Positions 1 through 39,509 of a stretch of DNA of 39,509 nt are shown here, one piece after another. Numbering within the stretch: the stretch's first letter is position 1; each line of letters opens with the position of its first letter. The notes under the pieces were generated by a model. It saw only the letters and a program-made list of their open reading frames with translations, was not told where the DNA came from and made no database searches. The translations under genes and the position numbers were made by a program. Source of the stretch: Fusobacterium mortiferum ATCC 9817 (lineage in GTDB: Bacteria > Fusobacteriota > Fusobacteriia > Fusobacteriales > Fusobacteriaceae); the NCBI RefSeq assembly GCF_000158195.2, contig NZ_GL987988.1:30556-70064 (forward strand), written 5' to 3'.

Positions 1-272
1 TCAAAGGAGAAGTATATGTATTAACTAAAGAAGAGGGAGGAAGACATACTCCATTCTTCTCAGGATACAGACCACAATTCTATTTCAGAACAACTGACAT
101 AACAGGAGCAATCGCTTTACCAGAGGGAGTAGAAATGGTAATGCCAGGAGATAACATCGCAATGACAGTAGAATTAATACACCCAATCGCAATGGAAACA
201 GGATTAAGATTCGCTATCAGAGAAGGTGGAAGAACAGTAGCTTCTGGAGTAGTTGCAGAAATCATAAAATAA
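1..272 (+). CDS. tuf: Elongation factor Tu, C-terminal part (5' end outside window)
   Basis: The reading frame is open from the left edge, codons starting at base 3, and ends at the TAA at 270-272. It encodes about the last 90 residues of EF-Tu, the GTPase that brings aminoacyl-tRNA to the ribosome. The visible part is domain 3. It has the typical stretches [30 protein letters not shown] and the end [19 protein letters not shown] rho-independent terminator follows about 25 bases after the stop, so tuf ends its transcription unit here. The identification is secure. Confidence 0.97.
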
Positions 273-296
273 TAAATTGCCTGAATAGGGTATTTT

Positions 297-327
297 AGGG
301 GAGCAGATACCTGCTCCTCTTTTTTTT
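297..327 (+). terminator. Rho-independent terminator after tuf
   Basis: A 10-base stem (297-306 with 311-320, one G:U pair) with a 4-base loop is followed directly by eight T residues. It lies 25 bases after the tuf stop codon and just before the Shine-Dalgarno of the next gene. Confidence 0.9.
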
Positions 328-338
328 AAGGAGAGGAT

Positions 339-932
339 ATGGAGTTTTTAATGAGGTTTTTAGATGAAGTTCCTTTAATGGGAATTTTTATCTCTTTTGC
401 AGCATTTTTTTTGGGGATCAAATTTCCTGACTGGGATTTTAAAATGAAGTTAAAACATAGAAGTATATTGACACATAGTCCTCTTATTCTTTTGATTTTC
501 ATCAGAGTATATGAACAGGATAGAAGTGATAATTTTAGATATTTTTTAATGGGATTTTCTTTAGCTCTAGCTCTTCATTTTATCTATGATTTATATCCAA
601 GGGGCTGGGGTGGAGGAGCATTGATAAAAATCCCTATTTTGAAAATAAGTTGTACTCCTAAAATGAGTAAGATGATACTTTTTTTCTCAATAGTTATTAG
701 TATTTTAGTAGCTATTTGCTATACAGAGAAATTGATGGAATTTTATTATTTAGGAATTTTAGGTATATTAACCATACTAAAAGATACAGGAAAAGAGGAA
801 AAGTTATTTAGACCAATGTTTTCTTTTTCCATTTTTGGTTTAATAATTGGTTGTATGAAATATAAGGAGTTATTTTCTATCATAAAAGATGGAAGTTTTT
901 ATATAATTGATAAAATATCTATGTTTTTTTGA
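339..932 (+). CDS. Small membrane protein, YdjM/DUF457-like putative metal-dependent hydrolase
   Basis: A 197-residue, mostly hydrophobic protein with about four to five membrane segments. Near the N-terminus it has a DWD motif (about residues 31-33) and HRSILTHSP (about residues 40-48). This resembles the HRG-x-THS signature of the YdjM/DUF457 family of inner-membrane putative hydrolases, where the His and Asp residues are thought to bind a metal. A further Asp/Tyr-rich stretch (HFIYDLYPRGWGGG) fits the family layout. AAGGAG five bases upstream supports the ATG at 339. It stands alone between the tuf terminator and the transketolase promoter. No substrate can be read from the sequence, and the family call is by motif only. 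Confidence 0.6.
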   Translation: MEFLMRFLDEVPLMGIFISFAAFFLGIKFPDWDFKMKLKHRSILTHSPLILLIFIRVYEQDRSDNFRYFLMGFSLALALHFIYDLYPRGWGGGALIKIPILKISCTPKMSKMILFFSIVISILVAICYTEKLMEFYYLGILGILTILKDTGKEEKLFRPMFSFSIFGLIIGCMKYKELFSIIKDGSFYIIDKISMFF

Positions 933-950
933 GTAAAATCATAGCTTTTC

Positions 951-980
951 TTGACAATAGTAGAGATAAAATAATATAAT
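951..980 (+). promoter_or_regulatory. Sigma-70-type promoter for the transketolase genes
   Basis: Perfect TTGACA (951-956) and perfect TATAAT (975-980) are separated by 18 bases. They lie about 45 bases before the first transketolase gene, right after the preceding gene ends. Confidence 0.8.
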
Positions 981-1023
981 TTAGAGAGAGTATAAATATT
1001 TTGAAAGGAGAAATAGTAAACAG

Positions 1024-1845
1024 ATGAGAGATATTAAAAATCTAGAAACAAAAGCAACAAGCATAAGAAAATCTATTGTAAAAATGATTTGTGAAGCTAA
1101 ATCAGGACATCCAGGAGGGTCACTATCAGCTACTGATATTTTGACAGCTCTATATTTTGCTGAAATGAACATAGACCCAGCTAATCCTAAAATGGAAAAC
1201 AGAGATAGATTTGTTCTTTCTAAGGGACATGCTGCTCCAGCTCTTTATGCTACACTAGCTGAAAGAGGATATTTTGATAAAGAACTTTTAATGACTTTAA
1301 GACAGTATGGTTCTATATTACAAGGACACCCTGATATGAAAAAAGTACCAGGAGTAGAGATTTCAACTGGTTCATTAGGACAAGGATTATCTGTTGCTAA
1401 TGGTATGGCACTTAATGCTAAAATTTCTGGACTTTCATATAGAACATATATTATCTTAGGAGATGGAGAATTACAAGAGGGACAAGTATGGGAAGCTGCT
1501 ATGACTGCTGCTCACTATAAACTTGATAATGTATGTGCATTCTTAGACTTTAACAACTTACAAATAGATGGAAATGTTGATAAAGTTATGGGAGTAGAAC
1601 CAGTAGATGCTAAATGGGAAGCATTTGGATGGAATGTAATTAAAATTGATGGACATAACTTTGAAGAGATATTAAATGCTTTAGATAAAGCTAAAACAGT
1701 AAAAGGTAAACCAACTATTATCATTGCTAAAACAGTAAAAGGTAAAGGAGTATCATTTATGGAAAATGTATGTGGATTCCATGGAGTAGCTCCAACAAAA
1801 GAGGAAACTGAAAAAGCATTAGCAGAATTAGGAGGGAATAATTAA
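1024..1845 (+). CDS. Transketolase, N-terminal (TPP-binding) subunit
   Basis: A 273-residue protein matching the N-terminal third of transketolase. It interconverts sugar phosphates in the non-oxidative pentose phosphate pathway. Visible hallmarks are [48 protein letters not shown] and the TPP/Mg2+-binding stretch [14 protein letters not shown] followed by DFNNLQIDG. Full-length transketolases have about 650 residues. Here the enzyme is split, as in many anaerobes, and the C-terminal half is the next gene, overlapping by one base (TAATG). The Shine-Dalgarno AAGGAG lies 13 bases before the ATG, slightly far, but no better start is seen. It would also process pentose from the xylose genes in this window. 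Confidence 0.95.
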
Positions 1846-2774
1846 TGAGTAAAAAATCTACAAGACAAGCTTATGGAGAGGCATTAGTAGAATTAGGAAA
1901 AATAAATAAAGATGTGGTAGTATTAGATGCTGACCTTACAAAATCAACAAAGACAAACTTATTCCAAGAGAAATTTCCTGAAAGACATTTTAATGTGGGA
2001 ATAGCAGAAGCTGACTTAATAGGAACAGCAGCAGGATTAGCTACTTGTGGGAAAATAGCATTTGCTTCTACTTTTGCAATGTTTGCAGCAGGAAGAGGAT
2101 TTGAGCAAATAAGAAATACAGTGGCATATCCAAAATTAAATGTAAAAATAGCTCCAACTCACGCAGGAATATCAGTAGGAGAAGATGGAGGTTCTCACCA
2201 ATCAGTAGAGGATATAGCATTAATGAGAGCTATACCAGGAATGGTAGTATTATCTCCAGCAGATGCAGTAGAAACTAAAAAAATGGTATTTGCAGCAGCT
2301 GAATATAATGGACCAGTATATATTAGAATGGGAAGATTAGATGTAGAAACAATATTTGATGAAGCTACATATGATTTCCAAATAGGAATAGCTAATACAG
2401 TAAGAGAGGGAAATGATGTTACAATAGCAGCTACAGGACTTATGACAGCAGAAGCTCTAAAAGCAGCAGATATATTAGCACAAGAGGGAATCTCAGTAAG
2501 AGTAATCAACGTAGGAACAATAAAACCACTTGATGGAGAGACAATCTTAAAAGCAGCACAAGAAACAAAATTTATAATTACAGCTGAAGAGCACTCAGTA
2601 ATAGGAGGATTAGGTTCAGCAGTATCAGAATTTTTATCAGAAGTACACCCTACAAAAGTAAAAAAATTAGGACTTTATGATAAATTTGGACAAAGTGGAA
2701 AAGCAAATGAGCTTTTAGAGAAATATGAGTTAACAGCAGCTAAATTAGTAGCTATGGCTAAAGAGAATATGTAA
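1845..2774 (+). CDS. Transketolase, C-terminal (pyrimidine-binding) subunit
   Basis: A 309-residue protein matching the central pyrimidine-binding domain and the C-terminal domain of transketolase. It begins SKKSTRQAYGEALVELGK. It contains DADLTKSTKT, the catalytic-Glu region NVGIAEADLIGTAAGLA, the THAGISVGEDGGSHQS loop, and a C-terminal domain with TAEEHSVIGGLGSAVSE. Its ATG overlaps the stop of the N-terminal gene, with GGAGGG as Shine-Dalgarno, so the two subunits are translationally coupled and expected to be made in equal amounts. The name transketolase rather than DXP synthase follows from the split layout and the length. Confidence 0.95.
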   Translation: MSKKSTRQAYGEALVELGKINKDVVVLDADLTKSTKTNLFQEKFPERHFNVGIAEADLIGTAAGLATCGKIAFASTFAMFAAGRGFEQIRNTVAYPKLNVKIAPTHAGISVGEDGGSHQSVEDIALMRAIPGMVVLSPADAVETKKMVFAAAEYNGPVYIRMGRLDVETIFDEATYDFQIGIANTVREGNDVTIAATGLMTAEALKAADILAQEGISVRVINVGTIKPLDGETILKAAQETKFIITAEEHSVIGGLGSAVSEFLSEVHPTKVKKLGLYDKFGQSGKANELLEKYELTAAKLVAMAKENM

Positions 2775-2781
2775 TTTTTAG

Positions 2782-2817
2782 GAGGACTGGCACTAAAACT
2801 CCTTTAGGTCAGTCCTC
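2782..2817 (+). terminator. Stem-loop after the transketolase genes, possible terminator or leader element
   Basis: A perfect 8-base stem (2782-2789 with 2810-2817) encloses a second 5-base stem (2793-2797 with 2803-2807). It lies 8 bases after the transketolase stop. No T-run follows, only an AT-rich stretch, so it may be a weak or factor-assisted terminator, an RNA-stability element, or part of the leader of the next operon. Confidence 0.45.
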
Positions 2818-2857
2818 GTATTTATATTATAGAAAAATTTTAGATGATGAGGTGAAT

Positions 2858-3718
2858 ATGAATAATTTTAATTTAATGAAGATGGAAAAAAATACTATTA
2901 GAACAAAGATACAGATAAAAAAGACTACTTTTATACTAACTGTTTTATCCTTTATCATTTTAAATTTTTTCTTAGCTTTTTTTATTAATGTAGATACAAT
3001 AAAGAGTAGAGTAGAAGCTGGATATTTTTTTACAGCAGATTTTCATAAGAATGTGTCTAGTGAAGATAAAGAAAAACTAGAGATAGAGATATTGAAGTTA
3101 GAGGGAGTAAAGCAAGTAAGATACGTATCCAAAGAGGAAGCCTTTCAAAAAGTACAGTATCAATTAGATGTGGCTATACCTAAGGGGGAAAATCCACTTT
3201 CAGATAGTTTGATAATATTTTTTGATAAGCCAACAGATATAGAAAAAATACAAGTTAAGTTAGAAAATAATGAGAATATTAAAGAGGTATTTGTAGATGG
3301 AGAATACATCAACTATAAGGAGAGACAACTTAAATTTTATCAGATGGTATCAGTAGGAATAGTTTTAGGATGTATTTTGCCATTGTTAGCTCTAATCTAT
3401 TATATATTTTATAGTGCAGTATCAATAGACTATATAAATAATGTAGGGCTTATAAAGGATGATAAAACCAATAGAATAAGAGCGAAGAGTGTAAATCTAC
3501 TTCCTTTTACAGCAGGCTCAATAATTGGAACTTTGATATTCTTTAATATATATATTTATTTTAGAAACCATTTACTTTTAATAAGTAATAGGTATTTAGT
3601 ATTAAGTTTAAAAGAGATAATATTTATACAATTTGGGATAATCTTAATAATAAATCTTTTAATTTGGTTAAAACCTATAAAGATAGGGGTGTTCAAGTGG
3701 GTAGAAGATGGAAAATAA
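2858..3718 (+). CDS. ftsX: FtsX-like permease (cell-division ABC-type membrane protein)
   Basis: A protein of 286 residues with the FtsX layout. There is a short cytoplasmic N-terminus, a first membrane segment (about residues 26-44), an extracytoplasmic domain of about 120 residues containing VKQVRYVSKEEAFQ, and then three more membrane segments (about 165-187, 215-237, 255-275). FtsX with the ATPase FtsE passes a signal across the inner membrane to murein-hydrolase activators at division. The next gene is just such an activator and overlaps this one. I chose the ATG at 2858 because GAGG lies five bases upstream. A GTG two codons earlier (2852) overlaps that Shine-Dalgarno. No ftsE is adjacent, so the partner ATPase must be elsewhere or absent. 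Confidence 0.8.
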   Translation: MNNFNLMKMEKNTIRTKIQIKKTTFILTVLSFIILNFFLAFFINVDTIKSRVEAGYFFTADFHKNVSSEDKEKLEIEILKLEGVKQVRYVSKEEAFQKVQYQLDVAIPKGENPLSDSLIIFFDKPTDIEKIQVKLENNENIKEVFVDGEYINYKERQLKFYQMVSVGIVLGCILPLLALIYYIFYSAVSIDYINNVGLIKDDKTNRIRAKSVNLLPFTAGSIIGTLIFFNIYIYFRNHLLLISNRYLVLSLKEIIFIQFGIILIINLLIWLKPIKIGVFKWVEDGK

Positions 3719-4806
3719 TAACTTTTTTTCTGCTATGGACCACTCTTATTATGGCTGATGCTGTAACTGATATGGAGCAGAGAATAAAAAATATAGAGAA
3801 ACAAATAGCAGAAAAAAACTCAAGAATAAAAAATATAGATGCTCAAACTCAAAAGATAGAAAAACAGATTTTAGAAACAGAGAGAGATATCTTAGAGATA
3901 GCCAAAGATAGAGAAAAAATCTTAAATGATATAAAGACTGTTACTAAAAATATTGATTATGGAAGTCAAAATCTAAATATCACTTCTAAAGAGATGGATA
4001 GAAAAAAATTGGAATTTAAAGCTAAAATAATTGCTTGGAATAGATACTCTAAAGAGAGGGAAGAGGAGATAATTTCAGATGCTATTTTAAGAAAAAATTT
4101 CAAAAATCTTTTGTATGGAGATTTACAAAAGATGGAGTATATAAAAAATGTAGAGAGTGATATCCAAAAAGTAAAAGCTAATATTGAAAATGAGAAGAAA
4201 AAACTTTCTAATCTTAGAAATAAATTAGCTCAGAATATAAAGGAGATGGATAATAAAAAGGCTCAACAAAATAGATTGATAGCCCAACTAAATAGAGAAA
4301 AAAGTGGACACGTTCAAAGTATAAGTGCACTTCAAAAAGAGAAAGAGAGAATAGAGAAAAAAATTAAAGAGATAATAGTAGCTAGAACTCAAACTGATAA
4401 GAAGATAGTAAATCAATCTCAAGCTTACTCAAAACTTGGAAAAGTAATAAAACCAGTAGAGGGAGCTATTGTTGTAAGATTCAACCAGAAAAAACAGCAA
4501 GAGGTTACAAGTAATGGTATAGAGATACAAGCAAGAATGGGTTCAAAGGTAAAATCCTCAGCTAAAGGAAAAGTAATATATGCTGATGTATTCCAAGGAT
4601 TAGGAAAAGTGGTAATGGTAGACTATGGATATAATATGATAGGAGTATATGGAAACCTAATAGCTACCAAAGTAAAACTAAATCAACAGATACAACAAGG
4701 AGCAGAGATTGGAATTTTAGGATTATCAGTAGAGGGGAAACCAAATCTCTATTACGAATTGAGATTTAATCTAAAACCTATTGACCCTGTTCCAATGTTT
4801 AAGTAA
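3697..4806 (+). CDS. EnvC-like murein hydrolase activator (coiled coil plus degenerate LytM/M23 domain)
   Basis: I place the start at the GTG at 3697, 22 bases inside ftsX, with AGGGG seven bases upstream. This gives a 369-residue protein with a signal peptide (GRRWKIITFFLLWTTLIMADA). A long Lys/Glu/Ile-rich coiled coil follows (about residues 23-240), then a C-terminal LytM/M23 domain (about 255-369). The zinc ligands of active M23 peptidases are missing: the HxxxD site reads NGIEIQA, and the final HxH site reads LYYELRF. The domain is therefore probably catalytically dead, as in EnvC, which activates amidases instead of cutting peptidoglycan itself. The overlap with ftsX supports a periplasmic partner of FtsX. 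A TTG at 3664 is a possible but worse start because it would precede the signal peptide. Confidence 0.8.
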   Translation: MGRRWKIITFFLLWTTLIMADAVTDMEQRIKNIEKQIAEKNSRIKNIDAQTQKIEKQILETERDILEIAKDREKILNDIKTVTKNIDYGSQNLNITSKEMDRKKLEFKAKIIAWNRYSKEREEEIISDAILRKNFKNLLYGDLQKMEYIKNVESDIQKVKANIENEKKKLSNLRNKLAQNIKEMDNKKAQQNRLIAQLNREKSGHVQSISALQKEKERIEKKIKEIIVARTQTDKKIVNQSQAYSKLGKVIKPVEGAIVVRFNQKKQQEVTSNGIEIQARMGSKVKSSAKGKVIYADVFQGLGKVVMVDYGYNMIGVYGNLIATKVKLNQQIQQGAEIGILGLSVEGKPNLYYELRFNLKPIDPVPMFK

Positions 4807-4818
4807 CTTGGAGGAGAG

Positions 4819-5616
4819 ATGAAAAAAGTTTTTATAATATATAACCAAGATAAACCATTGGCTCAAGAGCTATATCAAAAGAGTGTGGAATATTTTGCAA
4901 GTAAGAAAATAGAGATAGTAGATAAGGCAGGAAAAGCAGATTTTGGAGTGGTAATAGGTGGAGATGGGACTCTACTTCGTTCTTTTAGAAACTTTATCTT
5001 CAAAAAAAATCTCTATGTAATAGCTATTAATGCTGGAAGTCTTGGTTTTGTAACAGAGATAAAAAAAGAGAATATGATAGATGAGTATGAAAATTTTCTA
5101 AATGGAAAGTTTAAATATGAAAAAAGACATATATTGGAAGTGGAGATAGATGAGCAGATATACTATGCTCTCAATGAGGTGGTACTCTCTAAAGCAGGTA
5201 TTACTTCAAGAGTTTTAAGAGTGGATTTTAAAACTAATGGAGAGTATATGTGTACATATAAGGGAGATGGAGTCATAGTAGCTACACCTACTGGCTCTAC
5301 TGCTTACTCTATGTCTGCTGGTGGTCCGATTCTCAAATCTGATATGAAAGCTGTGGTAATTACTCCAATAGCACCTCATAATCTCAGCACTCGTCCTATA
5401 GTAATAGGTGGAGATGAGAGAATAGAGATGAAAATAGGAGATGAGAAAAGAGTAGGGCAGATAATCATAGATGGACAGACTAATAAGAGAATTACAAGTG
5501 CTGAGGATATAAGAATTGAGTATTCAAAATTCACATTAAATCTCGTGATACCAAGAGATAGAAATTATTACAGTGTGCTGAGAGAAAAATTAAAGTGGGG
5601 AGACAATCTATGTTAA
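4819..5616 (+). CDS. nadK: NAD kinase
   Basis: A 265-residue protein that makes NADP+ from NAD+ and ATP. It has the family motif GGDGTLLRS (about residues 47-55), NAGSLGFVTEI, and the NAD-binding stretch GVIVATPTGSTAYSMSAGGP (about 151-170). The C-terminal beta-sandwich has the typical RPIVI. Length is normal. GGAGGAG lies directly before the ATG. The 3' end overlaps recN by seven bases. The nadK-recN pairing is a common bacterial gene order, and here it continues the ftsX operon. Confidence 0.96.
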   Translation: MKKVFIIYNQDKPLAQELYQKSVEYFASKKIEIVDKAGKADFGVVIGGDGTLLRSFRNFIFKKNLYVIAINAGSLGFVTEIKKENMIDEYENFLNGKFKYEKRHILEVEIDEQIYYALNEVVLSKAGITSRVLRVDFKTNGEYMCTYKGDGVIVATPTGSTAYSMSAGGPILKSDMKAVVITPIAPHNLSTRPIVIGGDERIEMKIGDEKRVGQIIIDGQTNKRITSAEDIRIEYSKFTLNLVIPRDRNYYSVLREKLKWGDNLC

Positions 5617-7277
5617 GAGAACTTAAAATAGAAAATCTAGCTATAATAGATGAACTTGATTTGGAATTTGAAGATGGATTCATAGTTCTTACTGGAGAGA
5701 CAGGAGCTGGAAAATCAATTATACTAAGTGGAATAAATCTACTTATAGGAGAGAAAGCTACTACTGATATGATAAGAACAGGGGAGAAAAATCTTTCTGC
5801 TCAAGGTGTATTTGAAATAAACAGTGAGCAGAGAGAGGAGCTATTACATAGATTTGAGATAGATGCTGAAGATAATGAAGTAATAGTGAGAAGAACCTTA
5901 GATATAAATGGTAAGGGAAAGGTTTTTGTAAATGGAGTGAGAGTCTCTCTTACAAATTTAAAAGAGATAATGGGAACTCTTGTTGACATAGTAGGGCAAC
6001 ACTCTCATCAGATGTTACTTAACAAAAATAACCATATAAAACTTTTAGATAAGTTTTTAGGTGATGAGGGAAAAGAGTTAATAAAAAATAGTAATAGACT
6101 TTACAATAGATTTAGAGAGATAGATAATAAGATAGAGAGTATAGAGAAAAATAGAAGAGAGGCTATTGAGAAGAAAGAGTTTTATGAATTTCAATTAGCT
6201 GAGATAGAGAAGATAAATCCTAAGAAAAATGAGGATAATCTTTTAGAAGATGAGTATAAAAAACTATTTAATGCTGGTAAAATTAAAGAGAAAATAGAAA
6301 ACTCAGCTCTTTATCTGAGAGATGGAGAGGTAAATGCTCTTCATTTTATCTATAACTCAAGAAAAAATATCGAAACTCTTTGTAAATATGGAGAGGAATT
6401 TAATGAGCTTTTAGATAAGCTTGAAAAAGTCTATTATGAGTTAGAGGACTGTGTAGATATAATGGATACTCTCAACGATGATATTGATATAGATGATAGA
6501 AGATTGCAAGAGGTAATAGAAAGACTAGATGTAATCAACAAGATGAAGATAAAATATGGTGCAACAATAGAGGAGATACTAGAGTTTAAAGAGAGTATAG
6601 CTCAAAAGATAAATCTCTTAGAAGAGGATAGTTTTGAGGTACAAAAACTTCAAAAAGAGAGAGTGGAGATAGAGGAAGAGTATTGGAAAAATGCTCATCA
6701 ACTTAGAAGGCTTAGAAAAGAGAAAGCTATAAAGATAGAGAGAGATTTAAAAGAAGAGTTAAAATTTTTAAAAATGGGAGATGCTCAAATCCACGTAGTA
6801 GTAGATGAAAATAAGGTTATGGGAGCTAATGGAGCTGATAGTGTGGAGATACTTATATCTACTAATATTGGACAAGATATGAAACCTCTTTGGAAGATTG
6901 CTTCAGGTGGAGAGGTAAGTAGAATAATGTTAGCTCTAAAAGTTATATTCTCTCGTGTGGATAATGTTCCTATACTTATTTTTGATGAGATAGATACAGG
7001 AGTGGGAGGAGAGACAGTTAGAAAGATAGCTGACAAACTTCGTGAGATAGGAGAACACGCTCAAGTGGTATCTATAACTCACTCTCCAGCTATTGCAGCC
7101 AAAGCTCATCAACAGTTCTATATTAAGAAGCAGACTGTAGATAACAAAACTTCTACAACTGTTACTAGACTAGATGAAAAAGGAAGAGTAGAAGAAATAG
7201 CAAGAATGTTAGCAGGAGAAAATATTAGTGAGGCAGTGTTACAACACGCTGAGGAGCTATTGAAAGAGGGTAGATAG
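5610..7277 (+). CDS. recN: DNA repair protein RecN (SMC-like ATPase)
   Basis: A 555-residue RecN, a cytosolic SMC-like ATPase acting early in double-strand-break repair. Visible are the canonical start LRELKIENLAIIDELDLEF, Walker A GETGAGKS (residues 29-36), VDIVGQHSHQMLL, and a central coiled coil (about 150-370). The ABC signature ASGGEVSRIMLALK lies near 430, Walker B IFDEIDTGVGG near 457, and the switch SITHSPAIAAKA follows. I start at the ATG at 5610 (GGGGA eight bases upstream) rather than the GTG at 5595, because all RecN proteins begin with this beta strand. It overlaps nadK by seven bases and is followed after one base by the recombinase-like gene. Confidence 0.96.
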   Translation: MLRELKIENLAIIDELDLEFEDGFIVLTGETGAGKSIILSGINLLIGEKATTDMIRTGEKNLSAQGVFEINSEQREELLHRFEIDAEDNEVIVRRTLDINGKGKVFVNGVRVSLTNLKEIMGTLVDIVGQHSHQMLLNKNNHIKLLDKFLGDEGKELIKNSNRLYNRFREIDNKIESIEKNRREAIEKKEFYEFQLAEIEKINPKKNEDNLLEDEYKKLFNAGKIKEKIENSALYLRDGEVNALHFIYNSRKNIETLCKYGEEFNELLDKLEKVYYELEDCVDIMDTLNDDIDIDDRRLQEVIERLDVINKMKIKYGATIEEILEFKESIAQKINLLEEDSFEVQKLQKERVEIEEEYWKNAHQLRRLRKEKAIKIERDLKEELKFLKMGDAQIHVVVDENKVMGANGADSVEILISTNIGQDMKPLWKIASGGEVSRIMLALKVIFSRVDNVPILIFDEIDTGVGGETVRKIADKLREIGEHAQVVSITHSPAIAAKAHQQFYIKKQTVDNKTSTTVTRLDEKGRVEEIARMLAGENISEAVLQHAEELLKEGR

Positions 7278-7278
7278 T

Positions 7279-8070
7279 ATGGATTTTATAAATGAATTTT
7301 TGAAAAATTCTAAGGAGAATGGAAAGATAAATTCATCTACTTTGGAGATATATAGAAAAGATATAGAGGACTTTGATGGATTTATAGTTGGTAAAGATTT
7401 ATTAGATGTAGAAACTCAAGATATAATCAACTATATTGAGGAGCTAAGAAAAAAATATAGTGATATGTCTATATATAGAAAGCTCAGCTCTATAAAAAGC
7501 TTCTACAAATATCTTTTAAAATCTAAGATAATAGATGAAATTCCAGTAAAGGATATAGAGCTACCTAACAGAGTAAAAAAAGTTACAGAGCCGTTGGAGA
7601 GATGGGAATTGAAAAGAATACTAGATATCTGCAATGATAGCTATGAGGAGAGAAGAGATTCTCTTGTAATAAAACTTCTCTATGAAACGGGGTTTAAAAT
7701 AGGAGATATTTTAAATTTAGAAAAAGAGAGTTTAAAAAAATATGAGTATAAAATAATAAATATTCGTTCTGCTTCTAAAATTTTAAATCAGAAAATAAGT
7801 GAAGAGTTAGCTAAGGAGTTGAGATATTTCGTAGAAGAATTATTACCAAAAATGTATACGAACAGAAATAAAATATTTCAAGAGCTTACTAGAGAGGGAT
7901 TTCGTGTGAGATTTATAGCTTATGGAAAGAGGGCTGAGCTCACTAGAGAGATATCTCCTAATATGATAAAAAAGATAATAGTAGAGGAGAAAACTCGTGA
8001 TGAAGAGGGATACTCATTTATTGATAAGATAAGAGAGCAGTATATGAAGATAGGAATAGGAGATGATTAG
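7279..8070 (+). CDS. Xer-like tyrosine recombinase homolog with eroded active site
   Basis: A 263-residue protein with the two-part layout of XerC/XerD-type recombinases. There is an N-terminal SAM-like core-binding domain (about residues 1-95, with YRKDIEDF and MSIYRKLSSIKSFYKYLL) and a short catalytic-like domain (about 105-263). The active-site residues look replaced. The first Arg is Lys140 in LYETGFKIGDIL, and the HxxR box reads N228-M-I-K231 in ISPNMIKKIIVE. The second His/Trp position is Tyr245. A Tyr (255) remains near the nucleophile position. It may therefore bind DNA without recombining it. It sits tightly between recN (one base apart) and era (stop and ATG directly joined), so it is co-transcribed with repair and ribosome-assembly genes rather than with a mobile element. 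Function unknown. Confidence 0.7.
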   Translation: MDFINEFLKNSKENGKINSSTLEIYRKDIEDFDGFIVGKDLLDVETQDIINYIEELRKKYSDMSIYRKLSSIKSFYKYLLKSKIIDEIPVKDIELPNRVKKVTEPLERWELKRILDICNDSYEERRDSLVIKLLYETGFKIGDILNLEKESLKKYEYKIINIRSASKILNQKISEELAKELRYFVEELLPKMYTNRNKIFQELTREGFRVRFIAYGKRAELTREISPNMIKKIIVEEKTRDEEGYSFIDKIREQYMKIGIGDD

Positions 8071-8967
8071 ATGAAGGCTGGATTTATAGCTGTAGTAGGA
8101 AGACCAAATGTTGGAAAATCTACCCTTATAAATAAGCTGGTATCAGAGAAAGTTGCAATAGTTTCTGATAAAGCTGGAACAACTAGAGATAATATAAAAG
8201 GAATTTTAAATTTTAATGATAATCAATATATCTTTATTGATACACCAGGAATACACAAAGCAAAACATCTACTTGGAGAGTATATGACTAACTCTGCTAT
8301 AAGAGTTTTAAAAGATGTAGATGTAATACTATTTGTATTAGATGGTTCTCAAGAGATAAGTACTGGAGACCAATTTGTAATGGAGAAAGTAAAAGAGGCA
8401 AAGAGAACTCCAAGAATACTTGTAGTAAATAAGATAGATAAATTAAATGATGAGCAATTAAAAGCTAAAAGATTAGAGATAGAGGAAAAATTAGGAGAGT
8501 TTGATGGAATAGTTGAAATCTCTGGGCAATATGCTATTGGACTTCCTAAACTTTTAGAAAAGATTGACCCATTTTTAGAAGAGGGAATAAAATATTATCC
8601 AGATGATATGTATACAGATATCTCTGTATATAAGATAATAACTGAGATAGTAAGAGAAAAAATTCTACTTAAAACAAGAGATGAGATACCTCACTCTGTA
8701 GCTATTGAGATACTTAATGTGGAGAGAAGAGAAAAGGGAAAAGATAAATTTGATATCAATATCTATGTGGAAAGAGATTCTCAAAAAGGTATCATAATAG
8801 GAAAAGGTGGAAGATTGCTTAAGGAGATAGGAGAAGAGGCTAGACGTGAGATAGAAGAGTTAATAGGAGTACCTATTTTCTTAACTCTTTGGGTAAAAGT
8901 AAAAGAAGATTGGAGAAAGAAAAAACCATTCTTAAAAGAGATGGGATATGTGGAAGAGAAAAATTAG
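8071..8967 (+). CDS. era: GTPase Era
   Basis: A 298-residue Era, a GTPase that binds the 3' end of 16S rRNA and helps mature the small ribosomal subunit. Seen are G1 GRPNVGKST (residues 9-17), the G2 region KAGTTRDNIKGI, G3 DTPGIHKAK (about 61-69), G4 NKIDKL (about 120), and the C-terminal KH domain with GIIIGKGGRLLKEIGEEAR (about 243-261). Length and order are normal. The ATG directly follows the stop of the recombinase-like gene, so era is the last gene of the ftsX-to-era run. No T-tract terminator follows. A long palindromic element begins ten bases later. Confidence 0.97.
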   Translation: MKAGFIAVVGRPNVGKSTLINKLVSEKVAIVSDKAGTTRDNIKGILNFNDNQYIFIDTPGIHKAKHLLGEYMTNSAIRVLKDVDVILFVLDGSQEISTGDQFVMEKVKEAKRTPRILVVNKIDKLNDEQLKAKRLEIEEKLGEFDGIVEISGQYAIGLPKLLEKIDPFLEEGIKYYPDDMYTDISVYKIITEIVREKILLKTRDEIPHSVAIEILNVERREKGKDKFDINIYVERDSQKGIIIGKGGRLLKEIGEEARREIEELIGVPIFLTLWVKVKEDWRKKKPFLKEMGYVEEKN

Positions 8968-8976
8968 GATTGTTAT

Positions 8977-9150
8977 AAAAGAAAACTTAAAGAATTGCGG
9001 AAATTATGAGAAAAAGTTTAGATTAACATAGTGAAGTTGAACGCTGAAAAACACAATTGTTTGAACGAAGTGAGTTTTGTGTTTTTAGTGAAACGAGCCT
9101 AGTTAATCAACTTTTTTGAATATGGAGCAAGTCTTAGTTTTCTTTAAAAT
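8977..9150. repeat. Long imperfect palindromic element, possible MITE-like repeat or transcribed hairpin
   Basis: The two halves of this roughly 175-base stretch are imperfect reverse complements. The outer arms pair AAAGAAAACT (8979-8988) with AGTTTTCTTT (9136-9145). Middle arms pair AAAAAGTTTAGATTAAC (9011-9027) with GTTAATCAACTTTTT (9102-9116), with a small bulge. The inner arms pair AAAAACACAA (9047-9056) with TTGTGTTTTT (9077-9086). The apex contains GAACGAAGTGAG, and GTGAAACGAGCC lies in the right arm. It fills the space between era and the ABC transporter, has no open reading frame, and would fold into one long hairpin if transcribed. Whether it is repeated elsewhere cannot be seen here. 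Confidence 0.6.
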
Positions 9151-9179
9151 ATATATTAAGGAGAAAGAGGTAAGAAAAA

Positions 9180-10913
9180 GTGAGTGATGTAAAAATTGAA
9201 AAAGGTATGTTAAGAAAATTCGTAACATACTACAAACCATATAAAAAGTTATTTTTTATGGATTTGTTGGTGGCAACTATATCAGCCCTATGTGATTTAG
9301 TATATCCTATGATTACAAGAAATGTAGTAAATAGAGTTATACCTAATAAAGAGTTTAGATTTTTAGTTGTATTTGCTGTTGTACTTATGGTAATCTACCT
9401 AATAAAAATGTTATGTGCTTATTGGATGCAATACTGGGGACATTTAGTAGGTGTAGGTATGCAAGCAGATATGAGGAGAGATGTATATGAACATCTTCAA
9501 AAACTACCTGTAAAGTACTTTGATAACAATCAAACAGGAAGTATAATGTCAAGAATTGTAAATGATTTACAAGATATATCAGAGCTTGCCCATCATGGAC
9601 CAGAGGATCTATTTATATCTTTCTTTATGATAGTAGGTTCATTTATAGTTTTACTTAGAATAAATGTAGTATTAACTATAATTGTATTTTGTATATTACC
9701 AATAATAATTTGGTATAGTATGTATAAAAGAAAGAAACTTTTGGCTTCATTTGTAAAAACAAGAGAAAAAACAGGTGATATCAATGCAAGATTACAAAAT
9801 AGTATATCTGGTATAAGAGTATCTAAGGCTTTCGTTATAGATGAAGATGAGAAAGAAAGATTTGAAGAGGGAAATCAACAGTTTGTTACTGCAAAATCTT
9901 TTTCATATAAGGTAATGGCTGAGTATACAGCAGGAGTAGGATTTTTTACTGATATGTTAGACTACTCTGTACTTATAGTAGGAGCTATCTTTACTTATTA
10001 TGGAAAGATAAATATAGGAGATTTCTTAGCTTATCTACTATATATTAAAATTTTTACTCAACCAATAAAAAGACTTATTGCTTTTGTAGAGCAATATCAA
10101 AATGGTATGAGTGGATTTAAGAGATTTATGGAACTTATAGAGGTAGATAGAGAGAAAGATAAAGAGGATGCTAAGGATATTGGAGAGGTTAAAGGAGAAA
10201 TTAAATTTGAGAATGTAAGCTTTAGCCATGAAAGTAAAAAGGTATTAGATAATATATCTTTAACTATTGAAAAAGGAAAGATGTTAGCATTAGTAGGACC
10301 ATCTGGTGGAGGAAAAACTACATTATGTAATCTTATTCCAAGATTTTATACTGTAGATAGTGGAGATATAAAAATAGATGGTAAGAGTATCTATGATGTA
10401 AAAGTAGAGTCTTTAAGAAAAAATATTGGTATAGTTCAACAAGATGTATTCCTATTTACAGGAACTATTAAAGAAAATATCCTAATAGGAAAAACTAATG
10501 CTACAGATGAAGAGGTAATAGAGGCAGCTAAGAAAGCTAATATCCATGATTTGATTATGCAGATGCCAGATGGATATGATACTAATGTGGGAGAGAGAGG
10601 AACAAAGCTTTCTGGAGGACAAAAACAAAGAATTGCTATTGCTAGAATATTCTTAAAAAATCCACCTATATTGATATTGGATGAGGCTACTTCTGCACTT
10701 GATAATATTACAGAAAGATTAATTCAAGAGTCACTAGAGGATTTATGTAAAGGTAGAACTACAATAGTAGTTGCTCATAGACTTTCTACTATTCAAGCAG
10801 CAGATGAGATAATAGTTCTTACTGATAATGGAATAGAAGAGAGAGGAACACATCAAGAACTTTTAGCTAGCAAAGGATTCTATTATAAGTTACATAGTAT
10901 GAGTCAATTATAA
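9180..10913 (+). CDS. ABC exporter, fused permease-ATPase (MsbA/MDR-like half transporter)
   Basis: A 577-residue half transporter with an N-terminal domain of six membrane segments (about residues 20-310) and a C-terminal ATPase. Walker A is GPSGGGKT (about 371-378), the Q-loop IGIVQQDVFLF, the signature LSGGQKQR (about 477), Walker B ILILDEATSALD (about 497), and the switch His is in VAHRLST. It should act as a dimer exporting lipid, drug or peptide, and the substrate cannot be told. I accept the GTG at 9180: AGAGG lies nine bases upstream and the protein then begins normally (SDVKIEKGMLRKFVTYYKPY). It is a single-gene unit, with the palindromic element upstream and a clear terminator downstream. 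Confidence 0.9.
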   Translation: MSDVKIEKGMLRKFVTYYKPYKKLFFMDLLVATISALCDLVYPMITRNVVNRVIPNKEFRFLVVFAVVLMVIYLIKMLCAYWMQYWGHLVGVGMQADMRRDVYEHLQKLPVKYFDNNQTGSIMSRIVNDLQDISELAHHGPEDLFISFFMIVGSFIVLLRINVVLTIIVFCILPIIIWYSMYKRKKLLASFVKTREKTGDINARLQNSISGIRVSKAFVIDEDEKERFEEGNQQFVTAKSFSYKVMAEYTAGVGFFTDMLDYSVLIVGAIFTYYGKINIGDFLAYLLYIKIFTQPIKRLIAFVEQYQNGMSGFKRFMELIEVDREKDKEDAKDIGEVKGEIKFENVSFSHESKKVLDNISLTIEKGKMLALVGPSGGGKTTLCNLIPRFYTVDSGDIKIDGKSIYDVKVESLRKNIGIVQQDVFLFTGTIKENILIGKTNATDEEVIEAAKKANIHDLIMQMPDGYDTNVGERGTKLSGGQKQRIAIARIFLKNPPILILDEATSALDNITERLIQESLEDLCKGRTTIVVAHRLSTIQAADEIIVLTDNGIEERGTHQELLASKGFYYKLHSMSQL

Positions 10914-10937
10914 TATAATCAAAAAGTAATGAGAAAT

Positions 10938-10976
10938 GCTGAAGAGAAAAAATAATCTCTTTAGCTTTTTTCTTTT
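10938..10976 (+). terminator. Rho-independent terminator after the ABC exporter
   Basis: A 10-base stem (10938-10947 with 10956-10965, one G:U pair) with an 8-base loop is followed by a T-rich run to 10976. Confidence 0.85.
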
Positions 10977-11007
10977 AGACAATTGAAATATTTTAAAGGA
11001 GAGAGTT

Positions 11008-11907
11008 ATGCAAACTTTAACAAAAGAAAAGATAGTTTTTGAGTTTAATAAAAATAATAAATTTAATTATTCTGTACAAAATAATGAGATTTTTTATGTT
11101 GAAACTGAAGATTGCTATAATGGACAGATAAAAAATGAAAATACAAAAAGAAAAGATATAGATATGTCAATAGTAGATTGTTCTGTTGGACCAATTGAAG
11201 TAATAGGAAGTAAAGCAGGAGATATATTAGAAGTAGAAGTGATTGATATTGAATTAGCAGAACAAGGAGTTATGACAACGGCTCCAAATTTGGGAGTGCT
11301 AGGAGATAAAATAACTGATTTTGATACTAAAATTATAAAAATAAAAGATGGCTTTGCTCATTTTTCTCCTCAGATAAAAATACCACTTACTCCAATGATA
11401 GGAGTTATAGGAGTATTTCCTCCAGAAGAGGGAGTACACTGTACTTTCCCAGGAAGCCATGGTGGAAATATGGATACAAAGATTATAAAAAAGGGAACTA
11501 AAGTATATTTACCAATTTATGTAGATGGAGCAGGTTTAGCTTTAGGGGATTTACATGCTTGTATGGGAGATGGAGAACTTAGTGGTACAGGAATTGAAAT
11601 AGGTGGAAAAGTATGTTTAAAAGTTAAGATAATAAAAGAATTTCCACTATCTCTTAAAAATCCTGTGTTAGAAACACAAGATTCTATCTATACTGTGGCT
11701 AGTGGAAAAACTTTTGAAGAAACTATAAAAGTAGCAAGTGAAGCAATGACAAATCTTTTAATGGAAAAAATAGGTTTAAATTTTCCTGATGCTTATAGGT
11801 TATTAAGTGCAACTTGTGACATACAGATAAGTCAAGTTGTAAATGGGATAGTTACTGTTAGAGTAAGAGCTCCTAAATTACATTTAGGGATACAAGAGTT
11901 AAATTAA
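11008..11907 (+). CDS. Acetamidase/formamidase family protein
   Basis: A 299-residue protein of the FmdA/AmdA family, which hydrolyses short amides (formamide or acetamide) to acid and ammonia. Typical stretches are ETEDCYNGQI near the N-terminus, GPIEVIGSKAGDILEVEVIDIE, PGSHGGNMDTKII (about residues 150-162), and YVDGAGLALGDLHACMGDGE, which carries the Asp/His/Glu metal-site residues. Length fits the short bacterial form. AAAGGAGAG lies just upstream of the ATG. It stands alone between two terminators, so no pathway context narrows the substrate. Confidence 0.88.
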   Translation: MQTLTKEKIVFEFNKNNKFNYSVQNNEIFYVETEDCYNGQIKNENTKRKDIDMSIVDCSVGPIEVIGSKAGDILEVEVIDIELAEQGVMTTAPNLGVLGDKITDFDTKIIKIKDGFAHFSPQIKIPLTPMIGVIGVFPPEEGVHCTFPGSHGGNMDTKIIKKGTKVYLPIYVDGAGLALGDLHACMGDGELSGTGIEIGGKVCLKVKIIKEFPLSLKNPVLETQDSIYTVASGKTFEETIKVASEAMTNLLMEKIGLNFPDAYRLLSATCDIQISQVVNGIVTVRVRAPKLHLGIQELN

Positions 11908-11962
11908 AATTTGAGAAAAAATTTTTGAGATTAAAAATATTTAGTAGTATATGGGAGAAAGC

Positions 11963-11994
11963 ACTGTCATAGTTGTGTTATGGCAGTACTTTTA
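11963..11994 (+). terminator. Rho-independent terminator after the amidase gene
   Basis: A 9-base stem (11963-11971 with 11981-11989, one G:U pair) with a 9-base loop is followed by CTTTTATT. It separates the plus-strand amidase gene from the convergent minus-strand PTS genes. Confidence 0.7.
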
Positions 11995-12022
11995 TTAAAA
12001 TATGAGAGAATTTTTAAATAAG

Positions 12023-12373
12023 TTATTTTAATTTGGCTTCTAATTTATATACTCTTTCAATAAGATTAATTTGATCCTCAAGAGAATCTAGAAACAGACC
12101 AGTTGTCATGATATGATCCTCCATATGAATAAGAAGTAAGCAAATTTCCACTTTTTCTCCTGATGATTCTTTTTGAATAAGATCAAAATGCGAACCATGA
12201 ACTTCAACAAAACTTTTTTTAGCTTCAGCAAATAACTCTCTTGCCTTTTGAAAATCTCCTTGATTTGCTTGATTAAGAGCCTCTTTTCCAAGAGATTTAG
12301 CTGTTCCTGCTATAGCAACTCCCATCATAATTTTTTCTAGCATCTCTTCAGATAATAATTCTTTTTCTTCCAT
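12023..12373 (-). CDS. PTS lactose/cellobiose-family EIIA
   Basis: A 116-residue, all-helical EIIA of the lactose/cellobiose class, which passes phosphate from HPr to EIIB. Family features are GVAIAGTAKSLGKEAL near the N-terminus, FQKARELFAEAKKSF, the active-site His in VHGSHFDLIQKE (about residue 59), and LLLIHMEDHIMTT. The usual residues just after the active His (the QT of HxxQTxLIQ) are HF here, while the His itself is kept. It lies 18 bases after the EIIB gene on the same strand and should be co-transcribed. AAAAGGAG precedes the ATG. The likely membrane partner EIIC is on the other strand at about 18.1 kb. Confidence 0.9.
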   Translation of the reverse strand: MEEKELLSEEMLEKIMMGVAIAGTAKSLGKEALNQANQGDFQKARELFAEAKKSFVEVHGSHFDLIQKESSGEKVEICLLLIHMEDHIMTTGLFLDSLEDQINLIERVYKLEAKLK

Positions 12374-12391
12374 TGAATAAAACTCCTTTTA

Positions 12392-12697
12392 TTATTTTAT
12401 TAGATTTAAAGCAAAGGCTAAAACTTTAGCACCATTCATAGTTCCATAATCCATCATATTTATAACTTCAACTTTTTTTCCATATTGGTCAGCCACCTTC
12501 TGGAAATCGTTTTTCTTAAATTTAACTTGTGGTCCTAATAAGAATACATCATATTTGGTAACATTTTCTTCAAAAAGTTCTAGTGCAACAGCATTAATCT
12601 CCACATCTATTCCCTGATTTTCAGCTTCTTTTTTCATTTTAGTAACTAATAGACTCGCAGACATTCCAGCAGAACAGCATAATAAGATTTTTTTCAT
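12392..12697 (-). CDS. PTS cellobiose-family EIIB
   Basis: A 101-residue EIIB. The phosphocysteine loop is at the N-terminus, MKKILLCCSAGMSASLLVTKM, in the typical CxxGMSxSLLV form with the reactive Cys at residue 8. GIDVEINAVA and DVFLLGPQVKFKKNDFQ follow as expected for the family. AGGAGG lies upstream of the ATG. It is the first gene of a two-gene minus-strand operon (IIB, IIA) that diverges from the GH16 gene. A sigma-70-like promoter is visible upstream. It should receive phosphate from EIIA and pass it to a beta-glucoside bound by EIIC. Confidence 0.93.
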   Translation of the reverse strand: MKKILLCCSAGMSASLLVTKMKKEAENQGIDVEINAVALELFEENVTKYDVFLLGPQVKFKKNDFQKVADQYGKKVEVINMMDYGTMNGAKVLAFALNLIK

Positions 12698-12768
12698 AAT
12701 TTTTCAACCTCCTAATAGTATTAAAAAAATATTTAATGTTTAAAATACAATCGCTATAATTTAAATAA

Positions 12769-12797
12769 ATAATAAAACAAAAAATAGAAAAAGTCAA
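12769..12797 (-). promoter_or_regulatory. Promoter for the minus-strand PTS IIB-IIA operon
   Basis: On the minus strand TTGACT (12797-12792) and TATTAT (12774-12769) are separated by 17 bases. About 10-22 bases past the -10 box lies ATAGCGATTGTA (12758-12747), which shares the central CG and part of the arms with the proposed LacI-family operators, at nearly the same distance as on the divergent side. Confidence 0.6.
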
Positions 12798-12876
12798 TAT
12801 ATTTTTTAATGAAAATATTTTTTTCTTCTATAATCTTCTTAAAATAAGAGTTTATAATGATAATGAAATAAAACGA

Positions 12877-12904
12877 TTGACAAATGAACGAATTATGTTA
12901 TAAT
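12877..12904 (+). promoter_or_regulatory. Promoter for the GH16-porin operon
   Basis: Perfect TTGACA (12877-12882) and perfect TATAAT (12899-12904) are separated by 16 bases. The expected start point falls just before the operator-like palindrome at 12914-12925. Confidence 0.85.
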
Positions 12905-12913
12905 CAATATAAC

Positions 12914-12925
12914 GAAATCGGTTTC
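12914..12925. promoter_or_regulatory. LacI-family operator candidate in front of the GH16 gene
   Basis: GAAATCGGTTTC is a near-perfect palindrome around a central CG, as is usual for LacI/GalR-family regulators. It starts ten bases after the -10 box, where a bound repressor would block transcription. A second copy of the same pattern is at 17166-17177, and the regulator gene lies between them. Confidence 0.7.
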
Positions 12926-12956
12926 TTAAAAAAGAAGATATAAGGAGAAGGAGAAA

Positions 12957-14606
12957 ATGAATATAAGAAAATCTGCAATGATAATATCACTACTTTTTTC
13001 ACAGTTAGTATTAGGAGCAAATATCTTACAAAATCCATCTTTTGAAAAACCATTATCTAAAGCTATTCCTAATAATATAGGAACAGTTAATACAGAAGGA
13101 TCGTGGATAAAATATGAAAATTCTGGTGGAATTGGAGATATTGAAATAATAAATGGGGATTTGGTTGCGATTTCTAAAAATACTAAAGCACCAACACATG
13201 GATTACAGGTTATTCAAGCCCCTTTAAAATTAGAAGCTGGTGGTATATATCAATTAAAATTTAAAGCAAATGTAGAGAAAGAAACAGAGATTACAATAAA
13301 AATAGGAGCAGATGGAGAAAGAGGTTACTATGGTTATTGGCAAAAAGATATAAAAATATCTCCAAAACAAAAAGAATACACATTTGATTTTGAAATGTTG
13401 GCTGAAGCTGATGAAAAAGCAAGATTTGAATTTTGGTTTACAAAAACAGATGAAACTGTAAAATTAAGTGAAGTAAACTTAGAAAAAACTGGAATGATAG
13501 ATGTAAATAGAATGATAAATTTAACAAAATTCCAAGTACAACACAAATATAAAGTAACAGGAATTGGAGAAAATATTTTAACAACTGAAGATATAAATAC
13601 AGTGAAATCTTTAAAATCAGGAAAAGAATTTGTAAAAACTATGGTTCTTGAAGAGGATTCAGATTATTTAGTAAAGATTGATGGAAATATAGCAGCAGAA
13701 GAAAAGTATGTAGTAGCTATTCAAAATGGGAAAACTTTTGAATTAGATAAAAATAATAGAGAGTGTTTGCTAAAAAATACTGGTGAATCAACTAAAGATG
13801 GAAAAATAACTATAAAAAAAGTAGGAAATAAACAAGGGCTAAAAGATATTAAAATAGAAAAATATTTTGGAAATTTAATATGGGAAGAAGAATTTAATTA
13901 TGAAGGATTACCTAAAGAGAGTGACTGGGGATATGATGTAGGTGGAAACGGTTGGGGAAATGCCGAATTACAATATTACACTGAAAAAAATCCAGACAAT
14001 GTTTATGTAGAAGATGGAAAATTAACAATAACAGCTTGGAATGAAGCATATGATAAAAATGAATATACTTCAACAAGATTAGTGACTAGAGGTAAAAAAG
14101 ATTTTCTATATGGAAGAATAGAAGTTAAAGCTAAATTACCTAAAGGAAAAGGAACTTGGCCAGCTATTTGGATGATGCCAACAGATTCTTTATATGGAGA
14201 TTGGCCAAAAAGTGGAGAGATTGATATAATGGAGCATGTTGGATTTGATCAGGATACAATCCATGGTACAGTTCATACAGAAAAATATTATTGGAAAAAT
14301 TCAAATCAAAAAAGTGCTCAAATTAAAGGAGAAGAAGTGTCTGATACTTTCCATACTTATTCATTAGAGTGGACACCAAAAGTTATAAAAGTTTATTTTG
14401 ATGATACATTATATTTTACTTATCAAAATGAAAACTCTGGTAAAGATGCTTGGCCATTTGACCAAAAATTCTATCTAATATTAAATATAGCTGTTGGTGG
14501 AGCTTGGGGAGGACAACAAGGAGTAGATGCAGATGTATTCCCACAAACATTAGAGATAGATTCAATAAAAGTATATGATTTAGGAATAAAAGTGGAGGAT
14601 AAATAA
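12957..14606 (+). CDS. Secreted GH16 beta-glucanase (laminarinase/lichenase-like) with N-terminal CBM-like domain
   Basis: A 549-residue protein with a signal peptide (about residues 1-21, cleaved near VLGA). A beta-sandwich resembling CBM4/9 follows (about 22-180, starting NILQNPSFEKP), then a less clear middle region (about 185-300), and a GH16 catalytic domain (about 305-545). The ExDxxE active site is E421-I-D423-I-M-E426 within SGEIDIMEHVG. Around it are WGNAELQYYT, GKGTWPAIWMMP, IHGTVHTE and the end LNIAVGGAWGG, typical of the endo-beta-1,3(4)-glucanase branch. It should cut laminarin- or mixed-linkage glucan outside the inner membrane, giving oligosaccharides for the porin encoded next. 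That gene overlaps it by one base. Promoter and operator are visible upstream. Confidence 0.92.
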   Translation: MNIRKSAMIISLLFSQLVLGANILQNPSFEKPLSKAIPNNIGTVNTEGSWIKYENSGGIGDIEIINGDLVAISKNTKAPTHGLQVIQAPLKLEAGGIYQLKFKANVEKETEITIKIGADGERGYYGYWQKDIKISPKQKEYTFDFEMLAEADEKARFEFWFTKTDETVKLSEVNLEKTGMIDVNRMINLTKFQVQHKYKVTGIGENILTTEDINTVKSLKSGKEFVKTMVLEEDSDYLVKIDGNIAAEEKYVVAIQNGKTFELDKNNRECLLKNTGESTKDGKITIKKVGNKQGLKDIKIEKYFGNLIWEEEFNYEGLPKESDWGYDVGGNGWGNAELQYYTEKNPDNVYVEDGKLTITAWNEAYDKNEYTSTRLVTRGKKDFLYGRIEVKAKLPKGKGTWPAIWMMPTDSLYGDWPKSGEIDIMEHVGFDQDTIHGTVHTEKYYWKNSNQKSAQIKGEEVSDTFHTYSLEWTPKVIKVYFDDTLYFTYQNENSGKDAWPFDQKFYLILNIAVGGAWGGQQGVDADVFPQTLEIDSIKVYDLGIKVEDK

Positions 14607-16090
14607 TGAAAAAATTTTTATTAGTGAGTTTATTATGTGCATTAGCTATACCAACTTTAGCAGAAGATAGAGAATTAACTTTAGAACAAAGAATAGAAAA
14701 ATTAGAACAAATAATTGCTGAGCAAAATAAAGAGTTGAAAAAACAAAAGCTTGATATAAAAAAGAATGAAAAAAAATTAAGTTTAGCAACTCAAGAGAAA
14801 ACTAAAAATCAAGATGATGAGTTACAATTTCATGGATACCTTAGAACTGGTGCTGATGGAGATATGAAACATGGAAATCAAACTGGAAATAGTAAAAATA
14901 AAGAGCTTCTTGGAAGATGGGGAAATGAGTATGATACAAACTTCAACATCAACTTTTCTAAAAAATTTACTCAAAGTAATGGTGCATGGACAAAATTAGT
15001 TGTTCAATTAGAGAACTGGAGTGATAACTATGATAATAATGTAGGAGATTATAAAATTGATCTTACAGAATTATATATAGAAATGGGAAATGTTCCAATG
15101 TTTACAGGAGCATTTAAAGATGCTAAAATAGTTGCCGGTAAGAAAAAATGGGATGCACAACAGGTTGAAATCTTAGATTATTACTATCAAGATGTGAAAG
15201 GAACTGGACTAGGATTAGAAGGAATAAGGCTTTGGAATGGATCTTTAAATTTAACATATATATCAAATGATTTTAAAGATGGAGAACTTTCAAATATTGA
15301 GGGAAAGAAAGCTGAAGATGTAAGAGCATATAAAGCAAAATATACACATGGAGATATCTCTGGAGAGGTAATGTATGCCCATGCAACTGATAATGATAAA
15401 ATAAAAAAATATAAAAATAATTTAGAAAATTGGAATAGAGATGCTGCAGATGATGGTTTTTATGCAGGACTTTACTATCAACCGGATAATTTCTTTGGAT
15501 TAGAAGGAAAGGGACAACACTACTTACAATATGCTACTGGAATATTAGCAGGTGAAGGAATAGGAAAGATCGAAACAGATGCTAATAAAAGAGCTGCTAA
15601 TGATGCTGTAACTTATCAATTAGGATTGGGAGGAACAGTAAGACTTGGAGATAGAACTCATATGTTAGTAAGTTATAGAGGTTTACGTGCTCAAAATATA
15701 GAGGCAAGAAAAACTGTGTCATACTGGCATGATGTAGATAACCCAACAAATATGTCTCCATATGTTGGATCATGGAGAGCAAAAGACTTAGAAACTGATG
15801 CTTTAGTTTTAAGACCAATCTACTATATAAATCAGAACTTAGATTTATGGATGGAGGCTGGTATAGCTCGTAAGGATACTGAAAGCTATTCAGGAACTAC
15901 TGAAGATCATCTATTATATAAAATTTCAGCTGGACCACAATTGAAATATTATGTTGGAAATGCCGAAACATCATTGAGATTATTTGTTACTTATATAGGA
16001 GATAAAACAGAAAGAAGAGAAAACGGAGTAACAACAAAATCAACAGTAGAAGATGTACTTACAGGTTTCCAAGTTTCAGCATGGTGGTAA
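14606..16090 (+). CDS. Outer-membrane carbohydrate porin, LamB/ScrY type
   Basis: A 494-residue protein with a signal peptide (cleaved near TLAED), then a periplasmic coiled coil (about residues 20-68, LTLEQRIEKLEQIIAEQNKE), then a beta-barrel starting LQFHGYLRTGADGD. The strand closes with the C-terminal aromatic pair of ..VSAWW. The FHGYxRxG start and terminal aromatic are hallmarks of maltoporins, and the N-terminal coiled coil resembles ScrY. It should admit oligosaccharides released by GH16 or GH9. Its ATG overlaps the GH16 stop (TAATG), with GGAGG upstream, so the two are coupled. The short gap after it holds the promoter of the regulator gene. Confidence 0.87.
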   Translation: MKKFLLVSLLCALAIPTLAEDRELTLEQRIEKLEQIIAEQNKELKKQKLDIKKNEKKLSLATQEKTKNQDDELQFHGYLRTGADGDMKHGNQTGNSKNKELLGRWGNEYDTNFNINFSKKFTQSNGAWTKLVVQLENWSDNYDNNVGDYKIDLTELYIEMGNVPMFTGAFKDAKIVAGKKKWDAQQVEILDYYYQDVKGTGLGLEGIRLWNGSLNLTYISNDFKDGELSNIEGKKAEDVRAYKAKYTHGDISGEVMYAHATDNDKIKKYKNNLENWNRDAADDGFYAGLYYQPDNFFGLEGKGQHYLQYATGILAGEGIGKIETDANKRAANDAVTYQLGLGGTVRLGDRTHMLVSYRGLRAQNIEARKTVSYWHDVDNPTNMSPYVGSWRAKDLETDALVLRPIYYINQNLDLWMEAGIARKDTESYSGTTEDHLLYKISAGPQLKYYVGNAETSLRLFVTYIGDKTERRENGVTTKSTVEDVLTGFQVSAWW

Positions 16091-16095
16091 AATAC

Positions 16096-16124
16096 TTGAC
16101 AAGAATAAAAAAAACGTTTATCAT
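16096..16124 (+). promoter_or_regulatory. Promoter of the LacI-family gene with an operator-like core
   Basis: TTGACA (16096-16101) and TATCAT (16119-16124) are 17 bases apart. Inside the spacer and -10 box lies AAAAACGTTTAT (16110-16121), a CG-centred partial match to the two operator candidates of this locus. This would allow autoregulation. The match is weaker than the other two. Confidence 0.65.
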
Positions 16125-16147
16125 CAATTATAGAAGTAAAAAAAGAG

Positions 16148-17140
16148 GTGAGTTCTATAAAAATTGATGATATAGCTAGATTGGCTGGATATTCAAAATC
16201 AACAGTATCTAAAGTTATAAATAATTATCCAGGAATACCAGAATCAACAAAAGAAAAAATAATGAAGGTTATAAAAAAATATGAATTTGAACCTAATATT
16301 CAAGCTAGAAATTTAGCTGGGAAAAGGGATAAAGTAATAGGAATATTTATCTTAGATAAAGGTGGACTAGGAAGTTATTTTTTCCAATATATAATTGCTT
16401 TAATTGTTGAAAAATCAGAAGAAAGAGATGTAAAGGTTTTAATTTCTCTTATTAAAACTAGTGAAGAGAAAATTAGAATAAAACAATTAATAGATAATGG
16501 AACTATTCAAGGAGCAATCATAATAGGGGCTACCTTAGATGAACCTGAAATAGAAAATCTAATAGAGAATGAATATAACTTGGTAATGTTTGATTATAAA
16601 ACTGAGCATCATTCTAAAAATGTATTTTTAATTAATTCAAATAATTATAATGGAGGAAAATTAGCAGCTAAATTTTTATTAGAAAAAGGGCTTAAAACTA
16701 TCTATCATTTTGCAGGACAAGAAAATAAATTGGCCGGTTTAGAAAGAGAAGAAGGTTTTTTAGATGAACTAGATGGAAATGGGATAGTATCTAAAGTACT
16801 AAAAGGAGAGTTTCAGTTAGAAATAGCTAAAAAAATATTTACTCAATTGATAAAAAGTGGAGATATTCCAGAAGGGATATTTTGTGCTAATGATGAGATG
16901 GCAATAGGTTGTTTAGAAGCTTTAACAGAAAATGATATAGCTTATGAGAAGGTTAAATTGATAGGATTTGACAATAACCAAATTTCAAGACTTTATAGAC
17001 CTAGAATTACAACTATAGGATATAATTTAGATAAAATGGCTGATAAAGCTGTAGAGGCTATTTTAAAATTAATAGCTGGAGAAAAAATAAAAACAAATGT
17101 TTATAATGGAGAATTAAAGCTTTATGAAAGAGAAACATAG
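16148..17140 (+). CDS. LacI-family transcriptional regulator of the beta-glucan locus
   Basis: A protein of about 330 residues with an N-terminal LacI helix-turn-helix (IDDIARLAGYSKSTVSKVINN) and a periplasmic-binding-protein-like sensor domain (about residues 60-325) ending in RPRITTIGYN and a typical C-terminal stretch. It probably represses the GH16-porin and kinase-PTS-GH1-GH9 units and responds to a beta-glucan breakdown product or its phosphate. The start is uncertain. The GTG at 16148 overlaps its only Shine-Dalgarno (AGAGG, 16144-16148). Three codons later an ATA (16157) has that same sequence at ideal spacing and would give a standard LacI start (KIDDIARLAG). No ATG, TTG or other GTG fits. 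Confidence 0.9.
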   Translation: MSSIKIDDIARLAGYSKSTVSKVINNYPGIPESTKEKIMKVIKKYEFEPNIQARNLAGKRDKVIGIFILDKGGLGSYFFQYIIALIVEKSEERDVKVLISLIKTSEEKIRIKQLIDNGTIQGAIIIGATLDEPEIENLIENEYNLVMFDYKTEHHSKNVFLINSNNYNGGKLAAKFLLEKGLKTIYHFAGQENKLAGLEREEGFLDELDGNGIVSKVLKGEFQLEIAKKIFTQLIKSGDIPEGIFCANDEMAIGCLEALTENDIAYEKVKLIGFDNNQISRLYRPRITTIGYNLDKMADKAVEAILKLIAGEKIKTNVYNGELKLYERET

Positions 17141-17150
17141 TTTCTCTTTC
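17126..17150 (+). terminator. Hairpin across the regulator stop codon
   Basis: A perfect 10-base stem (17126-17135 with 17141-17150) with a 5-base loop includes the stop codon of the LacI-family gene and is followed by ATTTTAG. The T-tract is short, so it may be a partial terminator that reduces read-through from the regulator into the kinase operon. Confidence 0.55.
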
Positions 17151-17165
17151 ATTTTAGAAAATAAG

Positions 17166-17177
17166 GAAAGCGGTTTC
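17166..17177. promoter_or_regulatory. Second LacI-family operator candidate, before the ROK kinase operon
   Basis: GAAAGCGGTTTC matches the 12914 site at 11 of 12 bases, with the same GAAA and TTTC arms around CG. It lies 16 bases before the kinase ATG, overlapping its leader just upstream of the AAGGAG Shine-Dalgarno. No clear promoter is visible in the 25 bases between the regulator stop and this site, so it may act as a roadblock for transcription coming from upstream. Confidence 0.65.
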
Positions 17178-17193
17178 TAAAAGGAGAAAAAAT

Positions 17194-18099
17194 ATGTACT
17201 TAAGTTTTGATGTTGGAGGAACTAAAACAAAATATTCTTTAATAAATGAAAGAGGAGAGATTCTAAAGAGTGGTAGTATAGATACTCAAGATAATAAAGA
17301 TACAATCTTTAAAAGAGTAAAAGAAGTAGTTGAAAAATTTCAAAATGAAGGAGACAAAATAGATGGGCTAGCTTTTAGCATGCCTGGAGTAATAGATGTA
17401 AAAAGAGGACATATGATTACAGGTGGAGCTCTATATGATTTATATGATTTTCCTTTTAAAAGTGAATTAGAAAAATATATAGGGATTCCTGTGGAGTTGG
17501 AAAATGATGTAAATTGTGTAGCACTAGCAGAAAAATGGCTAGGGAATGCTAAAGAATGTGAAAATTTTCTTTGTCTAACTGTTGGAACAGGAGTAGGTGG
17601 AGCTATATATATAGATGGAAAGATGGTAAGAGGAAGGGGATTTGCTGCTGGAGAATTTGGATTTATGATAACTGATAGAAGAGAAAATTATGAAGAAGCA
17701 AGTCTTAGTATGTCTGGAAGTGTAAGAGGTGGATTAATAAAAGCTTATGCTAAGAAGAAAAATATGAATTGGGAAGAGTTAAGAGGAGAAGAGATATTTG
17801 AGTTTTCTAAAAATGGAGATAAAATTGCGACAGAGGTAATTGAAGAATTTTATACATCCTTAGCTTATTCAATTTATAACTTAGCTGTTAGTTTAAATCC
17901 TGAAAAAATACTTATAGGTGGAGAGATAACAAAAAGGGAAGATTTTATAGAAATTATAGAGAAAAAAGTAGAAACTATAAAAAAAGATGTCTGTCCTTTA
18001 GAAATGCCTAAATTAGAGAGATGTAAATTTTTAAATGATTCTGGAAAAATAGGTGCAGTATATCATTTTATTTTAAGTGAAAAAGAAAGAAAAAATTAG
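17194..18099 (+). CDS. ROK-family sugar kinase, BglK-like (probable beta-glucoside kinase)
   Basis: A 301-residue ROK kinase. The phosphate loop is DVGGTKTKYSLI at the N-terminus, the catalytic-Asp stretch is VELENDVNCVALAEKWLG (about residues 105-122), and the second ATP-binding motif is LTVGTGVGGAIYIDGKMV. The zinc motif CxCGxxGCxE of most ROK proteins is absent. Its place reads GEFGFMITDRRENYEEAS. This fits zinc-free relatives such as the beta-glucoside kinase BglK, which makes phosphorylated cellobiose-type sugars with ATP. It has no helix-turn-helix, so it is an enzyme, not a repressor. It is the first gene of a kinase / PTS IIC / GH1 / GH9 unit behind an operator candidate. Confidence 0.8.
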   Translation: MYLSFDVGGTKTKYSLINERGEILKSGSIDTQDNKDTIFKRVKEVVEKFQNEGDKIDGLAFSMPGVIDVKRGHMITGGALYDLYDFPFKSELEKYIGIPVELENDVNCVALAEKWLGNAKECENFLCLTVGTGVGGAIYIDGKMVRGRGFAAGEFGFMITDRRENYEEASLSMSGSVRGGLIKAYAKKKNMNWEELRGEEIFEFSKNGDKIATEVIEEFYTSLAYSIYNLAVSLNPEKILIGGEITKREDFIEIIEKKVETIKKDVCPLEMPKLERCKFLNDSGKIGAVYHFILSEKERKN

Positions 18100-18108
18100 G
18101 AGGAAAAT

Positions 18109-20839
<2,731 letters not shown>

Positions 20840-20860
20840 AATATTTGAGAAGGGATTAGA

Positions 20861-23227
20861 ATGAAAAAAAAAGCTAAAGGTAAAATTATGTTTTTATTAG
20901 CTATTACTTTACTTGCAACAAGTTGTGGAAATGTGAATACTAAAGAGGGAACAAAGGAAGTAGAAATAGCTAAACTTTCAATAGATAAAAAATATCAACA
21001 AAATGATTTAATTCTTTTTACTAATGAAGTTTTAGGTGGATGGTCAATGGAAGGAGGACAAGAGTTAGATGAAAGAGGGTTTTTACCTGTAGATAAAAAT
21101 ATGACATATAACTCTTTACCTTCATTACACATAAAGACTTCAATAAATGAAAATCAATGGTTATGTTCAATAGTACCAAAAGGTTGGAATGCTATGAATT
21201 TAGAACCATATGTTGCCAATGGAACATTAGAGTTTAATATAAAAGGAGCAAAAGGGGGAGAAGTATTTGAACTCTCTTTTGGTGGAAAGAGAACAGATGG
21301 AAAAGGAGATATTGATATAGTCTCTTTTAGAACAGACACGCAGTTTGAAATAACTAAAGAATGGCAACATATTTCTATTCCATTAAAGGATGTGATGAAT
21401 TTATCAGGAGAAGCAGATTTAAGATCTTTTAGACAGCTTATTTTTAAGGAAGTTGATAATGGGGTAACAGAAAAACCTGTTGAAGTATGGATAAATGATG
21501 TAAGAATAATAACTTCAGATGATGAAACTTCACAAAATCCTGTGAAAGTAAATCAAGTAGGATATCATTTAAATGCAGATAAATATGCTTTAATAAGTGG
21601 ATTTGCACATAAATTCACAACTCCAGTAGGAACAATTTTTAGAGTAAAAGATACTAAAGATAAAGTGATTTATACAGGAAAATTGTCGCTGATTTGTGAT
21701 GATGATTCAGTTGTATCAGGAGATAGAATACTAAAAGCTGACTTCAGTGATATTAAAGTTCCAGGAACGTATTTTTTAGAGGTTGAAGGTGTAGGAAAAT
21801 CTCAGAAATTTACAATAGGAGATAACATATATAAACCTTTATTGGAAGATATAACTAAATATTATTATCTTCAAAGAGGAAATGAAATAATTGAAGAAAA
21901 ATATGTTGGAAAACTATTTGCAAGAGGAGAAGGACTACCACAAGATAGAAGTGTTCCTCTAAATTCTCAAAGAGAGAGCTCAAAAAGATATGATGTTTCT
22001 GGTGGATGGTATGATGCTGGAGATTATGGAAAATACACAAATGCTGGAGCTACTGCGGTAACAGAACTTTTATGGGCATATGAAATGTTTCCAAATCAAT
22101 TTAGAGATAAAAAAGATTTTATACCAGAAAGTGGAAATGGAGTTTCAGATTTATTAGATGAAATTAGATGGGAATTAGATTTCTTATTAAAAATGCAAGA
22201 TAAAGATACAGGAGGAGTATATTCTCATGTATGGGCACAAAACTATGATGGTACACCAGATATAGCTTTAACAATGGATAGATATATCCAGGATAAAAAT
22301 GGAACAATGACTAATGTAAAACCAACAACTCATACAGCAGATGTTGTTGCTGCTTTAGCTCATGGTTATACAGTATTTAAAAATATAGATAAAGAATATG
22401 CTGAAAAATTACTTAAAGCAGCAAAATTTGGATACCAATACTTAGAAAAAAATTCAAATTTAATAATCTCTATGCCGAATGAACCATATTATGATGGAAA
22501 TGATACTGATAATAGATTATGGGCAGCAGCAGAATTATATAGAGCCACTGGAGAAAAAAAATACGACGAATATTTCTTAAATAACTATAGAAATTTTGAA
22601 GAAAGCTTTGAAGCTGAAAAAAATGGACATGGTTGGGGAAATATGGAAAAAGTTGCTTTTTATGCATACTTAAGCTCTAAAAATCCTGCTTCTGAAGTAA
22701 AAGAATGGTTTAAAGAGAAGTTTACATCATGGTCAGATGATGTATTTGAAAAAACTGTAAATAACCCATGGAAAACTGTGTTAGGAGAAAATGACTATGT
22801 ATGGGGAAGTAACTCAGTTATAGGAACTACATTGATGGATCTATATGTAGGAAATAAGGTTCTAGGAAAGGATAATGATAGAACTATAGCTATGATGAGA
22901 ACTAATATGAACTATTTCTTAGGAGTAAATCCATTAGCATTTAGTTATGTTTCAGGATATGGAGAAAATTGTTTAAGTCATACATATAGCAACATATATA
23001 ATTATGATGGGATATTAGAGATTCCAAAGGGATATTTTGCAGGAGGACCAAACCAATTTCAAGGTGCGGAACTATCTAAATTCAATGCTAGAGATTATGT
23101 TGACTCAGGATATGAATGGACAACAAATGAGCACACAATTTATTGGAATTCAGTATTAATATTTTCTACAGCAGCTTTAAATGAAAATCTTCAAGAAGTT
23201 AGTATTATGAACTTTGAAGTGAAATAA
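20861..23227 (+). CDS. Lipoprotein GH9 glucanase with N-terminal binding and Ig-like domains
   Basis: A 788-residue lipoprotein with the lipobox LLATSC and lipid-anchored Cys22. Residues about 40-220 form a beta-rich, probably carbohydrate-binding domain. Residues about 222-310 are a CelD-type Ig-like domain (PVKVNQVGYHLNADKYALISG), and about 320-780 the GH9 catalytic domain. D385 and D388 in GGWYDAGDYGKYT are the base/nucleophile pair, and E757 in SGYEWTTNEHTIYW is the acid. FLGVNPLAFSYVSGYGEN is also typical. GH9 enzymes are inverting, usually acting on beta-1,4-glucan; here mixed-linkage glucan is possible. The anchor suggests an outer-membrane or periplasmic site. It closes the operon and is followed by a hairpin. 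The start has an in-frame run of nine A residues. Confidence 0.92.
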   Translation: MKKKAKGKIMFLLAITLLATSCGNVNTKEGTKEVEIAKLSIDKKYQQNDLILFTNEVLGGWSMEGGQELDERGFLPVDKNMTYNSLPSLHIKTSINENQWLCSIVPKGWNAMNLEPYVANGTLEFNIKGAKGGEVFELSFGGKRTDGKGDIDIVSFRTDTQFEITKEWQHISIPLKDVMNLSGEADLRSFRQLIFKEVDNGVTEKPVEVWINDVRIITSDDETSQNPVKVNQVGYHLNADKYALISGFAHKFTTPVGTIFRVKDTKDKVIYTGKLSLICDDDSVVSGDRILKADFSDIKVPGTYFLEVEGVGKSQKFTIGDNIYKPLLEDITKYYYLQRGNEIIEEKYVGKLFARGEGLPQDRSVPLNSQRESSKRYDVSGGWYDAGDYGKYTNAGATAVTELLWAYEMFPNQFRDKKDFIPESGNGVSDLLDEIRWELDFLLKMQDKDTGGVYSHVWAQNYDGTPDIALTMDRYIQDKNGTMTNVKPTTHTADVVAALAHGYTVFKNIDKEYAEKLLKAAKFGYQYLEKNSNLIISMPNEPYYDGNDTDNRLWAAAELYRATGEKKYDEYFLNNYRNFEESFEAEKNGHGWGNMEKVAFYAYLSSKNPASEVKEWFKEKFTSWSDDVFEKTVNNPWKTVLGENDYVWGSNSVIGTTLMDLYVGNKVLGKDNDRTIAMMRTNMNYFLGVNPLAFSYVSGYGENCLSHTYSNIYNYDGILEIPKGYFAGGPNQFQGAELSKFNARDYVDSGYEWTTNEHTIYWNSVLIFSTAALNENLQEVSIMNFEVK

Positions 23228-23238
23228 AAAATAAAAAG

Positions 23239-23281
23239 AGAGCAAGTTACTAAAAGTTATAGAGTATCCTTGCTCTTTTAA
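23239..23281 (+). terminator. Terminator between the GH9 gene and the convergent repressor gene
   Basis: An 8-base stem (23239-23246 with 23269-23276) with a 22-base loop is followed by TTTTAATTTA. The A-run on its left (23233-23237) would give a weak T-tract on the minus strand, so it may serve both convergent genes. Confidence 0.65.
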
Positions 23282-23307
23282 TTTACTAATTTTTTAGATA
23301 AAATAAT

Positions 23308-24437
23308 TTAATCGCTATTAACCAAATTAAAAAAATCAGAAATAGGAATTAATGCTGCTCCAAGTATACTTGAACGCTCATTTAAATTAGAACATAAAAT
23401 ATTAAGAGGATAATTTTTAAAGAAAATATTTTTTTGAATATTTTTTAAAATATCTTGTTGATATTTTTCAATATATTTTGCTAAATTTCCACTAATTATA
23501 ATATTATTGATATCAAAAGTTAAAAGTATATTACTTAAACCAATACTAAAAAAATTAATATATTTTTCTACGAACTCTTTATTTTGTTCTTTATCAAAAA
23601 TAAAAGAAAGTTCTTTAGTACTAACCCTATTAAGCTCCTCTTCTGTTGCAATTTCAGAAACATATAATTCCCAACATCCTCTATTTCCACAATTACATTT
23701 TTTTCCAGAATAATCAATGGAGATATGTCCAAACTCTCCGCATAAATTATTATTTCCATGATGTAAGTGAGAATTAATATATACTCCAGCTCCTATTCCA
23801 CTTCCAATAGAAATAACAACAAAATTTTCATCCTTTTGAGCTTTTCCAAGAATTTTTTCGCTATAAATACAAGCATTAGCATCATTTTCTAAATAAACAT
23901 TTAAATCATATTTTTTAAATATATCATTTAAATCTATATTTTTTAAATTTAAGTTTATTCCATCTAAAATTTTTAATTTTTTTCTATCTACAATTCCTGG
24001 AAAAGAGATTCTAATTCCCAAAATTTTATCTTTAATCTCTTTATCAATTTCATTAAAAAATTCATTGAAAAGAGAGGATAAGATTTGAGAAAAAGTATTA
24101 TTATTATATTCTAAATTAAGAATTGTCCTTTCTTTTTTTATTCTTCCAAGAAGATCAATTAGAATAAAGCTAATTTTTTTTAACTCGATCTGGATTCCGA
24201 TTGAGTAGAACTTATCAGTATTTACAAGAAATGATACTGAAGAGCGTCCAGGTGTATGCATAATTTCATCAGATTGTAAAATTATTCCCTCTTTTAAAAA
24301 ATCTTCTACTAATCTTTTAGAGGTTGGATAAGTTAAATTTAATCCTTTACTTGCTTGAGAAATTGTAAAATTTTTATTTTTATATATAAAATTTAAAAAA
24401 TCTAAATCATTCCTTTTTTTTGTTCTAATTGGTACAT
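23308..24437 (-). CDS. xylR: ROK-family transcriptional repressor (XylR-like), frame interrupted at an A8 run near the start
   Basis: The long frame encodes an N-terminal winged helix ([16 protein letters not shown], then [20 protein letters not shown]) and a ROK sugar-binding domain with the zinc motif [10 protein letters not shown] and [11 protein letters not shown]. This is the layout of XylR/NagC repressors. An ATG at 24261 would leave out the DNA-binding domain, so the true start lies upstream. The only well-placed ATG is 24437-24435, seven bases after GAGG. That frame gives a short peptide and stops 11 codons on. It enters the main frame only if one A is added at, or the ribosome or polymerase slips back one base on, the run of eight A (24421-24414). 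The alternative is a rare ATT start at 24441. It diverges from xylA and should control the xylose genes. Confidence 0.75.
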
Positions 24438-24454
24438 TAATTCACCTCAATTAT

Positions 24455-24478
24455 TTATATCATTTTTTAATGATATAA
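24455..24478. promoter_or_regulatory. Palindrome between repressor and xylA, candidate XylR operator
   Basis: TTATATCATT (24455-24464) and AATGATATAA (24469-24478) are perfect 10-base inverted repeats with a 4-base spacer. They lie in the 80-base divergent region between the ROK repressor and xylA. The symmetry and location fit a repressor dimer site that could control both directions. No clear -35/-10 pair is visible for xylA. Confidence 0.65.
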
Positions 24479-24519
24479 CTTTTTTATATAAAAGTCAAAT
24501 TTTTAAAAGGAGGGTTTAT

Positions 24520-25830
24520 ATGGAATTTTTTAAAGGAATTGATAAAGTAAAATATGAAGGTGTAAAAACAAATAATTTATTAGCATTTGCTCATTATAAT
24601 CCTGAAGAAGTAATATTAGGAAAAAAGATGAAAGATCACCTTAAATTTGCAATGTCATATTGGCATACATTAACAGGAGAGGGAACAGATCCATTTGGAA
24701 ATGCAACTATGGATAGAGAGTGGAATGAGTATACTCCAATGGAAAAAGCAAAAGCTAGAGTAAAAGCTGGTTTTGAATTTATGGAAAAATTAGGACTTGA
24801 ATATTTCTGTTTTCATGATAAAGATATAGCTCCAGAGGCTGAAACATTAGAAGAGTACCATAGAAACTTAGATGAGATCGTTGATTTAATAGAAGAAGAG
24901 ATGAAAAGAACAGGAATAAAATTACTTTGGGGAACATCAAATATGTTTAGTCATCCAAGATTCATGCATGGAGCTGCAACAAGTTGTAATGCAGATGTAT
25001 TTGCTTATGCAGCAGCTCAAACTAAAAAAGCTTTAGAAATTACTAAAAGATTAAATGGAACAGGTTATGTATTTTGGGGTGGAAGAGAAGGATATGAAAC
25101 ACTATTAAATACAGACATAGGATTAGAGTTAGATAATCTTGCAAGATTTTTACAAATGGCAGTAGATTATGCTAAAAAAATAGGATTTGAAGGGCAGTTC
25201 TTTATAGAACCAAAACCAAAAGAACCAACAAAACATCAATATGATTTTGATACTACAACAGTACTTGAATTCTTAAGAAAATATAATTTAGATAAGTATT
25301 TTAAAATGAATATAGAAGCAAATCATGCTACATTAGCTGGACATACTTTCCAACATGAATTGTGTACAGCAAGAATTAATGGTGTATTTGGAAGTATAGA
25401 TGCTAACCAAGGAGATATGTTATTAGGATGGGATACAGACCAATTTCCAACAAATGTATATGATGCAGTTTTAGCTATGTATGAAACACTTTTAGCTGGT
25501 GGATTTAAAGAAGGAGGATTAAATTTTGATGCTAAAGTAAGAAGAGGTTCTTTCGAACCAAAAGATCTATTCTATGCGTATATTTCAGGAATGGATACTT
25601 TTGCTAAAGGATTAAAAGTTGCAGCGAAATTAATTGAAGATGGAACTTTTGAGAAAATTAAAGTTGAAAGATATAGTTCATATACAACTGGTATAGGAAA
25701 ACAAATTGTTAATGGAGAAGTGGGATTTGAAGAACTTTCAAAATATGCTTTAACAAATGGAGTTAAGAAAAATTCTTCTGGAAGACAAGAGATGTTAGAA
25801 AATATTTTAAATAGATATATTTATGAATAA
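24520..25830 (+). CDS. xylA: Xylose isomerase
   Basis: A 436-residue xylose isomerase of the longer class, converting D-xylose to D-xylulose in the cytosol with two divalent metals. Seen are the N-terminal [30 protein letters not shown] region, the catalytic-His stretch [12 protein letters not shown], and [18 protein letters not shown]. Metal ligands lie in [18 protein letters not shown] and [17 protein letters not shown], and in the later [19 protein letters not shown]. Length is normal and the frame intact. AGGAGG lies just before the ATG. It leads a xylA-xylB operon facing the repressor gene. Confidence 0.97.
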
Positions 25831-25846
25831 TCAATGAGGTAGGCTT

Positions 25847-27258
25847 ATGTATATAGGAATTGATTTAGGAACATCAGCAGTAAAGTTATTATTGATGAAC
25901 CCAGAAGGGAAAGTTTTAAAAACTGTTTCTAAAGAATATCCACTTTTATTTCCTAAAGAAAATTGGATAGAACAAAATCCAGATGATTGGGTAGAAAAAA
26001 CTTTTGAAGCTTTTTTAGAATTTACTTCAGAAGAATTATCACTAGTGAGAGCAATTAGTTTTAGTGGACAAATGCATGGATCAGTTTTTTTAGATGATGA
26101 AGATAAAGTTATTAGACCAGCTTTATTATGGTGTGATCAAAGAACAGTAGAAGAGTGTAAGTTTTTAAATAGAAAATTTGGGTCAAAATTAATAGATTTA
26201 ACAGGAAATATAGCTATAACAGGATTTACTGCTCCTAAAATTTTATGGTTAAAAAATAATGAATCAGAAAATTTTAAAAAGATTAATAAAATTATGTTAC
26301 CGAAAGATTATTTAGCTTTTAAACTTAGTGGTGTTTACTCTACTGATGTTTCAGATGCTTCAGGAACACTTCTTTTAGATGTAAAAAATAGAAAATGGTG
26401 TCAAGAGATATTAGAAGAGTTGGGGATTACTGAGAAGCAACTTCCTAAATTGTTTGAATCTTATGAATGTATAGGAAAGATAAAAAAAATATAGCACAAA
26501 AATATGGATTTAATGAAGAGGTTAAAATAATAGCAGGTGGAGGAGACCAAGCTACAGGTGCTGTAGGAGTTGTAAAAGACGGAGTTTTATCAGTGGCTTT
26601 GGGAACATCTGGAGTTGTTTTTGCAAATAGCTCTTCTTACAGAGCAGAAAGTGAGGCTAGATTACATTCGTTTTGTCATGCTAATGGTGGATATCATCAA
26701 ATGGGGGTTATGCTCTCTGCAGCTGGAGCATTAAAATGGTGGATAGAAGGAGTAAATAAGAGCAAAGATTATACATACTTTGTAGAGGAAGAAGCTAAGA
26801 ATAGTAAATTTGATGAAAAATTACTATTTTTATCATATCTAACTGGTGAAAGAACACCTCATAATGATCCTGATGCAAGAGGAGCTTTTATTGGATTAAA
26901 TATTCAACATGAAAGATCAGATATGACAAGAAGTGTTTTAGAAGGAATAACTTTTGGACTAAGAGATTCTTTAGAATTAATTAAAGGTACAGGAGTTTGT
27001 ACGGATACTATAAGAGTTAGTGGTGGTGGAGCCAAAAGTAATCTTTGGAAACAAATGATAGCTGATATATTTAATTTGAAAGTAGAGACTATTAATTCTA
27101 CCGAGGGACCTGCTTTTGGAGCTGCAATTTTAGCAGCTGTAGGAGATAGGTGTTTTCATTCTGTAAATGAAGCTTGTGAGAAGTTAATCCAAGTTATTGA
27201 TACGAAATATCCAAATTCCGAAAATAAACATTTTTATGAAAAAATATCAAAAATTTAA
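25847..27258 (+). pseudogene. xylB: Xylulokinase, frame broken at an A8 run (possible slippage)
   Basis: Two frames together encode one xylulokinase, which phosphorylates D-xylulose for the pentose phosphate pathway. The first part (25847-26494) has GIDLGTSAVKLLLMNPEG, FSGQMHGSVFLD and ALLWCDQRT. The second (from about 26490) continues with IAQKYGFNEEVKIIAGGGDQATGAVG and ends with the ATP-site stretch VSGGGAKSNLWKQMIADI. The break is at eight A residues (26482-26489). As written the frame stops two codons later (ATA, TAG). One additional A gives uninterrupted IKKNIAQ and a protein of about 470 residues, near the family length. It could be a true frameshift mutation, a sequencing error, or slippage restoring some full-length enzyme. 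The rest of the gene shows no decay. Confidence 0.85.
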
Positions 27259-27313
27259 ACGTTTATATTATGTTTTAAAAGAAATGGAAAAATAAAATAT
27301 ATGAATTTTATTA

Positions 27314-27347
27314 AAAGAGAGAAGGTAAAACTTCTCTTTTTTCTTTT
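27314..27347 (+). terminator. Rho-independent terminator after xylB
   Basis: A 7-base stem (27318-27324 with 27331-27337) flanked by A- and T-runs that extend it is followed by TTTTTCTTTTT. Confidence 0.85.
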
Positions 27348-27372
27348 TATTTAAAGAAAGATTTAAAAATTA

Positions 27373-27381
27373 TGTTATAAT
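27373..27381 (+). promoter_or_regulatory. Extended -10 promoter for the MATE gene
   Basis: TGT directly precedes a perfect TATAAT (27376-27381), an extended -10 element, 38 bases before the MATE ATG. No TTGACA-like box is seen at the right distance. Confidence 0.55.
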
Positions 27382-27419
27382 ATAAAAAAATATAAAAGTG
27401 AGGAGATAAAAGTAAGAGA

Positions 27420-28775
27420 ATGAGTAGTAATGAAATGTATATTCGTATGACGGAAACTAAGATTTCCAGATTAATTCCAAGACTAGCAATTCCTACAATT
27501 ATAACGATGTTAGTAACATCTATCTATAATATGGCAGATACTTTTTTTGTAAGTCAAATAGGAACATCAGCTTCAGCAGCAGTAGGAATAAATTTTTCAC
27601 TTATGGCAATGATTCAAGCTATAGGTTTTACATTAGGGATGGGAAGTGGAAATTATGTTTCTAGAAGTTTGGGAAGACAAGATAGTGATGGTGCACATAG
27701 GGCAGCAGCTACAGCTTTTTTTACAGCTATGACTTTAGGAGCAATACTTGCCATTTTAGGATTACTATTCTTAGATGAATTTGTAAATATGTTAGGAGCT
27801 ACTCCAACAATAGCTCCCTATGCTAAGGATTATGCAAAATATATATTGATAGCTACTCCATATATGTGTTGTGCCTTTGTTCTTAATAATTTGCATAGGT
27901 CTCAAGGAAATGCTTTTTACTCTATGTTAGGACTTGCAACAGGTGGAATACTGAATATGATACTTGATCCAATCCTTATATTTAAATTTAATATGGGAAT
28001 ATCTGGGGCGGCTATTGCTACAATTTTTAGTCAATTTGTAAGTTTTAGTATTTTGCTATTTATGAGTCAAAGAAATAAAAAGAATGTTACTATAAAGTTG
28101 AGTAAATTTACTTTTAAATTATGGGTATATAAAGAGATTTTAAAAGCTGGACTTCCAACATTATCACGTCAAGGGTTGGCAAGTATGGCAGCAGTAGCAC
28201 TGAATGTTTGTGCTAGTCCATTTGGAGATGCAGCAATAGCAGCAATGTCAATTACAGTGAGAATAATGATGTTTATAAATTCATCTCTTTTAGGATTTGG
28301 ACAAGGATTCCAGCCTGTTTGTGGATTTAACTATGGAGCTAAAAAATATGATAGAGTATTAGAAGCTTATCATTTTTGCCTAAAGGTGGGGGTTGTATTA
28401 TTAAGTATATTAGGAATAATATGCTTTATATTTGCTCCAGAGATAATTGCTCTTTTTAGAAAAGAGGATTTAGAAGTAATAGAGATAGGAACAGTTGCTC
28501 TTCGTTACCAATGTTTGACTTTACCAATTCAAGCTTCTATTGTTATGGCTAATATGCTTACTCAATCTATTGGATATGGATTTTGGGCTACTCTTGTAGC
28601 AATGGGAAGACAGGGAATATTTTTAATTCCAGCACTATTTATTTTACCAAATATTTTTGGAATAAGAGGATTACAATATTGTCAACCGTTTGCTGATATC
28701 TGTACTTTTATAGTTGGACTACTAGTTGTAAGAAAAGTTATAGGAGATTTAAAGGCAAATATGAAAAAGAATTAA
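27420..28775 (+). CDS. MATE-family cation-coupled multidrug exporter
   Basis: A 451-residue protein with about twelve membrane segments in two homologous halves. The N-terminal half has ISRLIPRLAIPTIITMLVTSIYNMADTFFV and FTLGMGSGNYVSRSLGR. The second half has LPTLSRQGLASMAAVALN and GFGQGFQPVCGFNYGAKKYD, all typical of MATE exporters that use a Na+ or H+ gradient. The substrate cannot be told. The AGGAG at 27401 is 14 bases from the ATG at 27420, rather far, but no other start codon fits in frame upstream and the N-terminus looks complete. It is a single-gene unit between the xylB terminator and the sigma-54-controlled patB gene. Confidence 0.92.
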   Translation: MSSNEMYIRMTETKISRLIPRLAIPTIITMLVTSIYNMADTFFVSQIGTSASAAVGINFSLMAMIQAIGFTLGMGSGNYVSRSLGRQDSDGAHRAAATAFFTAMTLGAILAILGLLFLDEFVNMLGATPTIAPYAKDYAKYILIATPYMCCAFVLNNLHRSQGNAFYSMLGLATGGILNMILDPILIFKFNMGISGAAIATIFSQFVSFSILLFMSQRNKKNVTIKLSKFTFKLWVYKEILKAGLPTLSRQGLASMAAVALNVCASPFGDAAIAAMSITVRIMMFINSSLLGFGQGFQPVCGFNYGAKKYDRVLEAYHFCLKVGVVLLSILGIICFIFAPEIIALFRKEDLEVIEIGTVALRYQCLTLPIQASIVMANMLTQSIGYGFWATLVAMGRQGIFLIPALFILPNIFGIRGLQYCQPFADICTFIVGLLVVRKVIGDLKANMKKN

Positions 28776-28839
28776 TAGGAGAGTAAAAAACCTAATTACC
28801 CTATTGAGAAAAATTATTAGCTTTAGAAGAGAAAAAAAT

Positions 28840-28870
28840 GTATAATTTTAATATAAAGTTAAAATTATAC
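28840..28870. repeat. Perfect inverted repeat next to a sigma-54 promoter, candidate activator site
   Basis: GTATAATTTTAA (28840-28851) and TTAAAATTATAC (28859-28870) are perfect 12-base inverted repeats around a 7-base spacer. The right arm ends four bases before the -24 box of the sigma-54 promoter. No T-run follows, so it is not a terminator. Its size fits a dimeric regulator site. Confidence 0.65.
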
Positions 28871-28873
28871 TAA

Positions 28874-28889
28874 TGGCATAGAAGTTGCT
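28874..28889 (+). promoter_or_regulatory. Sigma-54 (-24/-12) promoter for the PatB/MalY gene
   Basis: TGGCATAGAAGTTGCT keeps the invariant GG (28875-28876) and GC (28887-28888) exactly ten bases apart and closely fits the TGGCAC-N5-TTGC consensus. It lies about 40 bases before the ATG. A sigma-54 activator gene is encoded 2.6 kb downstream. Confidence 0.8.
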
Positions 28890-28928
28890 ATATTTATAGT
28901 AAAAGATTAGATAGTTTTAGGAGGAGAA

Positions 28929-30110
28929 ATGAAGTATAACTTTAATGAAAGAATAGATAGAAGTGAAAACCATTCAGCTAAATGGGCAGAAATGGGAATG
29001 AAATTTGGAAGAAATGACTTAACTCCAATGTGGGTAGCTGATATGGATATAAAAACAGCTCCAGAGATACTTGAAGCTATGAGAAATAAATTAGAACAAG
29101 AGATATTTGGATATGTATATAGACCAGATTCATATTATGAGAGTGCAGCAAATTGGCTGAAGAAAAGATTTGGTTATGAGATATCTCCAGCTACATTAAT
29201 TCATAGTCCAGGTGTTGTTCCAAGTATGTCTATACTTGTAAAAATGTTGACAAAGGAAACTGACAAGATTTTAATACAATCTCCTGTATATCCACCATTT
29301 GCTTCATCAGTAAAGGATAATGGAAGAACTTTGGTAGAGAATAATCTTGTAAAAGATGAAAATGGATACTATACAGTAGACTTTGAAGATTTAGAGAAAA
29401 AACTTTCTTGTGAAGATGTAACTCTATTTATCTTATGTAATCCACACAACCCTGTTGGAAGAGTATGGAAAAAAGATGAGTTAGAAAAAATGGGAGAACT
29501 TTGTAGAAAATACAATGTAAGAATACTTGCTGATGAGATTTGGAGAGATTTAATTATGCCTGGACATAAACATATTCCTATGGCTTCATTAAGTAAAGAG
29601 ATAGAAGATATAACTATAACACTATTTTCTCCAACAAAATCATTTAACTTAGCTGGACTTCAAGCTTCTTTTGCAACTTTCCCAAGAGCAGAAGAGAGAA
29701 AAGAGTTTGATGATATTTTAGGTAAAATGGATGTAAAAAGAAATAACCCATTTAGTTTAGTAGCTTTTGAAGCAGCTTATGAAAAGTGTGAAAATTGGTT
29801 AGAGCAACTTATTGAGCATATAGATGGAAATATGCAATATGTTATAGATTTTATAAATGAAAAACTACCTATGATAAAAACAGCTAAGCCAGAGGGAACT
29901 TACCTTATGTGGTTAGACTTTAATGGTGTGGGTATTCCTCAAGATAAGATACAAGATTTCCTAATCAATGAAGCTAAAGTAGCTATGAATGATGGAGCTA
30001 CATTTGGAGAGAATGGAAAAGGATTTTTTAGAATGAATGTTGCTTGTCCTAGATATATGGTAGAGGAAGCAATGGAAAAAATAGAGAAGGCCATAAGAAA
30101 CTTAAAGTAA
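28929..30110 (+). CDS. patB: PatB/MalY-family PLP-dependent C-S lyase (cystathionine/cysteine beta-lyase)
   Basis: A 393-residue fold-type I PLP enzyme. The N-terminus NFNERIDRSENHSAKW and LTPMWVADMDIKTAPE are the signature of the MalY/PatB subfamily. PVYPPFASSVKDNGR, LCNPHNPVGRVW and the PLP-Lys region FSPTKSFNLAGLQ (about residues 233-245) are present. The C-terminal substrate-Arg region reads FFRMNVACPR. Such enzymes split the C-S bond of cystathionine, cysteine or S-alkyl-cysteine to pyruvate, ammonia and a thiol or H2S, though the annotation aminotransferase is also common. Sigma-54 promoter upstream and terminator downstream make it a one-gene unit. With the cysteine desulfidase further on it suggests sulfur amino-acid breakdown. 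Confidence 0.88.
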   Translation: MKYNFNERIDRSENHSAKWAEMGMKFGRNDLTPMWVADMDIKTAPEILEAMRNKLEQEIFGYVYRPDSYYESAANWLKKRFGYEISPATLIHSPGVVPSMSILVKMLTKETDKILIQSPVYPPFASSVKDNGRTLVENNLVKDENGYYTVDFEDLEKKLSCEDVTLFILCNPHNPVGRVWKKDELEKMGELCRKYNVRILADEIWRDLIMPGHKHIPMASLSKEIEDITITLFSPTKSFNLAGLQASFATFPRAEERKEFDDILGKMDVKRNNPFSLVAFEAAYEKCENWLEQLIEHIDGNMQYVIDFINEKLPMIKTAKPEGTYLMWLDFNGVGIPQDKIQDFLINEAKVAMNDGATFGENGKGFFRMNVACPRYMVEEAMEKIEKAIRNLK

Positions 30111-30125
30111 ATATAACAAAAAAAG

Positions 30126-30155
30126 AAGTAGTGGAGTTATTCCACTACTTTTTTC
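30126..30155 (+). terminator. Rho-independent terminator after patB
   Basis: A perfect 10-base stem (30126-30135 with 30141-30150) with a 5-base loop runs into a T-tract (30149-30154). Confidence 0.92.
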
Positions 30156-30250
30156 TATAAAAATATTGAAAGGGGACTTGAAAAAAATAAAATAAAGTAT
30201 TATATTTAAATTAGAGGGAAAATTTCTTAAAAATATTAGGAGGAAAAGAT

Positions 30251-31405
30251 ATGGCAATAGCAAGATACATACTTAATGAAACAAGTTATTTTGGAATAGG
30301 GAGTAGAGAAAATCTAGCAACAGAGGTAAAAGCTAGAGGATATAAAAAAGCTCTATTAGTAAGTGATAAAATACTTGAGAGTTGTGGAGTATTAGATAAA
30401 GTAAAAAAAGTTTTAGATGATGCAAATATACCTTATGATGTATATGTAGATATAAAACAAAATCCAACAGTAAAAAACTGTAAAGAGGGATTAGTAGCAT
30501 TTAATAAAGCAGGAGCAGATTTTATAGTAGCAGTGGGAGGAGGTTCTGTAATAGATACAGCTAAGGCAGTGGCTATTACAAAAAATAACCCAGAGTTTGA
30601 AGATATAAAATCATTAGAAGGAGTAGCTCCAACTCATACTAAATGTGTGCCAATAATTGCATTGCCAACTACTTGTGGAACTGCAGCAGAAGTAACAATC
30701 AACTACGTAATAACTCTAGAAGATGAAAATAGAAAAATAGTTTGTGTAGACCCTAAGGATATACCATTAGTAGCAATAGTAGATGCTGAACTTATGCTTA
30801 CAATGCCAAATAGAACAATAGCAGCAACAGGAATGGACGCTTTAACTCATGCAATAGAGGGATATATTACAAAGGGAGCTCATATAATTTCAGATATGTT
30901 TGAGATAAAAGCTATTGAATTAATAGCTAAGCATTTAAGAGGAGCGGTAGCTAATAAAAATTTAGAGGATATGGAAGGAATGAGTATAGCTCAATATGTG
31001 GCAGGAATGGGATTCTCAAATGTAGGACTTGGAATAGTTCACTCTATGGCACATCCACTAGGAGCTGTATATGATATTCCTCATGGAGTAGCAAATGCAC
31101 TACTTCTACCAACAGTAATGGAATTTAATATGTCTGCATGTATAGAAAAATATGGAGATATAGCAAAAGCTATGGGTGTAGATACAACTGGAATGAGTAA
31201 AGAGGAAGCAGCACAAGCAGCTGTAGATTCGGTAAGAAAACTTGCTATTGATGTAGGAATTCCTCAAACTTTAAGAGAGATAAATATTCCAGAAGAGGGA
31301 CTTCCAAAATTATCAAAAGATGCATTAGCTGATGTATGTACAGGTGGAAATCCTAAAGATGTAACTTTAGAAGATATTGAAAAATTATACAATAAAGTTT
31401 ATTAA
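30251..31405 (+). CDS. fucO: Lactaldehyde reductase / 1,2-propanediol oxidoreductase (iron-dependent alcohol dehydrogenase)
   Basis: A 384-residue group III (iron) alcohol dehydrogenase very similar in layout to FucO. It starts ARYILNETSYFGIGSRENL and has the NAD site VAVGGGSVIDTAKAV (about residues 94-108). LPTTCGTAAEVTINYVIT, ATGMDALTHAIEGYI (metal Asp and His) and GLGIVHSMAHPLGAVYDIPHG (two metal His) follow. It ends VCTGGNPKDVTLEDI. It reduces L-lactaldehyde to 1,2-propanediol with NADH, regenerating NAD+ during deoxy-sugar fermentation, or acts on similar short aldehydes. No fucose or rhamnose genes are adjacent. GGAGG precedes the ATG. It is a single-gene unit, and no convincing promoter was found in the 90 bases after the patB terminator. 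Confidence 0.9.
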   Translation: MAIARYILNETSYFGIGSRENLATEVKARGYKKALLVSDKILESCGVLDKVKKVLDDANIPYDVYVDIKQNPTVKNCKEGLVAFNKAGADFIVAVGGGSVIDTAKAVAITKNNPEFEDIKSLEGVAPTHTKCVPIIALPTTCGTAAEVTINYVITLEDENRKIVCVDPKDIPLVAIVDAELMLTMPNRTIAATGMDALTHAIEGYITKGAHIISDMFEIKAIELIAKHLRGAVANKNLEDMEGMSIAQYVAGMGFSNVGLGIVHSMAHPLGAVYDIPHGVANALLLPTVMEFNMSACIEKYGDIAKAMGVDTTGMSKEEAAQAAVDSVRKLAIDVGIPQTLREINIPEEGLPKLSKDALADVCTGGNPKDVTLEDIEKLYNKVY

Positions 31406-31427
31406 TTTTTTATAGATTATAATTTTG

Positions 31428-31466
31428 AAGAGGATGATTATTTTTAAAATAATTGTCCTCTTTTTT
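31428..31466 (+). terminator. Rho-independent terminator after fucO
   Basis: A 16-base stem (31428-31443 with 31447-31462, two G:U pairs) with a 3-base loop is followed by a run of T. Confidence 0.9.
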
Positions 31467-31490
31467 CTTTAAAGATTTTCTTATAAAATA

Positions 31491-31499
31491 TGGTATAAT
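31491..31499 (+). promoter_or_regulatory. Extended -10 promoter for the sigma-54 activator gene
   Basis: TGG directly precedes a perfect TATAAT (31494-31499), 27 bases before the ATG. No good -35 box is seen. It looks like the housekeeping-sigma type, so the activator itself does not appear to depend on sigma-54. Confidence 0.65.
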
Positions 31500-31526
31500 T
31501 TAAAGAAAAAATTAAGAGGAATAAGT

Positions 31527-33593
31527 ATGAAAAAACAGATTGCTATTATAACAAATGCTAAAGAGATAAGAAGTGCTATGAAAGAGCAAGTAGATTTAAT
31601 ATTTGAAGGATTAGCACAAAGTGAAATATATAGTATTGAAGATGGAAGTATAAATAATCTAACAAAGGCAGATTTATATCTTCTTTCAAGTAGTGCCTAT
31701 GAATTTTTAGATGAAGAGTTTTTAAAAAATAACAATATAGTAATAGCAGATTTAACTGTATCAAAGGAGATGTTAAAATTTTTAAAAAGTTTTTCTTATG
31801 GTACAAAGGTTATATTTTTTAATGTAAGCTTTAAGATGTGTATTGAAATAATCTCAATGATGTATCACTTAGGGGTAAATAATATAGAGTTTATTCCAGC
31901 TTATCCAAAGATGGAGATATTTCCAGAGGGAGATATAGTAATGACTCCAGCAGAAACTCAGCTATTGCCAAAAGAGGTACTAGATAGAAAAATCATAGAT
32001 ATAGGACATAGAATATTAGATGCTAATACAATAATAGAGATAGCTTTAAAACTTGAGTTTGAACATATATTGTATTATAAAAAAATAAGAGAGTATTTAG
32101 ATACAGTAGCTACTAATGATTATAGCTTAAGTAAAATAGTAGAAAAGGCAACACAAGCAGAGAGTCAGTTTTCACTTTTGATGAAGACAACTAATATTGC
32201 TATTTTAGGAGTGGATAAAGATAACTTCTTATGTTCTTGTAATGAAGGAGCAGAGAAAATATTAAATAAAAGAAGTGGAGCTGTATTAGGAAACAATGCA
32301 GAGGAGTTACTACCTAACATTCCATTTAGAGAGGTAAAAGAGAAGAAAGAAGAAATTAAAAATAGGTTAGTAAAAATAGGAGAAGAGTATATAAATCTTT
32401 CAGTTATACCTATAATAAAAGCAGAACATTATATGGGAGCTTTTGCAATATTCCAAGAATTTAAAGAGGAAGAGAAAAAGCAAAATGAGTTGAGAAGACA
32501 ACTTTTAAATAAGGGACATAAAGCAAAATATACTTTTGATGATATTATAGGAGAAAATCACTCTATGCTAAAACTAAAGGCTTTAGCTCAAAAAATGGCA
32601 AGAATAGATTCAGATATTCTGATAACAGGAGAGAGTGGAACAGGAAAAGAGTTATTTGCTCATGCTATTCACAATTATTCTCATAGAAAAGATTATCCAT
32701 TTATAGTAGTAAACTGTGCAGCTATTCCAGAAACCCTACTTGAGAGTGAACTGTTTGGATATGAAGAGGGAGCTTTTACAGGGGCTAAAAAGGGAGGAAA
32801 GATTGGACTTTTTGAATTTGCTCATATGGGAACTCTCTTTTTAGATGAGTTAGAGGGAATGAGTCCAGCTTTACAAGTAAAACTTCTTCGTGTAATTCAA
32901 GAGAAAGAGTTGATGAGAATAGGTGGAGATAAGGTAATAAATGTAGATGTAAGAATAATAGCTACTACTAATGAGGAATTAAGAGATTTAGTAAAAGAGG
33001 GAAAATTTAGAAAAGATTTATACTATAGAATGAGTGCATTTCCTCTTATTGTTCCACCTCTTAGAGAGAGAAAAGATGACTTATACCTTTTAACTGAAAA
33101 ATTTATGAGAAGTAGTGGAGCTGACTTTAGATTTTCTTCTAAAGCTAAAAAAGCCTTTGAGATGTATAATTGGGAAGGAAATATAAGGGAGTTAAAAAAT
33201 TATATAGAGTTTTTAGGATTTACGGAGGAAAAAATAATAGAATTTGAAGATATGCCTCTTGCTATAAGAGAGTACTATGAAGAGGAAAAAAATAGAGATA
33301 GAATGGAGAGGGAGCAAGGAAGAGAGGAGTATTGTAAAGAGATATTTGGAAAAAGATATGAAGAGTATATATTTTTACTGAGAAAAATAGATGAGTGTTG
33401 CAATAGAGGAGAGAGTAGTGGAAGACAAAAATTACTAGAGGTGTGTAAGCAGCAAGAAATTTTTCTCACAGAACAAGAGATTAGAGGGATGCTAAAAAAA
33501 TTAGAAGATTTAGGATTTATAGAGGTATATAAAGGGCGTCGTGGGAATAAGATATCAAATAAAGGAAGAGAGTTTTTAGAAAAATTAGATTAA
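31527..33593 (+). CDS. Sigma-54-dependent transcriptional activator with N-terminal sensor, PAS and AAA+ domains
   Basis: A 688-residue bacterial enhancer-binding protein. Residues about 1-190 resemble the PrpR-type N-terminal sensor domain. About 205-315 is a PAS-like domain (NIAILGVDKDNFLCSCNEGAEKIL). About 335-575 is the AAA+ domain with Walker A GESGTGKE (about 368), the sigma-54-contact loop GAFTGA (about 414), Walker B TLFLDEL (about 435) and FRKDLYYRMSAFPLIVPPLRER. The C-terminus is not the usual Fis-type helix-turn-helix. After a charged linker it ends in a winged-helix-like stretch (LTEQEIRGMLKKLEDLGFIEVYKGRRG). It would open promoters held by sigma-54 RNA polymerase in response to a small molecule. 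Two sigma-54 promoters lie 2.6 kb upstream and 1.5 kb downstream. Confidence 0.9.
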   Translation: MKKQIAIITNAKEIRSAMKEQVDLIFEGLAQSEIYSIEDGSINNLTKADLYLLSSSAYEFLDEEFLKNNNIVIADLTVSKEMLKFLKSFSYGTKVIFFNVSFKMCIEIISMMYHLGVNNIEFIPAYPKMEIFPEGDIVMTPAETQLLPKEVLDRKIIDIGHRILDANTIIEIALKLEFEHILYYKKIREYLDTVATNDYSLSKIVEKATQAESQFSLLMKTTNIAILGVDKDNFLCSCNEGAEKILNKRSGAVLGNNAEELLPNIPFREVKEKKEEIKNRLVKIGEEYINLSVIPIIKAEHYMGAFAIFQEFKEEEKKQNELRRQLLNKGHKAKYTFDDIIGENHSMLKLKALAQKMARIDSDILITGESGTGKELFAHAIHNYSHRKDYPFIVVNCAAIPETLLESELFGYEEGAFTGAKKGGKIGLFEFAHMGTLFLDELEGMSPALQVKLLRVIQEKELMRIGGDKVINVDVRIIATTNEELRDLVKEGKFRKDLYYRMSAFPLIVPPLRERKDDLYLLTEKFMRSSGADFRFSSKAKKAFEMYNWEGNIRELKNYIEFLGFTEEKIIEFEDMPLAIREYYEEEKNRDRMEREQGREEYCKEIFGKRYEEYIFLLRKIDECCNRGESSGRQKLLEVCKQQEIFLTEQEIRGMLKKLEDLGFIEVYKGRRGNKISNKGREFLEKLD

Positions 33594-33617
33594 ACTATTT
33601 ATTTTTTTAAAAAATTA

Positions 33618-33626
33618 TGATATAAT
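33618..33626 (+). promoter_or_regulatory. Extended -10 promoter for the fluoride-riboswitch transcript
   Basis: TGA directly precedes a perfect TATAAT (33621-33626), about 20 bases before the riboswitch aptamer. Confidence 0.6.
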
Positions 33627-33645
33627 AAGGCGTAAATTAAATAAT

Positions 33646-33718
33646 AGGCGATGGAGTTCGCCTTTAAGTGCGAAAGCTAATGACTCCTACTCTTTAAGGG
33701 TAGGAGTCTTTTTATTTT
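33646..33718 (+). promoter_or_regulatory. Fluoride (crcB-motif) riboswitch with transcription terminator
   Basis: The aptamer (33646-33690) contains the conserved core AGGCGATGGAGTTCGCC, a short AAGTGCGAAAGC region, and the conserved end TAATGACTCCTAC. This is the arrangement of crcB-motif fluoride riboswitches. The end of the aptamer, GACTCCTAC (33682-33690), also pairs perfectly with GTAGGAGTC (33700-33708), making a terminator stem followed by a T-tract. Fluoride binding should therefore prevent termination and switch on the antiporter gene that starts 12 bases later. The two exclusive pairings are directly visible. The ligand is inferred from the known family. Confidence 0.92.
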
Positions 33719-33730
33719 CAGGAGGTAATT

Positions 33731-34933
33731 ATGCAGTATATTTTAACACTACTATTTTTAATTTTTTTAGCTTTTTATTCAAACTTTGTAGGAAAGATAT
33801 TTGAGAAGATAAAACTTCCATCTCTTATAGGAATGATGGTAGCTGGGTTATTAATAGGACCATATGGAGTTAACAAGGTTCCTAGTTTAGCTTTAAATAT
33901 AGCTCCAACTTTAAAAGATATTGCTCTAGTAACAGTTCTTTTTATAGGAGGATTAGGAATAGGAGCTGACCAGATGAAAAAAATAGGTAGACCAGCAATA
34001 TGTTTAAGTATTATTCCAGCATCTTTAGAGGGATTTGCTATAGCCTATCTATCTACAATATTTTTAGATTTTACCTTTGTACAAGGAGCTATCTTAGGAT
34101 TTATAATAGCAGCAGTTAGTCCAGCAGTATTAGTTCCTGCAATGGTAAATTTAATAGAAAATAGAGTGGGACAAAAAAAATCAATTCCACAACTTTTGTT
34201 AGTAGGTGCATCAGCAGATGACTCAATAGCAATTACTCTATTTACCTCTTTTTTAGCAATATATTTTCAAAGAATAGATGGAGGAAATTCTGATATAAAG
34301 ACGCAGTTAATAATGGTTCCTATCTCTATTATAGCTAGTGTATTTATAGGTTGGGGAATGGGATATATAGGAAATAGAAGTTTCCTAAAAATAAAGAATA
34401 TCAACTATAGATTGATAACTACCTTTGCTATATGTTTGGTATTGAGATTTATAGAAAATAGATTCCATTTTGCTCTATACAATTCACTTTTAACTATAAT
34501 GTCTTTTGGTTTCTTTATTCGTTACTATCAAGGAGAGAGATATAGAGAGATACATCAAGGAATGAACAGTATCTGGAAGTATGGAAAAATTTATCTTTTT
34601 ACTTTTGTAGGAATGGCAATAAATCCAAGATTAGTAGGGGGATATTTCTTTATAGGAGTAACAATTTTAGCTTACTCACTTTCTATTAGGTCAATTGGAG
34701 TATTAATATCTCTAGTAGGAACAAATTTAAATTATAGGGAAAGATTATTTTGTGTGGTAGCTTATCTGCCAAAGGCAACAGTTCAATCTGCTAAAGCTGG
34801 AATACCATTGCAAATGGGAGTTGTAGGTGGAGAGATAATGCAGGCAATAGCTATATTAAGTGTATTAGTAACTGCACCATTGGGAGCTATTGGAATAGAA
34901 TCAACTTATAGAAAATTATTAAAAGAGGAGTAA
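33731..34933 (+). CDS. CPA-family cation/proton antiporter under fluoride riboswitch control
   Basis: A 400-residue membrane protein with about twelve membrane segments and the sodium/hydrogen exchanger fold. KLPSLIGMMVAGLLIGPYG lies near the N-terminus, FIGGLGIGADQMKK follows, and VGASADDSIAITLF (about residues 157-170) carries the acidic pair of ion-translocating antiporters. A late PKATVQSAKAGIPLQMG is typical of this group. Fluoride riboswitches often control the exporters CrcB or CLC-F and also antiporters of this kind. It may export fluoride itself or restore pH and ion balance when HF enters. AGGAGG precedes the ATG. It is a single-gene unit with riboswitch and terminator on either side, apparently unrelated to the neighbouring sulfur genes. 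Confidence 0.88.
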   Translation: MQYILTLLFLIFLAFYSNFVGKIFEKIKLPSLIGMMVAGLLIGPYGVNKVPSLALNIAPTLKDIALVTVLFIGGLGIGADQMKKIGRPAICLSIIPASLEGFAIAYLSTIFLDFTFVQGAILGFIIAAVSPAVLVPAMVNLIENRVGQKKSIPQLLLVGASADDSIAITLFTSFLAIYFQRIDGGNSDIKTQLIMVPISIIASVFIGWGMGYIGNRSFLKIKNINYRLITTFAICLVLRFIENRFHFALYNSLLTIMSFGFFIRYYQGERYREIHQGMNSIWKYGKIYLFTFVGMAINPRLVGGYFFIGVTILAYSLSIRSIGVLISLVGTNLNYRERLFCVVAYLPKATVQSAKAGIPLQMGVVGGEIMQAIAILSVLVTAPLGAIGIESTYRKLLKEE

Positions 34934-34972
34934 ATAGGTAAAATAGGTAAACTATTTTACCTATTTTATTTT
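34932..34972 (+). terminator. Rho-independent terminator after the antiporter gene
   Basis: A perfect 15-base stem (34932-34946 with 34952-34966) overlaps the stop codon, has a 5-base loop and is followed by TATTTTT. Confidence 0.92.
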
Positions 34973-35044
34973 TATAAATGTTTGGAAAAAGTTGAATATA
35001 TTATAATATGAGAACAAAAATTATAAAGAAAAAAATATATTTTT

Positions 35045-35060
35045 CGGCATAAAAATTGCT
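35045..35060 (+). promoter_or_regulatory. Sigma-54 (-24/-12) promoter for the glutaredoxin-symporter unit
   Basis: CGGCATAAAAATTGCT keeps GG (35046-35047) and GC (35058-35059) exactly ten bases apart, matching the patB promoter at 13 of 16 positions. It lies 54 bases before the glutaredoxin-like ATG. A 12-base AT-only palindrome, ATATTATAATAT (34998-35009), lies 36 bases upstream of the GG. Confidence 0.75.
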
Positions 35061-35113
35061 TATATACTTAGCAAGTAAGTAAATTAAATTTAGAAGGAAA
35101 AAGGGAGGAAAAG

Positions 35114-35374
35114 ATGAAAGTAACAGTTGTAGGAAGTCATCTATGTGAGGATACTAGAAATGCATTAGCAATATTAAAGGAAAAAAATATAGAGGTAGAG
35201 TTTTTTAACTTATCTGAAGATTTATCAGCATTAAAAAAATATCTTCAATATAGAGAAACTGAAGCTATGTATGAAGAAGTTAGAAAAAATGGTGGAATAG
35301 GAATACCTCTTTTAGTATTAGAAGATGGAACAAAAACATTTGATGTAAATGAGATTTTAAATAGATTAGGATAA
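35114..35374 (+). CDS. Glutaredoxin-like small thiol protein
   Basis: An 86-residue protein with a thioredoxin fold in glutaredoxin order. The first strand and active-site loop read VTVVGSHLCEDTRNALAIL, so the site is monothiol C-E-D-T instead of CxxC. The cis-Pro strand is GIGIPLLVLEDG (about residues 61-72), and the end is a short helix, VNEILNRLG. It may reduce disulfides such as cystine or carry thiol or persulfide groups, which would fit the symporter and cysteine desulfidase that follow. It is the first gene behind the second sigma-54 promoter. GGGAGG lies just upstream of the ATG. Confidence 0.75.
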   Translation: MKVTVVGSHLCEDTRNALAILKEKNIEVEFFNLSEDLSALKKYLQYRETEAMYEEVRKNGGIGIPLLVLEDGTKTFDVNEILNRLG

Positions 35375-35382
35375 GAGAAGAG

Positions 35383-35427
35383 GCTACTCAGTTTAAAACT
35401 ATAATTTACACTGGGTAGCTATATTTT
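35383..35427 (+). terminator. Hairpin between the glutaredoxin-like and symporter genes
   Basis: A 10-base stem (35383-35392 with 35410-35419, one G:U pair) with a 17-base loop is followed by TATATTTT. The T-tract is imperfect, so it may end only part of the transcripts and lower symporter expression relative to the first gene. Confidence 0.6.
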
Positions 35428-35440
35428 CGAGGAGGAGATT

Positions 35441-36682
35441 ATGTCAGAGAAAAAACAAAGTATATGGGAAGCTTATAAGTTTTCTATTTTATTAATAGGA
35501 GCAATCTTAATAGGAAGTCTAATAGGAATACATTTTGGAGAAGCTGCTGTAAAATTAAAACCACTTGGAGATTTATTTATAAATGGTATGTTTATGATAG
35601 TTGTGCCATTAGTATTTATAACTATCAGCAGCTCGATAGCTGGAATGAATGATATGAATAGATTAGGAAAAATTATGAAAAATCTATTTTTAATTTTCGT
35701 TGGAACAGGAGTAGTGGCATTTTTCTATGTGTTTGTAGTTGTAAAAATATTTCCACCTGCAGCAGGAGTAGCTTTAGAGATGCCAGCTGCCGAAGCATTG
35801 AAACCTTTCCAAACTGGAGACCAAATAGTTAAAGCTATTACAGTTACAGACTTTCCAGAGTTAATATCTAGAAAAAATATGTTACCACTTATTATCTTCT
35901 CAATAGTATTTGGTATCTGTGTAAATATGATAGGAGAAAAGGGAAGAGCAATAGCTCAAGGACTAGAAGCGTTATCAGAAGTTTTCTTAAAAATGATAGG
36001 ATTGTTAATGTATTATGCACCAATAGGATTAGGAGCATACTTTGCAGCTTTAGTAGGAGAACATGGAAAAGAGTTATTGGGTTCATATGCTAGAGCGATA
36101 GCAGTATATTATCCATTATGTTTAGTATATATGTTCACAGCTTTCCCAGTATATGGATATATAGCAGCAGGAAAAGAGGGGATAAGAGCATTAAAACATG
36201 TTATCTCGCCAGCTATTACAGCAGTAGCCACTCAAAGTAGTATAGCTACACTACCAGTAAATTTAGAAGCTTGTAAAAAAATAGGAGTACCTAAGGATAT
36301 TAGAGAGATAGTTCTACCGATAGGAGCAACAGCTCATATGGATGGAACAGTTTTAAGTACAATATTAAAAATCTCTTTCCTATTTGGAATTTTCCAAATA
36401 CCATTTGAAGGAATAGGAACATATCTAAGTGCATTAGCTCTATCAGTAGTAGGTGGAGTAGTTATGTCTGGAGTACCTGGTGGAGGACTTATAGGAGAGA
36501 TGTTAATAGTAACTATGTATGGGTTCCCAGCAGAAGCTTTCCCAATTATAGCTACAATAGGATATCTTGTTGACCCATTTGCAACAATGATAAATGCTAG
36601 TGGAGATACTATGGCATCAATGTTAGTAACAAGAGCAGTAGAAGGAAAGGATTGGATAAAAAGAAATTTAGGAAATGACTAA
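35441..36682 (+). CDS. Dicarboxylate/amino acid:cation symporter (DAACS family), probably for a neutral amino acid
   Basis: A 413-residue symporter of the GltP/SstT/TcyP superfamily with eight membrane segments and two re-entrant loops. The first loop holds ATQSSIATLPVNLE (about residues 265-278). The Na+-site motif NMDGT reads AHMDGT, with His299 for Asn. In the last helix the usual RTMxNVxGD reads ATMINASGD (Ala381 for Arg), so the Arg that binds the side-chain carboxylate of glutamate or aspartate is missing. A small neutral substrate such as cysteine, serine or threonine is therefore more likely. The gene lies between a glutaredoxin-like gene and a cysteine desulfidase gene, which favours cysteine or cystine. 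GGAGGAG precedes the ATG. Confidence 0.88.
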   Translation: MSEKKQSIWEAYKFSILLIGAILIGSLIGIHFGEAAVKLKPLGDLFINGMFMIVVPLVFITISSSIAGMNDMNRLGKIMKNLFLIFVGTGVVAFFYVFVVVKIFPPAAGVALEMPAAEALKPFQTGDQIVKAITVTDFPELISRKNMLPLIIFSIVFGICVNMIGEKGRAIAQGLEALSEVFLKMIGLLMYYAPIGLGAYFAALVGEHGKELLGSYARAIAVYYPLCLVYMFTAFPVYGYIAAGKEGIRALKHVISPAITAVATQSSIATLPVNLEACKKIGVPKDIREIVLPIGATAHMDGTVLSTILKISFLFGIFQIPFEGIGTYLSALALSVVGGVVMSGVPGGGLIGEMLIVTMYGFPAEAFPIIATIGYLVDPFATMINASGDTMASMLVTRAVEGKDWIKRNLGND

Positions 36683-36712
36683 AATATTTAGAGATAAATC
36701 AAAAATATAGTG

Positions 36713-36756
36713 TATAATAGTATGGATAGCTTGAAAGATATTTTTGAGCTATCCAT
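36713..36756 (+). promoter_or_regulatory. -10-like box and hairpin in the leader of the cysteine desulfidase gene
   Basis: A perfect TATAAT (36713-36718) without a clear -35 box is followed at once by a perfect 10-base stem (36722-36731 with 36747-36756) with a 15-base loop and TTTCT. It lies 19 bases before the ATG. It may be the terminator of the symporter gene, an attenuator, or a 5' stabilising hairpin. The short T-tract leaves this open. Confidence 0.5.
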
Positions 36757-36774
36757 TTCTATTAGGAGGGGATT

Positions 36775-38043
36775 ATGCATATTTTAACAGAGATAATAAA
36801 AGAGGATATGAAACCAGCATTAGGTGTTACAGAACCTGGAGCTATTGCTTTTGCTGTGGCAAAGGCTAAGAGCTATATAACAGAAGAGATAGAAAAAGTA
36901 AAAGTAAGACTAAATTCAGGAATATATAAAAATGCCTTTACTTGTGGGATACCTAATTCTGATGAGGTAGGAAATCTATTTGCAGCAGCTTTAGGAGTAG
37001 TAGCTGGGAAAGCAGATAGAGGGTTAGAATCTTTAGAAGATGTTACTAAAGAGGATAATAAAAAAGCTCAAAAATTAATAGATGAAGGAAAGATAAAGGT
37101 AGAGTTAAATAGAATTAGCTCAGATATCTTTATAGAGGTGGAAATAATTACTCAAAAAGAAAACTCTATTGTAAGAATAGAAGGAACACATACTAATATT
37201 GTTGAGATAATTGTAAATGGAGAAACTATATTTTCAAAGGAATTAGAAAAAAAAGAGGAAAATAAAGAGGAAATAGTTTTACATAGATATAGTGTAAAAG
37301 ATATTTTAAAGTATATAGATAATGTGGATATATCTGAGATAGAGTTTGTAATGAAAGCTCATGATATGAATATGATATTATTCCAAGAGGGATTAAATAA
37401 TAAAAAAACTACATTTGTAAAACAACTATGGAAGATGAATGGAGAGAAGATTTTTTCTGATAATTCACTAAATACAGCTCAACTTCTTTGTAATGGAGCT
37501 ATTGAAGCTAGAGTATTAGGACTAAATAAACCTGCTATGAGCATTACAGGTTCTGGAGCTCATGGAATAATAACAACACTACCACTATTAGCAGAATGTA
37601 GAGCCAATAAAATAAGTGATGAAAAGTTAATTAGAGCTACTATGTTAAGTTATCTTATTTGTACATATATAAAAGAGTATTCTGGAAGATTATCAGCGTT
37701 TTGTGGTTGTGGAATAGCTGGTGGGACAGGAGTAGCTTGTGGTATAGGATATTTAAGAGGAGCAGGAGCAGAAGAGATTACAAATATTATCAATAATATG
37801 TCTGCTGGAATAACAGGTATGATTTGTGACGGAGGAAATCAAGGGTGTACTATGAAGGGGATAGTAGCAGTAGATGCAGCTTTTAGAGCTGTGGAGATGG
37901 CTATGAATAATACATATATTTTTAATGTACATGGAATAAATGGAAATACTCCAGAAAAAACTATGATGAATATGGGAAGAATAGCTTCTCCAGGTATGAT
38001 AGAAACAGAAAAGGTAATAGTTGATATATTTAGAGAGAAATAA
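36775..38043 (+). CDS. cyuA: L-cysteine desulfidase, CyuA/UPF0597 family
   Basis: A 422-residue protein of the CyuA (YhaM, UPF0597) family, an iron-sulfur enzyme that breaks L-cysteine to pyruvate, ammonia and sulfide. The family start is seen as IIKEDMKPALGVTEPGAIAFAVAKA. The C-terminal half holds the Cys-rich centre: AFCGCGIAGGTGVACGIGYLRG (Cys310, Cys312) and MICDGGNQGCTMKG, with cysteines that could bind the 4Fe-4S cluster. GSGAHGIITTLPLL is also conserved. It is often annotated as serine dehydratase alpha-like. The symporter gene just upstream probably supplies its substrate. GGAGGGG precedes the ATG. Together with the PatB-type lyase it would give the cell two H2S-producing routes. Confidence 0.88.
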   Translation: MHILTEIIKEDMKPALGVTEPGAIAFAVAKAKSYITEEIEKVKVRLNSGIYKNAFTCGIPNSDEVGNLFAAALGVVAGKADRGLESLEDVTKEDNKKAQKLIDEGKIKVELNRISSDIFIEVEIITQKENSIVRIEGTHTNIVEIIVNGETIFSKELEKKEENKEEIVLHRYSVKDILKYIDNVDISEIEFVMKAHDMNMILFQEGLNNKKTTFVKQLWKMNGEKIFSDNSLNTAQLLCNGAIEARVLGLNKPAMSITGSGAHGIITTLPLLAECRANKISDEKLIRATMLSYLICTYIKEYSGRLSAFCGCGIAGGTGVACGIGYLRGAGAEEITNIINNMSAGITGMICDGGNQGCTMKGIVAVDAAFRAVEMAMNNTYIFNVHGINGNTPEKTMMNMGRIASPGMIETEKVIVDIFREK

Positions 38044-38079
38044 ATTTCATATATAAAACTTTAAAATTTAAAACAAATA

Positions 38080-38108
38080 TTGATTTTTTAAGCATTTTAT
38101 TTTATTAT
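38080..38108 (+). promoter_or_regulatory. Possible promoter of the AEC transporter gene
   Basis: TTGATT (38080-38085) and TATTAT (38103-38108) are 17 bases apart. The stretch is very AT-rich, so chance matches are likely. If it is real, the transcript would begin just before the hairpin at 38121. Confidence 0.4.
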
Positions 38109-38120
38109 ATAAGTATACAA

Positions 38121-38155
38121 AAAAGGTATGGTAATTTTACCATACCTTTTATATA
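38121..38155 (+). terminator. Strong hairpin between cyuA and the AEC gene
   Basis: AAAAGGTATGGTAA (38121-38134) and its perfect complement (38137-38150) form a 14-base stem with a minimal loop, and the right arm ends in TTTT followed by ATATATTTT. It reads as the cyuA terminator and is close to symmetrical. It would also be the first structure of the AEC leader if the upstream promoter is used. Confidence 0.8.
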
Positions 38156-38177
38156 TTTTATCAAATGGAGGGAATTA

Positions 38178-39101
38178 GTGGATATCAGTAGAATTTTAAA
38201 CCTACAATGTATTTTATTTATATTAATAGCAATAGGGACTATTGCCAGCAAAAAAGGAATAATAAAACCAGAAAATAAAGGGGTTTTAACTGATTTATTA
38301 ATTTATATATTTTTACCAGCAAATATTATAAGTTCTTTTAATATGAAATTTACATTAGAAGTTTTTATTAAATTTATATTAGTTCTATTATTTGCATGTT
38401 TAACTCAAGGAATTTGTATGCTTTTTAGTAGAGTAATGTATAATAACGTTGAAGAAAGAAAGAGAAAAGTATTACAGTATGCAACTATCTGTTCTAATGC
38501 AGCTTTTTTAGGATTACCAATAGTAGAGAGTATATATGGAGCCGAGGGAGTAATGTATGCATCAATAGCTATGGTTCCACAAAGAATAGTGATGTGGTCG
38601 TCTGGAATATCTTGTTTTACTAAAGCTGAAAGTCTAATGAAAGTATTTAAAAGAGTTGCACTTCATCCATGTATAATAGCTGTATATATAGGAATTTTAT
38701 ATATGTTATCTCCAATAAAATTCCCAGCTCCAATAGAATATACTATAAAAAGTGTAGGAAATTGTACTTTAAGCATTTCTATGATATTAATAGGAACTAT
38801 GTTAGGGGAGATAGATGATGTAAAATCAATTTTCTCATGGTTATTAGTAAAATATACAATTATTAGATTATTCTTAATTCCACTTGGAGCTGTAACAATT
38901 TGTTATCTCTTTGGTTTAGATTATATGGGAACAGGGGTAGTTGTTTTATTGAGTGGTATGCCAGCGGGAAGTACTACTGCAATACTTGCGGCTAAGTTTG
39001 ATGGGGATTATATTTTTGCTAGTAAGGTAGTAGTATTTAGTACAGTGATGTCAGTTATATCTATATCTCTATGGAGTTTGATTTTACCATATCTTTATTA
39101 A
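38178..39101 (+). CDS. AEC-family (auxin efflux carrier-like) transporter
   Basis: A 307-residue membrane protein with about ten membrane segments in two inverted halves. The N-terminal half has KKGIIKPENKGVLTDLLIYIFLPANIISSF, and the mid region has CSNAAFLGLPIVESIYGAEGVMYASI, typical of AEC carriers. The end LLSGMPAGSTTAILAAKFDGDYIFASKVVVFSTVMSV is also characteristic. Bacterial members carry malate, other small organic acids or amino acids. The start is a GTG at 38178 with GGAGGG six bases upstream, and no ATG fits better. It may belong functionally to the amino-acid genes before it, but the strong hairpin at 38121 separates them in transcription. Confidence 0.88.
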   Translation: MDISRILNLQCILFILIAIGTIASKKGIIKPENKGVLTDLLIYIFLPANIISSFNMKFTLEVFIKFILVLLFACLTQGICMLFSRVMYNNVEERKRKVLQYATICSNAAFLGLPIVESIYGAEGVMYASIAMVPQRIVMWSSGISCFTKAESLMKVFKRVALHPCIIAVYIGILYMLSPIKFPAPIEYTIKSVGNCTLSISMILIGTMLGEIDDVKSIFSWLLVKYTIIRLFLIPLGAVTICYLFGLDYMGTGVVVLLSGMPAGSTTAILAAKFDGDYIFASKVVVFSTVMSVISISLWSLILPYLY

Positions 39102-39127
39102 AAATAAAAAGAGGCTAGTTGTAATGT

Positions 39128-39176
39128 ACTGCACCCAAAATCTTAGACATCTAAGATGGAGGGTGTAGTTTTTTTA
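39128..39176 (+). terminator. Two-part hairpin terminator after the AEC gene, resembling an IS3-family end
   Basis: ACTGCACCC (39128-39136) pairs with GGGTGTAGT (39161-39169, one G:U pair). Inside it ATCTTAGA (39140-39147) pairs with TCTAAGAT (39150-39157). Seven T residues follow, so it would work as a terminator. The start TGTACTGCACCCAAAA also looks like the terminal inverted repeat of IS150-type IS3 elements, from memory. No transposase of that type follows. From here to 39284 nothing else was recognised. Confidence 0.7.
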
Positions 39177-39283
39177 TATATAAGGAAATTATAATTTGAC
39201 TTTTTAAGAGAAAAATAAGGAATTAGTTAATATTTCTATTAGAAGTTTAATAAAATAAGAAAAAATAAATATTTTTGTAATAC

Positions 39284-39305
39284 AAAAAAGCTGATTTTAA
39301 TCAGC
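39284..39305 (-). terminator. Minus-strand terminator behind the transposase fragment
   Basis: On the minus strand GCTGATT (39305-39299) and AATCAGC (39296-39290) form a 7-base stem followed by six T residues (39289-39284). It lies just after the stop codon at 39307-39309. Confidence 0.8.
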
Positions 39306-39306
39306 G

Positions 39307-39509
39307 CTACCAACAATATTCTTTCCAACAAATGGAGCCTTTTGATATATTAAAATATGAAATTCTTCTTACTTTCATTTTAATTTTACAATTAAAACAA
39401 TAGAAAGGATTTATTCCAAATGTTTTCCAGATTTCTAGTTGATAAAATGTAGTTTTAGTATATTGTAATTTATATTTTTTTATTTTAGAGATAATAAATT
39501 TAAGTTCTT
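39307..39509 (-). CDS. C-terminal end of a probable transposase (rest outside window)
   Basis: On the minus strand a frame is open from the right edge to the stop at 39307-39309, giving about 66 residues. It includes YQLEIWKTFGINPFYCFNC followed by KIKMKVRRISYFN and ends ICWKEYCW. A stretch of the type FG-[IF]-[DN]-P-x-x-C-x-x-C before a short basic tail is seen at the C-terminus of IS91-type (Y2) putative transposases, so this is my best guess. Frame, start and family must be settled with the sequence to the right. A terminator follows the stop codon directly. Confidence 0.5.
   Translation of the reverse strand, partial: ELKFIISKIKKYKLQYTKTTFYQLEIWKTFGINPFYCFNCKIKMKVRRISYFNISKGSICWKEYCW

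Follow-up and report, generated by a model that had tools for sequence, protein, structure and literature searches.

In the 39,509-nt stretch of Fusobacterium mortiferum ATCC 9817 DNA analysed here (the window), the frame of xylR, a putative ROK-family xylose repressor gene, is broken at a run of eight A's that is one base shorter than the frame shared by its orthologs needs. The frame break is real; the presence of an A8 run is in itself no more than expected by chance, and frame shifts of this kind also occur outside the xylose genes. With moderate confidence, we favour the explanation that this and similar breaks are real one-base contractions in a mismatch-repair-deficient lineage over the explanation that they are sequencing errors. 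This reading implies that the run lengths in the assembly are real, that loss of mutS came first, and that XylR and XylB would both be inactive.

On the minus strand, the start region of xylR reads TTGAGGTGAATTA-ATG-TACCAATTAGAAC-AAAAAAAA-GGAATGATTTAG. The frame of ATG 24437 enters the A8 run and meets a stop after 11 codons. The frame that encodes the ROK domain is open from ATT 24441, immediately after TGA 24444, down to 23308, and its first ATG, GTG or TTG codon is the ATG at 24261. The N-terminal DNA-binding part is not in one frame with the ROK domain, which has no usable start before 24261. One extra A fuses the frame of ATG 24437 with the ROK frame, and the joined XylR matches PF00480 with 174 bits. 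The initial annotation had placed the ATG with a well-spaced Shine-Dalgarno out of frame with the main xylR frame, and both the coordinates and the description were right. Its proposal that the two frames join at the A8 run and that one A restores the frame is true by the open reading frames, and the orthologs agree. The A8 runs that it listed within intact frames, at 5002 (nadK) and 22554 (GH9), are real as well. In a genome sample, A/T 8-mers occur at about 350 per Mb, and more than 100 of them lie harmlessly within coding frames.

The initial annotation had proposed comparing the run and the start codon among orthologous repressors. Orthologs were located by their position beside xylA (TIGR02630), a gene found in 11 of the 61 genomes of the family. 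In all seven genomes whose surroundings were fetched, a ROK gene directly adjoins xylA, in divergent orientation in five and in tandem in two. All seven repressors are read in a single frame from M, followed by a few residues at most, Y-Q, six residues and N. In the window gene, the codons for Y-Q precede the run and belong to the frame of the ATG; the codon for N follows the run and belongs to the main frame. Nine A's would place exactly six residues between them, and only A9 fits the spacing of the orthologs. This common spacing indicates that ATG 24437 is the ancestral start and that A8 is one base short. Runs of 6 to 8 are present near the start of the ortholog xylR genes, none of them frame-breaking (n = 7). 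The window XylR is the most divergent protein of the set, with 34-38% identity to the others as against 40-68% among most of these.

XylA, encoded by the neighbouring gene, is normally conserved (75-81% identity with relatives). In the short gap between the two genes, a promoter-like sequence (24498-24470) would drive xylR, judging from its match to the consensus, and a perfect palindrome that overlaps its putative -10 element may serve as a xylR operator. A different partial palindrome of the TTAAAGTCAATTTAA type, often present twice, was seen in most of the relatives, between xylR and xylA in L050-L055, and also upstream of xylA in L051; to judge from these sequences, it is the probable XylR operator of this group. 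No recognisable copy of this site was found in the xylR-xylA gap of the window. Elsewhere in the window, a fluoride riboswitch (RF01734, 53.5 bits) lies at 33638-33696, directly upstream of a gene (33731-34933) for a putative cation/proton antiporter-like protein.

Table 1. Features of the xylose region and frame breaks in the assembly. Positions are those of the window unless a contig is named; the xylR and xylB breaks also lie on C2.
Feature	Position	Strand	Basis or remark
xylR, putative ROK-family xylose repressor gene, frame broken	23308..24437	-	ORF, Pfam PF00480, xylA synteny, ortholog N-termini (7)
A8 run at the xylR frame break (T8 on the plus strand)	24414..24421	-	one base below the need of the ortholog-shared frame
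Shine-Dalgarno GAGGTG	24443..24448 (24448-24443)	-	5 nt from ATG 24437, 1 nt from ATT 24441; sequence
Perfect palindrome TTATATCATT-TTTT-AATGATATAA, possible operator	24455..24478	.	overlaps the putative -10; without conservation in relatives
Putative xylR promoter TTGACT-17-TATCAT	24470..24498	-	consensus match only
xylA, xylose isomerase, intact	24520..25830	+	TIGR02630
xylB, xylulokinase, frame broken	25847..27258	+	TIGR01312
A8 run at the xylB frame break	26482..26489	+	one A short
Single GGAGTT unit (two in L053)	26566..26571	+	6-nt tandem contraction in xylB
mutS1, split by a 13-nt deletion	C8 ~302521-305132 (L177), deletion junction at about 303,860, outside the window		
AraC-type regulator, break	C2 240788		T7
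MORN-repeat protein, break	C2 358677		A7
citG, break	C2 418254		T8, one too many; Pfam domain spans the junction
deoC, break	C2 470408		A8, one too many; Pfam domain spans the junction
Second ROK gene, breaks	C2 566401, 566656		two A9 runs
htpG, break	C2 726551		A7
corA, break	C2 908480		A7; Pfam domain spans the junction
Membrane protein, break	C2 964109		A7
Lysine/ornithine monooxygenase, break	C2 1035990		T7; Pfam domain spans the junction

The initial annotation had described the same pattern, an A8 run one A short, in xylB, and it is seen there both in the open reading frames, 25847-26494 and 26467-27258, which join at the run, and in the ortholog alignment. The joined xylB aligns over its length, through the break, with seven orthologs (57-67% identity). 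It also carries a second lesion: after the GGGDQA motif, where relatives read GAVGxGxV or GAIGxGxV, the window reads GAVGVV, two residues shorter than all seven orthologs at the GGAGTT site. Solved xylulokinases and glycerol kinase, in the alignments shown, are two residues longer there as well. This 6-nt contraction suggests a loss of constraint or of function in xylB.

The assembly is a 2.67-Mb draft of eight scaffolds with uniform 100-N gaps, and the window is a single contig between two such gaps. About 1.48 of the 2.67 Mb was surveyed, made up of the 1.08 Mb of C2 and the initial 400 kb of C8. One scan searched for A/T runs where the coding signal passes from one frame to another; the other, independent of runs, searched for coding frames without a start codon and was the source of the xylR detection. 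Because breaks close to the ends of genes escape the ab initio scan, the break rates are lower bounds. In this sample, at least 11 genes are broken, at about 12 A/T runs. Hits at C2 161010, 299645, 495185, 810302 and 876569 and at C8 33593 were left out of this count, and those at C2 71893, 278397 and 690115 and at C8 357828 and 80773 turned out to be ordinary neighbouring genes. On C2, the proportion of broken runs was about 2/1770 for 6-mers (about 0.1%), 6/664 for 7-mers (0.9%), 4/116 for 8-mers (3.4%) and 2/4 for 9-mers; one-base indel breaks in runs thus rise with length, a pattern that draft miscalls could equally give. In 0.8 Mb of the relatives G007, G008 and G010, no break was confirmed among about 412 coding runs of at least 7, an IS3-type transposase aside (Fisher P 0.025 for the difference from the present genome). 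A possible break in a gene for a TPR-like protein, near an A8 in G007 (L162, around 19600), appeared only in the run-independent scan. A plasmid search returned weak and unrelated matches only, and a search for a macrodomain, of which a TARG1 member has been published from F. mortiferum ATCC 9817 (PMC6397177), gave no match.

The adjacent breaks in xylR and xylB had been called a striking coincidence. When 12 breaks were distributed by simulation over the coding runs of the contig, some pair fell within 2.1 kb of each other in about 25% of cases (P about 0.25). We therefore rejected this claim, as a pairing seen in about one random draw out of four needs no special cause.

The run-independent scan also exposed a split mutS1 gene. 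The deletion, of 13 nt, lies within GAGATAGAG-AATAGAGAGAGAG-AAAGAACAGG, at a place where nine relatives from the genus retain the reading LEIENRERERTGIKG. It has no homopolymer character and resembles a deletion between short direct repeats. The N-terminal portion comprises no MutS domains beyond I-III. The ATPase domain V is encoded in a different frame, in which the first start codon, a TTG, follows only after about 210 nt. No second mutS1 was found in the genome. Another MutS-domain protein is encoded on C7 by a separate open frame of 786 residues and is presumably MutS2. A mutator is expected to carry an inactivating lesion in mutS or mutL; MutL is open, and the 13-nt deletion affects the only mutS1. 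In this respect, the assembly resembles one from a mismatch-repair-deficient lineage. In the relative G009, mutS is also frame-broken (L187), by a one-base difference in a T6 homopolymer that may be a sequencing error; this is a different lesion from the 13-nt deletion, and we did not retain G009 as a second mutator.

An A8 run in E. coli loses one A at a rate of 5.4e-8 in the wild type and 8.1e-6 in a mutS strain (PMC3306285). At these rates, which may not transfer to the present organism, the observed breakage of 8-mers would correspond to about 4,300 generations if MutS is absent and about 650,000 if it is present. Homopolymers held 86% of the microindels in mutS/mutL lineages of P. aeruginosa (PMC3764201).

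We propose the following course of events. The 13-nt deletion would cut MutS after domain III and put its ATPase domain in the wrong frame. Loops of one base in A/T runs would then escape correction, and runs of 7 to 9 in dispensable genes would shift frame throughout the genome, xylR and xylB being two of about a dozen such cases. The xylR run would have been A9 in the intact gene, one A having been lost by replication slippage. As now written, the gene would yield an 11-residue peptide, and re-initiation at 24261 would give at most a 317-residue protein lacking the N-terminal DNA-binding part. Repression by XylR should be lost with this part, except perhaps for rare rescue by slippage during transcription, and the use of xylose would be blocked at XylB. 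A counterpoint is that the mutS deletion itself could be young, or an assembly fault.

The most serious alternative, which we consider possible but rather unlikely, is that the true runs are A9 and were undercalled as A8 in the draft, xylR and xylB being intact in the cell and the other breaks being likewise miscalls. Older pyrosequencing drafts make one-base homopolymer errors of exactly this kind. The fixed gaps in the scaffolds, with one on either side of the window, the steep climb of breaks with run length, and the fact that the affected genes are otherwise open and include the conserved htpG and corA all fit with such errors. Moreover, the ratio of runs of at least 9 to 8-mers is somewhat lower here than in relatives (P 0.08). 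However, miscalls leave both the 13-nt mutS deletion and the 6-nt xylB contraction unexplained. Neither lesion can be a homopolymer miscall, and for this reason real mutation is favoured over error. Errors should also spread evenly, whereas in the surveyed 400 kb of C8 none of 254 runs is broken, as compared with 12/790 in C2 (P 0.046); this unevenness agrees a little better with selection acting on real mutations than with random error, although it is weak evidence. Among the explanations offered by the initial annotation, two sequencing errors is thus viable, and neither coordinated slippage or phase variation nor an ATT start found support.

The A8 runs could in principle form a functional switch, by which phase variation or programmed slippage, transcriptional or ribosomal, sets the levels of XylR and XylB together. 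We regard this as improbable. In its favour, broken genes of AT-rich bacteria can be rescued when slippage occurs at A/T runs (PMC3017870), and xylR and xylB are otherwise open. Nevertheless, a frame-breaking run is present in none of the orthologs, A/T 8-mers are common in this genome, chance alone should yield a linked pair in about a quarter of cases, and the 6 nt missing from xylB indicate decay rather than regulation. The same type of break is found in unrelated genes (htpG, corA, deoC, citG and others), which speaks against coordinated control. An unstable tract at a phase-variable locus is expected to exceed background and to be kept in relatives, and the xylR A8 is not such a tract. 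A related idea is that in a lineage without MutS, the A8/A9 runs of sugar regulators and kinases would flip often, giving an accidental phase variation and a clonal mixture of xylR and xylB in on and off states; we give it only a small chance.

Slimmer still is the chance that an unused xylose pathway was lost by ordinary mutations and that the mutS lesion is unrelated, as a later break or a misassembly. The divergence of xylR, the two lesions in xylB and the short xylR-xylA gap, where no clear counterpart of the relatives' operator-like motif is seen, would agree with this, but xylA is intact and conserved to a normal degree, and the breaks reach far beyond the xylose genes. Finally, ATT starts are very rare, and initiation at ATT 24441, from which the main frame is indeed open and which would yield a repressor without any frameshift, has a negligible probability, being contradicted by a Shine-Dalgarno that ends only 1 nt upstream and by the loss of the Y-Q conserved in all orthologs, which the window encodes in the ATG frame upstream of the run.

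If the run lengths are real, the genome comes from a mismatch-repair-deficient lineage, and gene absences and phenotypes concerning xylose use, deoC, citG, htpG and others would be properties of the mutator and not of the species. A limited literature search brought up no natural mutS mutator described from Fusobacterium. Should the runs instead be errors, some two dozen of the deposited gene models are probably wrong, by extrapolation from the 1.48 Mb.

Real contraction in a mutator lineage, the reading that we prefer, has its closest parallel in the mutS/mutL hypermutators of the P. aeruginosa DK2 type (PMC3764201), which share a disrupted mutS1 and one-base indels in homopolymers at rates that rise with length. 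The present case differs in that one assembly is compared with distant relatives rather than with a strain series, and in that the runs are of A/T. Poly(A) frameshifts in Blochmannia and Buchnera, AT-rich endosymbionts of insects (PMC3017870), are similar in that single indels in A/T runs interrupt otherwise open genes, with a possible rescue by transcriptional slippage. Unlike these reduced symbionts, F. mortiferum has a 2.67-Mb genome, its breaks fall in dispensable kinds of gene, and its relatives showed no conserved frameshift. With respect to ROK-family XylR repressors encoded beside xylA and xylB, the window gene shares the ROK domain with its CxCGxxGC motif and the position adjoining xylA that is found in seven relatives. 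It departs from them in being broken at the A8 run, in being the most divergent of the local set, and in that the operator-like motif of the relatives is unrecognisable beside it.
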